Positions 1 to 64,000 of a stretch of 64,000 bases of DNA are shown here, one piece after another (within the stretch, counting starts at the first letter, position 1; the number at the start of each line of letters is the position of its first letter). The translations under genes were made by a program, and so were the position numbers. Source of the DNA: Pontibacter sp. SGAir0037 (GTDB lineage: Bacteria; Bacteroidota; Bacteroidia; Cytophagales; Hymenobacteraceae); the NCBI RefSeq assembly GCF_005491705.1, contig NZ_CP028092.1, positions 3,782,001 to 3,846,000 on the forward strand. Reading direction: 5' to 3'. The notes beneath the pieces were generated by a model. That model was not told the DNA's origin and made no database searches. It saw nothing but the letters and a program-made list of their open reading frames with translations.

Positions 1-885
1 AAGCTGCATAACCTATTAGCGCCCTTATACCTTTTTATTTGCCTCAACCTGTTCTGCCTGCACCCCGTGTCCGGGCAAAACACGAATAAAAAGCCGAAAG
101 CTTTGCTCTGGGAGATTTCTGGTAATGGCCTGGCCAAACCTTCTTACCTGTTCGGTACTATTCATGCTATTTGCCCTGATGTTTTTGTATTGCCAGACCA
201 GGTAAAGGCAAAACTGCAAACTTCTGAACAGCTTGCACTGGAAATAGACATGGATGACCCGAAATTTATGTCGGCAATACAGCAAGGTGCCCTGATGAGC
301 AGTGGAGGCATACGGGATCTGTATACAGAAGAACAGTATAAAGTGCTTCACAGTTACTTTACCCAAACCATGCACATAGACATCAGTCAACTGGACAAGA
401 TGAAGCCTTTCATGCTGAACAGTATGCTGATGATGCAGATGACAGACTGCCAGCCGGAATCTTATGAGCAAACACTGCTAACGCTGGCAAAAGCACAGGG
501 CAAAGAAGTAATAGGCGTGGAAACAGTGCAGGAGCAGATAAAAGCGTTCGACAACATCCCTTATAAGGTACAGGCTGAAATGCTGTTAGAGAGTGTAACT
601 GAAATGGATAAAGCAAAAGCCAATTATAAAAAAATGGTGCAGCTGTACCTGGCACAGGATCTTTACGGGCTGGAAGAACTTCTGAAAGAAGATTATAAAG
701 GTGAATACGATGTTTTTGAAGATGCCCTTTTCACACAGCGTAACCTAAACTGGATACCTGTTATAGCGCGTGAGGCAAAAGCAAAGGCCACCTTTTTTGC
801 CGTTGGAGCAGGCCATCTTACCGGAGAAGGCGGCATCTTGGAATTATTGCGCCAGAAAGGCTACACCCTCACTCCTGTTCCGTAA
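1..885 (+). CDS. TraB/GumN family protein, 5'-truncated
   Basis: The reading frame is open from the first base of the window, so the true start lies upstream. The first visible residues are hydrophobic (LLAPLYLFICLNLFC) and look like the end of a signal peptide, which places the protein in the envelope. The conserved TraB/GumN start of the mature domain is visible (LLWEISGNGLAKPSYLFGTI, with the GTIH motif), and the family's C-terminal block FFAVGAGHLTGEGGILELLR is intact. A GTG at position 67 could be read as a start but would remove the signal peptide. Family members are proposed metal-dependent hydrolases related to Tiki proteases; the substrate here is unknown. The next gene follows after 24 bp, so the two may be co-transcribed. 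Confidence 0.85.
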   Translation, partial: KLHNLLAPLYLFICLNLFCLHPVSGQNTNKKPKALLWEISGNGLAKPSYLFGTIHAICPDVFVLPDQVKAKLQTSEQLALEIDMDDPKFMSAIQQGALMSSGGIRDLYTEEQYKVLHSYFTQTMHIDISQLDKMKPFMLNSMLMMQMTDCQPESYEQTLLTLAKAQGKEVIGVETVQEQIKAFDNIPYKVQAEMLLESVTEMDKAKANYKKMVQLYLAQDLYGLEELLKEDYKGEYDVFEDALFTQRNLNWIPVIAREAKAKATFFAVGAGHLTGEGGILELLRQKGYTLTPVP

Positions 886-909
886 TGCAGAAGTAAGAAT
901 CTTTTAGAA

Positions 910-2886
910 ATGAACAAGTTACGTAAGATACTATTGGGCTGCTATGGCCTTGCCTTCCTGCTGACTTCACCTGCAGCAGCGCAAACTGCTTTTAGCTGCG
1001 CAGAGGCAAGGGTAAACACAGTGCAGCGAAAAGCCATTGCTACTCCCGGGCACGTAAAGCGCATGAACCAGTATGATGTAGGTTTTTATAAGCTCGACCT
1101 GCAACTGGAGCGAAACAGCCGTTCTGTAGCAGGAAGCGTTACCACAATAGCTAAGCTCACCAACAGCCAGTTAGATACCTTTGCGTTTGAGCTTCACCCT
1201 AACTTTGAGATACTTTCTGTGGTAGTGAACGGGGAGCCACAGCAGTCTGTTTCCAACGATCAGCAGGGCAACATTTCTGTGAAGCTTTCTACACCTATTG
1301 TAGCTCCTGCAGAACTGACAGCAGTTATCACTTACAGCGGAACAGCCCCGTCCGGAGCAAATGCAGCTATTGGCAATGGCTTTAACACAGCCACAGAGCC
1401 TGTATGGGGAAACCAGGTAACCTGGAGCCTGAGCGAGCCTTATGCTGCCTATGAATGGTGGCCCACCAAACAGGTGCTTACTGATAAAGCCGATTCTGTG
1501 CACGTTTTTGTAACAACCAGTGCCGACAATAAAGCAGGTTCTAACGGGCTTCTGACCAATACAGTACCTTTGTCTGATAACAAGGTGCGCTACGAATGGA
1601 AGTCGAAATACCCTATTGCGTACTACCTTATTTCTGTAGCTGTTTCTAATTATGAGGAGTACCTTATTTATGCTAACCCAGCCGGAGTTCCTGCCCCCAT
1701 TCCTGTGCTTAATTATATATACCGTGGCGGTGCATTAAATACCTACAGAGCTGAAATAGACCTCACGACACCATTGATAGAATTTTTCTCGGAACTCTAC
1801 ATTTTATATCCTTTTGCCAGAGAAAAGTACGGCCATAGCATGGCACCCATAGGAGGAGGTATGGAACACCAGACTATGACCACCCAAAGCACCTTTACGT
1901 TTACACTTACAGCACACGAGCTCGCTCATCAATGGTTTGGCGATCATGTAACCTGCGCCTCCTGGGAAGACATCTGGCTTAATGAAGGTTTTGCTTCATA
2001 CTCAGAATATCTGGCTCTGGAAAGACTGCAAAATAAGCAGGCAGCCACTGCTTGGATGAGAGACGCACAAGCTTACGCCAAACAAACACCCACAGGTTCG
2101 GTACGTGTACCGGACACTACCAATGTATCGCGGATTTTTGACTACAGGTTAACCTACAAAAAAGCGGCAGCCGTAGTACACATGCTTCGGTTTGAGATAA
2201 ATGATGATGCTCTGTTCTTTCAGGCCCTGCGCACTTATTTACAGGAATTCGGTGGCAAGACTGCTACCACCGCAGATCTACAACGGGTAGTCGAGCAAAC
2301 AACAGGCCGCAACTTCAGTTACTTTTTTGAACAGTGGTATACTGGCGAAAGCTACCCCGGATTCACTGTAGAATGGAACCAGCAGGGAAATCAGTTGCGC
2401 CTGCTCACAACACAGTTCAGCACTGCCAACAACTTTTTCAAGACAGACCTGGAGTACCTGATCAGAACTGCAGATGGCAACGCTACAACTGTACGCTTAA
2501 CCCACGATCAGCCAATCGAAGATTACCTGCTAGAGGTTGAAGGCACTGTTACTTCTATCACGCTGGACCCGAACCTATGGGTACTTCATCGGCTCGAAAG
2601 GATCACTCGATCTCCTAATCTGGAAGTAGAGCAGCCTCTGCCTGTATTATTATTTCCTAATCCTGCCCATGCTGCTATTACCCTTGCCAACATGGCCTTC
2701 ACTCCAACACAAGGCGCTGTTTACGATGCTACAGGCAGGCTGGTAAAGCAGTTTAGTATAAATCAGGCACAAAACAGAGAAGTTTCGATTGATATAAGAG
2801 AGCTTCCGGCTGGTTACTATATCCTGCAGGTAAATAACCAGACACAGCAGCAACGCATTCCTTTCGCAAAAGCAGCAAGGTTCTGA
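910..2886 (+). CDS. Secreted M1-family metallopeptidase with T9SS sorting domain
   Basis: A 658-residue zinc aminopeptidase-like protein. A signal peptide (residues 1-24, ending TSPAAAQ) is followed by an M1 N-terminal beta domain and the catalytic gluzincin domain. Visible catalytic residues are H336-E337-x-x-H340 and E359 (NEGF), the exact HExxH-18-E spacing of M1. The substrate-binding loop reads GGGMEH (315-320) where canonical aminopeptidase N has GAMEN. The last ~75 residues (from PVLLFPNPAHAAI to the end) form a type A C-terminal sorting domain, so export by the type IX system to the cell surface or medium is expected. PorZ, a T9SS component, is encoded about 16 kb away. Substrate specificity cannot be told; a role in peptide scavenging is an inference. 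Confidence 0.93.
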   Translation: MNKLRKILLGCYGLAFLLTSPAAAQTAFSCAEARVNTVQRKAIATPGHVKRMNQYDVGFYKLDLQLERNSRSVAGSVTTIAKLTNSQLDTFAFELHPNFEILSVVVNGEPQQSVSNDQQGNISVKLSTPIVAPAELTAVITYSGTAPSGANAAIGNGFNTATEPVWGNQVTWSLSEPYAAYEWWPTKQVLTDKADSVHVFVTTSADNKAGSNGLLTNTVPLSDNKVRYEWKSKYPIAYYLISVAVSNYEEYLIYANPAGVPAPIPVLNYIYRGGALNTYRAEIDLTTPLIEFFSELYILYPFAREKYGHSMAPIGGGMEHQTMTTQSTFTFTLTAHELAHQWFGDHVTCASWEDIWLNEGFASYSEYLALERLQNKQAATAWMRDAQAYAKQTPTGSVRVPDTTNVSRIFDYRLTYKKAAAVVHMLRFEINDDALFFQALRTYLQEFGGKTATTADLQRVVEQTTGRNFSYFFEQWYTGESYPGFTVEWNQQGNQLRLLTTQFSTANNFFKTDLEYLIRTADGNATTVRLTHDQPIEDYLLEVEGTVTSITLDPNLWVLHRLERITRSPNLEVEQPLPVLLFPNPAHAAITLANMAFTPTQGAVYDATGRLVKQFSINQAQNREVSIDIRELPAGYYILQVNNQTQQQRIPFAKAARF

Positions 2887-2895
2887 TACTACTGG

Positions 2896-3258
2896 TTAAG
2901 CAGCTCCATAGCGGCCAAACATCATGGCATAGACTTTTTGAGCCTCTTTTACATTATACTCAAAGGTAAGGCGCTTATGGTTGATCAGATCGACAATAGT
3001 ACCTATGGCACAAAGCCCACCTGTAAAAAAGTACAGGATGCCCATTCCTATTTGTCCCACCAGGAAACGTTGTATACCTGCTACTCCGAAAAAGCCTACT
3101 AACGTGGTTACCAGAATAAGAGTAGTATCTCTGCGCCTCGGCCTGTAAATGCTGGCAAACTGATGCGCTTCGGCATCTGATGCATCTTTTAGTAATCCCT
3201 GTAAGAAAGCCAGTTCATCAGCTTCCAGCTCCGGCATAATGTTTAAAATGTTAGCCAT
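2896..3258 (-). CDS. TM2 domain-containing membrane protein
   Basis: A 120-residue protein. The N-terminal ~40 residues are soluble and helical (PELEADELAFLQGLLKDA). A TM2 domain follows at about residues 45-95: helix one (TTLILVTTLVGFFGVAGIQRF), a short turn with GIQRFLVGQIGMGILYFFTGG, and helix two (GGLCAIGTIVDLI) ending in the charged NHKRL. The Dxx-like polar residue inside helix two (IVDLI) is typical of TM2 proteins. The function of bacterial TM2 proteins is not established. Its start codon overlaps the end of the upstream DUF2752 gene by 8 bp, which implies translational coupling of the two small membrane proteins. Confidence 0.88.
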   Translation of the reverse strand: MANILNIMPELEADELAFLQGLLKDASDAEAHQFASIYRPRRRDTTLILVTTLVGFFGVAGIQRFLVGQIGMGILYFFTGGLCAIGTIVDLINHKRLTFEYNVKEAQKVYAMMFGRYGAA

Positions 3259-3592
3259 TAGAAGTATGGTTTAGGTAGAAATATCTAAGTGTTCTGTAAT
3301 TTCTGATAATAACCAGCACCCGCCAGAGCAAAACAACCAGTACCGGCAAGCCTAAAGGGTGCGCCTTCCACGAGGCCACCCACTCCCCGCGAAACAAAAA
3401 AGCAATGGCATGCCCCAGTCCACAACCCGGGCAAAACCAGAAGTCAATCCAACTGAAAGGACACAAGCTAAATAAATGCTCTCCCCCCGGATCCATCACG
3501 GCCAATGCCACAAGGCCTACTCCCCAAAGTATGGCTTCGGTCAGGTACAGGCAGGGCACCTTTCTGGCTTTATGAATCTTACTGCTGTGCAA
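3251..3592 (-). CDS. DUF2752 domain-containing membrane protein
   Basis: A 113-residue membrane protein with the hallmark DUF2752 motif LCPFSWIDFWFCPGCGLGHA: a Cys, then CPGCG, followed by a conserved His in an amphipathic stretch. Hydrophobic segments lie at about residues 17-32 and 83-98. The frame opens with TTG at 3592; a GTG at 3559 (KVPCLYL) is an alternative start and no ATG lies upstream of the domain. It is the first gene of a two-gene unit with the TM2 protein. DUF2752/TM2 pairs are common in Bacteroidota, but the biochemical role is unknown. The paired cysteines might bind a metal or form a disulfide; this is speculation. Confidence 0.85.
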   Translation of the reverse strand: MHSSKIHKARKVPCLYLTEAILWGVGLVALAVMDPGGEHLFSLCPFSWIDFWFCPGCGLGHAIAFLFRGEWVASWKAHPLGLPVLVVLLWRVLVIIRNYRTLRYFYLNHTSNG

Positions 3593-3776
3593 TCTCTGAT
3601 TAACTTTACTATACCTGCGCCGTAATGCACCAGATAAATTATAGCTAATATTCTACAAAAGCAAAATAACTTAACAAGGTTATATATTAAATTAGCTCAG
3701 GCATTCACATACCTGCTCCACCGGCTGAAGATCTGGCGAATTAAATGCTTTAACATTGATAAATACATCTATACCT

Positions 3777-4313
3777 ATGAGAAAAATAGTGCTTTACATT
3801 GCGGCAAGTCTGGATGGTTTTATTGCCCGCCCAGACGGGAATATTGACTGGCTACACGATAAAAAGTATAACATCCCCGACGAAGACTTCGGCTATACCA
3901 CCTTCCTGCAAACCATCGACACAACTTTAATGGGGAACAGCACCTATCAGCAGATACTCACTTTTGATATGCCTTTTCCTTATGATGATAAAACAAACTA
4001 TGTGTTTTCGAGGTCAGGGAACAACCAGGATACAGAGCATGTAACTTTTGTACATGAAAACGTGGTAGATTTTATGGAGAAACTGAAGGAGCAGGAAGGC
4101 AAAGATATCTGGCTGATTGGAGGAGGGCAATTAAATGCCACCATCTTAAATGCAGGTTTGCTCGATGAGATTATCTTAACTTATATACCTGTTATCCTCG
4201 GAAAAGGGATTCCGCTTTTTTCTGAAGAAGCCAGTGAACACAAAGTAAAGCTACAGCCAACAGAAAATAAGCTATATAAAAATGGCTTTCTGCAGGTGAG
4301 GTATAGTTGCTAA
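3777..4313 (+). CDS. Dihydrofolate reductase family protein (RibD C-terminal domain type)
   Basis: A 178-residue protein with the YyaP/YwjB-like reductase fold. The N-terminal strand MRKIVLYIAASLDGFIARPD carries the family signature SLDGFIA and is followed by GNIDWL. NADPH-binding features are the TLMGNSTYQ segment and the glycine-rich DIWLIGGGQLNATIL near residue 120. The ATG at 3777 was chosen because the conserved domain starts there; a TTG seven codons upstream is possible but would add unconserved residues. Proteins of this group are often annotated as dihydrofolate or riboflavin-type reductases without proven substrate. It stands alone between the DUF2752 unit and a small membrane protein gene. 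Confidence 0.87.
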   Translation: MRKIVLYIAASLDGFIARPDGNIDWLHDKKYNIPDEDFGYTTFLQTIDTTLMGNSTYQQILTFDMPFPYDDKTNYVFSRSGNNQDTEHVTFVHENVVDFMEKLKEQEGKDIWLIGGGQLNATILNAGLLDEIILTYIPVILGKGIPLFSEEASEHKVKLQPTENKLYKNGFLQVRYSC

Positions 4314-4344
4314 AGTCCTTCATGTAAAGGTCGGCTATTTTGCC

Positions 4345-4352
4345 TACTTTTG
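4345..4352 (+). promoter_or_regulatory. Bacteroidota -7 promoter element TACTTTTG
   Basis: TACTTTTG matches the Bacteroidota -7 consensus TAnnTTTG and lies only 6 bp upstream of the ATG at 4359. A transcript from it would have an extremely short or absent leader. No convincing -33 TTTG is seen at the usual spacing. Confidence 0.45.
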
Positions 4353-4358
4353 CAGATC

Positions 4359-4871
4359 ATGTCTTCAAAATCAATTAAAACAGGCGCATTGCAGCAAAAG
4401 CCTAAAGCTGGTTTAAGATTTCTTGCGCTTTACCAGATTGTTGGCGGTATTTTAGGAATAGCACTTACCCTATGGGTGCTGTTCCGGGGCGAATTAGTAG
4501 TGACACAGCAGGTACTGCGTATTTCCTTATTTGCCGCAGGTCTTTTTGTATTTTCCATTCTCTGCGGCCGTATGTTGTTCCGCAACGCAAGACGGGGTTT
4601 AGTTCTTTCATTAATCAACCAGGTGCTGCAGGTGGTATATTTTACTTTTGGGGCCTACGGCTTTCAGTATGTGGCCGGGCTACGCTTAGGCGTTGGTATT
4701 GATATGATAGGCTCCTGGACTTTTAAGTTTCGTCTGGCTATTTCCTCTTTCCAATTGGAAGCGGGCACTGATACCGGCCAGAAGCTGATCGGTATCAACC
4801 TGGTGGCTTTATGCCTTATTTTCTGGATAGAGCGGCTGCTGGAGCAGGTAAAAAAAGCTGATTCCCTATAA
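4359..4871 (+). CDS. Hypothetical integral membrane protein
   Basis: A 170-residue protein I do not recognise. It has about four hydrophobic segments: residues ~20-40 (FLALYQIVGGILGIALTLWV), ~51-72, ~80-105 and a C-terminal helix (IGINLVALCLIFWIERLL), with a short charged tail. The start was placed at ATG 4359 rather than the TTG three codons before, because a -7-type promoter element ends just upstream. It ends 5 bp before the convergent SMP-30 gene, with no obvious terminator hairpin between them. No catalytic motif is visible. A lineage-restricted membrane protein is the most that can be said. Confidence 0.7.
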   Translation: MSSKSIKTGALQQKPKAGLRFLALYQIVGGILGIALTLWVLFRGELVVTQQVLRISLFAAGLFVFSILCGRMLFRNARRGLVLSLINQVLQVVYFTFGAYGFQYVAGLRLGVGIDMIGSWTFKFRLAISSFQLEAGTDTGQKLIGINLVALCLIFWIERLLEQVKKADSL

Positions 4872-4876
4872 TAAAA

Positions 4877-5836
4877 TTACAGCTTCCCTTTATAAAACTC
4901 TGCTTTAACACCTTTTACGCCTGGCTTAACTGCAAAAAGACCGCCACTGAGTGGGTACTTCTGTAAATTCTCTGGGCTGATCCATTCCTGGGCAGTAGTA
5001 ATATAAAGGATATCCAGGTTTTCGCCGCCAAAGGCACAGGAAGTGGTTTCTGGTGCGGGCACTTCAATTTTTTGCAGCATCTCACCTGTTTCAGGATCCC
5101 AGCGTGTTACAGCTCCGGCTCCCCAAAGGGCTATCCAAAGCTTGCCTTCTGCATCCATGGTCATGCCATCGGGTGCTCCTCCGGTAGATGCAGGAATCCT
5201 GAAAGCGACCCGGCCATTGCTTATTTCACCTGTTTTATTATCATAATCGAAAGCCTGCACCATTCTGGTAGGAGTATCGGCATAGTACATGGTTTTCTTA
5301 TCAGCCGTCCAAACGATACCATTCGATGTGGTTACCTTATCCAGCACCTGGTGTACCTGCTTATCTTTATCCATTCTATACAAGGCAGCAACCTCTTTTC
5401 TGCCGTCGGTAGCCATAGTGCCTACCCAGAAACGGCCGCCGGGGTCGCACTTGCCATCATTAAACCGCATTTTATCATCGCCTGCAATCGGATTGGCAAT
5501 TAAAGTAAGCTTGCCGATTTTTGTATCTATTTTATGAATGCCGCTTTGCAAAGCTACCAGGGCACCACCGCCCTCTACAGGCACCACCGTACCTACCCGC
5601 GAACCTGTCGGAAATTTTTTATCTTTTTTTGTAGCCGGATCATAAATATGAAGCGCTTCTCCGTTTATATCTACCCAGTATAGCTTCTTTTCGGTAGGAT
5701 GCCAGAGAGCCCCCTCCCCTAACTTTGCCTTTGCATCGAGCACCAGTTCGGCCCTTTGGTTTTGCCGCGGCACTCTAAAAGAAAAGCCTGCCAGCAAACA
5801 CAGCAGAAGTAAACTATAAAGCAGCTTCGTTTTCAT
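4877..5836 (-). CDS. SMP-30/gluconolactonase/LRE-family protein, exported
   Basis: A 319-residue six-bladed beta-propeller lactonase-type protein. An N-terminal signal peptide (LLYSLLLLCLLAGFSF) directs it out of the cytoplasm. Metal-site features of the SMP-30 family are visible: GEGALWHPTEKKLYWVDI (the E), RFNDGKCDPGGRFWVGTM (the N and D), NGIVWTADKKTMYYADT and GAPDGMTMDAEGKLWIALWG (the catalytic D). Family members hydrolyse sugar lactones or related esters using a divalent metal. The substrate cannot be assigned, because the neighbours (a helicase and a membrane protein) are unrelated. Secretion of SMP-30 proteins is common in Bacteroidota. Confidence 0.9.
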   Translation of the reverse strand: MKTKLLYSLLLLCLLAGFSFRVPRQNQRAELVLDAKAKLGEGALWHPTEKKLYWVDINGEALHIYDPATKKDKKFPTGSRVGTVVPVEGGGALVALQSGIHKIDTKIGKLTLIANPIAGDDKMRFNDGKCDPGGRFWVGTMATDGRKEVAALYRMDKDKQVHQVLDKVTTSNGIVWTADKKTMYYADTPTRMVQAFDYDNKTGEISNGRVAFRIPASTGGAPDGMTMDAEGKLWIALWGAGAVTRWDPETGEMLQKIEVPAPETTSCAFGGENLDILYITTAQEWISPENLQKYPLSGGLFAVKPGVKGVKAEFYKGKL

Positions 5837-5905
5837 ATTATAGTTAGCTTTTAATCTTGAAATAGTTGATTTATACCTCCTGCACGCCCATAAGCTTCAG
5901 CGCCT

Positions 5906-7147
5906 TTATTTCTTTTTCCTGCCTTTTTTCTTTGCCTGCGCTTCCTGCTCCTCCGCTTCTTTTATTAACGCTTTCCAGTCGTATTTAGCTTCTGCCGAAA
6001 AGTCTATTGTAGCCTCATAGTCCTCTTTGTCTACTTCCAGCACTTTAATGTCTTTTGTAAGATAAGTTTGTATCTCATCCAGCACCGGCTTTTCTTCAGG
6101 CGCACAGAAAGAAACCGCTATTCCTTTTTCGGTACCACGCCCGGTACGACCTACGCGGTGCACATAGTTTTCCGGCTGCTCCGGCAAGTCGTAGTTTACC
6201 ACATACTCCACATTCGGGATGTCTATGCCCCGAGCACTTACATCTGTAGCGATCAGCAGCTTCACCTCCCCCTTCTTAAACTTGCGCATCACATCCAGTC
6301 GGTCCTTCTGCTCTTTGCCTCCGTGTATGCTTAAGGCTTTTATACCTACCCGATCCATGGCGGCCACGACACGCTCTGCACGCACTTTGGTACGCACAAA
6401 CACCAATATCTTTTTCTCCGGATTCTCATTTACCACCCGCTCCAGGAAAAAGCGCTTATCGTCCATCTCCATAAACATGACCGAGTGGTCCACATTTTTA
6501 GATACTGGATCTTTTGGAGAGATCTGAATTCGTACCGGCTTATTAACCAACGAGTAGGCCAGCTCCTTTATTTTTTCGTTAATGGTGGCCGAGAAGAACA
6601 GCGTTTGTCTCTGGCGTGGCAATTTTGTAATAAGTTGCCTGATGTCGTGTATAAAGCCCAGGTCCAGCATGTGGTCTGCTTCGTCCAGCACCAGTACCTC
6701 TACCCGGTGCAGCTGTATATGTCCCTGGCTTACCAGGTCAAATAAACGGCCCGGAGTAGCTACCAGCACATCAATCCCTGCTTCCAGTTTGGTAATTTGA
6801 GGCCCTTGCTCTACCCCCCCAAACACACAAAAAGTATTTACCCGGGTGCCACGGCCAATCTCGTTAAACACCTCCGTAATCTGTAGTGCCAGTTCCCGTG
6901 TTGGTACCATTACCACACATTTAATACCGTCGCCGCGCTTGCGGTTCTTGCTAAACTGTAACCTGTCCAGGATCGGAATGGCAAAAGCAGCTGTTTTACC
7001 CGTACCAGTCTGGGCAATAGCCAGCACATCCTCTCCTTTCATAATAGGCGGTATGGCTTTAAATTGTATATCGGTTGGCTTTCTGAAATTAAGCTTGCTT
7101 AAGCTTTTCTTTATTTCGTCAGAGATGCGGTAATCTTCGAATTTCAT
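5906..7147 (-). CDS. DEAD-box ATP-dependent RNA helicase
   Basis: A 413-residue RhlE/SrmB-like helicase. All core motifs are present: the Q motif around Q28, motif I AQTGTGKT (45-52), Ia PTRELALQ (82-89), Ib TPGR (131-134), II DEAD (155-158), III SAT (186-188), and in domain 2 the VFVRTK, ATDVSARGIDIP and HRVGRTGRG motifs. The C-terminal extension is short and ends in a lysine-rich tail (AQAKKKGRKKK) that probably helps bind RNA. Such proteins unwind short RNA duplexes in ribosome assembly and mRNA decay. The leader contains a near-consensus -7 element (TACCTTTA on the minus strand, 7203-7210). Which cellular RNA it serves cannot be told. Confidence 0.95.
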   Translation of the reverse strand: MKFEDYRISDEIKKSLSKLNFRKPTDIQFKAIPPIMKGEDVLAIAQTGTGKTAAFAIPILDRLQFSKNRKRGDGIKCVVMVPTRELALQITEVFNEIGRGTRVNTFCVFGGVEQGPQITKLEAGIDVLVATPGRLFDLVSQGHIQLHRVEVLVLDEADHMLDLGFIHDIRQLITKLPRQRQTLFFSATINEKIKELAYSLVNKPVRIQISPKDPVSKNVDHSVMFMEMDDKRFFLERVVNENPEKKILVFVRTKVRAERVVAAMDRVGIKALSIHGGKEQKDRLDVMRKFKKGEVKLLIATDVSARGIDIPNVEYVVNYDLPEQPENYVHRVGRTGRGTEKGIAVSFCAPEEKPVLDEIQTYLTKDIKVLEVDKEDYEATIDFSAEAKYDWKALIKEAEEQEAQAKKKGRKKK

Positions 7148-7396
7148 GGCAATGTTTAGGCTGATGTACTGCTTATACTATACGTACGGCAGATCGCAAC
7201 TGTAAAGGTAGGGCTAATTGTTTAAATGATATATGTTGCCTGCTTTATTAAGATGTAAGCGTTTTCAGACAATCTGTATTTTTTTTCTGACACGAAGCAA
7301 CCCTTTGCTCCATTTATGGCTCTACATTATAGCAAGGGAGGTAAAAGAGATGGTAAACTGTTATCTGCCCAAGCAATCTGACAACCTTTTAAAACT

Positions 7397-7471
7397 ATGA
7401 AAAAAAGTTACTTTACTTACGTTTTCCTGCTTGGCTTGTACATGCTGATAGCAACACTAAGTCTGGCATAG
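7397..7471 (+). CDS. Possible 24-residue membrane micropeptide
   Basis: ATG to TAG encodes 24 residues: MKKSY, then a nearly unbroken hydrophobic helix (FLLGLYMLIATLSLA). The positive N-terminus plus one helix resembles known small inner-membrane peptides, or a signal sequence of a decayed gene. There is no recognisable homologue and translation is unproven. It lies upstream of a strong transcription terminator, which suggests the region is transcribed. Confidence 0.25.
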   Translation: MKKSYFTYVFLLGLYMLIATLSLA

Positions 7472-7610
7472 CACGATTGCCTGCAGCATGCGCACCTGCT
7501 TTTTAAACTATGAAACCGCGCCGCCTTCTGCCTTGCTGCCAGCCTCGTACTGCACCACTCCTATGGCTTACATAAGTAAGATTTCTGCTCTACAAACACG
7601 ACCTCATTCT

Positions 7611-7661
7611 AAACAAAACCTGCTGAAATAACAACCTGTTATTTTTCAGCAGGTTTTGTTT
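7611..7661. terminator. Strong bidirectional hairpin terminator
   Basis: An 18-bp perfect inverted repeat (AAACAAAACCTGCTGAAA with its complement at 7644-7661) surrounds a further inner stem (AATAAC/GTTATT). It is A-rich on the left and T-rich on the right, so it could end transcription on either strand. It isolates the mini-ORF region from the TetR promoter. Confidence 0.85.
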
Positions 7662-7742
7662 TTATACGGCATCGCCTACTTCAGTCATTTTCTCTTTCCC
7701 ACAGCTTGCCATAAAAAAATAATAGTTTTGTAAACTTTTTTG

Positions 7743-7755
7743 ATAGTAATACTAT
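7743..7755. promoter_or_regulatory. Palindromic operator candidate for the TetR regulator
   Basis: ATAGTA-A-TACTAT is a perfect 13-bp palindrome 67 bp upstream of the TetR start codon and 18 bp before its -7 element. An outer inverted pair, ATAATAGT (7719-7726) and ACTATTAT (7751-7758), overlaps it. TetR repressors usually bind such palindromes in their own promoters; that this one does so is inferred from position. Confidence 0.55.
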
Positions 7756-7773
7756 TATAAAAGAAAGTTATCA

Positions 7774-7781
7774 TATCTTTG
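7774..7781 (+). promoter_or_regulatory. -7 promoter element TATCTTTG of the exporter operon
   Basis: A perfect match to TAnnTTTG, 40 bp before the TetR start. The palindrome at 7743-7755 occupies the place where the -33 element would be, so a bound repressor would block this promoter. Confidence 0.55.
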
Positions 7782-7821
7782 CCCCAAGATCAGCAACTAC
7801 GTTACAGTAATTAAATTCATA

Positions 7822-8514
7822 ATGACACATAGTATTACCATTAATCTAAGTCATAAATCTTATCTCAGGGAGCCGGAGAGCACGGAACTGGGAAGGAAAA
7901 TAATATCAGAAAGCATAAAGCTGATTGATACGCTGGGCTTTGAGCAGTTTACTTTTAAAAAGCTGGCCGCAGAGATAGGTTCTACCGAAGCTTCTGTTTA
8001 CCGCTACTTCGAGAACAAACACAAACTGTTGGTATACCTGGTGTCGTGGTACTGGGCCTGGGTAGATTTTAACGTTAGTTATGAAACTCATAATATTTCC
8101 GACCCAAGGGAGCAACTGAGTAAGGCGTTGGATGTAGTAGCTGCTGCAAACATAAACGACCCACGCACACCGCATATAGACGAGAAGGTACTAAACCGGA
8201 TTGTTATAGCAGAAGCATCTAAAGTATACTTAACCAAAGAAGTAGATCATGACAACCAGGAAGGCTTCTTTTATGAGTACAAGCAACTCTGCCATCGCCT
8301 GGCAAAGATGGTGCAGGAGATTAACCCTGAGTATGCCTACCCGAACGCGCTTATCAGCACGTTGCTGGAGGCTGCGCACCACCAGCTATACTTTGCTGAA
8401 CACCTGCCTTCTCTAACAGAGCTAAAAGGCAAACAGCTGGCACAAACAGAAGCCAGTAAGTTTTTAAGGCACTTGGTTTTTGCCGCTATTAACCCGACAA
8501 TGCAATTAAACTAA
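7822..8514 (+). CDS. TetR/AcrR-family transcriptional regulator
   Basis: A 230-residue repressor-type protein. The DNA-binding helix-turn-helix is at about residues 24-70 (GRKIISESIKLIDTLGFEQF, then FKKLAAEIGSTEASVYRYFENKHKLL), with the classic TetR helix 3-4 sequence SVYRYFENKHKLL. The remaining ~150 residues form an all-helical ligand-binding domain with no recognised ligand. It is the first gene of an operon with an ABC protein (8-bp gap), a HlyD-like adaptor and a TolC-like protein, so it very probably controls the exporter and itself. The inducing compound is unknown. Confidence 0.93.
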   Translation: MTHSITINLSHKSYLREPESTELGRKIISESIKLIDTLGFEQFTFKKLAAEIGSTEASVYRYFENKHKLLVYLVSWYWAWVDFNVSYETHNISDPREQLSKALDVVAAANINDPRTPHIDEKVLNRIVIAEASKVYLTKEVDHDNQEGFFYEYKQLCHRLAKMVQEINPEYAYPNALISTLLEAAHHQLYFAEHLPSLTELKGKQLAQTEASKFLRHLVFAAINPTMQLN

Positions 8515-8522
8515 TTAAAAAA

Positions 8523-10268
8523 ATGGGCACTAAAGGTTCTCCAAAACCGCTGTTTACGCCTATGCAGCGTTTCTTTCAGCTGCTGGCTTCCGAGAAGCGG
8601 GAAATAATTTATCTCTATGTATATGCACTGGTAGCCGGGCTTATCAGCCTTTCGCTGCCGCTCGGCATACAAAGCATTATCGCCTTTATTTCAAGCGGGC
8701 AGGTATCGGTATCGGTTGTGGTGCTGATTGCTCTTATTGTGATAGCACTGCTGGTAGTGGGGGGCTTACAGGTAATGCAGCTCTGGCTGGTAGAGTATAT
8801 TCAGCAGCGCATCTTTGCTAAATCGGCATTCGATTTTGCCTTTCGAGTACCGCGCATGAAAGCCGAGCCACTGCTCAACTACTACCCACCAGAACTCATG
8901 AACCGTTTTTTCGACACAGTAGCGCTTCAGAAATCCATGGCAAAGCTGCTTACCGATTTCTCGACTGCTATTATTCAGATTGTATTCGGGCTGATTCTGC
9001 TTTCCTTTTATCACCCATACTTTATTGTATTCGGTTTGTTCCTGGTTATAGTACTGGCAGCCATCTTTTACTTCTCAGGACCTAAAGGCATAGACACCAG
9101 CATAAAGGAGTCAAAATACAAGTACCAGCTGGTTAGCTGGCTCGAAGAAATGTCGCGCAACCTGAGCACCTTTAAACTGGTGGGGCAGTCAGAACTGCCT
9201 ATGCAAAAAACAGACGGTTTTGTTACCAACTATATCAAGGCCCGGAAGCAACACTTTAAGGTACTGATGACACAGTACTTCAGCTTCGTTGGCTTTAAAA
9301 CACTTATTACTGGCGGCTTGCTGGTGCTGGGCTGTATCCTGGTCATTAACCGAGAAATCAACATAGGCCAGTTTGTAGCCTCAGAAATCATTATCATTCT
9401 TATTATGACGGCTGTAGAGAAAATAATCATTAAACTGGATACTGTTTATGATGCCCTTACAAGCCTTGATAAACTCGGACAGGTAACAGACATGCCACTG
9501 GAGGATGAGGCCGGCATAAACCTGCACAGCAACACAGCTGGCCTGGCGGTTCATGTGCGTGATCTGAAGTATAAGTACCCGCTCCAGGACACTTATACTA
9601 TAAAAGGTGTAACATTTAACATTGCGCCTTCTGAAAGGATATGCCTCGCAGGCTTTAACAGCTCCGGCAAATCTACTTTAAACAACCTGCTGCTGGGGCT
9701 CTACGAGCAGTACGAAGGCAGCATTGCCTACAACAGCTTATCGTTACGCGACTTAAAAAAGAGCAGCCTGCGCCGCCTGATCGGAGACAACACCTCTAAA
9801 GAGCAGTTGTTCGATGGCACCGTGCTGGAAAACATTACCCTGGGCGTACCGTCTGTACCTATAGAAGATGTAGTCTGGGCAACCGAATGCGTGGGCTTAA
9901 CAGATTTTATACATGCTTTGCCAAATGGTTTGCAAACCCAGCTTACAGGTGGCAGCATGCGCCTGGCAGCCAGTGCAGCCCGTAAAATAGTCATGGCCCG
10001 CTGCCTGGTGCTCCGGCCTAAAATGCTGCTGATCGATGATTTCTGGGGTGGGATGGAAAAGCAGGAGAAGATGCGCCTGATGCAACTGCTTACTTCCAAG
10101 CAATTCGGCTGGACCATGTTTATCATCTCCAATGATCCGGATATTATGCAGATGTGTGACCGTACACTACTGCTTTCGGATGGCTACCTGGTGGCAAACG
10201 GAACTTTTGAAGAAGTTCAGAGAAGTGAATATTATCAGCAACTGGCTTATTTAACAGCTGAAAAATGA
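8523..10268 (+). CDS. ABC exporter (fused membrane and ATPase domains) with atypical ATPase motifs
   Basis: A 581-residue half-transporter resembling type I secretion ABC proteins but lacking an N-terminal C39 peptidase domain. Transmembrane segments fill about residues 25-310; the nucleotide-binding domain follows. Walker A is intact (G377FNSSGKST385). Other motifs deviate: the signature reads LTGGSM (474-479) instead of LSGGQ, Walker B ends LLID-D506, giving Asp where the catalytic Glu normally sits, and the H-loop position is Asn (ISN537D). The Q-loop region is also unusual (DNTSKEQLF). ATP hydrolysis may be slow or modified. The gene overlaps the HlyD gene by 4 bp and works with it and TolC as a tripartite exporter. 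The substrate is unknown. Confidence 0.9.
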   Translation: MGTKGSPKPLFTPMQRFFQLLASEKREIIYLYVYALVAGLISLSLPLGIQSIIAFISSGQVSVSVVVLIALIVIALLVVGGLQVMQLWLVEYIQQRIFAKSAFDFAFRVPRMKAEPLLNYYPPELMNRFFDTVALQKSMAKLLTDFSTAIIQIVFGLILLSFYHPYFIVFGLFLVIVLAAIFYFSGPKGIDTSIKESKYKYQLVSWLEEMSRNLSTFKLVGQSELPMQKTDGFVTNYIKARKQHFKVLMTQYFSFVGFKTLITGGLLVLGCILVINREINIGQFVASEIIIILIMTAVEKIIIKLDTVYDALTSLDKLGQVTDMPLEDEAGINLHSNTAGLAVHVRDLKYKYPLQDTYTIKGVTFNIAPSERICLAGFNSSGKSTLNNLLLGLYEQYEGSIAYNSLSLRDLKKSSLRRLIGDNTSKEQLFDGTVLENITLGVPSVPIEDVVWATECVGLTDFIHALPNGLQTQLTGGSMRLAASAARKIVMARCLVLRPKMLLIDDFWGGMEKQEKMRLMQLLTSKQFGWTMFIISNDPDIMQMCDRTLLLSDGYLVANGTFEEVQRSEYYQQLAYLTAEK

Positions 10269-11644
10269 AAAGAGAAGAATTAGAAGCAATGCGCTATAAC
10301 CGACAGTACCACACCTCCTTCGAGGCAATGGACATGGTACAGACGCCACGGCTAAGCAGGCAACTTGCATATTGGATAATCGGCATCATCTTATTCTTAA
10401 TACTTTGCCTGTTCCTGCCCTGGACACAAAATGTAAATTCCTATGGTACCCTAACAGCCTTTAGCCCGCAAGACAGGCCTCAAACAGTGGAGGCAACCAT
10501 TGCAGGACGAATAGAGCGCTGGTACATTCAGGAAGGGCAACTGGTGAAAAAGGGCGATACAATAGTGAGTATATCTGAGGTGAAAGAAAAGTACCTCGAC
10601 CCGAACTTGCTGGCCCGTATCGGGGAGCAACTCAATGCCAAACAGGGATCTGCCGAGGCTACCGAAGCCAAAGCAGAAGCCATGGTTCAACAGATACAGG
10701 CATTACGGGAAGGCTTGGTTTTCAGCCTGCAGAAAGGCCGCAACAAAGTGGAGCAAACCCGCCTAAAACTACAAAGCGATAGCATGGATGTGGTGGCACA
10801 ACGCACAGACTTAAGTATAGCTGAATCTCAGTTTCAGCGGCAGCAAAGCCTGTATGAACAGGGTCTGAAATCGCTAACGGAGTTGGAAACCCGTCGCCTG
10901 AAACTACAGGAGGCACAGGCAAAGTTGCTGGCATTTGAAAACAGATTTGCCGCTACCCGTGCCGAACTGCAAAATGCCCGCACCGAATTAAGCTCTGTGC
11001 AGGCAGACTATGCCGACAAAATAGCGAAAGCTGAAGCAGAGTTAAGCGCCACCCGCTCTTATGTATATGGCACGCAGGCTGAGATTTCCAAACTTCAAAA
11101 TGAATATAGCAGCACGCAGGTCCGCAACCAGTACTACCACATCGTAGCACCCCAGGACGGTTACCTGGTAAGAACGTTGAAAGCTGGTATCGGCGAAACA
11201 ATAAAAGAAGGAGAACCTGTGGCTACTGTTATGCCACAGAACCCGGAGCTGGCAGCAGAGCTGTATGTAGATGCCCTCGACCTACCGCTGCTTAAAACAG
11301 GAGATCATGTCCGGCTCCAGTTTGAAGGCTGGCCTGCGCTGGTATTCTCTGGATGGCCTGGTGCCAGCTTTGGAACTTTCGCAGGCAAAGTGGCTGTGAT
11401 AGATAACACAGGCACCAACGGCAGATACCGCCTGCTGGTTGTGCAGGACCCGGAGCGGGAAGAATGGCCGGATGCATTACGGGTAGGTTCCGGCGTAAAC
11501 GGATGGGCTATGCTTAACACAGTGCCGGTCTGGTACGAAATCTGGCGTCAGCTTAACGGCTTCCCGGCAGATTATACCGGGGGCAGTGGCACCAAAGCAG
11601 CTACTGACGGTGCAAAGGCAGATAGTAAAAAGGTAGAATATTAA
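10265..11644 (+). CDS. HlyD-family membrane fusion (periplasmic adaptor) protein
   Basis: A 459-residue adaptor. The N-terminal cytoplasmic stretch is followed by one transmembrane helix (about residues 36-52, YWIIGIILFLILCLFLPW). A biotinyl-lipoyl half-motif comes next (VEATIAGRIERWYIQEGQLV, about 75-94), then a long coiled-coil hairpin rich in Ala, Glu, Gln and Leu (about 115-290). The second lipoyl half follows (YYHIVAPQDGYLVRTLKAGI) and then the beta-barrel. This is the standard layout of HlyD proteins that link an inner-membrane ABC exporter to a TolC channel. The ATGA overlap with the ABC gene shows coupling. The C-terminal tail (SGTKAATDGAKADSKKVEY) is polar and probably disordered. 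Confidence 0.93.
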   Translation: MKREELEAMRYNRQYHTSFEAMDMVQTPRLSRQLAYWIIGIILFLILCLFLPWTQNVNSYGTLTAFSPQDRPQTVEATIAGRIERWYIQEGQLVKKGDTIVSISEVKEKYLDPNLLARIGEQLNAKQGSAEATEAKAEAMVQQIQALREGLVFSLQKGRNKVEQTRLKLQSDSMDVVAQRTDLSIAESQFQRQQSLYEQGLKSLTELETRRLKLQEAQAKLLAFENRFAATRAELQNARTELSSVQADYADKIAKAEAELSATRSYVYGTQAEISKLQNEYSSTQVRNQYYHIVAPQDGYLVRTLKAGIGETIKEGEPVATVMPQNPELAAELYVDALDLPLLKTGDHVRLQFEGWPALVFSGWPGASFGTFAGKVAVIDNTGTNGRYRLLVVQDPEREEWPDALRVGSGVNGWAMLNTVPVWYEIWRQLNGFPADYTGGSGTKAATDGAKADSKKVEY

Positions 11645-11647
11645 GTG

Positions 11648-13087
11648 ATGAAGATAAACGTGCAAAGAATTTTAGGAATAGTATGGCTGATGGTAAGCTT
11701 CATGAACAGCTCTGTGTCTAAAGCGCAGACGCAGGATTCAGTGCAGATTTTAACACTACAGCAATACTACCGCCTGATCCTTACACATCATCCTGTAGCC
11801 TCTCAGGCAGATCTTCTGACTGAGCAGGCAAGGCAGGAACTGCGTATTGCCCGGGGCACCCTCGATCCTGTTGTTAGTAGTAAGTTGTACAGGAAAGAGT
11901 TTGGCGGCAAGGAATACTATAACCTATGGAGTAATACCCTTCAGGTGCCGCTTTGGTTTGGCCCCGAAATAAAGGCAGGCTTTGATAAAGCGCAGGGGCA
12001 GTACCTGAACCCAGAGAACGTGGTACCGGAAAACGGCCTTAGCTATGCAGGTATTTCGGTTCCGCTTGGGCAGGGCTTATTTATTGATGAGCGCCGCGCT
12101 ACTATAAAACAGGCTCGCCTTTTCCAGGAAATAGCAGAAGCTGACCGCATTAAGTTGATAAACAAGCTACTGCTGCAGGTTACCAAAGACTATTGGGATT
12201 GGCTGCAGTATTACCGAGAGGTGCAGCTGTTCGAAGAGTCGCTGGATCTGGCAAGCTTCAGGCTGCAAGCCGTAAAGGCCCGTGTTCAGGAAGGCGACCT
12301 AGCTGCCATTGACACAGTAGAAGCGCTCACAGAAGTGCAAAACCGGCAAGTTATGCTTCAGGAATCTCTGCTTCGTTATAACAATGCGCGCTTGCAGGTG
12401 GCACAGCACCTATGGGGCGAGAATGAAGTGCCGCTGGAGCTACAGGAACACACGATTCCTTCGCTGGCCGGTAGCGAAATAACTCCTATGTCGCGCGAAG
12501 AGATGCAACGGGTACTGGAGAGCGCCAAAGCCAACCACCCAGACCTGCGCAAGCTGGACCTGAAAGGCCAGCAGCTACAGGTAGAGCAGCGTTTTGCGGC
12601 AGACAAGTTAAAACCTAAGCTAAACGTGGAATACAACCTCCTGCAAAGCGATTTTTTTATGAACCAGGAAGCATTTGACAGGCAGTACATGGGCGGCAAC
12701 TACAAGCTGGGTATCAGCCTGTCGCAGCCACTGTTTCTGCGACAGGAGCGGGGTAAACTGCAGCTCACTAAAGTGAAGCAGGAAGAAAACAAACTGGCCC
12801 TGGCACAAACATCCCGTGAAGTAGAGAACAGCCTGCATGCCGCCTTTAACGAATGGCAAGCGCTCGAAAACCAGATCCGCTTACAGGAGCAGATGGTAAC
12901 CAATGCCCGCACCCTGCGCGAAGGTGAATCTACCCGCTTTCAGAGTGGCGAAAGTTCTTTGTTCCTGATAAACTCCAGAGAAGTAAAGCTAATGGAGGCA
13001 GAGCTTAAGCTGTATAACCTACGGGCAAAATATGCTAAAGCCAAAACGCTGCTCTACTGGGCCGCAGGTAATATTGAAGTGGATTAA
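11648..13087 (+). CDS. TolC-family outer membrane efflux protein
   Basis: A 479-residue channel protein. A signal peptide (MKINVQRILGIVWLMVSFMN) precedes two repeated outer-membrane-factor halves, each with long helices: EIAEADRIKLINKLLLQVTK in the first, NSLHAAFNEWQALENQIRLQ and a RTLREGESTRFQSGESSLFL segment in the second. The last motif is typical of TolC/CusC-type proteins. ATG 11648 was preferred to the GTG one codon upstream. It starts 3 bp after the HlyD stop, so it is the last gene of the tetR-ABC-hlyD-tolC unit and provides the outer-membrane exit duct. Confidence 0.92.
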   Translation: MKINVQRILGIVWLMVSFMNSSVSKAQTQDSVQILTLQQYYRLILTHHPVASQADLLTEQARQELRIARGTLDPVVSSKLYRKEFGGKEYYNLWSNTLQVPLWFGPEIKAGFDKAQGQYLNPENVVPENGLSYAGISVPLGQGLFIDERRATIKQARLFQEIAEADRIKLINKLLLQVTKDYWDWLQYYREVQLFEESLDLASFRLQAVKARVQEGDLAAIDTVEALTEVQNRQVMLQESLLRYNNARLQVAQHLWGENEVPLELQEHTIPSLAGSEITPMSREEMQRVLESAKANHPDLRKLDLKGQQLQVEQRFAADKLKPKLNVEYNLLQSDFFMNQEAFDRQYMGGNYKLGISLSQPLFLRQERGKLQLTKVKQEENKLALAQTSREVENSLHAAFNEWQALENQIRLQEQMVTNARTLREGESTRFQSGESSLFLINSREVKLMEAELKLYNLRAKYAKAKTLLYWAAGNIEVD

Positions 13088-13097
13088 GGCTGGTATA

Positions 13098-13112
13098 AGT
13101 TAAAAGTTAAGA
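13098..13112 (+). repeat. 15-bp sequence shared with the ccmE-ccmF hairpin
   Basis: AGTTAAAAGTTAAGA occurs here after the tolC gene and again at 38325-38339, where it forms the left arm of a hairpin. Two copies in 64 kb suggest a dispersed intergenic element, though the sequence is low in complexity. Confidence 0.3.
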
Positions 13113-13264
13113 ATTGAGGGTGACATGTGTGTCGGTAGGACAAGAGTCGCATAATTTGTAAAACGCTAATGCTCCTCCGATTTTATTTATAGAACAACTG
13201 TTATTTAAATGTTGAGGATAAGGCGCTATGGAAGAGCATTTCAAATTTTTAATTTGGAAGTGCG

Positions 13265-14086
13265 CTAGCTTCTAAAGCCGGTCCACTTCAGCAGGCTTGT
13301 GCTTAGTTTTGCGAAATCTGCTCCGCCGGTGCCATAGGTATCGTAGGCAAACTTAATAATGATGCCCGATACCACCACCAGGAACAGCACCCGCACAAAG
13401 GCTGTTCCGCGTTTTAAAGCTGTCCGGGTGCCCAGTTGAGAACCTATAATGCTACATATAGCCATAGGAATAGCTACTTCGTAGAGAATATACCCTTTGT
13501 AGCCAAAGTATAGTAGGGCCGAAAGGTTTGTAGCCACGTTTACTACTTTGGCTGCGGCAGAAGCTGCTAAAAAGTTAAACCCGAAGATGCCAATAAAGAT
13601 AAAGATTAAAAAGCTACCGGTGCCAGGCCCAAAAAAGCCATCATAAAAGCCGATTACCGCACCAATCGCTAAGCCATAAAGCTTCTCTTTTGCTGCGGAT
13701 AATTTAGGAGCGTGCAAAGAGCCAAAGTCTTTCTTTATGAAAGTATAAATAGCTACCAACACCAGCAGAATCAGGATGAGGGGCTTTAGCAGGCTGGCAT
13801 CGAGGTGGCTAAGAGCGCGGGCACCCAAAAAGGAAAAGATAAAAGCCGCCACAGCTGCAGGCAACATGCTCCAGTAATTTATCTCAACGCTGCGCACATA
13901 CTTTACCATAGCAGAGGTAGTGCCTGCTATAGAAGCCAGTTTGCCGGTACCGAAAACGGTGGGAAGCGGCACGCCCGGCAAGAAAACAAATAAAGCAGGC
14001 AGTTGAACAAGTCCTCCACCCCCTACTACAGAATCAATAAAGCCAGCCAGAAAGGCAAAAAAGCAGAGGTAAATAATCTCTTCCAC
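13265..14086 (-). CDS. Sulfite exporter TauE/SafE-family permease
   Basis: A multi-spanning protein (273 residues from the GTG at 14086) of the TSUP family. The first repeat has the family hallmark FLAGFIDSVVGGGGLVQLPA. The second repeat carries the matching FYDGFFGPGTGSFLIF. About eight hydrophobic helices are visible. The frame extends upstream to a TTG at 14170, but the added segment (FVFCCFHVTCATFLSIIT) is not part of the usual domain, so the GTG just before EEIIYLCFFAFLAGF was preferred; this choice is uncertain. TSUP proteins export sulfite, sulfoacetate or other organic anions. Neighbours give no clue to the substrate. Confidence 0.88.
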   Translation of the reverse strand: MEEIIYLCFFAFLAGFIDSVVGGGGLVQLPALFVFLPGVPLPTVFGTGKLASIAGTTSAMVKYVRSVEINYWSMLPAAVAAFIFSFLGARALSHLDASLLKPLILILLVLVAIYTFIKKDFGSLHAPKLSAAKEKLYGLAIGAVIGFYDGFFGPGTGSFLIFIFIGIFGFNFLAASAAAKVVNVATNLSALLYFGYKGYILYEVAIPMAICSIIGSQLGTRTALKRGTAFVRVLFLVVVSGIIIKFAYDTYGTGGADFAKLSTSLLKWTGFRS

Positions 14087-14217
14087 AAAAAACTGGATAA
14101 CGGTAATAATGCTTAAAAATGTGGCGCAAGTTACATGAAAGCAACAGAATACGAACAGGTTCCGGAGCAAATACTCTTAGATTCCAGGCGACGTATCAAA
14201 GTTAGCTTGAAAAAATA

Positions 14218-14248
14218 ATCCCCGCCAGAAAACTGTTCCGGCGGGGAT
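14218..14248 (-). terminator. Rho-independent terminator of ndk
   Basis: ATCCCCGCC and GGCGGGGAT form a GC-rich 9-bp stem. On the minus strand it is followed by a run of six T, in the right place and orientation to end the ndk transcript. Confidence 0.88.
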
Positions 14249-14275
14249 ATATCAATAAGTAAATTCAATTAATTA

Positions 14276-14695
14276 TTAGAAGCGCTCATCAGCACCAAAG
14301 AAGAAATCACCTTCAATTTGTGCGTTTTCGTCAGAGTCTGATCCGTGAATAGCATTTGCTTCGATAGACTTTGCATACACCTTACGGATAGTACCTTCCT
14401 CAGCCTGAGCAGGGTTGGTAGCACCAATTAATGTACGGAAATCGGCAACGGCATTGTCTTTCTCTAAGATCATGGCTACGATAGGGCCGGAAGACATGTA
14501 TTTTACAAGATCTCCGTAGAAAGGACGCTCTTTGTGTACTTCGTAGAACTGACCGGCACGCTCTTCTGAAAGTTTGGTTTTTTTCATAGCAACGATGCGG
14601 AAGCCGCCTTCTTCGATCATTTTAGTAATGCCGCCGATATGGTTTTCAGCCACAGCATCAGGCTTAATCATGGTAAATGTAATGTTTCCAGCCAT
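14276..14695 (-). CDS. ndk: Nucleoside diphosphate kinase
   Basis: A 139-residue NDK, the usual family length. It moves the gamma-phosphate of ATP to nucleoside diphosphates through a phosphohistidine. The catalytic histidine is H117 in [12 protein letters not shown], and the N-terminal TMIKPDAV strand and the [15 protein letters not shown] loop are typical. It is monocistronic, with a -7 element TAATTTTG about 40 bp upstream on the minus strand and a clear terminator downstream. It diverges from the DHH phosphoesterase gene. Confidence 0.97.
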
Positions 14696-14736
14696 GTTTT
14701 TAAGTATATTTAGTTTATAATTTCATTTTGAAGCTG

Positions 14737-14744
14737 CAAAATTA
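14737..14744 (-). promoter_or_regulatory. -7 promoter element TAATTTTG of ndk
   Basis: Read on the minus strand the sequence is TAATTTTG, an exact TAnnTTTG match, leaving a leader of roughly 35 nt before the ndk start. A -33 element at normal spacing is not clear. Confidence 0.5.
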
Positions 14745-14923
14745 GAGCATTTCGCTCAATTACAGCACATTTTTTAACTATACTTTCTAATTCATAACAA
14801 TTCCTTTAAGTTTAGCTGCGTCAGGCTCAGGGCTGCAAAAAGTCTGTTCTATTGTTTTAGAAGTTATTTCTTCAGAAATTCGCAGCTTATATCCTTATCA
14901 GTCAGAGGATTTATAACTATAGT

Positions 14924-15943
14924 ATGCACGATATCAATGCTCTAAAAGAGCTTCTGAAAGAGCCTAAAGAGGTGATGATCACCACACACCACAAACCAGA
15001 TGCCGATGCACTGGGTTCTTCTTTGGGCTTAGCAGGTTATTTAAAAAAGAAGGGGCACCGTGTTACGGTTATCACTCCTTCCGATTACCCTAACTTTCTT
15101 TCCTGGATGTCGGGGAACAACGACGTAATTGTTTACTCCGAAAGTAATGATGCCCTTGTGCATAGAATTATTCAGGAGTCACAGGTTATTTTCTGCCTCG
15201 ACTTTTCTGCCCTTTCCCGCATCAATGAAATGGGAGAGTATATCAGACAAGCGAAAGGAACAAAAGTACTGATCGACCATCACCTGGAGCCGGAGAACTT
15301 TGCCGATTTAGACTACTCAAACTCAAGTGCCGCCGCAACAGCCGAACTGGTATACGACCTGATCAAGGATATGGGAGAGGCTGACATGATAGATACCAGC
15401 ATTGGCGAGTGCCTGTATGCCGGTATTATGACGGATACAGGTTCGTTCCGCCACCCCAGCACCTCTAAAAATGTACACCTGATTATAGCAGATTTGCTGC
15501 ACATTGGAGTAAACACGTCTAATATACATCGCCTTATATACGATAGCTCTTCGGAACTGCGTTTGCGTTTTCTGGGTTATGCTTTAAAAGATAAGCTGGT
15601 GGTGCGGCACGAATACAATACTGCCTATATTGCCATATCAGCTGATGATTTAAAAGCTTACGATTCTAAAACAGGAGATACAGAAGGCCTGGTTAACTTT
15701 GCGCTGTCGATAGAAGGCATTGTTTTTGCTGCCGTTATCATAGACCGCGTACAGGCTGTCAAAATCTCATTCCGCTCTGTAGGCGATTTCTCGGTAAATG
15801 AGTTTTCGCGCAAGCACTTTAACGGTGGCGGGCACAGAAATGCAGCAGGAGGCATGTCGCTGGAATCTTTGGATGCAACAGTGGCTAAATTCGAGAGCCT
15901 GCTTCCACAGTATAAGGATCAATTAGTTAAGCCTGTCAATTAA
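14924..15943 (+). CDS. DHH-family phosphoesterase, NrnA-like (oligoribonuclease / pAp phosphatase)
   Basis: A 339-residue bimodular phosphoesterase. The DHH domain carries TTHHKPDADALGSSLG (H22, H23, D26, D28), the CLDFSALSRI segment (D93) and the namesake DHH at 118-120, all of which bind two metal ions. The C-terminal DHHA1 domain ends with GGGHRNAAGG near residue 305. NrnA-type enzymes degrade 2-5 nt oligoribonucleotides and dephosphorylate pAp. Length and motif spacing match NrnA better than RecJ or GdpP. Two FKBP lipoprotein genes follow at 25 bp and 20 bp, so the three probably form an operon ending at the 17524 hairpin. Confidence 0.9.
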   Translation: MHDINALKELLKEPKEVMITTHHKPDADALGSSLGLAGYLKKKGHRVTVITPSDYPNFLSWMSGNNDVIVYSESNDALVHRIIQESQVIFCLDFSALSRINEMGEYIRQAKGTKVLIDHHLEPENFADLDYSNSSAAATAELVYDLIKDMGEADMIDTSIGECLYAGIMTDTGSFRHPSTSKNVHLIIADLLHIGVNTSNIHRLIYDSSSELRLRFLGYALKDKLVVRHEYNTAYIAISADDLKAYDSKTGDTEGLVNFALSIEGIVFAAVIIDRVQAVKISFRSVGDFSVNEFSRKHFNGGGHRNAAGGMSLESLDATVAKFESLLPQYKDQLVKPVN

Positions 15944-15968
15944 GAAAATAATTTATCAACTTATATCC

Positions 15969-16922
15969 ATGTTATCTAAAACAAAATTTATCCTGCCAGT
16001 TCTAGCTGGTGCAGCTTTATTGTTCCAGTCGTGCAAATCGACTAATAACGACGAATTCCTTACAACCGATACTGGCCTTTCTTACAAAATATTTGAACAG
16101 AAAGATGGTGGTGAGTATGAGAACAAAGGCAAAGTAAACCCGGCAGACTCTACCGGAGCACGTTTAGGCCAGGTGGTAACCATGCACATGTCCTACAAAA
16201 ATGCAGAAGACTCTGTTCTTTTTGACTCTCGCGCACAAGAGCCTAAAATGCCTATCATGATCCCGGTAATGGCTTCTACCTTTAAAGGTAGCCTGGAAGA
16301 AGGTCTTACCTTACTTTCTGCTGGTGATAGTGCCGTGTTCAAAATCAATGCTGACTCTCTTTTTACAAAGACTTTCCGTCAGCCGATGCCTCCATTCATT
16401 AAATCAGGCACTTTTCTTACTTTTTATATTAAGGCTTTAAAAGTACAGTCTGAAGAAGAAGCAATTGCTGATATGCAGCGTGAGCAGCAAGAGCGTGCTG
16501 CCAAGCAGGTTTCAATAGACGACGAAAAGATTCAGTCTTACTTTAAAGAGAATAACCTGCAGGGTTTCCAGAAAACTGAATCTGGCTTGTACTATAAAAT
16601 TACTCAGCAAGGCAAAGGAGCACAGCCAACCGCAGGCGACGAAGTTTCTGTACACTACAAACTTACTCACCTGGATGGCAAAGAATTGGAGTCCTCTTAT
16701 GAAAATCCAATGACTGGCGGCGAGCCTTTCTCTTTTCCATTAGGCCAGGGACGTGTTATTCCGGGATGGGACGAAGGTATTGCTTTACTAAACAAGGGAA
16801 GCAAAGCTACTTTGTTAGTGCCTTCTACTTTAGCTTATGGCCCGCAGGATCGTGGTCCTGATATGCCAGCCAACTCTGTTCTGCGTTTCGATGTAGAGCT
16901 TGTTGATGTGAAGAAACAGTAA
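15969..16922 (+). CDS. Tandem-domain FKBP-type peptidyl-prolyl isomerase lipoprotein
   Basis: A 317-residue lipoprotein. The signal sequence ends in a lipobox with Cys22 (LLFQSCKS). Two FKBP-like modules follow: a divergent first one (about 35-165, with DSRAQEPKMPIMIPV) and a canonical second one (about 185-317), which shows TAGDEVSVHYKLTHLDGKEL, PFSFPLGQGRVIPGWDEGI and LLVPSTLAYGPQDRG. The second carries the usual active-site aromatic and VIPGW motif, so it is likely the active isomerase; the first lacks VIPGW and may bind substrate. It should act on proteins in the periplasm or at the outer membrane, and has a second FKBP gene immediately downstream. Confidence 0.93.
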   Translation: MLSKTKFILPVLAGAALLFQSCKSTNNDEFLTTDTGLSYKIFEQKDGGEYENKGKVNPADSTGARLGQVVTMHMSYKNAEDSVLFDSRAQEPKMPIMIPVMASTFKGSLEEGLTLLSAGDSAVFKINADSLFTKTFRQPMPPFIKSGTFLTFYIKALKVQSEEEAIADMQREQQERAAKQVSIDDEKIQSYFKENNLQGFQKTESGLYYKITQQGKGAQPTAGDEVSVHYKLTHLDGKELESSYENPMTGGEPFSFPLGQGRVIPGWDEGIALLNKGSKATLLVPSTLAYGPQDRGPDMPANSVLRFDVELVDVKKQ

Positions 16923-16942
16923 TTTTAACTTATACTTGCCTT

Positions 16943-17515
16943 ATGAGCCTTAAACTTTTCATCCAACGCGCATTTACTGCCAAACCCTGGTTAAAAGTGC
17001 TCTTACCACTTTTAGTAATTTCTCTGTTTACGGCTTGCAAAGAGCCTACTTATAATCCTTATGCAGGTTACATTCCTACCGCTGAGGAAATTGAGCAGCA
17101 AAAAGTGAAAGATGATCAGATTATCCAGAAATACTTTGATGATAATCAGACAGGTGAATATGCTGTAAACAAGGATGCAGTAGTAAAAACAAGTTCTGGC
17201 TTATACTACCTTAAAGAGGAAGAAGGAACAGGACCAGCAATAACTTCTGGTTCTACAGTAGATGTACACTACATTGGTCGTTTTACAAACAATGTTAAGT
17301 TTGACAGTTCCTACGACAGAGCACAAACTTTTCCTGTTACTATTGATAAGACTGGTGTTATCAAAGGTTGGCATGAAGCTTTGAAGCTCATGAAAGGTGG
17401 AGAAAGAGCACGTTTTTTTATTCCTTCATATTTAGGCTACAGCTATAATGGCAATGGCTCTATACCTCCTAATACAGTTTTAGTTTTCGATATTAAAGTA
17501 GAAAGGGTGCGATAA
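16943..17515 (+). CDS. FKBP-type peptidyl-prolyl isomerase lipoprotein
   Basis: A 190-residue lipoprotein. A long N-region precedes the signal helix and lipobox (VISLFTACKE, Cys32). One FKBP domain occupies about residues 70-190: SGSTVDVHYIGRF, a FDSSYDRAQTF loop, GVIKGWHEALKLMKGGERAR (VIKGW in place of the more common VIPGW) and FFIPSYLGYSYNG. It lies 20 bp after the two-domain FKBP gene and ends 9 bp before a long terminator palindrome. It probably assists folding of exported proteins together with its neighbour. Confidence 0.92.
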   Translation: MSLKLFIQRAFTAKPWLKVLLPLLVISLFTACKEPTYNPYAGYIPTAEEIEQQKVKDDQIIQKYFDDNQTGEYAVNKDAVVKTSSGLYYLKEEEGTGPAITSGSTVDVHYIGRFTNNVKFDSSYDRAQTFPVTIDKTGVIKGWHEALKLMKGGERARFFIPSYLGYSYNGNGSIPPNTVLVFDIKVERVR

Positions 17516-17523
17516 GACTATCT

Positions 17524-17576
17524 AACCATAAACAAGAAAAGGCGAGATTAAATCTCGCCTTTTCTTGTTTATGGTT
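17524..17576. terminator. Perfect 26-bp palindromic terminator between convergent genes
   Basis: Two 26-bp arms are exact reverse complements around a single base. The GC-rich core (GGCGAGATT) is flanked by A-tracts on the left and T-tracts on the right, so it can terminate both the FKBP operon (plus) and the recO transcript (minus), which converge here. Confidence 0.92.
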
Positions 17577-17582
17577 ATGCCA

Positions 17583-18293
17583 CTAGCCCAACACTTCCGA
17601 AAGTATCGCCAGAGATTTTATTTCTCCTAAACGGTCTACATGCAACTGGTAGTAACGGATCAGAATAGCCAGCAACTCCCGCCTTACCCGCCCATTGGGG
17701 ATGTGCAACTCAGGCGACTGGCTGAGCAACTGATCAAAGTATAGCTCATAAGCCTGTAGTGCCAGCACTGGTGGCGCACCTGTCAGGGCCTGTGCATTCG
17801 CTGAAAAAGCTACCTGCTCCACTATCTCTGCTCCTGTCGTAGGCCCGAAACCCAGGTACCGGGCAAGCTGCAGCAGGAAAACGAGGTGAAAATTTTCGAA
17901 ATGCTGTTCCTGCTCATCAAATACAATAATAGCCTCATATAGAAAAGTAAACAGAGGCGCGTTTTCTTCCTCTTCTTTTACTGTGCGTGTTACCATTTCG
18001 GAGAGAAACATCAGGATGCTGCTCTTCATAATATCAAACGGAATAGAAATAAAAGGATGCGCTACCTTATACTCTGAAATACGGGTAAGCCCGCCTTTAT
18101 GAGAAGTATATACCACCATGTCGAGCAACGAGAAAGGCTGAAACAGGGCTATCCGGGAACCTCCCCCCTTTTTACGCACACTGTTTACGATATACGACTG
18201 CACCCCGAGCTGCTCTGTATATACTTTTGCAATGATAGATGATTCGCGGTACTTGATATAGTTCAGTACAATACCTCTTGTTTTTACCAGCAT
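17583..18293 (-). CDS. recO: DNA repair protein RecO
   Basis: A 236-residue RecO. The N-terminal OB fold is recognisable (MLVKTRGIVLNYIKYRESSI, GVQSYIVNSVRKKGGGSRIA, FQPFSLLDMVVY). The C-terminal half is the helical RecO domain; the four-Cys zinc finger of some RecO proteins is absent. RecO helps load RecA onto SSB-coated DNA with RecR. The gene abuts porZ directly (1 bp apart), an arrangement I recall as common in Bacteroidota, and the two are probably co-transcribed. Confidence 0.93.
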   Translation of the reverse strand: MLVKTRGIVLNYIKYRESSIIAKVYTEQLGVQSYIVNSVRKKGGGSRIALFQPFSLLDMVVYTSHKGGLTRISEYKVAHPFISIPFDIMKSSILMFLSEMVTRTVKEEEENAPLFTFLYEAIIVFDEQEQHFENFHLVFLLQLARYLGFGPTTGAEIVEQVAFSANAQALTGAPPVLALQAYELYFDQLLSQSPELHIPNGRVRRELLAILIRYYQLHVDRLGEIKSLAILSEVLG

Positions 18294-20624
18294 CTAGTCC
18301 AGAATAGCGATTTTACTTACACAGGCCTGTTTCCCTTCGGCATCGGAGCTTAAAGCCAGGTATACGCCAGCCTTAACTCTTTTGCCATTATAGCTACGTG
18401 CATCCCAGGTAAAAGTACCTCCGGTAGCTTGTCCTTTATACACAAGGGTGCCGTTTATATCTGTTATACGCACCTGTGCATTATTAGCCAGACCAGCTAT
18501 ACCGATCATACCTGAAAAATCTTTCCTGACAGGGTTGGGATACACAACCGCACAATCAGGGGTGCCTTCTGTGATAGTTGCTCCTGCCCTGTAAGAAGCG
18601 ACACCTGCTTCTGTAGAAACAAATACTTCTCCTGATCTATGTTCTATGGCAACAGAAAGAATTTTATTGGAAGGTATGGCACTGTTTGTTTTATTAAAAT
18701 GACGTACCAGTTCAGTTCCGTCCGGGGTAAAAACCCAAAGGCCGTTGTCGGTACCAATCCACTTCCGGTTACCCCCGTCTACTGCCATAGCACGTATGAT
18801 CTGCCCATCCAGAAGTGGCCTGCCATCTACAATAGGTATATATGCTTCATAGGATGGCTCAGCGAAAACCAATGCCGGATTATAGTAAATTCCTACGCCG
18901 CTTCCTGTGCCAACCCAGATATCACCTAGTAAATCTTTTACAATAGTGTATACTGCACTGCTCGGCAGCCCTCCGGTACCTACACCTGAACTCAGGTATT
19001 TTAATTGCCTTTGCTCCGTATCGAATACCACTAAACCTGTGCGGGTATTACTGCGGCGGGCAATTGTCAGCCATTTCTGCCCAACATCATCAATAATAAG
19101 ATGTTCCAGGTTGGCTCCGTCAGTCATTCCCGGTAAGGTATAAGCTTGCCAGGTTTTATCCGGATGCAGTACATGCAGGCCTGGCTGGTTTGCAAGCTGA
19201 TTCCGGTTTACAACCCATACACTACCACTAGCATCTACTGCTACATCTGTTACCCGAATCTGGCGAACTGCTTCATTTCCACCTGATGTGCTTTTAAGAG
19301 TGCTGTTGGTGCCATTGTACAAAGTATAGCTACCGGGTTCCTCCCACTCCAGTAAGCCACTCCCATAGCTGCCAAAATACATGCTACCAGTTACAGGATT
19401 ATAAACAGCACTTACCAGATCTGCTACTACCGGAAATGTAGCACGATCCGGATATAGAGAAACGTTATAGCTACTCCAGGTGCCATTCTCATACTTAGAA
19501 AACCCGTCCTGCAGCCCCTGTTCCTGGTATTCTGCGTTGTAGCCTCCGCTTACACTGTAAGTAATCCCGTTTCCTGCATAAACAGCAAAGCTATTGTTCG
19601 AGTATGGGCCATTAGGCACAAATGGATCTGCCTGTCCGTTTTTCAAATTTAACTTTACGAGCCCTTTGCTTCGATCTGCTGCCCACAAAACATTGCCTTG
19701 TGCTACAAATGCATCCTGCGGAGCTTTTAGGAGCGCATGAGAAACCTGTATGCTGGTATTGTTTTTATCCAGCAGGAGGAGATCATGGGCGAGTATAATT
19801 ATCAGGTAGTCGCTAGAGGAAGCCAGGTTTACGATGGGAGAGCCAGTAGCAAAACCAGTTGAACCCCACTGCTTCCCGGATAACTTCAGAACTCCCTGGC
19901 TGGCTGATCCTGTATACAAGCTGCCATGGAAGCTCACCAGACCTGTAGTTACAGCCGGATTTTGCAGCCCCGTGTTCAGGCTTGTCCAGTTGGCGAAGTC
20001 CTGCAGGTTTACGCCTGTTCTCCTGGCTGCTAATATTCCCTCTCCAGATGAAATATAAATGCTATCCCGCAGAATAGCACTAGCAGAAACATTTACCTGT
20101 GCACCGTTTGCACCCAGGTTACTATAGGTATCTCTGATTTCCAGCTTTTCCAGATCCAGCACTACCAGGCCGAAACTACAGGAAAGATAAGCAAGCTTAT
20201 CCTGCACCAAAATGTGCCGAATAGCTTTTTCTCCGGCGATAGCTCTCCTGTAGATATCATTGATATTGATGATGCGGTTGCCTTGCAGCAAATCGATAGA
20301 AGTATTTGTGTAAGCAACAATGAGCGTTTTGGTAGCTTCGCTATATCGGATGGCACTGATTTGCTGCTCCCGTAGCCCATCTACCTTGCTAAGAGTTTGC
20401 ACATTGTTAAACTCTTTGTCATAGTAGAAAAGCCCACCTTCCGCAACACAATAGATGCGATCTCCTGCATCTGCCACCGCCATTGCCTGTTGGTAAGGCA
20501 CATGGACTTGCCAACTGCCAACAGGTATTCTGCTTTGCCCATAACTCAGGTTGCAGAAGCATAGCAGGCAACTCAGGTATAGTAAGTGCCTTATTATGGC
20601 TTTGCTTATATGTCTGTGCTTCAT
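18294..20624 (-). CDS. porZ: Type IX secretion system protein PorZ (two-propeller surface protein)
   Basis: A 776-residue exported protein. After a signal peptide (LLYLSCLLCFCNLSYGQ) come two seven-bladed-propeller-like regions (about 30-345 and 350-670) with two-component-regulator propeller repeats such as GLREQQISAIRY, WVGTGSGVGIYYNPA and KWIGTDNGLWVFTPDG. It ends in a beta-sandwich resembling a T9SS sorting domain (CAVVYPNPVRKDFSG onward). This layout and the recO neighbour match PorZ, which in Porphyromonas gingivalis sits on the surface in the attachment complex and delivers A-LPS to PorU. ATG 20624 was preferred to the GTG one codon earlier. Confidence 0.85.
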   Translation of the reverse strand: MKHRHISKAIIRHLLYLSCLLCFCNLSYGQSRIPVGSWQVHVPYQQAMAVADAGDRIYCVAEGGLFYYDKEFNNVQTLSKVDGLREQQISAIRYSEATKTLIVAYTNTSIDLLQGNRIININDIYRRAIAGEKAIRHILVQDKLAYLSCSFGLVVLDLEKLEIRDTYSNLGANGAQVNVSASAILRDSIYISSGEGILAARRTGVNLQDFANWTSLNTGLQNPAVTTGLVSFHGSLYTGSASQGVLKLSGKQWGSTGFATGSPIVNLASSSDYLIIILAHDLLLLDKNNTSIQVSHALLKAPQDAFVAQGNVLWAADRSKGLVKLNLKNGQADPFVPNGPYSNNSFAVYAGNGITYSVSGGYNAEYQEQGLQDGFSKYENGTWSSYNVSLYPDRATFPVVADLVSAVYNPVTGSMYFGSYGSGLLEWEEPGSYTLYNGTNSTLKSTSGGNEAVRQIRVTDVAVDASGSVWVVNRNQLANQPGLHVLHPDKTWQAYTLPGMTDGANLEHLIIDDVGQKWLTIARRSNTRTGLVVFDTEQRQLKYLSSGVGTGGLPSSAVYTIVKDLLGDIWVGTGSGVGIYYNPALVFAEPSYEAYIPIVDGRPLLDGQIIRAMAVDGGNRKWIGTDNGLWVFTPDGTELVRHFNKTNSAIPSNKILSVAIEHRSGEVFVSTEAGVASYRAGATITEGTPDCAVVYPNPVRKDFSGMIGIAGLANNAQVRITDINGTLVYKGQATGGTFTWDARSYNGKRVKAGVYLALSSDAEGKQACVSKIAILD

Positions 20625-20851
20625 CACCCTGGTGCTCTGACAAATTAGAAATGATAGGCTTAAAAGAAAACTCCGAGCCTTTTGAATGTCATAAATATTT
20701 AAGACCTTACCTGAAAGTGTACTGGTGCTACGCTAAATTAGAAATTACAGCAAAATGATCTTGAGTAACGAATATATTCAGCAATATTTCTAAAACTTAA
20801 CTTACACAGTAGCAGAATCTTGCTTCTCCGGCACTCTAACACTTTCGCTTT

Positions 20852-21445
20852 TCAACTTCTCTGCTTTAACCCTTCCTGAAAACAATGGCGACAACGGGCT
20901 TCATACGAGTCTGTTTCACCTAACAGCACCTGCTGCTCCGATGCGGCTCTCCGAAAAGAATAAGTAGCAATCTCGCCACATTGCACACAGATAGCATGCA
21001 CTTTGGTAACATATTCTGCCACAGCCATTAATGCCGGCATAGGCCCAAAAGGGTTTCCGAGATAATCCATATCAAGGCCGGCTGCTATTACACGCACACC
21101 ACTGTTTGCCAGCTTTACACACACATCAGCCAGACCGTCGTCAAAGAATTGCGCCTCATCTATACCTACTACATCGCTGCTGCCTCCCAACAGCAGCATA
21201 TCCTGTGCAAAATCTATTGGCGTAGACCGGATAGCAGTGGCATTATGCGATACAACATCTATATCGTCGTAGCGTTTATCTATAGTGGGCTTGAATATCT
21301 CTACTTTCTGTTTGGCTATTTTTGCCCGGTTCAGTCTGCGAATGAGTTCTTCTGTTTTTCCAGAAAACATCGACCCACAAATTACTTCTACCCATCCTCT
21401 CCTGATGGCGTGGTTCTTAGTGCCTACGCGCGGTTCAATAAACAT
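20852..21445 (-). CDS. tdk: Thymidine kinase (type II)
   Basis: A 197-residue thymidine kinase that phosphorylates thymidine with ATP in pyrimidine salvage. The P-loop is GSMFSGKT (24-31). The DEAQFF segment holds the catalytic Glu97. The zinc-binding lasso domain has Cys153, Cys156, Cys185 and Cys188 (CVQC and CRHC). Length and order fit bacterial TK1-like enzymes. It lies 11 bp downstream of the ferredoxin gene on the same strand and may share its promoter. Confidence 0.96.
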
Positions 21446-21456
21446 CTAATCTAAAA

Positions 21457-21780
21457 CTAATCGGTATATGTTAAGTGAGGCAACTTTGTTTGCTCCGGCA
21501 CCAGACCGATAGCATCGCCACCCGTTAATGTACATTGGCAGGCCAGGCGTTCGTTATCGTTTAAACGACCCTTAGCGCGGCATTTTTCTTCGCTCTCGGT
21601 TAACGGGCCAAAATGCTGCAGCCCCTCCACCACTACCAGGCGGCAGGTTGTGCAACGGCCTTTGGCGCCGCAGGCATGCATCCAGTCGATATAGTCGGCC
21701 TGCAGGGCCTTTAATAAAGTTTGCCCCTGCGCTACCTTTACCACACGATTGGCAAGGTTTTGCACGACTAAGTTTGGCAT
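21457..21780 (-). CDS. 2Fe-2S ferredoxin (plant/adrenodoxin fold)
   Basis: A 107-residue ferredoxin. Cluster ligands are Cys37, Cys43, Cys46 and Cys81 (C-x5-C-x2-C ... C), within HACGAKGRCTTCRLVV and ERLACQC. ATG 21780 was chosen because the fold begins at MPNLVVQNLANRVV; an upstream TTG would run into the divergent gene. The next gene upstream points the other way and starts only 34 bp away, so their promoters must overlap. Electron partners are unknown. A second ferredoxin of different sequence is encoded at 43204. Confidence 0.9.
   Translation of the reverse strand: MPNLVVQNLANRVVKVAQGQTLLKALQADYIDWMHACGAKGRCTTCRLVVVEGLQHFGPLTESEEKCRAKGRLNDNERLACQCTLTGGDAIGLVPEQTKLPHLTYTD
21749..21776 (+). 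promoter_or_regulatory. Promoter of the 21815 gene, inside the ferredoxin 5' end
   Basis: TTG (21749-21751), a 17-bp spacer and TAAGTTTG (21769-21776) match the Bacteroidota -33/-7 pattern. It overlaps the first ~30 bp of the opposing ferredoxin coding sequence and would give a leader of about 30 nt. Confidence 0.5.
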
Positions 21781-21814
21781 ATTATTTTTAACTTTACAGG
21801 AGAAAGCAATCCCA

Positions 21815-22915
21815 ATGGAAGACAAATATAATCAATTACACCTAGAGCGTTACAGCAAAGAGCTGGCAAATAACTTATGCGACCGCCACTTTGCCTCTTA
21901 CGATACCCTGAACGGGCCTCAGCTGATAGGTTTTACGCCTATAAAACAGGTAAATCTTTTTGCTATTAAAGAGCTGCTTCTGAAATGGCATCATGAAATG
22001 GCCAACCTCAGAAGTCCGTATTTTGATTATGAGCACGAGGATGTAAAGGAGGCGCTTCTAAACTTTATGAACGTACTCTCGCGCAAGATACTTATGAAGC
22101 GTAATGCTTTTGAACCACTCCTGCAGAAAGCCATCTATGATACCTTCTTGATCGTATTGGACCCTGTAGCTGTCTTCGAAGAGAAGTTTCTGAGAATACA
22201 GGAAGAGATTACCTTGCCTAAGCTACAGGAAAACCTCAAATACATAGACCTGGACAAGCAGCTTTTCTCAGGCTTTGTGGAAACGCTTTCACCTTCTAAC
22301 AGAGACCGCGACTATATACTGAGCCGTTTCAGGTTGTATGTAAAGGCTAACGAAAGTAACCGTACTACCTTACCCCAGTTGCTGCCACAGTTTAACCAAC
22401 TTTTACCTGTTACAGTGCAAGACCTGCAACAACATGCTACACCACCTATCATAACTCCGGAAGCAGCTAAGCCTGCACCTGTGGCACCACAGGCTGAAAA
22501 GGATATTGTAGCGCCTATACACATGGCACAACGGGAGGCTGTAATACCTCCGGCAAGCAAACCAACTCACCCTGCAGACCATAACCTGAACGAACGCTTC
22601 AGGGCTGAGCGTCCTACTTTGCATGAAAGCTATATGAAATCTGCGCAATCGTCGCTGGCAGATGCGCACAGTAACAGGAAAATAGATTCCTTAAAAAACT
22701 CTATTTCTATTAACCAGCGCTTTAGTTTTATAAACGAGCTTTTCGAAGGCGACAACATGGCCTATTACCAGGTTATCAAAACCCTGGACGAGTTTAACAG
22801 CTCGGATGCCGCCAAGCAATATGTTATAGAAGATCTGAACAGCAAGTATAACTGGAGCAAAAAGCAGGAGCATGTGCAGAAGCTGCTTAAACTGGTTGAT
22901 CGCAAATTCTCTTAA
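21815..22915 (+). CDS. Conserved-type hypothetical protein with disordered centre
   Basis: A 366-residue cytoplasmic protein I cannot assign. The N-terminal ~195 residues are helical (DKYNQLHLERYSKELANNLC, then FEPLLQKAIYDTFLIVLDPV). A Pro/Ala-rich linker covers about 215-270 (TPPIITPEAAKPAPVAPQAE). A C-terminal helical module follows at about 285-366 (SISINQRFSFINELFEGDNM, EDLNSKYNWSKK), rich in charged residues. No signal peptide or membrane segment is visible. The ATG was set at 21815 because an upstream extension would overlap the ferredoxin start. It ends just before a strong terminator. A structural or scaffold role is possible but unproven. Confidence 0.75.
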   Translation: MEDKYNQLHLERYSKELANNLCDRHFASYDTLNGPQLIGFTPIKQVNLFAIKELLLKWHHEMANLRSPYFDYEHEDVKEALLNFMNVLSRKILMKRNAFEPLLQKAIYDTFLIVLDPVAVFEEKFLRIQEEITLPKLQENLKYIDLDKQLFSGFVETLSPSNRDRDYILSRFRLYVKANESNRTTLPQLLPQFNQLLPVTVQDLQQHATPPIITPEAAKPAPVAPQAEKDIVAPIHMAQREAVIPPASKPTHPADHNLNERFRAERPTLHESYMKSAQSSLADAHSNRKIDSLKNSISINQRFSFINELFEGDNMAYYQVIKTLDEFNSSDAAKQYVIEDLNSKYNWSKKQEHVQKLLKLVDRKFS

Positions 22916-22933
22916 TAACAGGCAGAAGCATAT

Positions 22934-22982
22934 CCTATACAGAAAAGGCCTTTACAAACAGTAATGGCCTTTTCTGTATAGG
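22934..22982 (+). terminator. Hairpin terminator after the 21815 gene
   Basis: CCTATACAGAAAAGGCC and its exact complement (17 bp each) enclose a 15-nt loop. The T-rich right arm resembles a rho-independent terminator. The rest of the 330-bp gap to 23246 is AT-rich and shows nothing else I can name. Confidence 0.75.
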
Positions 22983-23245
22983 AAGTATCTTGCCCGGAGC
23001 CGGAGCAGATAGGAGCCGGAGCAACAGCAGGAACCAAAAATTATAGTAATTTTCAGGCAAATGTAGCCTGTAAACTATTGCAAATAAAAAGTCTAAACAC
23101 TAATTATGCATTTACTTTAAGCTGTAGTGTTATCTAAAATATTTGAAATTGCACTAAACTAACTTATCTAAAAAAAGTGCTTTTGTAGCGACACAAACAG
23201 GAACTGGGCCCGTACTAACAAATTAAATTAACCATATTATCAGCC

Positions 23246-23635
23246 ATGAGAGACGATTTCGATTACGATGACGACAACCTAGACTATAACTTCGATGACG
23301 ACGAAGACGATGATGACTTCGGGATGACGTTTGAAGAAGACTTATACCTGATGATACGGGAAAAACTACGTGATACGGTGCAGGAGTTTAAAACCCAGTA
23401 TCCTGTGCTTAAAAAGCTGGAGTCTTCGCTAAGCTCGTTTAAAGTGAATGCTAAAAATACCGACGATGCCAAGTTTTACCCGTTGGCAGCAAAGCTCCTG
23501 AGCGAGCACATTAAACCATTAACTGAGGAATCAGAAGAGATAGAGGAGATTTACGAAAACCTTCAGGCAGATATTGCCCGCTTTAAGAACCAGCGTGCCC
23601 ACGGCCATGAAGGAGAGCTTTATCTCTCAAAATAA
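23246..23635 (+). CDS. Small acidic hypothetical protein
   Basis: A 129-residue protein with an extremely acidic N-terminus: about 25 Asp or Glu in the first 40 residues, including a DDDEDDDDFG run. A helical domain follows (EDLYLMIREKLRDTVQEFKT, YPLAAKLLSEHIKPLTEES, EIYENLQADIARFKNQRA). There is no signal sequence, membrane segment or catalytic motif. The acidic tail could mimic nucleic acid or bind a basic partner; this is speculation. It is followed by its own hairpin terminator, so it is probably monocistronic. Confidence 0.7.
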   Translation: MRDDFDYDDDNLDYNFDDDEDDDDFGMTFEEDLYLMIREKLRDTVQEFKTQYPVLKKLESSLSSFKVNAKNTDDAKFYPLAAKLLSEHIKPLTEESEEIEEIYENLQADIARFKNQRAHGHEGELYLSK

Positions 23636-23654
23636 TAAACCCCTACGAACGTTT

Positions 23655-23691
23655 AATAGAGCCTGGTTTGCAAAGCAAACCAGGCTCTATT
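23655..23691 (+). terminator. Perfect 17-bp hairpin after the acidic protein gene
   Basis: AATAGAGCCTGGTTTGC and its exact complement surround an AAA loop, followed by TGCTTT. The stem is strong, though the T-tract is short. It separates this gene from the MoxR gene. Confidence 0.75.
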
Positions 23692-23772
23692 GCTTTAGGT
23701 ACTGGTATTAACGTTGGCAAGTCTGTTCCAGAATACTTATATTTAAGAGTTTTTAAAGCATGTTACGTTAGT

Positions 23773-24765
23773 ATGGCAGCAGAAGAATTAATTTTTCAGG
23801 ACAGGATTATTGAAAACCAGCGAAAAATAAAGCAGGTTTTCCAGGAAGTTGGCAAAGTGGTAGTGGGGCAGTCCTATATGGTTAACCGTCTGCTGATAGG
23901 CTTGTTTACCGGTGGCCACATTTTGCTGGAAGGCGTGCCTGGACTTGCAAAAACGCTTACGATCAACTCCCTTTCCAAAGCCTTGCGCCTGGATTTTCAG
24001 CGTATACAGTTTACACCTGACCTGCTGCCTTCCGACCTGATCGGAACCATGATTTATAACCAGAATGCTTCGGCATTTGAAGTTAAGAAAGGTCCTATCT
24101 TTGCTAACCTGATTTTGGCAGACGAAGTAAACCGATCTCCTGCCAAAGTACAATCGGCACTGCTGGAGGCGATGCAGGAGAAGCAGGTAACTATTGGCGA
24201 AACTACTTTTAACCTGGATCTGCCCTTTCTGGTGCTGGCTACGCAGAACCCTGTAGAGCACGAAGGTACTTACCCCCTTCCAGAGGCACAGGTAGACCGC
24301 TTTATGATGAAGGTATATGTGGACTATCCTAAAAAGGCAGACGAACTGGAGATTATGCGCCGTATGGCCAACATGTCGTTTCAGGATTCTGTAGCAACAG
24401 TGCTATCTAAAGAAGATATTTTCTCTATCAGAAATGAAATAAACCAGGTGCAGATTTCGGAAACGCTGGAGAAGTATATTATAGAGCTTGTGTTTGCCAC
24501 CCGCCGCCCTGCCGAATACAACCTGAACGAGTTTGCCGACTATATCCAGTTTGGTGTATCGCCACGTGCCAGCATCGCCTTAAACAGAGCTGCAAAAGCT
24601 GTTGCTTATTTTGATGAGCGGGATTATGTGCTTCCTGAGGATATCAAAGAAGTAGCCCATGATGTGATGAACCATCGCATTATTCTTAACTATGAAGCAG
24701 AGGCAGACGGTATTAAAACCAAAGATTTTATTGAAAGCATTCTGAGTAAGGTGCCTATCAGCTAA
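23773..24765 (+). CDS. MoxR-family AAA+ ATPase
   Basis: A 330-residue AAA+ chaperone-like ATPase. Walker A is GVPGLAKT (54-61) and Walker B is LILADE (113-118). MoxR hallmarks include FTPDLLPSDLIGTMIY, NRSPAKVQSALLEAMQE, ATQNPVEHEGTYPLPEAQ(V)DRF and SPRASIALNRAAKA. ATG 23773 was selected; an open frame continues upstream but only into the terminator hairpin. MoxR proteins usually remodel von Willebrand-factor-A proteins encoded next to them (DUF58, Bat genes), yet here none follows, and the next gene is a tiny membrane protein. The partner must lie elsewhere. Confidence 0.92.
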   Translation: MAAEELIFQDRIIENQRKIKQVFQEVGKVVVGQSYMVNRLLIGLFTGGHILLEGVPGLAKTLTINSLSKALRLDFQRIQFTPDLLPSDLIGTMIYNQNASAFEVKKGPIFANLILADEVNRSPAKVQSALLEAMQEKQVTIGETTFNLDLPFLVLATQNPVEHEGTYPLPEAQVDRFMMKVYVDYPKKADELEIMRRMANMSFQDSVATVLSKEDIFSIRNEINQVQISETLEKYIIELVFATRRPAEYNLNEFADYIQFGVSPRASIALNRAAKAVAYFDERDYVLPEDIKEVAHDVMNHRIILNYEAEADGIKTKDFIESILSKVPIS

Positions 24766-24903
24766 TCTTCTTTTGCTGCAGCTATTTTAAGAACTATACT
24801 ATTTACAACACTCTTTTTAGTACAACCGTAAAGCCTAAACACTTACCCTACCCTCACCTACAGGTAGTGCAGGTGCTTTCATGTTTCACTAAAAGAGAGA
24901 GTT

Positions 24904-25083
24904 ATGTTCAGAGGTTTATTTAAATTCTGGTTATTAAGCAAGTTGTTCGGCGGCAGAGGCGGTGATGGCAGAGGCAAAGGAGGCTGCGGAGGTATTGGCT
25001 GTATCGGCTTAATTATTTTAATAGTGCTTGCTTACCTCCTGTACCAGTACCTGGGCAGTGGAACAAGTGGCGTCGATTTTTAA
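24904..25083 (+). CDS. Small Gly-rich single-pass membrane protein (59 aa)
   Basis: A complete 59-codon frame preceded by a purine-rich stretch (AAAAGAGAGAG) that could serve as ribosome site. Layout: amphipathic start (MFRGLFKFWLLSKLF), Gly/Arg-rich linker with two Cys (GGRGGDGRGKGGCGGIGC), one strongly hydrophobic helix (IGLIILIVLAYLLYQYL) and a short polar tail. The ordered composition, in contrast to the surrounding non-coding sequence, argues for a real gene. It lies 138 bp after MoxR on the same strand. No function is known. Confidence 0.6.
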   Translation: MFRGLFKFWLLSKLFGGRGGDGRGKGGCGGIGCIGLIILIVLAYLLYQYLGSGTSGVDF

Positions 25084-25095
25084 TAATAAAAGAAA

Positions 25096-25118
25096 ACCCG
25101 CCTCTTGCGGAGGCGGGT
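25096..25118 (-). terminator. Terminator of the lipoprotein/TonB receptor unit
   Basis: ACCCGCCTC and GAGGCGGGT form a GC-rich 9-bp stem. On the minus strand it is followed by TTTTCTTTT, so it ends transcripts coming from the lipoprotein gene at 25205. Confidence 0.8.
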
Positions 25119-25204
25119 CATGCAGAATGGGAGACTAAGCCACTCTACCTATGATTGCAACAAATGTTTCTCACCCATACATGTGCAATCAATTTTTACA
25201 ATTA

Positions 25205-26566
25205 TTAGTAAGCTGTATTTTGTGGGTCGAAGTTAGCCCAGCCAGAAGTCCAGTTGGTGGCACCGAAAGCACCAACAAAGTCAACTTGGTCAAAGAAGCT
25301 GTCTAAGCCTGTGAAGCTTGGCTGCACAGTTGTAACTGCTTTTGTGAATGTTGGGGTAGCCGTATAAGCACCAGCAATGTTCAGGGTTGTTGCATCTGCC
25401 ACAACAGCATTTCCTCTACTGGTAGCAGTAAACCATCCTGCTACATCAAAAGAGCTACCGTCTACTACTGTAAGCGCTTTACCAGTTGGGCTACCAGCTA
25501 TAACAGTATTCTGAATCTTGAATTCGCCATTTGTTGCGTTTGTTTCAGTAGCAGTACCATCTAATAATAAACCTACAGGCCAGCCCATCACAATAGAGTT
25601 GTGCAGCTTAGTACGGTTGTTACGACGAAGGTGCAGACCACGCTTGAAGTTGGAATTCACTTGAGCGGCTGGATTAGTTTGTAGCGGCCCGAATAAAGTT
25701 ACGTTAGAGTATGTCGGTGCCGTAATTGGAGTAGCAGTAGTGCCTTGTGAGTTGTTGTCAGACTCAAAACCATTTGATCCTGACACATCAGAAGCAGAGC
25801 CTGAAATACCTAATAAGTACTGCAGCTTACCGCTATAACCATTATCAGTATCAAACATGTCGTCTACATTTCTGAAAGCAATAAGATGTTTTGCGTTTAC
25901 AGTACCTCCAAACCACTCAAAAGAGTCGTCACCACAATAAGATACCTGTACGTAATCTATTGTTGTACCAGAACCTACACCACCCATTGTAAGGCCATTT
26001 ATTTCATTATCAGGCTGAAAAGCAATACCAGGGAATTCTATACGTACATATTTAAGTACACCGGAATTATCAGTAGCTTCAGATCCACCGTACTCTCTGT
26101 CTACACCACCTTCAATCATTGCACCAGATCCAAGGTTAACAGGAGCTTTACCTAGTATAATCAAGCCTCCCCAGTCACCGGCAGCACGAGAGCCAGCTGG
26201 TTTAGCTGACGTGAAGACAATAGGCTTAGAAGCCGTACCTTCTGCCATAATTTTCGCTCCACGTTCAATAACTAGCGTACCTTTTGAGTTTACTCCATTA
26301 GCATCGATATAACCCATGATAACAGTTCCTGGCTCAATAGTTAAAGTTGCCCCCTCTTTTACATATACAAATCCTTTTAACAGATATTTTGTATTCGCTC
26401 TTAATGTAAAGTTCTCTTCTGTAGAACCAGAGATAACAGTCATACCGTTTGATTGCTCTACAGTAAACTGCTCACCTGTTGTCACCCCAGGAGAATCATC
26501 GTCATCACAGGCAACAAATGAGACTGCAAGAAAAGCCACCAACAATAGGTTAAATAACTTTTTCAT
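25205..26566 (-). CDS. Putative surface-exposed lipoprotein, partner of the TonB receptor
   Basis: A 453-residue lipoprotein. The signal peptide ends at Cys20 (VSFVACDDDD); four Asp right after the lipidated Cys resemble the acidic lipoprotein export signal of Bacteroidota, so surface display is likely. The mature part looks like a right-handed beta-helix: repeating short strands such as GATLTIEPGTVIMGY, GTLVIERGAKIMAEGTASKP, WGGLIILGKAPVN and HNSIVMGWPVGLLLDGT. It contains many Asp/Asn/Gly turns (DDMFDTDNGYSG) that could bind cations or phosphate compounds. It is encoded 33 bp after the TonB receptor and is its probable outer-membrane partner. The substrate is unknown, but the phosphate locus next door is suggestive. 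Confidence 0.82.
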   Translation of the reverse strand: MKKLFNLLLVAFLAVSFVACDDDDSPGVTTGEQFTVEQSNGMTVISGSTEENFTLRANTKYLLKGFVYVKEGATLTIEPGTVIMGYIDANGVNSKGTLVIERGAKIMAEGTASKPIVFTSAKPAGSRAAGDWGGLIILGKAPVNLGSGAMIEGGVDREYGGSEATDNSGVLKYVRIEFPGIAFQPDNEINGLTMGGVGSGTTIDYVQVSYCGDDSFEWFGGTVNAKHLIAFRNVDDMFDTDNGYSGKLQYLLGISGSASDVSGSNGFESDNNSQGTTATPITAPTYSNVTLFGPLQTNPAAQVNSNFKRGLHLRRNNRTKLHNSIVMGWPVGLLLDGTATETNATNGEFKIQNTVIAGSPTGKALTVVDGSSFDVAGWFTATSRGNAVVADATTLNIAGAYTATPTFTKAVTTVQPSFTGLDSFFDQVDFVGAFGATNWTSGWANFDPQNTAY

Positions 26567-26599
26567 AATTGAATTGATTAATAAAAGGTTTAGTTGTTT

Positions 26600-29404
26600 T
26601 TAGAATTTGTATGTGATACCCAAAGTAGAATATTGTCCTTTGCGGAAAACCCTGAAAGGTTCATCTACTGATGTTATTTTTTGATCGTCGTCAGAATCCT
26701 GGATCAAGCGTGTTTTCTGATTTAACAGATCTTGAATGCCTGCTTTAATTTCAATATGTTCTCCTATACCTTTTGTTAGCGAAATATCTATTAGATTTCG
26801 AGGCATTTCATACACAGCCTGTCGCAGGTTACTTCCTGCAGCAAAAATGCGTCGCCCAATAACATTGTATAGTACATTAAACTGCAACTGGCGCTCATTA
26901 TCTTGGTAATATAATCCTGTGTTCAGGGCATAAGGAGATTGCCCTACCATGGCACGTTTCCCTGGCTGATAACCTGAGGACTTTTGAGACAGCTCAACTT
27001 CGCTTTTGATTAAGGCTGCATTTAGAACTACAGTTAAGTTCTGTATAAACCTACTTTCAGAAACATCAAGCAAAGATTTTCTAATTTCAGCCTCTAAGCC
27101 ATAATTGAAGGCACTTTTAGCATTTTCAAATGATATCGTATTTGCACCACTAGTATTTCTGAAAACTGCTTCAATTGGTTTCTCAAAGTGCTTGTAAAAC
27201 ACCCCAGCAGATATTAATTCGGTAGGATTAGGATAAAATTCGTAGCGAACATCTCCATTATAAATTGTAGCATTTTCTAAAGTAGGGTTACCTATCACTT
27301 CGAGCAGGTTAACAAAATCGAAGTATGGGGCAGGCGCAATTTCTCTGAATTCAGGTCTGTTAACACTTATACTACCTCCTGCACGCAACATTGCTCTTGA
27401 GGCAAGGTTGTAAGTAAAGTTGGCAGATGGTAACACGCTCACTACTGGATTCTTACGATTGATTGGAGAATTATCAAAATTTGAGGAACGCAACTCTTGG
27501 TTATTATACTCCACACGCACACCACCTGATACAGAAAGCTTTGTTGTAATTGGTGTAGAACCACTTATATATCCAGCAATATTAGTGTTAGCAGCTTCAT
27601 AGCTGTTCTGTGGATTATAGTTTTCAACTAAAATCAAGCCGTTGGTACTATTGATATTTTCTGGTGCAAAAACTTCGTTCAGCGGCTTATAAGCTATTGA
27701 TTCCTCGAAATTATTGCCATAGGCAAAAGACAGAAAACGTGAGAAATAGTCTCTATCTTTTCTTTCAGCATAAAAACCAAGTCGAATTTTAGGAGCATTT
27801 TCCGCCGTAGAGTCAGCTGTACTAAATCGATGCTCATACTGGCTGCTTGCCATAATCACATGTTCGTTAAGATCAGAGTAAAAACGCCCAGCATCCTGAA
27901 GGCTAGGATTAGAACTCGGCTGTAGCAGCACTTTATAAGTTCCGTTGCCTTCATCATCCACAGTTCTTACTCTTCTGTAATCTGGCTCATTACGATTAGT
28001 ATAGTTGTAGCCTCCAGTCCAGGTTAAGGATGATTTATTATCATTAAAATCATGAGTGCCTTGTAGCTGCCCAGAATATATTGTTCTGCTTTCGTAACGC
28101 AGTGCATAATTACGCTGCAATTGGTTACTATTTGTAAAATCAACACCTTCACGAGCCAATACTTCGCTGCTACCTAACTGATTAAATAAATTTCTAAATT
28201 CAATCTTATTATTATTGTTTAAACGAGCAGACCAGTTACTGATAACTCCAAGACGGACATTATTGGTAAAAACTTCATCTCTATAACTCTGCTGCCTCAT
28301 ACTACTGCCCAGCGAGGGATCATATGCGCCGTAAGTATCTCTTGTACCCTCAGTTATTGTTTTGGTATTACTATAAGAAACGGCATTCATACCACTCATT
28401 TGCAAAGGACCCAGATCGAAAATACGATTTAAGCCCAAGGACAAACGCAGGTCAGGAGCAGCTGTAGTAGACTGAGGAGCCCAGTTATTAGGGAATAAGC
28501 GCCCAACTTGTTGCAGTTGATCCTGTCTGCCTGATAAAGTATTAACATTTGCAGGCACACCTTCTGGAATAGCGCGTTTCCCATTATCGAACCCTAAAAA
28601 ATCGGTAGTACTCTTACTATCGTTTAGAAATGTGTTAAAGGTAGTGCCTACCCTGTAAGCACCTGAAATTCCAATGTTGGTTGAATTATCAGCAACTACA
28701 TTTTTTGTATATATTTTTATAACACCTCCGCCAAACTCACCAGGTAGTTCAGGGGATCCATTCTTGTAGATCATGATGCGATCTATCACACTTGTTGGAA
28801 GAATATCGAACGAAAAAGCTTTTTGATCTGGTTCTGTACTTGGTGTTAAGGCATCGTTCAGCATAACTGTATTATAACGCTGATTCATACCTCTGATAAC
28901 TATATAACGGTCATTCAGAATCGTAACTCCCGGAATACGCTTAACGGTTTCTGCTGCATCACGGTCCATAGACTTAGCTATCTGCTCGCCACCAACGCCG
29001 CTTACAACCACTTCGCTTTGCCGCATTGTTTGCAATACAGCCATTTCCGTATTTGTTTGGCGGGCTCCAACTATTTCTACCCCTTGAATTTCGGTAGCCA
29101 TTGATTCAAGCTGCACGTTTAACACAGCTGCTTGGCCTGCACTAACTTTTACTGCAGCACTTTCAAAAGACTTATAAGAAAGAAATGTAACTGACACAGT
29201 ATATGTACCTGGGTCTAACGGCAATGTAAAATTTCCTTCGTAGTTAGTAGTAGTTCCCTTGGAAGTACCCTTTACAAACACCACTGCTCCGATAATTTCC
29301 TCCCCGGAATTCTTATCAGTAACTTTGCCTTTAAGTGTAGCCTGTTGGGCAAAGCCATAAAATGTAGTGGAAAGAATGGTGAGAAATGTAAATAAAAATT
29401 TCAT
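26600..29404 (-). CDS. TonB-dependent outer membrane receptor
   Basis: A 934-residue receptor. A signal peptide (FLFTFLTILSTTFYGFAQQ) is followed by a CarboxypepD_reg-like domain (about 20-110, ATLKGKVTDKNSGEEIIGAV, GNFTLPLDPGTYTVSVTFLS), a plug domain (about 125-235, including AAETVKRIPGVTILNDRYIV and IRGMNQRYNTVMLNDA) and a 22-strand-type beta-barrel ending in a C-terminal Phe (TLGITYKF). It takes up a ligand with energy from TonB-ExbBD. It is co-transcribed with the lipoprotein gene and diverges from the phosphate porin/Pst genes; upstream are 11-bp-spaced TTAACA-like repeats and a -7 element. An organic or bound phosphate ligand is therefore the leading guess. SusC-like signature residues are not evident. 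Confidence 0.92.
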   Translation of the reverse strand: MKFLFTFLTILSTTFYGFAQQATLKGKVTDKNSGEEIIGAVVFVKGTSKGTTTNYEGNFTLPLDPGTYTVSVTFLSYKSFESAAVKVSAGQAAVLNVQLESMATEIQGVEIVGARQTNTEMAVLQTMRQSEVVVSGVGGEQIAKSMDRDAAETVKRIPGVTILNDRYIVIRGMNQRYNTVMLNDALTPSTEPDQKAFSFDILPTSVIDRIMIYKNGSPELPGEFGGGVIKIYTKNVVADNSTNIGISGAYRVGTTFNTFLNDSKSTTDFLGFDNGKRAIPEGVPANVNTLSGRQDQLQQVGRLFPNNWAPQSTTAAPDLRLSLGLNRIFDLGPLQMSGMNAVSYSNTKTITEGTRDTYGAYDPSLGSSMRQQSYRDEVFTNNVRLGVISNWSARLNNNNKIEFRNLFNQLGSSEVLAREGVDFTNSNQLQRNYALRYESRTIYSGQLQGTHDFNDNKSSLTWTGGYNYTNRNEPDYRRVRTVDDEGNGTYKVLLQPSSNPSLQDAGRFYSDLNEHVIMASSQYEHRFSTADSTAENAPKIRLGFYAERKDRDYFSRFLSFAYGNNFEESIAYKPLNEVFAPENINSTNGLILVENYNPQNSYEAANTNIAGYISGSTPITTKLSVSGGVRVEYNNQELRSSNFDNSPINRKNPVVSVLPSANFTYNLASRAMLRAGGSISVNRPEFREIAPAPYFDFVNLLEVIGNPTLENATIYNGDVRYEFYPNPTELISAGVFYKHFEKPIEAVFRNTSGANTISFENAKSAFNYGLEAEIRKSLLDVSESRFIQNLTVVLNAALIKSEVELSQKSSGYQPGKRAMVGQSPYALNTGLYYQDNERQLQFNVLYNVIGRRIFAAGSNLRQAVYEMPRNLIDISLTKGIGEHIEIKAGIQDLLNQKTRLIQDSDDDQKITSVDEPFRVFRKGQYSTLGITYKF

Positions 29405-29431
29405 TGATCTACTTTGTTTTTAGTCTCGCTG

Positions 29432-29487
29432 CAAAAGTAGATCAGTCATTTTAAGCTAATATTAACCACTAATTATGTTAATGTTAA
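29432..29487 (-). promoter_or_regulatory. TonB receptor promoter with weak PHO-box-like repeats
   Basis: On the minus strand TACTTTTG (29432-29439) matches TAnnTTTG. Upstream of it, hexamers TTAACA, ATAATT, TTAATA and TTAAAA start at an exact 11-bp period (29487, 29476, 29465, 29454). The distance from the last repeat to the -7 box equals that in the porin promoter. Only one of the four is a perfect repeat, so in such AT-rich DNA chance is possible. Confidence 0.4.
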
Positions 29488-29777
29488 TCATTGCTCTTCC
29501 GTGTTAAGAGAAATTTATCTTAATGTTACCTGTAATTAAACTATTTGTTAACCACATGTAAAGTACTGTTAATATCTCCATCTTACCCTAGTTTAACCCA
29601 CCACAATGAACTATACAAAATCCAAAACATGCCCTGTTTTATAAAGGACTCCATCAGTTAAAAACAACATATACTGTTTATTTTAACTTAAACCTAGGCA
29701 GACACAGAACGCGCAGCTACTATATTAATGCAATTTCCCATTCCTAAGTTATCAATAAGGGAAACCCATAAAATCTC

Positions 29778-29816
29778 ATAACAATAACTTAACATTACCA
29801 TAACACACAACTAACA
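29778..29816 (+). promoter_or_regulatory. PHO-box-like array: four (A/T/C)TAACA repeats, 11-bp period
   Basis: ATAACA, TTAACA, ATAACA and CTAACA begin at 29778, 29789, 29800 and 29811, an exact 11-bp spacing, with TAACA identical in all four. PhoB/PhoP-type response regulators bind head-to-tail repeats with this period. The array ends 9 bp before a -7-like GAACTTTG (29826-29833), placing it where an activator would replace the -33 element. Assignment to PhoB-type control is inferred from the downstream phosphate genes. Confidence 0.72.
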
Positions 29817-29951
29817 TCCAAGTAAGAACTTTGTGGTGCAAAAGCAAGTACAGCCTGACTAACTGGTACGAGCTGAGCAGTTGCCTTTCTGGAACGGCTG
29901 GACCCCGCCCCAGAGAGAAATAAAGCAACATGCATTAAATTCTCACCCACA

Positions 29952-31262
29952 ATGACAAAAACAACAGTAAAAGCTGTTCTGGCAACAGGACTGTCTTTAT
30001 GGTTTAGCTTTGCCCATCAAGTAAAAGCACAGGAACAAACGGATAGCACCAGCATAACCGTTGCAGCACCATCCGCGACACAGCAAGTTCCCCCTGTCGC
30101 ATCTCCTACAAAAAAGTGGTATGAGAGAATCTCGCTAAGAAGCTATACCCAAATACGCTACAACCGCCTGCTCGAGACAAACCCACTGCTTAAGTGCGAC
30201 CAGTGCGACAGGTCTTTAGGAGAAAACGGAGGCTTTTTTATACGCCGGGCCCGACTAATCTTCAGCGGCAATGTGCATGAAAGGGTGTTTGTGTATATCC
30301 AGCCCGATCTTGCCTCTTCTCCGGGCGGAGGTTCTCTTAATTTCCTGCAGTTACGAGATGCTTATTTCGATCTGGCCCTGGACAAAGACAAGGAATTCAG
30401 ACTGCGTTTCGGGCAAAGCAAGGTGCCCTATGGGTTTGAAAACATGCAGTCGAGCAGCAACCGTATCGTGCTGGACCGTAACGATGCCCTGAACAGTGCA
30501 GTGGCTAACGAACGAGACATAGGTATTTTCTTTTACTGGGCACCTACGGTAGTGCGCGAGCGCTTCGAAGAATTGACCAACTCAGTTCTGAAAGGCTCCG
30601 GAGACTATGGCATGTTCGGCTTAGGCATCTACAACGGCCAAACGGCCAACAGACCTGAAGCCAACAATACACAACATATTGTAGCTCGTTTCACATATCC
30701 TATAAAGCTTCCTAACGGTCAGTTTATAGAACCAGGCATTCAGGCTTATACAGGCATCTATACCTTAACTGCCGATCAGCTGACTACTGGCGTTACTATT
30801 AACCCGAACAACGAAGCTACTGCCCCAACCTCTGAACCCTTGGCCCCGAATTTTAAAGATCAGCGTATAGCTGCCACCGTTGTTGTTTACCCGCAACCGC
30901 TGGGTTTTCAAGCCGAATACAACGTAGGAAGAGGCCCTGAATATGACATCGCTACAAACTCTATTCAGACAAAATCTCTGAAAGGAGGCTATGCTCAAGC
31001 CATTTATCAATTAAAAATAGGAGAACAGTTCCTGCTTCCCTTCCTGAAAATGCAATATTATGAAGGCGGCAAAAAGCACGAGTTGGATGCTACCAGCCAT
31101 CGGGTTTATGAAACAGAGATAGGTGCAGAATGGCAGCCTTTTAAAAATTTTGAACTGGTAGCCGACTATAGCATCGGCGACAGAACTACAAGCAATGCAA
31201 GAGTACAGAACAACAGGCAGTCTGGCAACAGGCTCAGGCTACAGGCACAGTTTAGCTTCTAA
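29952..31262 (+). CDS. OprO/OprP-like (Porin_O_P family) outer membrane porin
   Basis: A 436-residue outer-membrane barrel. The signal peptide (VLATGLSLWFSFAHQVKAQ) is followed by a Pro/Ser/Thr-rich linker and then porin strands with family features: RSYTQIRYNRLL, FFIRRARLIFSGNVHERVFV, LRDAYFDLALDKDKEFRLRF, GQSKVPYGFENMQSSSNRI and NERDIGIFFY. The Pseudomonas homologues OprP and OprO pass phosphate and polyphosphate. A C-terminal Phe (LRLQAQFSF) suits BAM insertion. An exact 11-bp repeat array precedes it and the Pst operon follows, so a phosphate-inducible phosphate channel is the likely role. CDQC near residue 80 is an unusual cysteine pair for a porin. Confidence 0.9.
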   Translation: MTKTTVKAVLATGLSLWFSFAHQVKAQEQTDSTSITVAAPSATQQVPPVASPTKKWYERISLRSYTQIRYNRLLETNPLLKCDQCDRSLGENGGFFIRRARLIFSGNVHERVFVYIQPDLASSPGGGSLNFLQLRDAYFDLALDKDKEFRLRFGQSKVPYGFENMQSSSNRIVLDRNDALNSAVANERDIGIFFYWAPTVVRERFEELTNSVLKGSGDYGMFGLGIYNGQTANRPEANNTQHIVARFTYPIKLPNGQFIEPGIQAYTGIYTLTADQLTTGVTINPNNEATAPTSEPLAPNFKDQRIAATVVVYPQPLGFQAEYNVGRGPEYDIATNSIQTKSLKGGYAQAIYQLKIGEQFLLPFLKMQYYEGGKKHELDATSHRVYETEIGAEWQPFKNFELVADYSIGDRTTSNARVQNNRQSGNRLRLQAQFSF

Positions 31263-31316
31263 TGCGGTTTACAACTTCTATACAACAGGAAGGAACCATG
31301 CAGCTACTGTTAAAAC

Positions 31317-31333
31317 TTAACAATAACATAACA
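31317..31333 (+). promoter_or_regulatory. PHO-box-like repeats upstream of pstS
   Basis: TTAACA (31317) and ATAACA (31328) are spaced exactly 11 bp, with a further overlapping TAACA at 31324 and a degenerate TTAAGA at 31338. They lie about 195 bp before pstS. A -7-like CAAATTTG is found at 31366-31373. The same words as in the porin array suggest common control, but the geometry is less regular. Confidence 0.45.
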
Positions 31334-31526
31334 TTACTTAAGAAAGGGATTGCTTGGTAATATACCAAATTTGCAGTCGATTACATAAACTTAAAGGGAC
31401 TAAACGGCATACAGCGCAAACCAACCAACTGACTGATCTACAGCTTGTAGCTCAACAGTAACCTCCAACCTTCAATTACAGTTTAATCTCACAAAATCAA
31501 ACAACAACACAAAACCAATCTGGCTT

Positions 31527-32507
31527 ATGTTAAAATTTAAGCTATATGCTGCACTTGTTTTAGGCGGCACTCTTTTGCTAAGCGCTTGCGGTGGCAATCA
31601 AAATGAAGGTTCAACTACTGCCTCTAATTTAGAAGGCAGTATTCAGATCGACGGTTCATCTACCGTTTACCCTATTACCGAGGCAGTTGCAGAAGATTTT
31701 AGAGCCGAGGCATCCGGTGTAAAAGTAACTGTCGGTATTTCGGGTACAGGCGGCGGCATGAAAAAGTTTACGCGCGGCGAAATAGATATCGTAGATGCTT
31801 CCCGCACCATGAACGCCGAAGAAGCCGCAACAGCCAACTCCAACAACATTTCATATTTAGAACTCCCTGTTGCATACGACGGCCTTACAATTGTTGTGAA
31901 CCCTGAAAACGACTGGGTGAAAGATATTACAGTAGCAGAACTTAAAAAAATCTGGGAGCCAGCTGCACAAGGAACAATCACCCGCTGGAATCAGATCAGG
32001 CCGGAATGGCCTAACCAGGAGATCCATTTATATGGGGCCGGAGTAGAATCGGGAACTTACGATTACTTTACAGAAGCTATTGTAGGAAAAAGCCACTCCA
32101 GCCGTGGCGACTATACAGCCAGCGAAGACGACAATGTGTTGGTACAAGGCGTTTCAACAGATAAATATGCACTGGGCTTCTTCGGCTATGCATACTACGA
32201 AGAAAACCAAAATAAGCTGAAAGCAGTGCCTGTAAACGATGGCAACGACAGCAACGGTGCAGGCGCTATTATGCCTTCTCTGGAAACTGTAAAAGATGGC
32301 ACCTATGCTCCGCTTTCGCGCCCGCTGTTCATTTATGTGAACTCGAAGGCAGCTGCAAGACCGGAAGTAGTAGAGTTTGTGAACTTTTACCTGGATAATG
32401 CCGCTACTCTTAGCGAAGAAGTAGGGTATATTCCAATGCCTGCCGAAAACTACAAAGAGCAGAAGCAGAAGTTCCAGCAGTTCACATCTGGCGTAGCAAA
32501 GCAATAA
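31527..32507 (+). CDS. pstS: Phosphate ABC transporter substrate-binding lipoprotein PstS
   Basis: A 326-residue periplasmic phosphate-binding lipoprotein with lipobox LLLSACGG (Cys21). The phosphate-binding segments of the family are present: IDGSSTVYPITEAVAEDF, SGTGGGMKKFTRGEIDIVDA, SR after it, and the GAGVESGTYDYF loop. It captures phosphate for PstCAB. It is first in the pst operon; a stem-loop before pstC could leave PstS in excess over the membrane subunits. PHO-box-like repeats lie upstream. Confidence 0.95.
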   Translation: MLKFKLYAALVLGGTLLLSACGGNQNEGSTTASNLEGSIQIDGSSTVYPITEAVAEDFRAEASGVKVTVGISGTGGGMKKFTRGEIDIVDASRTMNAEEAATANSNNISYLELPVAYDGLTIVVNPENDWVKDITVAELKKIWEPAAQGTITRWNQIRPEWPNQEIHLYGAGVESGTYDYFTEAIVGKSHSSRGDYTASEDDNVLVQGVSTDKYALGFFGYAYYEENQNKLKAVPVNDGNDSNGAGAIMPSLETVKDGTYAPLSRPLFIYVNSKAAARPEVVEFVNFYLDNAATLSEEVGYIPMPAENYKEQKQKFQQFTSGVAKQ

Positions 32508-32525
32508 TTTAATTATCTTATATAT

Positions 32526-32568
32526 AGTGCGGTTAAAGACATAGTAATTTACATGCCTTAACCGCACT
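32526..32568 (+). terminator. Intercistronic hairpin between pstS and pstC
   Basis: AGTGCGGTTAA (32526-32536) pairs exactly with TTAACCGCACT (32558-32568). There is no T-run after it, so it is more likely a partial attenuator or mRNA 3'-end stabiliser than a full terminator. Confidence 0.6.
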
Positions 32569-32583
32569 TAATTCTTAAGCACC

Positions 32584-33459
32584 TTGAGAGTACAAGAGAA
32601 AATTATTGAAGGTTTGCTGCGTATGTCCGCAGTTATCACCGTACTCATCACCATTGGTATTATCTGGGTACTGCTGTCGGAATCGGTTGCTTTCTTCAGA
32701 GAGGTTTCTATAGTGGAATTCCTGACGGAGAAAGAATGGACACCGCTGTTTGCCGACAAGAGATTTGGCATATTGCCCCTGGTGGCAGGCACCTTTCTGA
32801 CTACCGCTATTGCTATTGCAGTAGCGCTCCCGTTAGGGCTAACCATTGCTGTGTACCTGAACGAATACGCCCACGCCCGCTTAAAACAGGTTGTAAAGCC
32901 TATGCTGGAGGTGCTGGCAACAATTCCAACAGTGGTCTATGGCTTCTTTGCCTTAACGGTAGTTACTCCTTTCCTGCAAAAAATTATTCCAGGCTTAGCT
33001 GGTTTCAATGCTTTATCTGCTGGTATTGTAATGGGCATCATGATTATCCCGATGATATCTTCCTTAAGCGAAGATGCCATTAGTGCTGTACCCCGCTCCT
33101 TACGGGAAGCAGCTTACGGCATGGGTTCTACCCGGTTACAAACCGCATTTGGCGTGATGGTTCCTGCCGCTTCGTCAGGCATAGTGGTATCGGTTATACT
33201 GGCTATTTCGCGGGCTGTAGGCGAAACTATGATTGTGGCTATCGCAGCCGGACAGCAACCAAGGCTAACCTTAAACCCACTGGTTCCTATCGAAACAATT
33301 ACGACTTATATTGTGCAGGTAAGCTTAGGCGATGTGCCGCACGGCTCGCTGGAATACAGAACCATATTTGCAGCTGGTATTACGCTGTTTGTGTTCACGT
33401 TTGCACTAAACAATATCAGTTTCTGGATTAAAAAGAAATATCAGGAGAAGTATGACTAA
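32584..33459 (+). CDS. pstC: Phosphate ABC transporter permease PstC
   Basis: A 291-residue inner-membrane permease with six predicted helices. The BPD_transp motif is [20 protein letters not shown] (EAA loop), and the conserved [13 protein letters not shown] and [15 protein letters not shown] segments are typical of PstC. The start appears to be TTG at 32584: an in-frame stop lies 13 bp upstream, the first ATG is 13 codons later, and the residues [11 protein letters not shown] fit the family N-terminus. It overlaps pstA by 8 bp. Confidence 0.93.
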
Positions 33460-34309
33460 TTCAGATAAAAACAGGCTGAAAGACAAGGCTTTTCAAGTCT
33501 TTGGCATTTTTTGCACCTTTATAGGCATTGTTGTATTAGGTGTTTTCCTGGTTGATATTATTATAGAAGGTGCCAAAAGAATTGACTGGGACTTCTTAAC
33601 CAGCCTACCCTCCAGAAGGGCCAGCAGGGCAGGTATACTTACCGCCTGGGCAGGCACACTCTGGATACTGGTATTAACAGCTGTTATTGCCTTTCCGATA
33701 GGTATAGCTACAGGCGTTTACCTGGAAGAATACAGTAAAAAAGGGCGACTGGCTAATATTCTGGAAATTAACATAGCAAACCTGGCAGGTGTACCTTCCA
33801 TTATTTATGGTTTGCTTGGCCTGGAGCTGTTTGTAAGGCAAATGCGCCTGGGTGGCAGCCTACTGGCAGGTGCACTTACCTTATCGCTGCTGATACTGCC
33901 TATTATTATAGTAACTACCCGCGAAGCGATAAAAGCAGTACCCAGAAGCATCCGCGATGGTTCTTTTGCCCTGGGAGCTTCTAAATGGCAAACCACGTGG
34001 CACCAGGTACTGCCTGCCTCCTTTGGCGGTATACTTACAGGCATCATTCTGGCACTTTCCAGGGCTGTGGGAGAAGCTGCTCCGCTTATTGTGATAGGTG
34101 CACTGGCCTATGTGCCATTTGTTCCGGGCACACCTATGGATGAGTTTACAGTATTGCCTATCCAGATCTTTAACTGGACGTCTCGCCCACAGGCTGATTT
34201 CCTGGTAAATGCAGCGGCAGCCATTATTATATTATTAGCCATCACATTTGTGCTAAACGGCATTGCCGTATACCTTCGCAACAGGCAGCAGAAAAAAGTA
34301 AAGTGGTAA
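33452..34309 (+). CDS. pstA: Phosphate ABC transporter permease PstA
   Basis: A 285-residue permease, partner of PstC. Helix one is followed by the long periplasmic segment [20 protein letters not shown] that is characteristic of PstA. The EAA loop is [20 protein letters not shown] and the motif [17 protein letters not shown] follows. Its start lies inside the pstC end (8-bp overlap), and pstB follows after 7 bp, so translation is coupled across the operon. Confidence 0.95.
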
Positions 34310-34316
34310 AGAATTC

Positions 34317-35081
34317 ATGAAAGAGAAAACATATAAGCTGGAAGCAAAAGATTTAAATGCCTACTATGGCAACTTCCATGCACTTAAAAATATAAACCTG
34401 GCAATGGAAGAAAAGGCTGTTACAGCCTTTATTGGTCCCTCAGGCTGTGGTAAATCTACTTTCCTGCGCACGCTCAACCGTATGAACGACTACGTGGACG
34501 GCTTTAGAGTAGAAGGCGACATTCTGCTCGATGGACGGGACATCTACGATAAGAAAGTACGGGTAGATGAACTTCGCAAAGAGGTAGGGATGGTTTTTCA
34601 GAAGCCGAACCCTTTCCCGAAAAGCATTTTTGAGAATGTGATATATGGCCTTAAAATACAAGGCATTAAAAACAAAGCCGTTCTGAACGACGTTTGTGAA
34701 AAGTCGCTGCGGCAGGCGGCTCTCTGGGATGAGGTAAAGGACAAGCTGGATAAATCTGCCCTGGCTCTTTCAGGGGGGCAGCAACAGCGGCTTTGCATTG
34801 CACGTGCCCTGGCCATTCAGCCAACAGTGCTATTGATGGACGAACCAGCTTCTGCCCTCGACCCGATCTCTACTTCTAAAATTGAGGAGCTTATCTACGA
34901 TCTCAAAAAGGACTACACTATTGTTATTGTTACTCACAACATGCAGCAGGCGGGTCGTGTTAGCGATCATACGGCTTTTTTCTACATGGGCGAGTTAGTG
35001 GAATATGCTAAAACCAAAACGCTGTTTACAAGCCCGAAAAACGAGCGGACTCAGAACTACATTACAGGCCGTTTCGGGTAA
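34317..35081 (+). CDS. pstB: Phosphate ABC transporter ATP-binding protein PstB
   Basis: A 254-residue ABC ATPase with a full set of motifs: Walker [10 protein letters not shown] (40-48), Q-loop Q95 ([10 protein letters not shown]), signature LSGGQQQR (151-158), Walker B LLMDEP (Asp175, Glu176) and H-loop VTHNMQQA. The PstB-typical stretch [10 protein letters not shown] and FEGDI-like [13 protein letters not shown] are present. It energises phosphate import through PstCA and, with PhoU, relays phosphate status to the Pho sensor kinase. Confidence 0.97.
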
Positions 35082-35145
35082 TAGCTACAACCCTGTTCTT
35101 TTTCGTAAATACTAGGTACACTCACCCATAACACTAACAACAAGC

Positions 35146-35829
35146 ATGTCTCATATAGATATAGAATTAGAGAAAATAAAATCGAAGCTGATGGAGATGT
35201 GGGACCTGGTTGACTACCAGGTACAGAGCAGCCAGGAAGCACTGGCCACCATTAATCATGAACTGGCCGAGAAGATCATAAACCTGGGCAAAAAGGTAAA
35301 TAAATACGATATAAAAGTAGACCGCCTTTGCGAAAACGTATTTGCCCTGTTTACACCCGTAGCAGTTGATCTGCGTACACTGCTGGCTACTCTCAAGATA
35401 AATGCTAATCTGGAGCGCATTGGCGATTCTTCGGAAGGCATCGGGTATTACGTTAAAAAGTTATCAGCGCCCATTAACCAGCATTTGCTAACTGCTACCA
35501 AAACAGGAGAAATGTTTCAGGCAGCCGTCGCCATGCTGGCAGAATGCCGCACTGCTTATTTAAATGGAGATACAGAACTGGCAAAGCAGGTCATCAAACG
35601 AGATAAAGCCCTCAACAAAATTTATCACAAATCGGATAGCCTGATTGCAAAGTATATAAAAGACAATCCTGATAAAATACAGGAGGGCCTGGTTCTGCTT
35701 TCCATCATCAAAAAGATTGAGCGCATCGGCGACCAAGCCACCAATATCGCTGAAGAAATTATTTTTTACCGCGATGCCAAAGTGGTGAAGCACAAAAAGA
35801 AGAAAAAGAAGAAAGATAAAGACGAGTAG
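35146..35829 (+). CDS. phoU: Phosphate signalling complex protein PhoU
   Basis: A 227-residue PhoU built of two three-helix bundles. The family metal-cluster motif E/DxxxD is seen as KYDIKVDRLCENVF and KALNKIYHKSDSL, with the paired LERIGDSSEGIGYY and IERIGDQATNIAEE. PhoU represses the Pho response when phosphate is ample by bridging PstB and the sensor kinase. The last ~13 residues are almost all charged (HKKKKKKKDKDE), an unusual Lys-rich tail. A terminator follows within 4 bp, ending the pst-phoU operon. No phoR/phoB genes lie in the window. Confidence 0.93.
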   Translation: MSHIDIELEKIKSKLMEMWDLVDYQVQSSQEALATINHELAEKIINLGKKVNKYDIKVDRLCENVFALFTPVAVDLRTLLATLKINANLERIGDSSEGIGYYVKKLSAPINQHLLTATKTGEMFQAAVAMLAECRTAYLNGDTELAKQVIKRDKALNKIYHKSDSLIAKYIKDNPDKIQEGLVLLSIIKKIERIGDQATNIAEEIIFYRDAKVVKHKKKKKKKDKDE

Positions 35830-35832
35830 ATG

Positions 35833-35865
35833 AAAGAGGGTATGGCTTAAAGCGATACCCTCTTT
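35833..35865 (+). terminator. Terminator of the pst-phoU operon
   Basis: AAAGAGGGTAT pairs exactly with ATACCCTCTTT, followed by TTGCTTT. The stem begins 3 bp after the phoU stop codon. Confidence 0.8.
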
Positions 35866-35927
35866 TGCTTTAGCGCAGCCTGAAACCGGCAGACCAAATA
35901 AAACTACCATTCCAGCAGTTTGTGTTG

Positions 35928-35935
35928 TACCTTTG
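35928..35935 (+). promoter_or_regulatory. -7 promoter element TACCTTTG of ccmB
   Basis: An exact TAnnTTTG match 18 bp before the GTG start of ccmB, after the phoU terminator. It supports the GTG start and a very short leader. No clear -33 element is seen. Confidence 0.5.
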
Positions 35936-35953
35936 CAACAAAATTGAAAAGAG

Positions 35954-36628
35954 GTGCTTTTTAAAGAAGTTTTATATTTAATGCAGAAGGATTTTGTGCT
36001 GGAGTGGCGGCAGAAGTATGCTTTTAACGGTATGCTGCTGTATGTGAGCAGCACTGTTTTTGTCTGCTTTCTGAGTTTTGGACTACGCCAGTTCAATCCC
36101 AGAACTGATGTGCCCGTCTGGAATGCGCTGTTCTGGATTATCCTGCTTTTTACCTCTGTAAATGCCATTGCCAAAAGCTTTATGCAGGAGAACCGGGGCA
36201 GGCTGCTTTACTTCTACTCAATTGCCAGCCCACAGGGCATTATTCTGGCCAAGATTCTGTACAATGCCTGCCTGATGCTGGTGCTTGCACTCATTTGTTT
36301 TGTGGTGTATGCGCTGGTGCTGGGAAACCTGGTACAGGATATCCCCATGTTCCTGCTCAGCATTCTGCTAGGTGCCATAGGCTTTGCTACCTCTTTAACC
36401 ATGATTGCAGGCATCGCCTCCAAAGCTGCTAACAGCAGCACACTCATGGCAGTACTTAGCTTTCCGGTAATCACGCCTATGCTGCTCATGCTAATAAAAA
36501 TGTCTAAAAACGCCATAGACGGATTAGACCGTAGCGCAAGTTTCGACGAACTACTTACCCTGCTTGCCATAAACATGATCGTTGTCACTGTATCTTATAT
36601 CTTATTCCCGTACCTTTGGCGAACATAA
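35954..36628 (+). CDS. ccmB: Heme exporter membrane subunit CcmB
   Basis: A 224-residue membrane protein with six helices and CcmB family features: QKDFVLEWRQKYAFNGMLLY at the N-terminus, LFWIILLFTSVNAIAKSFMQ and the loop ENRGRLLYFYSIASPQGIIL. The GTG at 35954 is the best start, since the residues from it fit the family N-terminus. CcmB works with the ATPase CcmA and CcmC to release holo-CcmE in System I cytochrome c maturation, yet no ccmA is encoded next to it. A 238-bp gap separates it from ccmC. Confidence 0.92.
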   Translation: MLFKEVLYLMQKDFVLEWRQKYAFNGMLLYVSSTVFVCFLSFGLRQFNPRTDVPVWNALFWIILLFTSVNAIAKSFMQENRGRLLYFYSIASPQGIILAKILYNACLMLVLALICFVVYALVLGNLVQDIPMFLLSILLGAIGFATSLTMIAGIASKAANSSTLMAVLSFPVITPMLLMLIKMSKNAIDGLDRSASFDELLTLLAINMIVVTVSYILFPYLWRT

Positions 36629-36866
36629 CTCATAAAATTTGAGTCGCTGGATTTTAGGTGATACACTTGCAGAAATGATGGTTTAAAAGCAGTTGCAGCT
36701 AAAAATGACAAGAATCACACAGATAAAATGGAGAAGAATCGAATTAAATGAATGTAAAAAGGGTTTAGAAAGTTAGGGAATGTAATTTATCAAACTTCAA
36801 TTCTGTTAGTAGTGTTAATTTGATGTGGCAAAACGCTAGCATATAAAATCTACAATCTAAAATAGC

Positions 36867-37532
36867 ATGAAAAATAACTGGTGGAAAATACTAACGGTAC
36901 TCCTGCTGTTATTCACAGTAGTGGCAGGTATGTTAGCAGATGTTCCACGACTACCTATCCTAAACGAAACTGTTCGCAATCTTTTCTTCCACGTACCGAT
37001 GTGGTTTGGCATGATCCTGATCCTGCTTATTTCGGTGGTGTACTCAATTAAATACCTGCGCAACCCAACCATCCAAAACGATGTGATTGCTTTTGAAGCT
37101 GCAAAAGTGGGCATATTGTTTGGCGTATTAGGTATTGTAACGGGCATGGAATGGGCTCGCTTTACCTGGGGGGAGTTCTGGAGCAACGATCCGAAGCAGA
37201 ACGGAGCAGCAATAGGCCTTCTCATTTACTTTGCTTACATGGTGCTGCGCAGTTCGTTTGCAGAGCAACAGCAGCGGGCACGCATTAGTGCAGTATATAA
37301 TATATTTGCCTTTGCAGCGCTTATCCCATTGCTGTTCATACTTCCCCGCTTAACAGATTCGTTGCACCCTGGCAATGGAGGCAATCCCGGCTTTAACGCA
37401 TACGACCTCGACAACCGCCTGCGCCTGGTGTTTTATCCTGCTGTGATAGGCTGGACACTGCTGGGTATCTGGATTGTAAATGTGAAATCAAGATTAGAAA
37501 TACTGAGACAACGCTTATATGAAAGTAATTAG
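36867..37532 (+). CDS. ccmC: Cytochrome c biogenesis protein CcmC
   Basis: A 221-residue six-helix protein of the heme-handling (CcmC/CcmF/CcsA) family. The tryptophan-rich periplasmic loop reads WGEFWSNDPKQNG (101-113), a divergent form of WGxWWxWD. The flanking axial histidines are H42 (FFHVPMWFG) and H167 (DSLHPGNGG). CcmC loads heme onto CcmE. Its end overlaps ccmD by 14 bp. The 238 bp upstream holds no gene and no clear promoter. Confidence 0.93.
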   Translation: MKNNWWKILTVLLLLFTVVAGMLADVPRLPILNETVRNLFFHVPMWFGMILILLISVVYSIKYLRNPTIQNDVIAFEAAKVGILFGVLGIVTGMEWARFTWGEFWSNDPKQNGAAIGLLIYFAYMVLRSSFAEQQQRARISAVYNIFAFAALIPLLFILPRLTDSLHPGNGGNPGFNAYDLDNRLRLVFYPAVIGWTLLGIWIVNVKSRLEILRQRLYESN

Positions 37533-37791
37533 AATTCTTGCCCTGTGCTGCTTTATGTTAACGGCTGCCATGGGCTTACAAACCGCTCAGGCACAAACAC
37601 CTCAATCTCAAACAACTGCTGTTGCTCCCGAAGTGGAAATGGCTGACCTTCTACGCCAGGACGGTAAAATTTATGTAGTAATAGCCGTGATACTGACCGT
37701 ACTGGCCGGCCTTATTTTTTACCTGATCTCTATTGACAGGAAAGTGGGCAAGCTGGAAAAGCAGCTTAAAGAAGAGTTGGTAAATCGCTAA
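37519..37791 (+). CDS. ccmD: CcmD-family small membrane protein
   Basis: A 90-residue protein with an N-terminal signal-like helix (ILALCCFMLTAAMGLQTAQA), a Gln/Thr-rich linker and a second helix (IYVVIAVILTVLAGLIFYLI). It ends in a charged stretch (DRKVGKLEKQLKEEL), the usual CcmD arrangement. It is longer than proteobacterial CcmD (about 60-70 residues) because of the extra N-terminal segment. CcmD helps assemble CcmABC with CcmE. It overlaps ccmC and is followed by ccmE after 111 bp. Confidence 0.85.
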   Translation: MKVIRILALCCFMLTAAMGLQTAQAQTPQSQTTAVAPEVEMADLLRQDGKIYVVIAVILTVLAGLIFYLISIDRKVGKLEKQLKEELVNR

Positions 37792-37902
37792 ACAGCAGCT
37801 AATCACTACTATATCAAAGTATAGCAAAAATGGCTCTGCACAATGGATTTAAAACCTGTACCAGAGTGTTAGGCTACCAGAAATAAACTACTTTTTATAC
37901 AG

Positions 37903-38319
37903 ATGAAAAAGTCACACATTATCGGGATAGTTGTTATCGCAGTAGCTATCATGATTATTATGACAACTGCCGGCGACGCCAGTACTTATGTTTCTTTCGG
38001 AGAGGCTATTGAACGTGCCCAGGACGGCAACTCTACGAAGGTGCACGTGGTGGGCCGCCTGAAGAAAGATGCAAAAGGCCATATTGTAGGTATGCAGTAC
38101 GACCCATTGATAGACCCTAACTATTTTGCTTTTACGCTTGTAGATACCAACCGTTTTGAGCAGCAGGTGGTGTATTATAACCCAAAACCACAGGACTTTG
38201 AGCGTTCGGAGCAGGTGGTTATAACGGGCAACATGCAAAACAACGTGTTTGTGGCCGACAAAATCTTGCTGAAGTGCCCATCCAAGTATGTGGAGAAAGA
38301 AGTAACAGCAAGCCTTTAA
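37903..38319 (+). CDS. ccmE: Heme chaperone CcmE, CxxxY variant
   Basis: A 138-residue CcmE: an N-terminal anchor (IIGIVVIAVAIMIIMTTAG) and a periplasmic OB fold with VHVVGRLKKD and VVITGNMQNNVFVADKILLK. In Escherichia coli the heme is bound covalently by His130 in HDENY. Here the equivalent motif is C125-P-S-K-Y129, so Cys replaces His. CxxxY CcmE proteins are known from archaea and some sulfate reducers. It sits between ccmD and ccmF, as expected. Confidence 0.93.
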   Translation: MKKSHIIGIVVIAVAIMIIMTTAGDASTYVSFGEAIERAQDGNSTKVHVVGRLKKDAKGHIVGMQYDPLIDPNYFAFTLVDTNRFEQQVVYYNPKPQDFERSEQVVITGNMQNNVFVADKILLKCPSKYVEKEVTASL

Positions 38320-38324
38320 TTTTT

Positions 38325-38372
38325 AGTTAAAAGTTAAGAGTTACATATTAAATGCTCTCTTAACTTTTAACT
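38325..38372. repeat. 16-bp inverted repeat between ccmE and ccmF
   Basis: AGTTAAAAGTTAAGAG and its exact complement flank a 16-nt loop; after it the word CTTAACT recurs in tandem up to 38385. The stem is AT-rich and lacks a T-run, so it is not a good terminator. The left arm shares 15 bp with 13098-13112. Confidence 0.55.
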
Positions 38373-38394
38373 CTTAACTCTTAACTATCAAAAA

Positions 38395-40995
38395 ATGATT
38401 AATACGCTGATCGGAGACCTGGGGCATCTGAGTGTGATTGTAGCCTTTGTAGCAGCCATTGTGGCCTCCTATGCTTATTTTATGGCATCGCGCCAATCTG
38501 TGCAGGAAAGCGGCGACACCTCCTGGCGCACCATGGCTCGCGGTGCTTTTTATGTGCATGGTGTGGCTGTTATAGCCGTAGTGTTTATTCTTTTCAATAT
38601 TATTTACGAGCACCGCTACGAGTACTACTACGCCTGGAGCCACTCTTCAAATCACCTGCCTGTTTATTACATGATTTCCTGCTTCTGGGAAGGCCAGGAA
38701 GGATCGTTCCTGTTGTGGATATTCTGGCATGTAGCCTTGGGAATAACTCTGATTAACTTCGGGAAGAAAAACAAAGTTTGGGAAGCACCTGTGATGGCGA
38801 CTTTCTCTTTTGTACAGATCTTCCTTACCTCCATGATTCTGGGTGTGGTAATCGGCAACTTCAAGCTTGGCTCATCACCCTTTATCCTGATGCGCGACTT
38901 CATGACAGATGCACCTGTATTTGCCATGGATCCTAACTTTGTACCACAGGATGGCACCGGCCTGAACCCGCTCTTACAAAACTATTGGATGGTGATTCAC
39001 CCTCCTACTCTTTTCCTGGGTTTTGCCGCTACTTTAGTACCGTTTGCCTTCGCCATTGCCGGGCTCTGGAAAGGTAAGTTTACCGAATGGATTCGTCCGG
39101 CTTTACCCTGGTCTCATTTTGCAGCGGTGGTGCTGGGTGTAGGTATTATGATGGGTGCTTACTGGGCCTATGAAACATTGAACTTTGGTGGCTACTGGAA
39201 CTGGGACCCGGTGGAAAACGCCGTATACATTCCGTGGCTCGTGCTGGTTGGCGCAATTCACGTTATGATCGCCTACCGCAGAAGCAAACAAGGCCTCACA
39301 GCTTCCTTTATCCTAGTAATTACCTCTTTTCTGCTGATACTGTACGCCACTTTCTTAACACGTAGTGGTATTTTAGGAAATGCTTCTGTTCACTCTTTCA
39401 CAGATTTAGGCCTATCAGGTCAGTTGTTCACTTACCTGGCAGCCTTTACAGTACTTGCTATAGGGCTGCTGGTATACCGCTGGAAAGAAATCCCTTCTAC
39501 AGAAAAAGAGCTTTCGACGTACAGTGCCGAATTCTGGGTATTTATTGGGGCTGTAGTACTCTGCCTGGCTGCGTTCCAGGTATTATTCACAACCTCTATT
39601 CCGGTATATAACTCTTTTCTGGGCTTTATCGGAATAGAAACCAACGCAGCCTTACCAGCCGATCAGATTGCGCATTATACTAAATTCCAATTATGGGCAG
39701 GTGTGCTGATAGCCATCTTAACAGGCGTAGGCCAGTTGCTTTGGTGGAAAAAGGCGAACAAGAACAGCTTTAAAGATGCGATTACTATGCCGCTGATGCT
39801 AACGCTGTTATTTTCGGCATTGGTTATTATCCTTTCTAATAAGTTCGACATACTGCCATTTAAACTGGATAACCCGGTATACATAACCCTGTTTGTAACT
39901 TCTCTTTTTGCTGTATTTGCAAACCTGAGCATTATACTGGGACTGTTGCAGAAAAAAATCACTTTATCTGGTGGTGCTGTATCACATATAGGCATTGCCA
40001 TGATGCTGATCGGTATTCTGTTCTCTTCTGGTTATTCTAACATTATTTCGCAAAACGCTTCAGGTCTGCTTTATTCAAGAGAGTTTTCCGATGAAATCAA
40101 CCGTGATAATGTGTTGCTTTGGAGAAATACACCTGTACAGATGGATAAGTACCAGGTTAGCTTCAGAGGCCAGTTTCAGGAAGTAATTGGTGTGCCAGGC
40201 TATGTAAACAAAGAATTACTTTTCCCGACAGCCGATGAATATAAAGCTATTGCTCGCGGAGACATCAAGGTAAAAGATAAACTTTATTTCAAGACAGGTG
40301 ACACATTAAACCTGCTTTCTCCGGAAAATACATTTTATGAAGTAGCGTATAAAAATGATGAAGAGGAGTTCGTGCTGTATCCGAGGGCACAGGCTAACCC
40401 GAATATGGGCTTATTAGCGTCTCCGGACATTAAGCATTTTGCTTCAAAAGACCTTTACACGCACATCTCTACCATTCCTGATCCTAGCGAAGAGAAAGAT
40501 TGGGGAGAGCTGAAAGAGTATGATGTTAAAGCCGGCGACACGCTGATCATTAATGATTATGTGGCTGTATTCAATGGCATTGAACGTATCCAGCAGGTGC
40601 CAGGCGTGCAGTTAGCAGGAGAAGATGTAGCAGTGCAAGCCGACTTCAAGATTATGGGCGAGCGTAAAAATTACCACGCGCACCCAGTCCTGATGATCAA
40701 AGACCAGATGATGGGGCGCATCCCGGAAGTGGTGGAAGACCTCGGCATCCGCCTTATCTTCATGAACATCGACACTGAAAAGAACCAGTTCAAGATCGGA
40801 GTAAATGTGACACAGAAAGACTACATTATTCTGAAAGCAATGGAAAAGCCTTTCGTGAACATCCTCTGGATCGGCACCATTGTTATGTCTATCGGCTTTG
40901 TAATGGCTATTGTGCGTCGTAACCAGGAAGGGAATTCCGGTGAAGGCAAAGCAAAGGCAAAATCTAAAAAAGAAAAAGAAGTTCAGGTAGCCTAA
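38395..40995 (+). CDS. ccmF: Heme lyase / cytochrome c biogenesis protein CcmF
   Basis: An 866-residue multi-spanning protein. The WWD domain reads GGYWNWDPVENA (265-276). Conserved histidine motifs include YYAWSHSSNHLP, NYWMVIHPPTLFLGF and FLTRSGILGNASVHSF. The C-terminal third is a large periplasmic domain (about 560-830) before the last helix. CcmF reduces and transfers heme from CcmE to apocytochrome c. It is longer than proteobacterial CcmF (~650 residues) because of that domain. The final residues (GEGKAKAKSKKEKEVQVA) are a Lys-rich tail. It closes the ccm cluster before a strong terminator; ccmG and ccmH are not in the window. Confidence 0.93.
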   Translation: MINTLIGDLGHLSVIVAFVAAIVASYAYFMASRQSVQESGDTSWRTMARGAFYVHGVAVIAVVFILFNIIYEHRYEYYYAWSHSSNHLPVYYMISCFWEGQEGSFLLWIFWHVALGITLINFGKKNKVWEAPVMATFSFVQIFLTSMILGVVIGNFKLGSSPFILMRDFMTDAPVFAMDPNFVPQDGTGLNPLLQNYWMVIHPPTLFLGFAATLVPFAFAIAGLWKGKFTEWIRPALPWSHFAAVVLGVGIMMGAYWAYETLNFGGYWNWDPVENAVYIPWLVLVGAIHVMIAYRRSKQGLTASFILVITSFLLILYATFLTRSGILGNASVHSFTDLGLSGQLFTYLAAFTVLAIGLLVYRWKEIPSTEKELSTYSAEFWVFIGAVVLCLAAFQVLFTTSIPVYNSFLGFIGIETNAALPADQIAHYTKFQLWAGVLIAILTGVGQLLWWKKANKNSFKDAITMPLMLTLLFSALVIILSNKFDILPFKLDNPVYITLFVTSLFAVFANLSIILGLLQKKITLSGGAVSHIGIAMMLIGILFSSGYSNIISQNASGLLYSREFSDEINRDNVLLWRNTPVQMDKYQVSFRGQFQEVIGVPGYVNKELLFPTADEYKAIARGDIKVKDKLYFKTGDTLNLLSPENTFYEVAYKNDEEEFVLYPRAQANPNMGLLASPDIKHFASKDLYTHISTIPDPSEEKDWGELKEYDVKAGDTLIINDYVAVFNGIERIQQVPGVQLAGEDVAVQADFKIMGERKNYHAHPVLMIKDQMMGRIPEVVEDLGIRLIFMNIDTEKNQFKIGVNVTQKDYIILKAMEKPFVNILWIGTIVMSIGFVMAIVRRNQEGNSGEGKAKAKSKKEKEVQVA

Positions 40996-41015
40996 CCAGC
41001 ACTACTTTCTATCTG

Positions 41016-41050
41016 AAATAAGGCAGGCTTGCATAAAGCCTGCCTTATTT
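41016..41050. terminator. Terminator after ccmF
   Basis: AAATAAGGCAGGCTT and its exact 15-bp complement surround a 5-nt loop, with A- and T-rich outer ends. It ends the ccm transcript 20 bp after the stop codon and precedes the glycosyltransferase gene. Confidence 0.85.
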
Positions 41051-41091
41051 GTAATATGCCCTTCACCGCAAGAAGCGATTATTACTCCTGC

Positions 41092-42312
41092 ATGAATATA
41101 TTTGTCATACCTTCCTGGTATCCTTCGTATGATTACCCGCTAAACGGAGTTTTTATCAAAGAACAGGCTATAGGAATATGTGCTTCAAATGCTTCTATAA
41201 ATATAGGTATAAGCCTGTGGGGGCAGAAGGATAAACGGTACCTGCTCTGGGCAGGTGAACCGCTTACGTCTGTTAAAAAATTAGGTACCTCTCCACTCAA
41301 ACCAGGCAAACACGCCCTGCTCCCTAACCTGGTCGAGTATACAAAACCTGCTTTTACCTGGACCAGAAAGGTAGCGAAAGGCAATATAAAGGCAATAATT
41401 CAAGCAAATCTATACAACATAGAGGCATTCAAAAGTGATTTCGGTGCTGTAGACCTTATACAAGCACATATTGGTTATCCTGGTGGTTATATAGCCCTGG
41501 AACTCTCACGCAGGCTTCATATTCCTTATGTACTTACCGAGCATATGGAGCCTTTCCCAAGCCCATACTATGTAAACAAGCAGGGACAGCTACAGGCTTT
41601 TTTTAAACAGGCTTACTCAGAAGCAGCTACTGTTATAGCTGTAGGTCAGACACTTGCGGCTACTATACATAGCTTGGGCATACCTCACATACAGGTACTT
41701 CCTAATTTTGTAGAGGAAACATTTTTTAAACCCCATGCAGCTATTAAACATACTGATCGTGCTTTTACTTTTTTCACGCTTGGTTCCATAGAACCTGAAA
41801 AGGGAATAGACCAACTGCTTTATGCAGTACAGGCCTTACCCAAAGAAAGCAAGGCACTGTTCAGGATCGGAGGTACAGGCACCCATCTGCAAACGTACAA
41901 AACTCTGACATCTCAACTTGGTATAAGCGACAAGGTGCATTGGCTGGGAGAAATTTCAAGAAAAGCTGCTTTGGCAGAATACCAACAATGCGATGTATTT
42001 GTGCTCCCAAGCCAGCATGAATCGATGGGAATAGTGTATGCAGAGGCAATAGCCTGCGGTAAACCTATCATCTCTACCAGATGCGGAGGGCCTGAAAGTA
42101 TCGTAACAGCACAAAATGGAATACTGGTAGATAAAAACAATCCACTACAACTGGCAGATGCCATGCAATACATGATGCGGCACATAGATGATTATGATCC
42201 AAGTATAATCAGAAAGGATTTTCTGGCCAGGTTTTCTAAACAGGCCGTTATTCCTCGCTTACTGCGTGTATATGAGAACGCAATAGCTACATATAAACCT
42301 TACACTACATGA
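41092..42312 (+). CDS. Family 4-type glycosyltransferase
   Basis: A 406-residue GT-B fold glycosyltransferase. The N-terminal acceptor domain begins NIFVIPSWYPSYDYPLNGVF, with the glycine-bearing FIKEQA loop. The C-terminal nucleotide-sugar domain has FFTLGSIEPEKGIDQLL, LFRIGGTG and the EX7E motif in PSQHESMGIVYAEAIACGKP. ATG 41092 was chosen since MNIFVIPSWYP is the family start; upstream codons run into the terminator. Acceptor and sugar are unknown; surface polysaccharide synthesis is likely. It overlaps the next gene by 4 bp. Confidence 0.9.
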   Translation: MNIFVIPSWYPSYDYPLNGVFIKEQAIGICASNASINIGISLWGQKDKRYLLWAGEPLTSVKKLGTSPLKPGKHALLPNLVEYTKPAFTWTRKVAKGNIKAIIQANLYNIEAFKSDFGAVDLIQAHIGYPGGYIALELSRRLHIPYVLTEHMEPFPSPYYVNKQGQLQAFFKQAYSEAATVIAVGQTLAATIHSLGIPHIQVLPNFVEETFFKPHAAIKHTDRAFTFFTLGSIEPEKGIDQLLYAVQALPKESKALFRIGGTGTHLQTYKTLTSQLGISDKVHWLGEISRKAALAEYQQCDVFVLPSQHESMGIVYAEAIACGKPIISTRCGGPESIVTAQNGILVDKNNPLQLADAMQYMMRHIDDYDPSIIRKDFLARFSKQAVIPRLLRVYENAIATYKPYTT

Positions 42313-43106
42313 AAATTGCCTTAGTTGGTGCTGGTAATGTGGCCGGCCACCTTGCGAAAGCACTTGAGAAGATGGGCCATGAGGTGGCGGCGGTATACAG
42401 CCGCACCCGATCCCATAGCGAAGATCTGGCGCACCAGCTTGCCAACGCCACTGCTACGGAGAGCTTAAACTTTTTATCCTACGATCTGGACCTAGCTGTA
42501 ATTGCCGTATCTGATACAGCAATTGCCAGTGTTGCTAAACAGCTGGAGGTAAAACCCGGAACCATTGTCTGTCATACATCAGGCTCACAACCTTTAGCTA
42601 TACTAGCAGCTGTAGCAGGAGCTCGCACGGGGGTTTTATACCCATTGCAAACCTTCTCCAGAAGCAAAGCAGTTGATTTTTCACAAACCCCTATCCTGAT
42701 AGAGGCTGAAGACGAAGCAACTTTACAGCAACTGCAGCAACTGGCAAAAACCCTTTCCCCCATTGTGCACCAGGTATCTTCCCTGTTAAGAAAGCACCTG
42801 CACCTGTCAGCTGTCTTTGCCTGTAATTTTACCAACCACCTGTTGGGCATCAGCAGAGAATTGCTTTCAGAAGCGAACTTACCAATTGAGCTATTGCACC
42901 CACTCATCCAGGAAACTATTGCCAAAGCTATGCAGCAAGATCCTTTTCAGGTACAGACGGGCCCTGCAGTTCGCCACGACCAGAATGTAATAGAAGAACA
43001 CCTCGCCATGCTGCACCACCACCCGGCGTATAAAGAGCTATACCTGAAATTAACCCAAAGCATACAGGCTAAACATTCTGCTGCAAACAGCAGTAAAATC
43101 CTGTGA
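42309..43106 (+). CDS. Rossmann-like, DUF2520 domain-containing protein
   Basis: A 265-residue protein with an NAD(P)-binding Rossmann domain (MKIALVGAGNVAGHLAKALE, GxGxxA at 7-12) and a helical DUF2520 domain (KHLHLSAVFACNFTNHLLGI, a family hallmark). The fold resembles ProC and other 6-phosphogluconate-like dehydrogenases, including the His in VCHTSGSQP. Substrate unknown. The gene overlaps the glycosyltransferase by ATGA. In many Bacteroidota, as I recall, it lies next to KdsC-like and UbiA-like genes, which here are found slightly downstream. Confidence 0.9.
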   Translation: MKIALVGAGNVAGHLAKALEKMGHEVAAVYSRTRSHSEDLAHQLANATATESLNFLSYDLDLAVIAVSDTAIASVAKQLEVKPGTIVCHTSGSQPLAILAAVAGARTGVLYPLQTFSRSKAVDFSQTPILIEAEDEATLQQLQQLAKTLSPIVHQVSSLLRKHLHLSAVFACNFTNHLLGISRELLSEANLPIELLHPLIQETIAKAMQQDPFQVQTGPAVRHDQNVIEEHLAMLHHHPAYKELYLKLTQSIQAKHSAANSSKIL

Positions 43107-43203
43107 TTCGGCTGAAAGTTATACTTTCTTAAGATCAGAAAGAAAGAGGGGTTTTGATTAGGAGGCCAGGTTTTATAAATTGCAGCTTAAAATAATTTGA
43201 TAC

Positions 43204-43533
43204 ATGAAAGTTGTAAATATAACATTTAAGTTTGTTGATGGTCAGCCCGACCAGACGCTACCTGCCGTAGAGGGAGAATCGGTACTGGATGTGGCACTAA
43301 ACAACAACATTAAACTTCAGCATAACTGTGGTGGTGTGTGCGGTTGCAGCACCTGCCATGTATACATAGAAGCAGGAATGGACGATCTGCCTGAAATCAC
43401 TGATAAGGAAGAAGACTATATTGATCGCGCGGTAGATCCACGAATCAACTCGAGGTTAGGCTGCCAGTGCGTTGTTCAGGGGAACGAAGACATTGTAGTA
43501 ACCATACCAGAACAAGATTTCTTAGGCCATTAA
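43204..43533 (+). CDS. 2Fe-2S ferredoxin, Isc/adrenodoxin type
   Basis: A 109-residue ferredoxin. Ligands are Cys42, Cys48, Cys51 and Cys87 (NCGGVCGCSTCHVYIEAGMD and LGCQCVV); two additional Cys (46, 89) flank them. The acidic segment MDDLPEITDKEEDY is typical of vertebrate-type ferredoxins that feed electrons to iron-sulfur assembly. IscX is encoded 18 bp downstream, supporting such a role. The sequence differs clearly from the ferredoxin at 21457. Confidence 0.93.
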   Translation: MKVVNITFKFVDGQPDQTLPAVEGESVLDVALNNNIKLQHNCGGVCGCSTCHVYIEAGMDDLPEITDKEEDYIDRAVDPRINSRLGCQCVVQGNEDIVVTIPEQDFLGH

Positions 43534-43551
43534 AATTGTAAAGAAAAGAAT

Positions 43552-43794
43552 ATGAGCAAGAATTACGAACCTCCTATGCATTGGGGCGACTATGAAGACA
43601 TAGCGATGGCACTTTATGAAAAGTTCGGTGATGAATTCACAGAGTCTAAAATTTACCGTATCCGCTTTACAGAGCTGCTGGAGTGGGTATTATCCCTTCC
43701 GAATTTCGAGGGCACAAAAGAAGAATCCAACGAAGGCCATCTGGAGCAGATACAGGCGGCATGGGTGTACGAATGGCGTGATAATCAGGATTAA
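43552..43794 (+). CDS. iscX: Fe-S cluster assembly protein IscX
   Basis: An 80-residue acidic protein of the IscX/YfhJ family: HWGDYEDIAMALYEKFGDEF, then the conserved RFTELLEWVLSLPNFEG and EGHLEQIQAAWVYEWRDN. IscX binds iron and IscS and modulates cluster formation. It pairs with the preceding ferredoxin, but the rest of the isc genes (iscS, iscU, hscAB) are absent from the window. A terminator follows. Confidence 0.94.
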   Translation: MSKNYEPPMHWGDYEDIAMALYEKFGDEFTESKIYRIRFTELLEWVLSLPNFEGTKEESNEGHLEQIQAAWVYEWRDNQD

Positions 43795-43846
43795 TTCCAA
43801 AATTCTGTTTTAAACGAGCCAAATATTTAAAATAATATATATTTTT

Positions 43847-43874
43847 AGAGGTTCTTTCGCATGAAAGAGCCTCT
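43847..43874 (+). terminator. Terminator after iscX
   Basis: AGAGGTTCTTTC pairs with GAAAGAGCCTCT (one G-T wobble), with a GCAT loop and a TTTCATTTT tail. Confidence 0.75.
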
Positions 43875-43896
43875 TTCATTTTAAGGCAGTCAGGCT

Positions 43897-44394
43897 ATGT
43901 CTATTACACAACCAGATTTAACCAGGATTAACACTTTTATTTTTGATGTTGATGGCGTGCTAACCGACGGGGCGTTGTATGTTTTTGCCGATGGAGAAAA
44001 GGTACGCGCCTTTAATATAAAAGATGGCTTTGCCATGAAACATGCCTTAAGGCAAGGGTACAGAGTAGCTATTATCTCAGGTAAAAATGAGCCAGGAGTA
44101 AGAGTAAGGCTGGAAGAACTGGGAATAGAAGATATCTACTTAGGAGCCGAAGACAAAGTAGATGTCTTTGAAGATTATATTTACTTGCAAGGAATACATC
44201 CTGCCACAGTGGCTTACATGGGAGATGACATGCCCGACCTGGAGGTTATGCAACGATGTGGTGTGCGGGCCTGTCCGGCAGACGCTGCAGACGATATAAG
44301 AGAAATCAGCACTTTTATCTCGACCAAAGGCGGCGGCAAAGGGGCAGCACGCGAATTGATCGAAAAAATTATGAAAGAACAGGATACTTGGTAA
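43897..44394 (+). CDS. KdsC-type HAD phosphatase
   Basis: A 165-residue HAD hydrolase of the cap-less KdsC type. Motif I is FIFDVDGVLTDG (nucleophile Asp17, Asp19), motif II AIISGKN, and motif IV YMGDDMPDLEVM. The C-terminal STKGGGKGAARELIEKI stretch matches KdsC, which dephosphorylates KDO-8-phosphate in LPS synthesis. Exact substrate cannot be fixed from sequence. The gene follows a terminator and is probably its own unit. Confidence 0.9.
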   Translation: MSITQPDLTRINTFIFDVDGVLTDGALYVFADGEKVRAFNIKDGFAMKHALRQGYRVAIISGKNEPGVRVRLEELGIEDIYLGAEDKVDVFEDYIYLQGIHPATVAYMGDDMPDLEVMQRCGVRACPADAADDIREISTFISTKGGGKGAARELIEKIMKEQDTW

Positions 44395-44524
44395 GTACTT
44401 ACAACAAATTAGGTATTTATACTAAATTTTATTCTATTTAAAAAATGTTCTAAATAGAAATTTGCATATATATTATTAAATTTTATCTTTACATTTAAAT
44501 TATTTATTTTAATTATTGGTTTTT

Positions 44525-44719
44525 ATGAAAACAGGAAAAGTAAAGTTTTTTATTGAGTCTAAAGGTTTTGGCTTTATTACTGAGGACGGAACTAATGAGG
44601 ATTTTTTTGTTCATGTTACCGGCTTAAATGGTCTGCAGATTCAGCAACACGACCGTGTTACATTTGACACTCAGGAAGGGAAGAAGGGAATCAACGCTGT
44701 TAACGTACAACGAATCTGA
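44525..44719 (+). CDS. Cold-shock domain protein (CspA-like)
   Basis: A 64-residue single cold-shock domain. RNA-binding motifs RNP1 (KGFGFI, 13-18) and RNP2 (FFVHV, 27-31) are intact. ATG 44525 gives the canonical start MKTGKVKFF; a GTG three codons upstream is less likely. The 130 nt before it are AT-rich and may form a structured leader, common for cold-shock mRNAs. A terminator with a run of seven T follows. The protein is expected to bind single-stranded RNA as a chaperone. Confidence 0.94.
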   Translation: MKTGKVKFFIESKGFGFITEDGTNEDFFVHVTGLNGLQIQQHDRVTFDTQEGKKGINAVNVQRI

Positions 44720-44744
44720 TATAAGATATACTGTACTGTTGCAG

Positions 44745-44773
44745 AAAGCTCCTATTCCTTAGGGGCTTTTTTT
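44745..44773 (+). terminator. Rho-independent terminator of the cold-shock gene
   Basis: AAAGCTCCTA pairs with TAGGGGCTTT (one G-T wobble) and is followed by a T-run ending at 44773. Confidence 0.85.
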
Positions 44774-44840
44774 ATACACCTGCCACAATTGTAGCTCAAT
44801 TACTGAAGATGTAACTTTGTACATCTACTTTTAAATAAAC

Positions 44841-45686
44841 GTGAAAGAATTTCTTAACCTTATCCGGTTTCCAAACCTTATACTTATTGTTTTAAGTCAG
44901 GCGCTGGCGCAGGCTTGCCTATTGGTGCCCGGTATAGAATTCGGCAAAGTGTTAGAGCCCGGCTTTCTTGGCCTTACCCTCTCTACTGTTTTAGTGGCTG
45001 CAGCGGGCTACATCATCAACGATTATTATGACATTAAGATTGATGCCATTAATAAGCCCGAACGTGTGGTGGTGGGCAAAACCATTCGGCGCCGCCCGGC
45101 CATGTTTGCTCACGTCATCCTTTCTTTTGTTGGCGTAGCTATAGGCGTACTGCTGTACATACCGATAGGGCTTATCAACATGGGAGCCGCGTTACTGTTG
45201 TGGGGCTATTCGGCCCGCTTTAAGAAAATGCTGCTGATCGGAAATGTGGTTATAGCCCTCCTATCTTCTTCTATGTTATTGGTTGTGGCTGTGTATGCTC
45301 ATGTGCTGAATAATATAACTATAGGTTACGCCATTTTTGCCGGTATCATCTCCCTAATCAGAGAAATAATCAAAGACACAGAAGACATAAAAGGCGATGC
45401 TTCCTTCGACTGCCGCACTTTACCTATTGTTGTCGGCTTACATAAAACCAAACTTTTTCTTTACCCGATCATAGCTATTTTTCAGCTGTTCGTTTTTATT
45501 GTAGTGTTTCATGAAAGAACAAATTTACTGTTCGACATCTACATGCTGATCGCCGTGCTTGGCCCTAGTATCTGGATGGTTGTAAAGCTGGCAAGGGCAG
45601 ACCGCAAGCGCGATTTCACTTATTTGAGCAACTTAGGAAAAGTAATTATGCTCACAGGAATCCTTTCGATGCTGCTGATCGGATAG
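44841..45686 (+). CDS. UbiA-family prenyltransferase (GGGP geranylgeranyltransferase type)
   Basis: A 281-residue membrane enzyme with about eight helices. The two aspartate-rich motifs that bind prenyl-diphosphate through Mg are NDYYDIKIDAINKPERVVVG (N60...D68) and KDTEDIKGDASFDCRTL. It starts with GTG (KEFLNLIRFPNL is the family start). In Bacteroidota this branch is usually annotated as geranylgeranylglycerol-phosphate geranylgeranyltransferase; a role in quinone synthesis cannot be ruled out. A long terminator palindrome separates it from the convergent secreted protein gene. Confidence 0.9.
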   Translation: MKEFLNLIRFPNLILIVLSQALAQACLLVPGIEFGKVLEPGFLGLTLSTVLVAAAGYIINDYYDIKIDAINKPERVVVGKTIRRRPAMFAHVILSFVGVAIGVLLYIPIGLINMGAALLLWGYSARFKKMLLIGNVVIALLSSSMLLVVAVYAHVLNNITIGYAIFAGIISLIREIIKDTEDIKGDASFDCRTLPIVVGLHKTKLFLYPIIAIFQLFVFIVVFHERTNLLFDIYMLIAVLGPSIWMVVKLARADRKRDFTYLSNLGKVIMLTGILSMLLIG

Positions 45687-45696
45687 GTTTAGCTAT

Positions 45697-45755
45697 AGAA
45701 GCAAATAAAAAAGCCCTGTGCTGCTATAGCAGCACAGGGCTTTTTATTTGCTTCT
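45697..45755. terminator. Bidirectional terminator between convergent genes
   Basis: A near-perfect palindrome of about 29-bp arms (core GCCCTGTGCTGC, outer AGAAGCAAATAAAAA) with one bulged A. Poly-A on the left and poly-T on the right serve both the UbiA gene (plus) and the repeat protein gene (minus). Confidence 0.9.
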
Positions 45756-45764
45756 GAGAGCCCT

Positions 45765-47663
45765 TTATTTAACAATGAACCTGCTCATAGCCATTTCGGA
45801 GCCGGAAACTACTCTTACAAAGTAAGTACCTTTCGAAAGCTTATCTGTTTCGATACGTGCAGTTACATTGGCATTATCAACAGACGCTACTGTTCTTCCA
45901 AGCATATCCTGTATAACAATCTGAGCATTACGAAGCCTTCCCAGTTCTACCGATACAGCACCATTAGATACCGTAGGATATACCAGGATAACATTTTGCA
46001 CAAACTTGTCTTTAATACCTGCAACACCTCCCACTACAACAGATTCTGTAGCTGTGGCCAGCGCTTCTCCGCCAGCAGCAGGAACCAATGCCAACGTATA
46101 GTTGTAAGTACCCGGCGCATTAAAAGTAACTTTAAAGTTCATAGAAGCATCAGCTAACATAAAACCTTCGGCTGCTCCAAAATATGCTACACCATTTTCA
46201 AACGCTAAAGCTTCAAATTCTCCGTTACCGTCCTGGTCGGCCATTAAAGCAATATTTTCTGCCTGATCTGGAGTGGCAAGTGTGAACTGCAGGCGAACAG
46301 GTGTATTTTCGGCTATTGCACCACGTGTTGTGTTTACCATAAACTCTACCTCTGTATCTTTCACAACATCAGCTTTGTTATGCAATGTGCTGGCGATAGT
46401 TGGCTCTGCATCCGATACTCCAACCAATACCCGTTCAGCAGACCGGGCTACAGCCAGGTTGTTGTTGGCAGGATTAATAAGTTCGATGGTATAGTTATAA
46501 ACACCTGCTTCCGCAAAGGTAACTTTCATGTTGGTAGTTGAAGCTGTAAAAGGCATTCCGGCTGCTTCTCCAATATAGGCCACCCCATTCTCATCCAGCG
46601 TCAGAGCCACAAACTCAGTTCCTTGCGCATACTGAAGCGAAACATTTTCTGCCTGGGCAGGATCAAACGAAAACTTATACCTCACATTAGTAGAGGCTGC
46701 CCAGGCTCCCATTGTGGTAGTAACACTAAAATCGGTTTCTGTATCTGGCATTGTATTCTGGCGGTTATTAAGCGTACTCGCAATAGTTGCTCCCGCTAAT
46801 ACCTCTATCGATTCATTAACAGCTGCAAGCACATTTCCATCAGTTCTCAGGAGTTCAACCACATAATTGTAAGTGCCCGCCTCCGACAGATTGATAGAAA
46901 ATAACTGATTAAAATCTTCCAGCTCAGATCCTCCTTCAGGTCCGTATAACCATACACCACCTCCTAAAGCAGTTAACTCCTCTTTCTCAAATTCTGTATC
47001 AGAAGTAAAGTTATAAGATACCAGGCTGACATTATCATGTTGATTAGCATTCGTAAATCTGAATCTCACATTTACAGCATCACCTGCACGATCATGCGCT
47101 TCTACAAAAACGCGGAACAGCACGTCTTCGCCGCTTCTGATTTTACTCTCTCCGGCACTGATGACATCTAATGTGCTGTTTATAGTTGGTTCAAGCATCT
47201 GTGAAATAGTAATACTCTGATTTACAGAAGCAAGAGCATCTCCTCCGGCAGCAGGCACTACCGCCATTTGCAGGTTATAACTGCCTTCAAGGTTAAATCT
47301 TGCCCTGAAATTAAACGTTCTTGCCTCAAGAGGAAATCCGTTTTCAGCGCCAAACTCTACTACGCCCGCTTCATTTAAAGAGAGCGACTGCCATTCTTCC
47401 CCTTCTGCCTGCTGATACTGAAGGTTCACTAACTGCCGGCGTGTAGCAACATTATCACCTAAAAGAGAGATTCTTCCTTTTACTGCTGTATTATTGGCAA
47501 TATTACCTTGAGTCAGGGAAACGGTAAATGTTACCAGCTCTCCGGCTTTAACATTTTCTGTCTGGCTTAAGGTACTTGTAATGGTTGGTGCTTGTGCGAA
47601 AGCTTGTAAGCCTAAGCTCCATGTAATCACAAGAACAAAGAGTGTAGATAAAAGTGTTTTCAT
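45765..47663 (-). CDS. Secreted four-repeat protein with T9SS type A sorting domain
   Basis: A 632-residue exported protein. After a signal peptide (LVITWSLGLQAFAQ) come four tandem modules of about 125-135 residues, starting near residues 27, 158, 291 and 420. Each opens with a T-I-x-S-T-L motif and ends with a Y-N-Y/L-x-x-x-L strand (GTYNYTLALVPAAGG, GVYNYTIELINPANN). Modules three and four are the most alike (AENVSL/AENIAL, ENGVAYFGAAEGF). The last ~75 residues (LVYPTVSNGAVSVELG..., GTYFVRVVSG) form a T9SS sorting domain. The modules look like immunoglobulin-like beta-sandwiches, suggesting adhesion or a surface layer; this is inference. I do not recognise a named family. Confidence 0.85.
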   Translation of the reverse strand: MKTLLSTLFVLVITWSLGLQAFAQAPTITSTLSQTENVKAGELVTFTVSLTQGNIANNTAVKGRISLLGDNVATRRQLVNLQYQQAEGEEWQSLSLNEAGVVEFGAENGFPLEARTFNFRARFNLEGSYNLQMAVVPAAGGDALASVNQSITISQMLEPTINSTLDVISAGESKIRSGEDVLFRVFVEAHDRAGDAVNVRFRFTNANQHDNVSLVSYNFTSDTEFEKEELTALGGGVWLYGPEGGSELEDFNQLFSINLSEAGTYNYVVELLRTDGNVLAAVNESIEVLAGATIASTLNNRQNTMPDTETDFSVTTTMGAWAASTNVRYKFSFDPAQAENVSLQYAQGTEFVALTLDENGVAYIGEAAGMPFTASTTNMKVTFAEAGVYNYTIELINPANNNLAVARSAERVLVGVSDAEPTIASTLHNKADVVKDTEVEFMVNTTRGAIAENTPVRLQFTLATPDQAENIALMADQDGNGEFEALAFENGVAYFGAAEGFMLADASMNFKVTFNAPGTYNYTLALVPAAGGEALATATESVVVGGVAGIKDKFVQNVILVYPTVSNGAVSVELGRLRNAQIVIQDMLGRTVASVDNANVTARIETDKLSKGTYFVRVVSGSEMAMSRFIVK

Positions 47664-47920
47664 TGGTCTGCGTAAATGATTATAAATAGATTACTTTTTA
47701 CTTGAAATTACCTCCCTTTTAAAGGCAGTACGGTTGATTACGTATATATATAGCAAAGGATTTATATTTATAAGAAATTAAATTCACTATTCTCTTTTTC
47801 TACTGGATTAAGTGCAGAAAGTATACGTTATTCAGAAAATTGATTTGATTTATTGAGCAAAATAATGTTGTATGATGTTATGCTACTTTAAAAGGTATCT
47901 ATATTATAGGATAGAAACAG

Positions 47921-47928
47921 TATATTTG
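47921..47928 (+). promoter_or_regulatory. -7 promoter element TATATTTG of the Fur-family gene
   Basis: An exact TAnnTTTG match 30 bp before the regulator's ATG. The 295-bp gap upstream is AT-rich and holds no other recognisable element. Confidence 0.5.
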
Positions 47929-47958
47929 TAATACCTGTTGAAGTTATAAGACAAGGGA

Positions 47959-48384
47959 ATGGAGAAGGTTCAAAAGATTTTGGTAGAAAACGGTTTACGG
48001 AAAACAAACTGCCGCCAGGATATATTAGCTGTTTTTTTAAATCATACGCATGCTTTGGCTCATGCCGATTTAGAGCAGATGCTAGGAGACCGTTATGATA
48101 GAGTTACTCTCTACAGAACGCTGCATACATTTGAAGAAAAAGGTCTTGTACATAGTATAAATGATGTGAATGGCGCTGTTAAATACGCCCTATGCGAGCA
48201 GCCTTGCAACGAGCATCACCATCAAGATAATCATATACACTTCAGTTGCACCAACTGCAACCAGACAGTGTGTATTAACGAACTACTTATTCCGGAACTC
48301 AAATTGCCTGAAGGCTACAAAGTAAGCAGCCTGCACTTTTCGGCCCAGGGTGTTTGCAAAGCATGTTCTGCAACCACTGCCTAA
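47959..48384 (+). CDS. Fur-family transcriptional regulator
   Basis: A 141-residue metalloregulator. The winged helix (LRKTNCRQDILAVFLNHTHA, YDRVTLYRTLHTFEEKGLV) is followed by the dimerisation domain. Structural zinc ligands are C97-x2-C100 and C133-x2-C136. A His-rich sensing segment lies between (EHHHQDNHIHF). Whether it responds to iron, zinc or peroxide cannot be read from the sequence; the CxxC pairs occur in all these groups. It is not next to metal transport genes. The downstream DUF4442 gene is 113 bp away. Confidence 0.9.
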   Translation: MEKVQKILVENGLRKTNCRQDILAVFLNHTHALAHADLEQMLGDRYDRVTLYRTLHTFEEKGLVHSINDVNGAVKYALCEQPCNEHHHQDNHIHFSCTNCNQTVCINELLIPELKLPEGYKVSSLHFSAQGVCKACSATTA

Positions 48385-48497
48385 TACGCTCTTAGTTATA
48401 GAATAGCTTCGGGGAATTTCATCCTTCTGGTGTAAAGCTACAGCTTTTGCACGGTTAGCACCGTTTCCAACTGATCTCTTATACAAAAGAAAAAGCA

Positions 48498-48989
48498 GTG
48501 AAACCATCGTCATCGGCAGCGTTCCGGCAAATAGCTACTTCTCCTTTGAAGCTGCGCCTGTTTATGCTTTCAAAATTACCCATGGCCTATATGGCAGGGT
48601 TAAAAGTCAGCTTTGTGAGTGAAAAAACAGCCGCTGTAACTATACCCTATAAATACCTGAACAAAAACCCTTTTCGCTCTATTTATTTTGCCTGCCTGAG
48701 CATGGCTGCAGAACTCTCTACCGGCATACTGTGCATGATGCATGTTTACCGGTCTGAACCTGCTGTATCTATGCTGGTGGTGCACATGGAGGCTGACTTC
48801 ACGAAAAAAGCTGTGGGTAAAATTACCTTTACCTGTACAGACGGAGATAAAATTTTGCACGCCATAGAACAGGCTAAAGCAGCAGGAGAACCGCAAACTG
48901 TTACTGCCAGAAGTACTGGCACCGACGAAAAGGGCGATGTGGTAGCAGCGTTCAGCTTCACCTGGTCATTCAAAGCTAAGGGTGGCTGA
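48498..48989 (+). CDS. DUF4442 (hotdog-fold thioesterase-like) protein
   Basis: A 163-residue protein of the DUF4442 group, related to PaaI-type thioesterases: RLFMLSKLPMAYMAGLKVSF, PYKYLNKNPFRSIYFACLSM and AELSTGILCM, followed by a beta-sheet half. The KNPFRSIYFA segment is the family hallmark. It starts with GTG (48498); no nearby ATG fits. Substrate unknown. It lies between the Fur-family gene and purN, with no evidence of a functional link. Confidence 0.85.
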   Translation: MKPSSSAAFRQIATSPLKLRLFMLSKLPMAYMAGLKVSFVSEKTAAVTIPYKYLNKNPFRSIYFACLSMAAELSTGILCMMHVYRSEPAVSMLVVHMEADFTKKAVGKITFTCTDGDKILHAIEQAKAAGEPQTVTARSTGTDEKGDVVAAFSFTWSFKAKGG

Positions 48990-49077
48990 AAAATCATGGT
49001 AATGTTCATTCTGTATTCCTGCATCACCTCCTTCAGTAAAAATTCACTTCGGTTGCTGAACCTACAGCCAAACCCCT

Positions 49078-49085
49078 TATATTTG
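49078..49085 (+). promoter_or_regulatory. -7 promoter element TATATTTG of purN
   Basis: An exact TAnnTTTG match with a TTG (49053-49055) 22 bp upstream as a possible -33 box. It lies 23 bp before the TTG start of purN and so supports that start. Confidence 0.5.
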
Positions 49086-49108
49086 CGGCTTCAATACGCA
49101 CTATTGGT

Positions 49109-49696
49109 TTGACACGATCTGACAAAAAGAACATAGTTATTTTAGCCTCCGGATCAGGCAGCAATGCGCAGCGCCTGATGGAGTACTTCGAGCACCATGC
49201 TCACATACGTGTAGCAGCCCTGTTCTCCAACAATCCGAAAGCTTATGCCCTAAAAAGAGCCGAGACCTTCCACGTCCCGGCTCTTTTGTTTTCACGCGAT
49301 GAGTTCTATCACTCCGACAAAGTAGTACAGCAGATACAGGAGTTTAAACCTGATCTTATTGTACTGGCTGGCTTCTTATGGCTGGTTCCGCTAAACCTGC
49401 TACAGGCATTTCCGAACCGCATTATCAATATTCACCCTGCTCTGCTGCCCCAGTATGGCGGCAAAGGTATGCACGGGTTACATGTGCATACAGCTGTGGT
49501 TCAGGCAGGTGATCAGGAATCTGGTATTACCATTCATCATGTGAACGAAGAATACGACAAGGGAGCGTTTATTCTGCAGGAGCGCTGCCCTGTACTCCCC
49601 ACCGATACACCCGAAGACCTGGCAGCCCGTATCCTAAAGCTGGAGCACAAGCATTTACCACGCATTGTGGAGAAACTGGTAATGGAACAGTCTTAG
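49109..49696 (+). CDS. purN: Phosphoribosylglycinamide formyltransferase PurN
   Basis: A 195-residue GAR transformylase that adds a formyl group from 10-formyl-THF to GAR in purine synthesis. The phosphate loop ILASGSGSNAQRLMEYF and the catalytic triad are visible: Asn107 and His109 (INIHPALLP), and Asp150 (NEEYDKGAF). The start seems to be TTG at 49109: the fold begins 7 residues later and the next ATG would remove the phosphate loop. purH follows 121 bp downstream. Confidence 0.94.
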   Translation: MTRSDKKNIVILASGSGSNAQRLMEYFEHHAHIRVAALFSNNPKAYALKRAETFHVPALLFSRDEFYHSDKVVQQIQEFKPDLIVLAGFLWLVPLNLLQAFPNRIINIHPALLPQYGGKGMHGLHVHTAVVQAGDQESGITIHHVNEEYDKGAFILQERCPVLPTDTPEDLAARILKLEHKHLPRIVEKLVMEQS

Positions 49697-49817
49697 GTTA
49701 CTATAATTACTATACCATCGAAAGGTATTGATAAACAGCTGTAAATGAAACGTATCATCTAATGCTTTTATACTAAAGTCCTTAAATTCAGCACATACAT
49801 AAATTAGCACATTTTCT

Positions 49818-51335
49818 ATGCAATCTGTTAAAATTAAATCTGCACTTATTTCGGTATACTATAAAGACCGCCTGGAGCCACTGGTGGAGCTTCTGAAACA
49901 ACATAATGTAACTATCTACTCTACAGGCGGCACCCAGGCTTTCTTAGAAGAGCAAGGTGCTGAAGTTGTGGCTGTAGAAGATTTAACCAGCTACCCGTCT
50001 ATTTTTGGCGGGCGAGTAAAAACGCTGCACCCGAAAGTATTCGGAGGCATTCTGCACCGCCGCGATAATACATCTGATTTATCGGAGCGTGAGCAGTATG
50101 AAATACCAGCAATAGATTTAGTGATTGTAGACCTGTATCCGTTCGAGGAAACAGTAGCATCGGGAGCCTCAGAAGCAGATGTAATTGAGAAGATTGACAT
50201 TGGCGGCATCTCACTTATCAGAGCCGCTGCCAAAAACTTTAAGGATGTGCTGATTGTATCTTCGCGCGAGCAGTACGATGAGGTGGTGGAATTGCTACAG
50301 GCAAAAGACGGATCCACCGATCTGGAAGACCGCAAGCGCTTTGCAGCCAAAGCCTTCGATGTTTCTTCGCATTACGACACACACATTTTCAACTACCTGA
50401 ACAGCGAAGAGCAGGTATTCAAGCAAAGTGTGAGAGAAGCTACTCCGTTACGCTACGGTGAAAACCCGCACCAGCAAGGCACATTCTATGGCAAGTTAGA
50501 AGACTTGTTTGAGCAGCTAAACGGGAAACAGCTTTCATATAATAATTTGGTGGATGTGGATGCTGCCGTTATGTTGGGTGCTGAGTTTGAAGAACCGGCT
50601 GTGGCTATACTAAAACATACCAATGCCTGTGGTTGCGCCACTGCCGACACCATAAAAGAAGCTTATCTGCTGGCACTTTCTTCTGATCCTGTTTCTGCCT
50701 TTGGCGGTGTAATTATTGCCAACAGAACCATTGATTTAGGTACCGCCGAAGAACTGAACAAGCTGTTCTTCGAAGTATTGATTGCACCTGAGTATGATGC
50801 AGAGGCACTGGAGTTGCTCCGCTCTAAAAAGAATCGTATTCTACTGAAGCAAAAGCCTGTAGAACTTCCCAAGAAGCTGTTTAAAACGCTGCTGAACGGT
50901 GTAATTGAGCAGGATAAAGACCTGAAAACAGAAACAGAAGCCGACTTTACCACGGTTACCAAACGTGAGCCGACTGCCGAAGAAAAGAAAGCGTTAGTTT
51001 TTGCAGCTAAAGTTTGTAAACACACTAAATCGAACACTATTGTGCTGGCAACAGACAAAATGATGTTCTCGAGCGGTGTAGGCCAGACATCCCGTGTAGA
51101 TGCCCTTCGTCAATCCATCGAAAAAGCAAAAAGCTTCGGCTTTGATGTAAGCCAAACAGTAATGGCATCCGATGCCTTCTTTCCTTTCCCTGACTGCGTC
51201 GAAATTGCTGACCAGGCAGGAATAAAGGCTGTGGTACAACCAGGTGGTTCCATTAAGGACAAAGACTCTATTGAGTACTGCGATGCCCATAATATGGCCA
51301 TGGTGATGACAGGTATCCGCCACTTTAAACACTAA
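49818..51335 (+). CDS. purH: Bifunctional AICAR transformylase / IMP cyclohydrolase PurH
   Basis: A 505-residue enzyme for the last two steps of IMP synthesis. The N-terminal MGS-like cyclohydrolase domain (about 1-195) has YSTGGTQAFLEEQGAEVV, GGRVKTLHPKVFGGIL and DIGGISLIRAAAKN. The C-terminal transformylase domain has LRYGENPHQQGTFYG, AVAILKHTNACGCA (catalytic Lys-His) and SDPVSAFGGVI. Length matches the family. It lies after purN with a modest gap and ends before a strong terminator. Confidence 0.97.
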   Translation: MQSVKIKSALISVYYKDRLEPLVELLKQHNVTIYSTGGTQAFLEEQGAEVVAVEDLTSYPSIFGGRVKTLHPKVFGGILHRRDNTSDLSEREQYEIPAIDLVIVDLYPFEETVASGASEADVIEKIDIGGISLIRAAAKNFKDVLIVSSREQYDEVVELLQAKDGSTDLEDRKRFAAKAFDVSSHYDTHIFNYLNSEEQVFKQSVREATPLRYGENPHQQGTFYGKLEDLFEQLNGKQLSYNNLVDVDAAVMLGAEFEEPAVAILKHTNACGCATADTIKEAYLLALSSDPVSAFGGVIIANRTIDLGTAEELNKLFFEVLIAPEYDAEALELLRSKKNRILLKQKPVELPKKLFKTLLNGVIEQDKDLKTETEADFTTVTKREPTAEEKKALVFAAKVCKHTKSNTIVLATDKMMFSSGVGQTSRVDALRQSIEKAKSFGFDVSQTVMASDAFFPFPDCVEIADQAGIKAVVQPGGSIKDKDSIEYCDAHNMAMVMTGIRHFKH

Positions 51336-51416
51336 TAAAAAAGCTTAAACCCAATGCACTTGCTGCAGGGCCAGGTAAGCCTGATCCGGTAAAAGCCTGA
51401 TTAGTACCACAACACC

Positions 51417-51453
51417 AAGCGGTCCCACTTCCGGATATGGAGTGGGACCGCTT
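51417..51453 (+). terminator. Rho-independent terminator of purH
   Basis: AAGCGGTCCCACT pairs exactly with AGTGGGACCGCTT (13 bp), followed by a T-run. It is 81 bp after the stop codon. The rest of the 399-bp gap to mreB holds only the mreB promoter region. Confidence 0.9.
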
Positions 51454-51654
51454 TTTTATAGAAGAAAAGCAAGCTTACACCATTACAGCATTGGCTCGTA
51501 CAAAGCCTGCAAAAACTCTAAAATCCAATTTCCAGGCTTGGAGCCCCAAACAATTTTAAGGCAGCTACAGACGGTGCAGCCATCATTTTAAGAGAAAAAA
51601 ATTTAAATCTTTACACAGTTAAGCTATTTCGTTATTAATTCTGCTGAAATTCAC

Positions 51655-51662
51655 TAATTTTG
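51655..51662 (+). promoter_or_regulatory. -7 promoter element TAATTTTG of the mreB operon
   Basis: An exact TAnnTTTG match about 73 bp before mreB, in the AT-rich stretch after the purH terminator. A clear -33 element is not seen. Confidence 0.5.
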
Positions 51663-51734
51663 CCGCAAGTTTTTGACTAGAAATATACTATATTAAAAAT
51701 ATAACAAGGCACCGCACGCCTTAACCGATTCAGA

Positions 51735-52760
51735 ATGGGACTATTTAATTTTTTAACAAGTGATATAGCCATCGATTTGGGTACCGCTAATACCCTTATC
51801 ATCCATAACGATAAAATTGTAGTCGATGAGCCTTCTATCATCGCTATTGACCGCACATCTGGTAAGGTGATTGCCGTAGGGCGTAACGCTATGCAGATGC
51901 ACGAGAAAACGCATGAGAACATTCGCACTATACGCCCTCTGAAAGACGGTGTAATTGCCGACTTCCACGCAGCGGAAGAGATGATCCGTGGTATGATCAA
52001 AATGATCGATACAGGACGTCGTTTGTTCCAGCCTTCTCACCGCATGGTCATCTGCATTCCATCAGGTATTACGGAAGTAGAGAAGCGTGCCGTACGTGAC
52101 TCGGCTCAGCATGCCGGTGCCAAGGAAGTTTGGATGATACAGGAGCCGATGGCAGCTGCCATCGGTATCGGCATTGATGTAGAGCAGCCAATCGGCTCTA
52201 TGATTGTAGACATTGGTGGTGGTACTACAGAGATTGCCGTTATAGCACTTTCCGGTATCGTTTGCGATCAGTCTATCCGTATTGCAGGCGATGTGTTTAC
52301 AAAAGACATTCTGGACTATATGCGCCGCCAGCACAACCTGCTGATCGGAGAGCGTTCGGCCGAGAAAATCAAAATCGAGGTTGGTGCTGCTTTAACAGAG
52401 ATTGAAAACCCTCCGGCAGACTACGATATCCGTGGCCGCGACCTGATGACAGGTATTCCGAAGGTCATTAAAGTTACTTTCCAGGAAATTGCCATTGCCC
52501 TGGATAAATCAGTTTCAAAAATCGAAGAAGCCGTTCTGAAAGCATTAGAGATTGCCCCTCCTGAACTTTCTGCCGACATCTATGACAACGGCATTCACCT
52601 GACAGGTGGTGGAGCTTTACTGCGAGGTTTGGACAAGCGTTTGGCTGCCAAAACAAAACTGCCTATACACGTGGCAGAAGATCCATTGAGAGCAGTTGTA
52701 AGAGGTACTGGTGCAGCTATAAAAGATATCGAAGGCTTTAGAAACGTGCTCCTGACGTAA
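51735..52760 (+). CDS. mreB: Rod shape-determining actin homologue MreB
   Basis: A 341-residue actin-like ATPase. Nucleotide-binding motifs are AIDLGTANTLI (phosphate 1), IGSMIVDIGGGTTEIAVIAL (phosphate 2) and HLTGGGALLRGLDKRL (adenosine). It polymerises under the inner membrane and directs the elongasome. It is the first gene of a tight operon with mreC, mreD, mrdA and rodA; mreC starts 9 bp downstream. Confidence 0.97.
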   Translation: MGLFNFLTSDIAIDLGTANTLIIHNDKIVVDEPSIIAIDRTSGKVIAVGRNAMQMHEKTHENIRTIRPLKDGVIADFHAAEEMIRGMIKMIDTGRRLFQPSHRMVICIPSGITEVEKRAVRDSAQHAGAKEVWMIQEPMAAAIGIGIDVEQPIGSMIVDIGGGTTEIAVIALSGIVCDQSIRIAGDVFTKDILDYMRRQHNLLIGERSAEKIKIEVGAALTEIENPPADYDIRGRDLMTGIPKVIKVTFQEIAIALDKSVSKIEEAVLKALEIAPPELSADIYDNGIHLTGGGALLRGLDKRLAAKTKLPIHVAEDPLRAVVRGTGAAIKDIEGFRNVLLT

Positions 52761-52769
52761 CAGCCACAC

Positions 52770-53633
52770 ATGCGGAATCTTTTTGCATTTATATATCGGT
52801 TCCGTGCATTCCTCATATTCGTGATTCTGGAGGCACTCTGCGTCTTCCTGGTAGTTCGATTTAACACCTACCAGGGAGCAGCCTTTTTTAACTCCGCCAA
52901 CACGTATGTGGGCCGTGTACTGGAATTTCAGAGTGGTGTAACCGACTATTTCAGGCTGACTGCTGTTAATGGCATTCTGGCTCAGGAAAACGCTGCCCTG
53001 CGAGAAGAGCTGCTACAGTATAAGCTGGAAGCACAAGCCGATAGTACAGATCAGCTGGATACCGTTATGTATGCTCCCACGGATACTTTACAGAACAAAC
53101 CTTATATACTGCATTCCGGTCGTGTAATAGGCAACTCTATACGCAGAACCAATAACTACCTTACGCTTTCTATCGGCACCAAAGACGGTGTACAGCCGGG
53201 CATGGGTGTTATTTCATCTAAAGGTGTGGTGGGCCGTATCAAAACCGTTTCAGAACATTATTCAACTGTTACATCGCTTCTCCACTCACAGCTGCTTATC
53301 TCCGCCAAAATTAAAAAAGACAACACGTTTGGCTCTATTAAATGGGCCGGGGGCGATTACCGTACCGCACTGCTGGATTACATACCACTTCATGTGAAAC
53401 CTGTGGTAGGCGATACGATATTGACAAGTGGCTATAATACGGTTTTCCCGGAAGGCATTATGGTAGGCACTATCAGCGAAATTGAGCAGGAGCCGGATAA
53501 GAGTTTCTATACCATCCATGTTACGCTTTCAGTAGACTTTGCACAGCTCTCCTATGTGTATGTAGTAGAAGACAGGTATAAAGAAGAGCGTGAACAGTTA
53601 GAACAAGACGCAGGCATAGTTCCCCATGAATAG
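52770..53633 (+). CDS. mreC: Rod shape-determining protein MreC
   Basis: A 287-residue bitopic protein: one N-terminal helix (FRAFLIFVILEALCVFLVV), a coiled coil (TAVNGILAQENAALREELLQ) and periplasmic beta domains (GTKDGVQPGMGVISSKGVVG, GDTILTSGYNTVFPEGIMVG). MreC links MreB to PBP2 and activates it. It overlaps mreD by 8 bp. Confidence 0.94.
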   Translation: MRNLFAFIYRFRAFLIFVILEALCVFLVVRFNTYQGAAFFNSANTYVGRVLEFQSGVTDYFRLTAVNGILAQENAALREELLQYKLEAQADSTDQLDTVMYAPTDTLQNKPYILHSGRVIGNSIRRTNNYLTLSIGTKDGVQPGMGVISSKGVVGRIKTVSEHYSTVTSLLHSQLLISAKIKKDNTFGSIKWAGGDYRTALLDYIPLHVKPVVGDTILTSGYNTVFPEGIMVGTISEIEQEPDKSFYTIHVTLSVDFAQLSYVYVVEDRYKEEREQLEQDAGIVPHE

Positions 53634-54150
53634 CAGCTTCGGAATAAAACATATTGCACAGTTTGTACTGTTTGTCGCTTTGCAGATTCTGCTGATAGAC
53701 AACCTGGTGCTCTTCGAAACAGGGTTCTGCTATATTTATGTGGCCTTCCTGCTGTTTCTGCCAATCAATATAAATAAAGTATTCCTCCTGTTCCTGGGCT
53801 TTCTGGCCGGTGGTACGGTAGATATTTTTTATAATACCCTGGGCATTCATGCAGGAGCAAGTGTGCTGCTGGCTTATTTAAGGCCCTACATTTTGAACCT
53901 TCTTACGCCACGCGATGGTTACGATACCAACGATTCCGTGAACATACATATAATGGGATACCGCTGGTTCTTAGCTTACGCTACCTTACTCATAGTAACA
54001 CACCATGCGATGGTCTTCTTTCTGGAAAGCCTGAACTTTATGGATGCTGCTTACATGCTGGCTAAAATCCTGCTCAGTTCCATTTTTACATGTACCGTCA
54101 TGGTGATTCTGCAATTACTGTTCTTCTCTGTAAAGAGAGCTAGTAGATGA
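53626..54150 (+). CDS. mreD: Rod shape-determining protein MreD
   Basis: A 174-residue membrane protein with five or six helices (HIAQFVLFVALQILLIDNLV, FLLFLPININKVFLLFLGFL, TLLIVTHHAMVFFLESLNF). Sequence conservation in MreD is low; the assignment rests on length, topology and position between mreC and the PBP2 gene, each of which it overlaps (8 and 4 bp). Confidence 0.9.
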   Translation: MNSSFGIKHIAQFVLFVALQILLIDNLVLFETGFCYIYVAFLLFLPININKVFLLFLGFLAGGTVDIFYNTLGIHAGASVLLAYLRPYILNLLTPRDGYDTNDSVNIHIMGYRWFLAYATLLIVTHHAMVFFLESLNFMDAAYMLAKILLSSIFTCTVMVILQLLFFSVKRASR

Positions 54151-55976
54151 ATTATTTGGAAAACAGAAAGTACGTTATCAAGGCCATATTTCTGGTAGTA
54201 GGCATTGTCTACGCCATCAGGCTCTTCTACATTCAGGTGGTAGACAGCAGTTATAAACAGGCTGCCGAAACAAACGCCATTAAGGCCATTATCCAGTATC
54301 CTTTCCGGGGACTCATTTATGACCGGAACGGTAAGCTACTGGTACAAAACACTCCTGTATACGACTTGATGATTGTTCCGAAAGAGGCCAAGCAGATTGA
54401 TACCCTGCGCCTTTGCCAGCTACTGGACATCCCGCTGGAAGACGCACGTGAGCGCATCAAGAAAGCCAAAGCCTATTCCTGGGTAAAGCCTTCTATCTTC
54501 TTTCAGAAATTAAGTACACAGGATTTTGCCCACATCCAGGACAACCTGATTGATTTCCCCGGATTTTATATCAATGCCCGTACTGCCCGTGGCTATCCGC
54601 ACAAGAGCCTGGCGCACGCACTTGGCTATATTGCTGAAATCAGCCCGAAACAGCTGGAAGACACCACCTACAAAGGCTACAGACCCGGCGATTATATCGG
54701 CAAAAGTGGTATAGAGTTGGAGTATGAAAAATACCTGATGGGCAAGCGTGGGGTTAAGTATAAAATGGTGAATGTGCGCGGTGTAGAGAAAGGCTCTTTT
54801 AAGGATGGTGCCTACGATACACTGGCTATTGCCGGGCAAAACCTGGTGAGTACCATAGACCTGGACCTGCAAGCTTATGGCGAGTACCTGATGGACGGTG
54901 CCAAAGGTAGCATAGTAGCCATAGAGCCATCCACAGGAGAAGTGCTGGCCTATGTTTCCGCGCCTTTCTACGATCCGAATGTGCTTACGGGCAAGGATTA
55001 CGGAAAGAACTACATGTCGCTGCTCCAGGATAAAGATAAAACCATGTTTAACCGCCCGGTTATGGCCGATAGGAACCCTCCTGGTTCTATTTTTAAACTG
55101 GCACAGGCGCTTATCGCACTGGAGGAAGGTGTTATTACGCCCAATACACGGTTTGCCTGCATTAAATCGCTGGTGAATTGCCACAACCACCCCTCACCAC
55201 TCGACCTGTACGGAGCTGTACAACATTCCTGCAACCCGTACTTCTTCCAGGCATACAAAGCGCTCATCAACCAGGGTAAATCAAAAAATACGTTTATTGA
55301 TACCTCCATTGGCTTGAAAGACTGGCGGGAGCAGGTGCTAAGCTTTGGTTTCGGCGGCAAATTAGGCATCGACTTACCGGGAGAGAAAAAAGGCATTATA
55401 GCTTCTCCTGATTTATATGACCGCGTATATGGCCAGAACAGGTGGAAATACTCCACCATATATTCTTTAAGTATCGGGCAGGGGGAACTTGGGGTAACGC
55501 CGCTTCAGATGGCAAACTTTGCATCTGTCATCGCTAACAGGGGATATTATGTTACGCCCCACATTATTCGATCTGTAGGAGAGCACGGCAAACCTCTGGA
55601 AGAGTATCAGAAGCGCCACTACACTTCCATTAAACCGCAACACTTCGAGCCAATTATCGAAGGTATGGCAGAAGTAGTGCGCGCGGGCACAGCCCGAAGA
55701 GCTAACCTTGAGAAAGTAGGCATCACTGTGTGCGGGAAAACCGGTACGGCACAAAACCCTCAAGGTCCGGACCATGCTGTATTTATAGCCTTTGCCCCGA
55801 AAGATGATCCTAAAATTGCCATTGCTGTGTATGTAGAGCATGGTAAATGGGGTGGACAATCAGCTGCCCCTATAGCCGGCCTGCTGATTGAGAAGTACCT
55901 GACAGATTCTGTTACAATAAAGGAACAGGAGAAATGGGTACTGAGCAGAGAGTATATGAACATCAAATCAAAGTAA
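54147..55976 (+). CDS. mrdA: Penicillin-binding protein 2 (elongasome transpeptidase)
   Basis: A 609-residue class B PBP. After one transmembrane helix (YVIKAIFLVVGIVYAIRLFY) comes the pedestal domain with RGLIYDRNGKLLVQNTPVYD and GYIAEIS, then the transpeptidase. Active-site motifs are S314-I-F-K317, S361-C-N363 and K531-T-G533. It crosslinks side-wall peptidoglycan with RodA as glycosyltransferase partner. The start overlaps mreD (ATGA) and rodA begins 3 bp after the stop. Confidence 0.96.
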   Translation: MNYLENRKYVIKAIFLVVGIVYAIRLFYIQVVDSSYKQAAETNAIKAIIQYPFRGLIYDRNGKLLVQNTPVYDLMIVPKEAKQIDTLRLCQLLDIPLEDARERIKKAKAYSWVKPSIFFQKLSTQDFAHIQDNLIDFPGFYINARTARGYPHKSLAHALGYIAEISPKQLEDTTYKGYRPGDYIGKSGIELEYEKYLMGKRGVKYKMVNVRGVEKGSFKDGAYDTLAIAGQNLVSTIDLDLQAYGEYLMDGAKGSIVAIEPSTGEVLAYVSAPFYDPNVLTGKDYGKNYMSLLQDKDKTMFNRPVMADRNPPGSIFKLAQALIALEEGVITPNTRFACIKSLVNCHNHPSPLDLYGAVQHSCNPYFFQAYKALINQGKSKNTFIDTSIGLKDWREQVLSFGFGGKLGIDLPGEKKGIIASPDLYDRVYGQNRWKYSTIYSLSIGQGELGVTPLQMANFASVIANRGYYVTPHIIRSVGEHGKPLEEYQKRHYTSIKPQHFEPIIEGMAEVVRAGTARRANLEKVGITVCGKTGTAQNPQGPDHAVFIAFAPKDDPKIAIAVYVEHGKWGGQSAAPIAGLLIEKYLTDSVTIKEQEKWVLSREYMNIKSK

Positions 55977-55979
55977 GCC

Positions 55980-57302
55980 ATGGCTGTTGAGCAGAAGATA
56001 TCAAAACATAGAATCGCACCGCGTAGCAGCAACCGCTCTTCCAACAAAATACTTCAGAACCTGGACTGGGTAACTGTACTGCTTTATGTGGTACTGCTAA
56101 CACTGGGTTGGATGAATATTTATGCGGCCGTTTACAGCCCGGACAATGTGGTTAATATTTTCAGCATGGATATTAACTCAGGTAAACAGCTGCTATGGAT
56201 AAGCGCCTCTGTTGTGCTTATTATTGTGTTAATGGTAGTGGATTATAAAATTTATGAGCACCTGGCATACCCCATCTATGGCGCTATTATACTACTCCTC
56301 CTGTTTACGTTAGCAGTAGCTTCTCCTATTGCCGGCTCCCGCTCATGGCTCGACCTTGGCGGTGGTGTGCGCCTGCAGCCTGCTGAGCTAGCCAAGTTTG
56401 CTACAGCGCTGGCCGTTTCTAAATATTTGAGCAGCATTAACCTGCGCCATCAGAAGCTGAAAGATCAGGCTATCCTGCTTGTGCTCACCTTTCTGCCTCC
56501 GGCTATTATTGTATTACAGAATGAAACAGGATCGGCCCTTGTGTTCGGAGCTTTCATCCTGGCCTACTTCAGAGAGGGGATGTCGCCCCTGATTCTTATC
56601 ATTGGAGGCTCAGCTGCTGCAATCTTTATCCTGACATTGCTGGTACCAAAGCTGTACCTGATTATAGGTGTTGCCGTACTGATGGCCCTGGCCGTATGGC
56701 TCGATTACCGCCTGATGCGCCGCCTAAAGCTAATGATTGCGCTTTTTGGCGTTGTGGTAGCCATGATCTTTAGTGTTGATTACTTTGTGAATGACATTCT
56801 GCAGCCCCACCAGCAGAACCGTATCAAAGCCCTTATCAACCCGGAAGCAGACCCACTGGGCTTTGGCTGGAACGTTACACAATCCAAGATTGCGATAGGT
56901 TCGGGAGGCCTTATTGGTAAAGGGTTTTTAGAAGGGACACAGACTAAATTCGATTTTGTGCCGGAACAAAGCACTGACTTTATTTTCTGTACCATTGGTG
57001 AAGAACACGGCTGGGTGGGCAGTACTATCTTAATCGGATTGTTTATGCTGCTCTTATACAGAATTGTTTCTTTAGCGGAAAGGCAGAAGTCGGTTTTTGG
57101 CCGCACATACGGTTATTGCGTAGCCTCTATCATCTTTTTCCACTTCTTGGTAAACGTAGGAATGACGATTGGTCTGGCACCTGTAGTAGGCATACCACTG
57201 CCCTTCTTCAGCTATGGCGGGTCCTCCCTTTGGTCATTCACAATTTTATTGTTCATACTACTGGCAATAGACGCTAACAGAACCCAGGAGTTGGTAAGGT
57301 AA
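55980..57302 (+). CDS. rodA: Rod shape-determining protein RodA (SEDS glycosyltransferase)
   Basis: A 440-residue SEDS-family membrane protein with about ten helices. Family segments are SRSWLDLGGGVRLQPAELAK, the catalytic-loop region FVPEQSTDFIFCTIGEEHGW and the C-terminal VVGIPLPFFSYGGSSLWSF. It polymerises lipid II into glycan strands with PBP2. The N-terminal ~25 residues are basic and cytoplasmic. A hairpin begins at the stop codon and ends the mre operon. Confidence 0.96.
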   Translation: MAVEQKISKHRIAPRSSNRSSNKILQNLDWVTVLLYVVLLTLGWMNIYAAVYSPDNVVNIFSMDINSGKQLLWISASVVLIIVLMVVDYKIYEHLAYPIYGAIILLLLFTLAVASPIAGSRSWLDLGGGVRLQPAELAKFATALAVSKYLSSINLRHQKLKDQAILLVLTFLPPAIIVLQNETGSALVFGAFILAYFREGMSPLILIIGGSAAAIFILTLLVPKLYLIIGVAVLMALAVWLDYRLMRRLKLMIALFGVVVAMIFSVDYFVNDILQPHQQNRIKALINPEADPLGFGWNVTQSKIAIGSGGLIGKGFLEGTQTKFDFVPEQSTDFIFCTIGEEHGWVGSTILIGLFMLLLYRIVSLAERQKSVFGRTYGYCVASIIFFHFLVNVGMTIGLAPVVGIPLPFFSYGGSSLWSFTILLFILLAIDANRTQELVR

Positions 57303-57338
57303 TTAAAAAGCCGGATAAAATTATCCTGCTTTTTAATT
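57301..57338. terminator. Bidirectional terminator after rodA
   Basis: AATTAAAAAGCCGGATAA pairs with TTATCCTGCTTTTTAATT apart from one mismatch. It overlaps the rodA stop codon and lies between convergent genes, with A- and T-tracts on either side. Confidence 0.8.
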
Positions 57339-57354
57339 GTATCACCTATAGCTT

Positions 57355-58590
57355 TTACTTTAGAGGAACAGCCGTGCCTCCTAATGTATCAGCTTCAATT
57401 ATACTGTTTCTGCTTTTTCTGATAGGCTGTATTTTCATATAGGTTAATGAGCGCCAGAGCCACTCCAGCGGGCCCAGCCTGTAGTTTACCATCCACCAAT
57501 GCGCAAATAACATTTGCCCAGCGTAAAATAACAGGGTAACAACCACCGAAAACGCTAATCCAACGGCACTAAGTGTTTCCGGCTCAAGAAAAAGCTCATA
57601 AAAGCCAACCATAAACAATGACTGTGTTACATAAACGGTAAGCCCGATTCTGCCCACCGGCACCAGCCACTGCAGCGCAGCACTAATAAAGTTTTCGCCC
57701 TGGAAGAGCTTTACAATAGCTGCCACAAAAAAGGCAGATAAGGCAAGCTTCTGAACAGCCATGCAGATAATCTTAACGACTTCTGCTCCTGAAGCAGATC
57801 CAAAACCGGCAAAACCCACCAAACCAATAATACCCGTGCTTAACACAGTAAAGATTCCGCCCCACCAAAACAACCTGTTGTGGAGTGTATTATTTTCAGG
57901 AGTTAGTTTAAATATGTTTCTTTTGCCTGCATAAAGCCCTAGCATAAACAAGGCTATGGTAACAAACATTCTACCAGACGGTATCAGAAAGGCGAATTTT
58001 GCTACCCCAAATACATCACTAATGGCATAATTGTTAGCGGCAGTTATAGGAGGGAATACTACTGCTTCCACCTGGGCAGAAAAAACAGTTACCAATACAC
58101 TTATCACCAGCAACACAGCACTGCCAATAAGCAACTTTACTTTAGACCAATCAACACAAAAAATTAGCACAAGCCCTAAGAGCGCATAGATCTGCAGCAC
58201 ATCTCTTGGGTATAACATGGTATGGATATAGCCGATCACTAACAAAATGGCAAGTCGCCATACAAAGCGGCCGACAAACGGTACTCCTTTATTTCTGGCA
58301 CTTCTAAGTTGTATGGCAAAGCTTAAGCCGAACAAGAAAGAGAAGATGCTATAGAATTTCCCTGTTGCCAGCACCTGTACACCCATCTTGATAAGATTAT
58401 CAAGTGTGCTTAAACTACCGGCATCAGATATATCGGTTGGTTGGCCAGTTGTTTCTAAAAAAGAGTAAGTAGTATGAGTAAGGATGATTCCAAGCAGAGA
58501 GAAGCCACGCAACGCATCGATTACTTCTATTCTTTTAGAAGAAACTTCTATGCCTGGTGAACTACTAGTAGAAGTATTCAGTGAAGCCAT
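57355..58590 (-). CDS. DUF418 domain-containing membrane protein
   Basis: A 411-residue protein with about ten helices. The N-terminal signature RIEVIDALRGFSLLGIILTH is typical of the DUF418/acyltransferase-3-like group (YeiB family). The C-terminal DUF418 domain includes PVGRIGLTVYVTQSLFMVGF and the ending FAHWWMVNYRLGPLEWLWRSLTY. ATG 58590 was preferred to an upstream TTG. Function unknown; a transport or acyl-transfer role has been proposed for relatives. It is monocistronic and convergent with rodA. Confidence 0.9.
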   Translation of the reverse strand: MASLNTSTSSSPGIEVSSKRIEVIDALRGFSLLGIILTHTTYSFLETTGQPTDISDAGSLSTLDNLIKMGVQVLATGKFYSIFSFLFGLSFAIQLRSARNKGVPFVGRFVWRLAILLVIGYIHTMLYPRDVLQIYALLGLVLIFCVDWSKVKLLIGSAVLLVISVLVTVFSAQVEAVVFPPITAANNYAISDVFGVAKFAFLIPSGRMFVTIALFMLGLYAGKRNIFKLTPENNTLHNRLFWWGGIFTVLSTGIIGLVGFAGFGSASGAEVVKIICMAVQKLALSAFFVAAIVKLFQGENFISAALQWLVPVGRIGLTVYVTQSLFMVGFYELFLEPETLSAVGLAFSVVVTLLFYAGQMLFAHWWMVNYRLGPLEWLWRSLTYMKIQPIRKSRNSIIEADTLGGTAVPLK

Positions 58591-59116
58591 ATTGTACAAA
58601 AAATGGTAAAGTAATTATAAATTGTGCCTTGGCATAAGCCATACAAATAGACTTTATACAGCATATAGCACATAAATTATTTACCTATACACACATAACC
58701 CGATATAGTTTCACTGCTCTTAAAGATTCACACATTAGAAACATCCAATTTCACAAGCAATAAAAGAATATATTAATATTTATATCAAATATATAAAACA
58801 ACAGGAATACACTGATTAGCAGACTAATAACACAAGCTTCAGAGAATATAAATAACCTGAATCAAGCAACAGAGTTGATTGAAGCAAGTATGGTAATTTG
58901 CTATTATATTTCAATGTATTTACCGCATGTTATATATAATGGCAATTTAAAAGCGGAAAATCAAGGTAGGTATATCCAGCTGTTACAGTATCTAAAAAAT
59001 GGTATTAAATAAAGAAAGCTGCCTTACAGGAGCATCAGACTATATATTTATTCTGCTCTCGCAAAAATGGTTGATGGGATTAGCTTGCTATATCAATCGG
59101 AAGAATGGCATTGCGT
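58591..59116. other. AT-rich intergenic region without recognisable gene
   Basis: More than 500 bp with strongly AT-rich sequence. The only frame of note is a 45-codon plus-strand ORF (58999-59136) that runs into the opposing gene and lacks a convincing start context. I see no hairpin, repeat or RNA that I can support. Confidence 0.5.
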
Positions 59117-59560
59117 TCAATCTATACGCCCCATAACTACCTTATAGTCATATTGGCATGCTTTCAGCCAAACCAGTGCATCTTCTCTGGATGAGAAGAC
59201 CTTGTATTGCAGTTCTTGCCCGATCTTACTAATACGCATTACTTCTCCAGCTTCTTCACCAAAAGAATCGGGCATAGCCACATGCGCTAAAAAACGGACT
59301 CCTGCTTGCATTGCTTTGGGAAGCCACTCGTGCTCCAGCCACTTCACAGATTCACTCCAGGGGCCGCTCAACTGGGTATTATCGTTTAGCTTGAAAGGGC
59401 AATGTGTAGCCTCCAGCACCTCAAGTCCTATTTCGCAGGCTTTCTTTAAATCCGATGCCGATGCATAGCCATACCACAGCGTATCAATGATATCCAGATC
59501 TTCTCTATATTCTACTGTGTAGAATTTCCTGTTGAAAGTATTTTGAAGCTCTTTACGCAT
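59117..59560 (-). CDS. Small hypothetical cytoplasmic protein
   Basis: A 147-residue protein I do not recognise with certainty. It alternates strands and helices (KFYTVEYREDLDIIDTLWYG, LKKACEIGLEVLEATHCPFK, GVRFLAHVAMPD, YKVFSSREDALVWL), a pattern reminiscent of STAS/SpoIIAA-like folds; this is a guess. ATG 59560 was chosen because the upstream extension is Cys- and Tyr-rich and unlike the domain. It is flanked by long AT-rich gaps and appears monocistronic. Confidence 0.65.
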   Translation of the reverse strand: MRKELQNTFNRKFYTVEYREDLDIIDTLWYGYASASDLKKACEIGLEVLEATHCPFKLNDNTQLSGPWSESVKWLEHEWLPKAMQAGVRFLAHVAMPDSFGEEAGEVMRISKIGQELQYKVFSSREDALVWLKACQYDYKVVMGRID

Positions 59561-59734
59561 GCAGTATAAGGCGAATATATAATAATATGCATGAAGGTAT
59601 AGATTAACAGGGACAAAAGGAAATACTGTTTGACAACAAGAAGACAGAAACAAACATTTTATTCTGCTACAACCTTAAAATTTGGCAGATGTTCTAATCT
59701 AAAGTTATTTAAACAAAAAATTTCTTCATCTGTA

Positions 59735-60871
59735 TTATAAAAATGCCTCTAAGTTTCGCTCAACTACAAGGTGTACTACTATGTCTGGCTTCTCCTGTTC
59801 AATAATTTCTTTGTTAAAAGAATAATCCCAGATTAAAATAGTTTCACCAAAACTCTCCGCTAAGTACTTCCTCATCGAAATACAGAAAGAATCTCTAAAG
59901 ATTAACACCTTCAGGTTATTTACACTGCTTTTGTATCGCTCCTCATATTCAGAAGACATATTGAAATATGGCGGAACAGGGAGAACAGAGGGTTGCTTAC
60001 TAGCAGTGCTATTCTTGATCTTTAACACAGGGAAACTTTCCTGACTGCTGATATTTAACATTTTAGCTAAATCTCCTCCATCCCAACTCTCCTTGTAGAG
60101 TTCAAAATCACTGATGTTGAGACTCAATACTTGAGCATGATGCTCCTTTATCTTGTCAGCTAAAATTTTATATCCCCAAAAAGCACCAAGGTCGTTCCAA
60201 TGTGAGTCCGTTTTAAAAAATAGTGGATCATTGGAGGATTTTTTATGTGCTATAGACAAATCTAAAAAATTAACCTGCCTATCGCTGAGCTTAATCTTTA
60301 TTTGATCTAAAGGGGTTTTGTTATAGGTCTTTTGAAAAGGTAAATATTCTGAATAAATACTGTGTTTATTTGGAGCAATTGCTACATAATAATCTATATT
60401 CTTTTTTCTTAGCCACTCTTTATTACTTAGAATATTAGCCTCTATAGTGGCTAACTCCTCATCAGAAAAGTTGGCTATTCCTAGCGACTCTAGAAGAACG
60501 TTTGAATGTTCGTTACTTAAAAAAAACCATCCTTCGTTTCCTATAATTACTTTATCAGGAAGTGAATTCTTTATAAAAAGATTTGCCTGAATCTGGTTAT
60601 ATAAATCGAAAAGGATATCCTTAAATACAAAGTTATCCTGATAATATTTGTTGTATTCATCTTTGAACTTTTTTGTATCATGATATACTCCCTTTACCGC
60701 ACTTATAAAACTTTTAGCATTTTTAGTTTCTTTTAAGTCAAATGCTGGCAAGGGAGCCAATTGCCTGTTTTCGGAAGCAGTACCCTTTATCTCAAAATCT
60801 AAAGTTTGAAATATCAAAGGCAGGCAAATGATGATCAGGAAAATAAGTGTTGTTATAAAACCTTTACTCAT
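59735..60871 (-). CDS. AlgX/AlgJ-like SGNH-type acetyltransferase-related protein
   Basis: A 378-residue protein with one N-terminal membrane anchor (FITTLIFLIIICLPLIFQTL) and a periplasmic SGNH-hydrolase-like domain. Family motifs are NEGWFFLSNEHSN, VAIAPNKHSIYSEYLP, the TDSHWNDLGAFWGY block (catalytic Asp-His region) and IFRDSFC with the candidate nucleophile Ser. Such proteins complete O-acetylation of exopolysaccharides together with an MBOAT partner, which is encoded 6 bp upstream. Codon use is visibly more AT-rich than in most of the window. The target polysaccharide is unknown. Confidence 0.87.
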   Translation of the reverse strand: MSKGFITTLIFLIIICLPLIFQTLDFEIKGTASENRQLAPLPAFDLKETKNAKSFISAVKGVYHDTKKFKDEYNKYYQDNFVFKDILFDLYNQIQANLFIKNSLPDKVIIGNEGWFFLSNEHSNVLLESLGIANFSDEELATIEANILSNKEWLRKKNIDYYVAIAPNKHSIYSEYLPFQKTYNKTPLDQIKIKLSDRQVNFLDLSIAHKKSSNDPLFFKTDSHWNDLGAFWGYKILADKIKEHHAQVLSLNISDFELYKESWDGGDLAKMLNISSQESFPVLKIKNSTASKQPSVLPVPPYFNMSSEYEERYKSSVNNLKVLIFRDSFCISMRKYLAESFGETILIWDYSFNKEIIEQEKPDIVVHLVVERNLEAFL

Positions 60872-60877
60872 TATTTA

Positions 60878-62290
60878 TTAGAATCTAAAATAAATAAATG
60901 GATTATAGGTATTAGCACCTAAATAAATAACAGACAGCATGAAGATCGTTAGCAAGAAGACAGGCTTAAGAAACGCAAAGCTTTGAATGGGAATTATCCT
61001 GCGAATGTAGCTTTGAACCGGAATTGAAAAAAGTATTGCCAGGATAGTAAAGAATATTGTGTTAAAATTTAGATGAAGATAGTTGAGGTAGTGAGTTAAT
61101 GCAATATCACCGTCGCTAACACGAAACATTTTCTGAAGATAGGATAAAGCACTTTCAAGACTGTCTGCTCTAAAGAAAACCCACCCTACTACCACAACCA
61201 ACAGAGTATACAGATGCTGAAATGGCTTCCATAGCAGTTTTAGCTTTTCGCCAAACCAAATCCTCTCAATGATAATAAAGCTTCCATGAAATAGGCCCCA
61301 TATAACAAAATTCCAACTGGCTCCGTGCCATAAGCCGGTTGTCAGGAAAACAATAAGCAGATTAAAATATACCCTATACCTGCTCACCCTATTACCGCCT
61401 AAAGGAATATATAAGTAGTCTCTAAACCATGTTGATAGAGAAATATGCCATCTTCTCCAAAATTCCTGAATGCTGGAGGAAATGTAGGGATAGTTAAAAT
61501 TCTCTAAAAAATCAAACCCAAACATTTTACCTAACCCTATAGCCATATCTGAGTAACCTGAAAAGTCATAGAATATTTGAAAAGAATAGGCTATAATTCC
61601 TACCCAGGCATGTATTGTGGAAAGATCTGATATTTCATGAGAGAAGGTGTTGTCTGCTATTAAGGCGAAGGTATTTGCAATAAGAACCTTTTTCGCTAAG
61701 CCTATAATGAACCGTTCAACCCCACTAGAAAAGTTACCAAATGAAATATCTTTATCATTTAACTGCCTGTTGATATCGGCATATCTTACAATTGGACCTG
61801 CCACGAGCTGAGGGAACATGGTAACATAAGTAGCAAAATCTATAAAATCATGACTAGCTTCTACATCTCTGCGATAAACATCTATAGTATAAGAAAGCGT
61901 CTGGAAGGTATAAAAGCTGATACCAATGGGCAATGCAATATGAGGCAAGTTATAAAAAAGGGTACTCTTAACGCCTACATGCATCAACAGTGAATTAAAG
62001 GTATCAAATGTAAAATTGAAGTATTTGAAAAACCATAAGAAAAGTAAACTAGTAATTATTGAAATAGCTAAGCCTGTTGCTCTCTTTCCTTTATCTATTA
62101 ATAAACCACATAAAAAGTTTATTACGGTTGATGCTAACATTACCAGTACAATTTTGTCTTCTCCCCAAGTGTAAAAAAACAAACTAGCTAAAAAAAGAAT
62201 CGCATTTTTTGCCTTGCCTGGTGATACATAATATATAGCTAGCACAATCGGCAAAAAAAGAAATAAGAATAAGGGATTACTAAAGACCAT
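60878..62290 (-). CDS. MBOAT-family O-acyltransferase (AlgI-like)
   Basis: A 470-residue membrane acyltransferase with about eleven helices. Conserved features are ALPIGISFYTFQTLSYTIDV, FPQLVAGPIVRYADI, SIQEFWRRWHISLSTWFRDY (first His) and the active-site His in GLWHGASWNFVIWG. AlgI-type proteins carry acetyl groups across the inner membrane for polysaccharide O-acetylation. The AlgX-like gene follows after 6 bp. On the minus strand TAAATTTG at 62476-62483 is a possible -7 element, giving a long leader. Confidence 0.93.
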   Translation of the reverse strand: MVFSNPLFLFLFLPIVLAIYYVSPGKAKNAILFLASLFFYTWGEDKIVLVMLASTVINFLCGLLIDKGKRATGLAISIITSLLFLWFFKYFNFTFDTFNSLLMHVGVKSTLFYNLPHIALPIGISFYTFQTLSYTIDVYRRDVEASHDFIDFATYVTMFPQLVAGPIVRYADINRQLNDKDISFGNFSSGVERFIIGLAKKVLIANTFALIADNTFSHEISDLSTIHAWVGIIAYSFQIFYDFSGYSDMAIGLGKMFGFDFLENFNYPYISSSIQEFWRRWHISLSTWFRDYLYIPLGGNRVSRYRVYFNLLIVFLTTGLWHGASWNFVIWGLFHGSFIIIERIWFGEKLKLLWKPFQHLYTLLVVVVGWVFFRADSLESALSYLQKMFRVSDGDIALTHYLNYLHLNFNTIFFTILAILFSIPVQSYIRRIIPIQSFAFLKPVFLLTIFMLSVIYLGANTYNPFIYFRF

Positions 62291-62648
62291 GCCCAGGTAT
62301 TGTTGCTCAAGTTCAACTTGAAGCTATTATAGATTTTAAGAATTATATAAGCAGCTAATAGGCTTTACAAAGAGTGGCCAAAACACTTTTCAATTATAAA
62401 TTAGCCGCAAGGTAGTACATTTTTAGTTGTATGATTTAGATTATGTTTACCTAAATTTTTACTTAATAGAGCTAGCAAATTTAGTGGAGCAGAAGATATA
62501 CATTTTATCGTTGTGGTACGAGAGAAAAACCTAGTGCTTAACGATGGGTAGTAGAACCTGGCATATGCAAGAGAATAAAAAGTTCATTTCTTCCACAAGC
62601 TGGTTTTGGGAATCTATAAAGGTTTGAACTTTAATATGTATTAAGCAT
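62291..62648. other. AT-rich intergenic region upstream of the MBOAT gene
   Basis: No ORF or RNA is recognisable. It includes a possible minus-strand promoter element (TAAATTTG, 62476-62483). Confidence 0.45.
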
Positions 62649-62684
62649 AAAAAAAGCCTCTCACGAACTATAAGAGGCTTTTTT
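62649..62684 (-). terminator. Terminator downstream of tRNA-Leu
   Basis: On the minus strand AAAAAAGCCTCT pairs with AGAGGCTTTTTTT around a short loop, directly 3' of tRNA-Leu. Confidence 0.88.
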
Positions 62685-62689
62685 GCTTG

Positions 62690-62773
62690 TACCAGGAGCG
62701 GGAATCGAACCCGCACGAGCTTGCGCTCACAAGATTTTAAGTCTTGCGTGTCTACCAGTTCCACCATCCCGGC
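62690..62773 (-). tRNA. tRNA-Leu (UAA)
   Basis: An 84-nt type II tRNA read from the minus strand. The acceptor stem GCCGGGA pairs with TCCTGGT (two G-T wobbles), discriminator A. The anticodon arm CAAGA-CTTAAAA-TCTTG gives anticodon UAA. The long variable arm (GAGCGCAAGCTC) is typical of tRNA-Leu, and the T-arm GCGGGTTCGATTCCCGC is perfect. The 3' CCA is not encoded. Confidence 0.97.
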
Positions 62774-62811
62774 GCCTATCGGAACGTTTTCCGAAGGGTA
62801 ATTTGAAAAAA

Positions 62812-62840
62812 CAAAGACGTTGTTCAGCACAACGTCTTTG
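62812..62840 (-). terminator. Hairpin terminator between tRNA-Gly and tRNA-Leu
   Basis: CAAAGACGTTGT and its exact 12-bp complement enclose a 5-nt loop; on the minus strand a T6 run follows. It should end transcription after tRNA-Gly, so tRNA-Leu needs readthrough or its own promoter. Confidence 0.8.
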
Positions 62841-62852
62841 CAGCAATCTCAG

Positions 62853-62925
62853 AGCGGGAGACGAGGTTCGAACTCGCGACCTCGACCTTGGCAAGGTCGC
62901 GCTCTACCAACTGAGCTACTCCCGC
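62853..62925 (-). tRNA. tRNA-Gly (GCC)
   Basis: A 73-nt tRNA read from the minus strand. The acceptor GCGGGAG pairs exactly with CTCCCGC, discriminator T. The D-arm is AGCTCAGTTGGTAGAGC, the anticodon arm CGACC-TTGCCAA-GGTCG gives GCC, and the T-arm GCGAGTTCGAACCTCGT is near-perfect. CCA is not encoded. Confidence 0.97.
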
Positions 62926-63185
62926 TTTTAGTCATTTCCTAAACCGTTGTTGTGATTTAGTGATGCAAAGATATAGACAAAATCTGAGATATCAATACCC
63001 TCTCCAAAAATTTTCTACTACTTTTTCTTTTCCTACTGATTTTCAGAGAGAAAATTTTCAAAAATTTTTAAAGAAGCTATATAGGGCCATACTTCAGCAT
63101 GGTTTTCTATTGCTGCCTAAGCGATCAAAAGCCTATTTACAGCACAATCTTCTGCACAAAAGTATAAAAGCAAAAGAGGCGCCTG

Positions 63186-64000
63186 TTAAAGCGCCTCCTG
63201 TTTCTTGTCTTTCAGCATCAATTTCAGCTCGTTTAGTTTTAAAAGAGCCTCTACAGGCGTTAAGGTATTTATATCTAAAGTTTCCAGCATGTCCTTTGCC
63301 CGCTGCATCTGCGGATCAGCAGGCTCAAACATACTCAGCTGGAAATTATTCTTTGGAGCAGATTTCATTTTTTGCTGTGGCGCCTGCTCACTTACCTTTT
63401 CCTTCTCCAGGTGATGCATAATTTCATCTGCACGCAGCACTACGCTAGTAGGCATACCCGCCATTTGTGCCACATGTATACCAAAGCTGTGCTCACTCCC
63501 CCCCTCAACCAGCTTGCGCATAAACAGGATTTTCCCTCCTGCTTCTTTCACCGACACATTGTAGTTTCTCACGCGTGGCAAGTCTTCGGCAAGTTGGTTC
63601 AGCTCGTGGTAGTGGGTGGCAAATAAAGTTTTGGCCCTGCACTTCGGGTGGTTGTGCAGGTGCTCTACAATGGCCCAGGCAATTGAAATGCCATCGTAGG
63701 TACTGGTACCACGGCCGATTTCGTCCATCAGCACCAGGCTCCTGTCAGAAAGGTTGTTCAGAATACTGGCTGTTTCTGTCATCTCCACCATAAATGTAGA
63801 TTCGCCTTTTGAAAGATTATCCGAAGCGCCAACCCTGGTAAAAATTTTATCGATGATGCCGATACTGGCAGCCTCAGCAGGTACAAAGCAGCCAATCTGG
63901 GCCATCAGTACAATCAGAGCCGTCTGCCGAAGCAAGGCACTTTTACCCGCCATGTTCGGCCCCGTAATAATGATGATCTGCTGCTCTTCATTATCTAAAA
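63186..64000 (-). CDS. mutS: DNA mismatch repair protein MutS, C-terminal part
   Basis: The frame stays open to the right edge of the window, so the N-terminal mismatch-binding, connector and lever domains lie outside. Visible is the ATPase domain: Walker [14 protein letters not shown], the [21 protein letters not shown] loop, Walker [16 protein letters not shown] and the ATHYHELN segment. The C-terminal dimerisation region ends [19 protein letters not shown]. MutS recognises mispaired bases and recruits MutL. The gene is transcribed away from the tRNA cluster's upstream side but on the same strand. Confidence 0.95.

Follow-up and report, generated by a model that had tools for sequence, protein, structure and literature searches.

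The window, that is the whole 64,000-nucleotide stretch of Pontibacter sp. SGAir0037 DNA that was analysed, contains a porin gene with pst genes on one side and genes for a TonB-dependent receptor and a putative lipoprotein on the other (Table 1). Four exact TAACA direct repeats stand in the porin promoter and begin at positions 29779, 29790, 29801 and 29812, i.e. in exact 11-bp steps. Nine bases (29817–29825) separate the last copy from the −7-like element GAACTTTG, and TTTG is absent from the 30 bases preceding this element. The initial annotation had described the spacing of the four copies, the 9-bp gap and an array in the place of the −33 box, and all three are confirmed here. The bases between the TAACA cores vary from unit to unit. 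Two properties of a PHO box are present in this promoter: two or more direct repeats with an 11-bp period, and a fixed short distance (here 9 bp) to a core promoter element, with the repeats replacing the upstream element. The E. coli-type unit CTGTCAT is not found in the array; units of the present kind, those of relatives included, are TAACA/TAATA. A three-copy pattern with at most 2 mismatches matches the window 4 times (3 times within the porin array) against a shuffle mean of 0.25, and 0 of 100 shuffles reached 4 matches.

The start of the TonB receptor gene lies about 28 bp downstream of a second candidate box on the minus strand (29432–29486). The further minus-strand TAACA copies at 29502–29571 are in a register different from that of this box and represent a possible second binding site. 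The TAACA pair of pstS is weak and its −7-like element is one base off register.

Table 1. Features of the porin–pst region; positions are those of the window
Feature	Position	Strand	Remarks
Putative lipoprotein, relative of the Flavobacterium phoBR-adjacent lipoprotein (FII type)	25205..26566	−	No Pfam match
TonB-dependent receptor (CarboxypepD_reg + Plug), divergent to the porin	26600..29404	−	Pfam
Second candidate box: TAACA, TAATT, TAATA, TAAAA in 11-bp steps, 9 bp, TACTTTTG (−7)	29432..29486	−	
Further TAACA copies at 29502, 29524, 29546, 29567 (steps 22, 22, 21)	29502..29571	−	
TAACA direct repeats, four exact, period 11 bp (proposed PHO box, porin promoter)	29779..29816	+	Conserved in relatives
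−7-like element GAACTTTG, one mismatch to TANNTTTG	29826..29833	+	9-bp gap also in other promoters
Porin, Porin_O_P family (phosphate-selective porin O and P)	29952..31262	+	Pfam PF07396, E 5.9e-45
TAACA pair 11 bp apart, 5' of pstS (weaker, possible secondary box)	31318..31333	+	
−7-like element CAAATTTG of pstS	31366..31373	+	32 bp (not 31) past the last TAACA of the pair
pstS, pstC, pstA, pstB, phoU	31527..35829	+	Pfam supports a PstS-type binding protein, one permease (32593–33456) and PhoU; pstA and pstB named from order and translation

The repeats in related genomes and elsewhere in the Pontibacter genome

A search for PstS covered 80 family genomes, our own included, and gave a match in 79. 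Of the others, 45 have PstS matches below 1e-25, and regions were fetched from 40 of these. Many of them have the order TonB receptor/lipoprotein, porin, often a gene of about 396 codons, and pstSCAB-phoU, and the order porin-pstSCAB-phoU is kept in most of the more distant regions. TAACA pairs were counted on the coding strand upstream of pst-cluster genes (99 regions): 58 are spaced by 11 bp and 26 by 22 bp, with a mean of 0.5 for other spacings; the 11-bp ratio of TAACA is the highest among the pentamers tested. No pair at 11 bp was found in 235 control upstreams of other genes from the same loci. The upstreams of pstS, the window included, contribute 8 pairs at 11 bp. The expectation that the repeats would be conserved in relatives was borne out by comparison of the porin, TonB-receptor and pst-cluster promoters.

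In 50 chains, TANNTTTG (at most 1 mismatch) follows the last TAACA at 9 bp (10 times), 20 bp (6) or 31 bp (25), which makes 41 of the 53 occurrences within 0–44 bp; all other distances together account for 12. Since the −7 element stands at 9, 20 or 31 bp past the last TAACA, the steps left between the exact copies and the promoter are taken up by degenerate units. What stays fixed is the phase of the units, at 9+11k bp from the −7 element. An anchored profile was made from 33 promoters and is partly built in, because a −7 element 9, 20 or 31 bp away was the condition for including them. Its units begin 47, 36, 25 and 14 bases upstream of that element and read, in order, TAACA, TAACA, TAA(C/T)A and (T/C)AA(T/C)A. 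The consensus (A/T)TAACA-N5 of the initial annotation needs a refinement: promoter-proximal units are often TAATA or CAATA, so that the exact word under-detects.

Three exact copies give 23 matches in 18 of the 80 family genomes, with 0 for the reversed control. By genome, these lie in the pst cluster (12), before a porin (2), before a nuclease (1), beside an integrase-like gene (2) and at one remaining place, where no recognisable phosphate gene follows. One of the porins is a Porin_O_P protein with an E value of 0.0003, just under the cut-off, and the other was named by reading; the nuclease is a DNA/RNA non-specific endonuclease (E 2e-51). The arrays next to integrase-like genes come from two genomes (L114, L115) and are perhaps attachment-site repeats.

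In the Pontibacter genome, a scan for three exact TAACA copies returned the window site and no second one, so a degenerate form is needed for finding a regulon. Two looser forms were tried and rejected: the three-copy pattern with at most 2 mismatches (29 matches versus 11 for the reversed control), with few matches at phosphate-type genes, and the two-unit pattern with at most 3 mismatches (107 versus 79), which is too loose. With at most 2 mismatches, 5 of the best 16 two-unit matches precede phosphate-type genes. Among the patterns tried in this genome only the four-unit one, TAAYA-N6 three times, NAAYA, N9 and TNNNTTTG, was separated from its reversed control: with at most 3 mismatches it gives 7 matches, 5 of them outside the window, and the control gives 0. 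By our own grouping all 7 lie at phosphate-type genes, i.e. the pattern stands upstream of several phosphate-acquisition operons in one genome. The proposal that TAACA at 11-bp steps would lead to pho genes across the genome is thus supported for the degenerate four-unit form, whereas three or more exact copies find this site only.

Two of the seven sites are the promoters of the window porin and the window TonB receptor. The third precedes a gene for an OlsF-like ornithine-lipid synthase (NF052615, E 2.8e-115, 386 of 620 cut-off bits, a partial piece), and the fourth a metallophosphoesterase gene followed by a glycosyltransferase gene. At the fifth, a lipoprotein gene (L147) is followed by one for a CCP_MauG protein. 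L147 is 40–46% identical to three boxed lipoproteins elsewhere. Its identification as PhoX was dropped: Pfam and NCBIfam gave no match and PDB none of use, and it is therefore named lipoprotein only. Its neighbour is MauG-like. The sixth site precedes genes for an ECF sigma factor, FecR, SusC, SusD and a type I phosphodiesterase. The seventh is followed by SusC, SusD, PI-PLC, a weak PHP match and a metallophosphoesterase, with an alkaline phosphatase gene lying before it; the SusC reading frame begins 340 bp past the site. The two SusCD-type loci (C1:1874648-1882498 and 4847543-4857712), with their phosphodiesterase, PI-PLC and phosphatase genes, resemble phosphate utilisation systems described in F. 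johnsoniae.

With 2 mismatches allowed, the four-unit pattern has 107 sites in 62 of the 80 family genomes against 3 for the reversed control, and no match in the other 18. A period-12 version has 1 site and its reversed form 4. Of these sites, 54 lie in pst clusters, which partly repeat their source because the pattern was written from family promoters, and 53 lie elsewhere. Downstream genes were examined for 17 loci in other genera, for the sites of the Pontibacter genome and for promoters already in hand. Among the 17, TonB receptors 42–58% identical to that of the window follow 6 times and weaker relatives 4 times; the remainder are 2 MauG-like proteins, 1 OlsF-like protein and, at 4 loci, a protein (about 304 residues) that matches nothing in our phosphate set. 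This last protein (L336, L341, L343, L345) comes from four genomes of one genus and is bestrophin-like by eye.

Distribution of the pattern in the phylum

Across 392 genomes of the phylum, the exact two-unit pattern TAACA-N6-TAACA-N9-TANNTTTG has 54 sites in 38 genomes, while its reversed control has 0; the pattern was written after the window and the earlier four-unit loci had been seen, and three of the latter are among the 54. A period-10 control gives 3 sites and its reversed form 2. The sites are not independent, as one genus gives 8 of the 54 and one family 18. The distant and heavily sampled family f18 has no site of the exact two-unit pattern, so the box may differ there.

A downstream reading frame is missing at 3 of the 54 sites, which leaves 51 proteins. 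Phosphate-type proteins make up 38 of the 51 by our own grouping: 18 TonB receptors with a Plug domain, 6 DUF47/PhoU_div proteins, 3 Porin_O_P porins, 1 PstS-type protein, 5 calcineurin-like phosphoesterases (one a 5'-nucleotidase), 1 protein with a phosphoesterase match, 1 FII-type lipoprotein and 3 relatives of the boxed Pontibacter lipoprotein. Eight are ambiguous (3 arsenate-reductase-like, 2 DUF2490, 2 weakly glycosyltransferase-like, 1 TonB_C protein). The remaining five have no phosphate-like character and comprise one ABC-F protein, one PLP enzyme, one TetR regulator, one kinase and another outer-membrane protein. The arsenate-reductase-like genes with a box come from three genomes of one genus (L216, L218, L221) and suggest that arsenate handling is under phosphate control there.

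An FII-type lipoprotein gene follows all 17 box-bearing TonB receptor genes (of 18) for which downstream DNA was fetched, and it is absent behind the other boxed outer-membrane protein (one region). The pair of TonB receptor and FII-type lipoprotein is the most frequent target of the box in the phylum search. By reading, three of the DUF47 loci have a PhoR-like kinase gene before and a PitA-like gene after.

Four exact units occur in 10 of the 392 genomes (reversed control 1). These ten loci are the window, one minisatellite and eight others, which, mostly by reading, precede a porin and then pstS (3), a porin (1), TonB-receptor-like proteins (3) and a PstS-like protein (1). The minisatellite (L132) has an 11-bp period, consists of TAACAACCCAA-like units and matches the pattern without a link to phosphate.

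Further units are also seen upstream of those searched for. In 48 phylum promoters, unselected for upstream units (56 rows minus L173, L175, L177, L178, L206, L226 and two duplicate L211), TAA stands 11 bp (26 promoters), 22 bp (24) and 33 bp (8) upstream, and other phases have 0–5.

The proposed regulator and alternative explanations

The best PhoB candidate of the Pontibacter genome is L030 (C1:3463973), a Response_reg + Trans_reg_C protein whose gene is followed by that of a HisKA histidine kinase, i.e. a PhoB/PhoR pair is encoded. It is 55% identical to a Flavobacterium PhoB, and six other OmpR-type regulators are 28–35% identical. TIGR02154 was of no use as a test for PhoB, having 72 matches in this genome and none over the cut-off (L030 reaches 226 of 296 bits); L030 was selected on account of the kinase gene behind it, and later also for its similarity to a Flavobacterium PhoB. 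No TAACA array was found upstream of phoB in this genome.

In Flavobacterium the proposed regulator and its presumed target often lie side by side. Twelve regions were fetched from the genus of G104, a genome that matches Flavobacterium sp. HBTb2-11-1 at 100%. In 6 of the 12 the genes for TonB receptor and lipoprotein adjoin phoB-phoR, 3 times together with a porin gene, and the remaining 6 have the lipoprotein without phoB. In 40 of 48 named loci, mostly Flavobacterium and with F. johnsoniae itself outside the set, phoB is divergent to the adjoining TonB receptor gene. Of the receptor promoters (42 of the 48 viewed), those of Flavobacterium have as many as six 11-mers that keep the register, the last of which stops 9 bp short of TTTCTTTG. 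A three-unit form with at most 3 mismatches, composed after those sequences had been read, is found upstream of the receptor in 42 of 48 loci, and its reversed and period-10 forms in 0 of 48.

Expression data are available for F. johnsoniae, its genes being paired here with those of the window by family and order, not by sequence. As given in the accessible part of PMC8115612, phosphate depletion raises the TonB receptor (log2 8.02) and the FII lipoprotein (9.91) of the phoBR locus. PhoX_like (12.5), MauG (9.58) and PlcP (8.59) respond likewise and SusCD loci are up, and the porin of the phoBR locus, Fjoh_0542, is not induced (−1.3; PMC8115612, same part).

Repeats that keep their phase and are conserved, genes linked to them and a phoB-phoR pair can all be read directly from the DNA. 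They make it highly probable that the array is a PHO box, i.e. a tandem site for a PhoB-type response regulator that activates phosphate-scavenging genes when phosphate is scarce. The initial annotation had given this reading, and it gains support from the degenerate matches at phosphate-type genes and from repeats kept in relatives. Two to four 11-bp units (up to six in Flavobacterium) with a TAAYA core would stand head to tail over the place of the −33 element, their register ending exactly 9 bp before a Bacteroidota-type −7 element (TAnnTTTG). The units would be occupied by head-to-tail dimers of phosphorylated PhoB, which would bring RNA polymerase to a promoter without a −33 element. In this organism PhoB would be the binding protein, four units would hold two dimers and phosphate starvation would be the signal.

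OmpR/PhoB-type regulators could also read direct repeats of about 10–11 bp, and the array may bind a member of this family other than PhoB that controls genes of outer-membrane transport. The Pontibacter genome has at least 7 OmpR/PhoB-type regulators that match the PhoB model nearly end to end, and TonB receptors, a class with many functions, make up 18 of the 51 downstream proteins in the phylum. Against such a regulator, all 7 matches of the Pontibacter genome lie at phosphate-type genes, the TonB receptor gene of Flavobacterium has phoB as a neighbour, the boxed DUF47 and PitA-like genes at the three loci identified by reading come after a PhoR-like kinase gene, and the lipoprotein behind the 17 receptors with fetched downstream DNA is of FII type throughout. 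We consider this explanation unlikely.

Short tandem repeats near the helical pitch can bend DNA, and L132 is a true 11-bp minisatellite. It is still very improbable that the repeats are a product of slippage or a curved-DNA element that works without a regulator: the inter-core bases differ between units, the pattern has a strand direction, the distance of 9+11k bp to the −7 element is kept, and the reversed and period-shifted controls are near zero. The intergenic region that holds the porin array is AT-rich and in particular rich in TTAA, but four exact copies arising there by chance can practically be dismissed, as their first-order Markov expectation is 4.8e-7 in the window (4.1e-5 in the 5.38 Mb genome) and the array is conserved at the same place in relatives.

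Comparison with known PHO boxes

Few binding sites of Bacteroidota regulators have been defined to our knowledge, and Bacteroidota promoters are unusual. A PHO box of fixed geometry would make the Pho regulon predictable from sequence alone in genomes from soil, plants, the sea and the gut. It would point to candidates for phosphate uptake, namely the pair of TonB receptor and FII lipoprotein, and it makes testable how an activator of the OmpR/PhoB family cooperates with RNA polymerase of the Bacteroidota type where the −7 element has no −33 partner. We lean towards a general Bacteroidota PHO box, made of TAAYA arrays at 9 bp to the −7 element, with a cyanobacteria-like word and with the TonB receptor and FII pair as its top target. 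The parts of this joint reading are that the arrays typically have four units, hence two PhoB dimers, and are phase-locked to the −7 element; the core word is presumably also common to Firmicutes, rather than E. coli. If the box is general, the TonB receptor and the FII-type lipoprotein would form a phylum-wide uptake system for phosphate or organophosphate.

Our set of boxed genes overlaps with the PHO regulon of F. johnsoniae in Table 1 of PMC8115612, where the TonB receptor and FII lipoprotein, PhoX_like and MauG, PlcP and a glycosyltransferase are found. The same table also has SusCD loci with ECF sigma, FecR and phosphodiesterases (PMC8115612). The words 'Pho box', 'promoter' and 'motif' have 0 occurrences in the main text of this paper. 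PhoB of Bacteroides fragilis binds a 512-bp fragment of the pstC promoter in a gel-shift assay, and the accessible part of that paper (PMC3547664) gives no box sequence. Putative Pho boxes are reported in plcP gene clusters of marine bacteria (PMC4796936), the accessible part of which holds neither a box sequence nor a statement whether Bacteroidota are included; that of PMC6232261 has nothing on a box sequence. Among the papers listed foremost in searches of the open-access literature, with subscription papers and preprints outside this scope, we recognised none that defines a PHO box for Bacteroidota.

According to the initial annotation, PHO boxes of Proteobacteria and Firmicutes have the same period and different sequences. 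CTGTCAT of E. coli does differ, but the word found here is not far from the boxes of other lineages, the cyanobacterial one among them. The PhoP box of Bacillus subtilis consists of TT(A/C/T)ACA repeats, several per promoter, and we take its word and period to be nearly those of our array; the Bacillus box differs in belonging to a Firmicute promoter and sigma factor and in having PhoP as regulator. The PhoB PHO box of E. coli is likewise head to tail with an 11-bp period and lies at a fixed short distance, 10 bp, upstream of the −10 element (accessible parts of PMC1906773 and PMC4415409). Its unit is CTGTCAT. Here the unit is TAACA, and a gap of 9 bp leads to a core promoter element of the Bacteroidota −7 type (TAnnTTTG). 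The cyanobacterial SphR box has at least 3 tandem 8-bp repeats CTTAACCT, and SphR two-repeat motifs have 3-bp linkers, i.e. an 11-bp period, and a TTAAC core in common with our array (PMC1906773, accessible part). SphR has TTAACCT where TTAACA is found here, and the promoter type and the gene set differ. PHO boxes of an 11-bp period have long been known (PMC4415409 and PMC1906773, as far as accessible).
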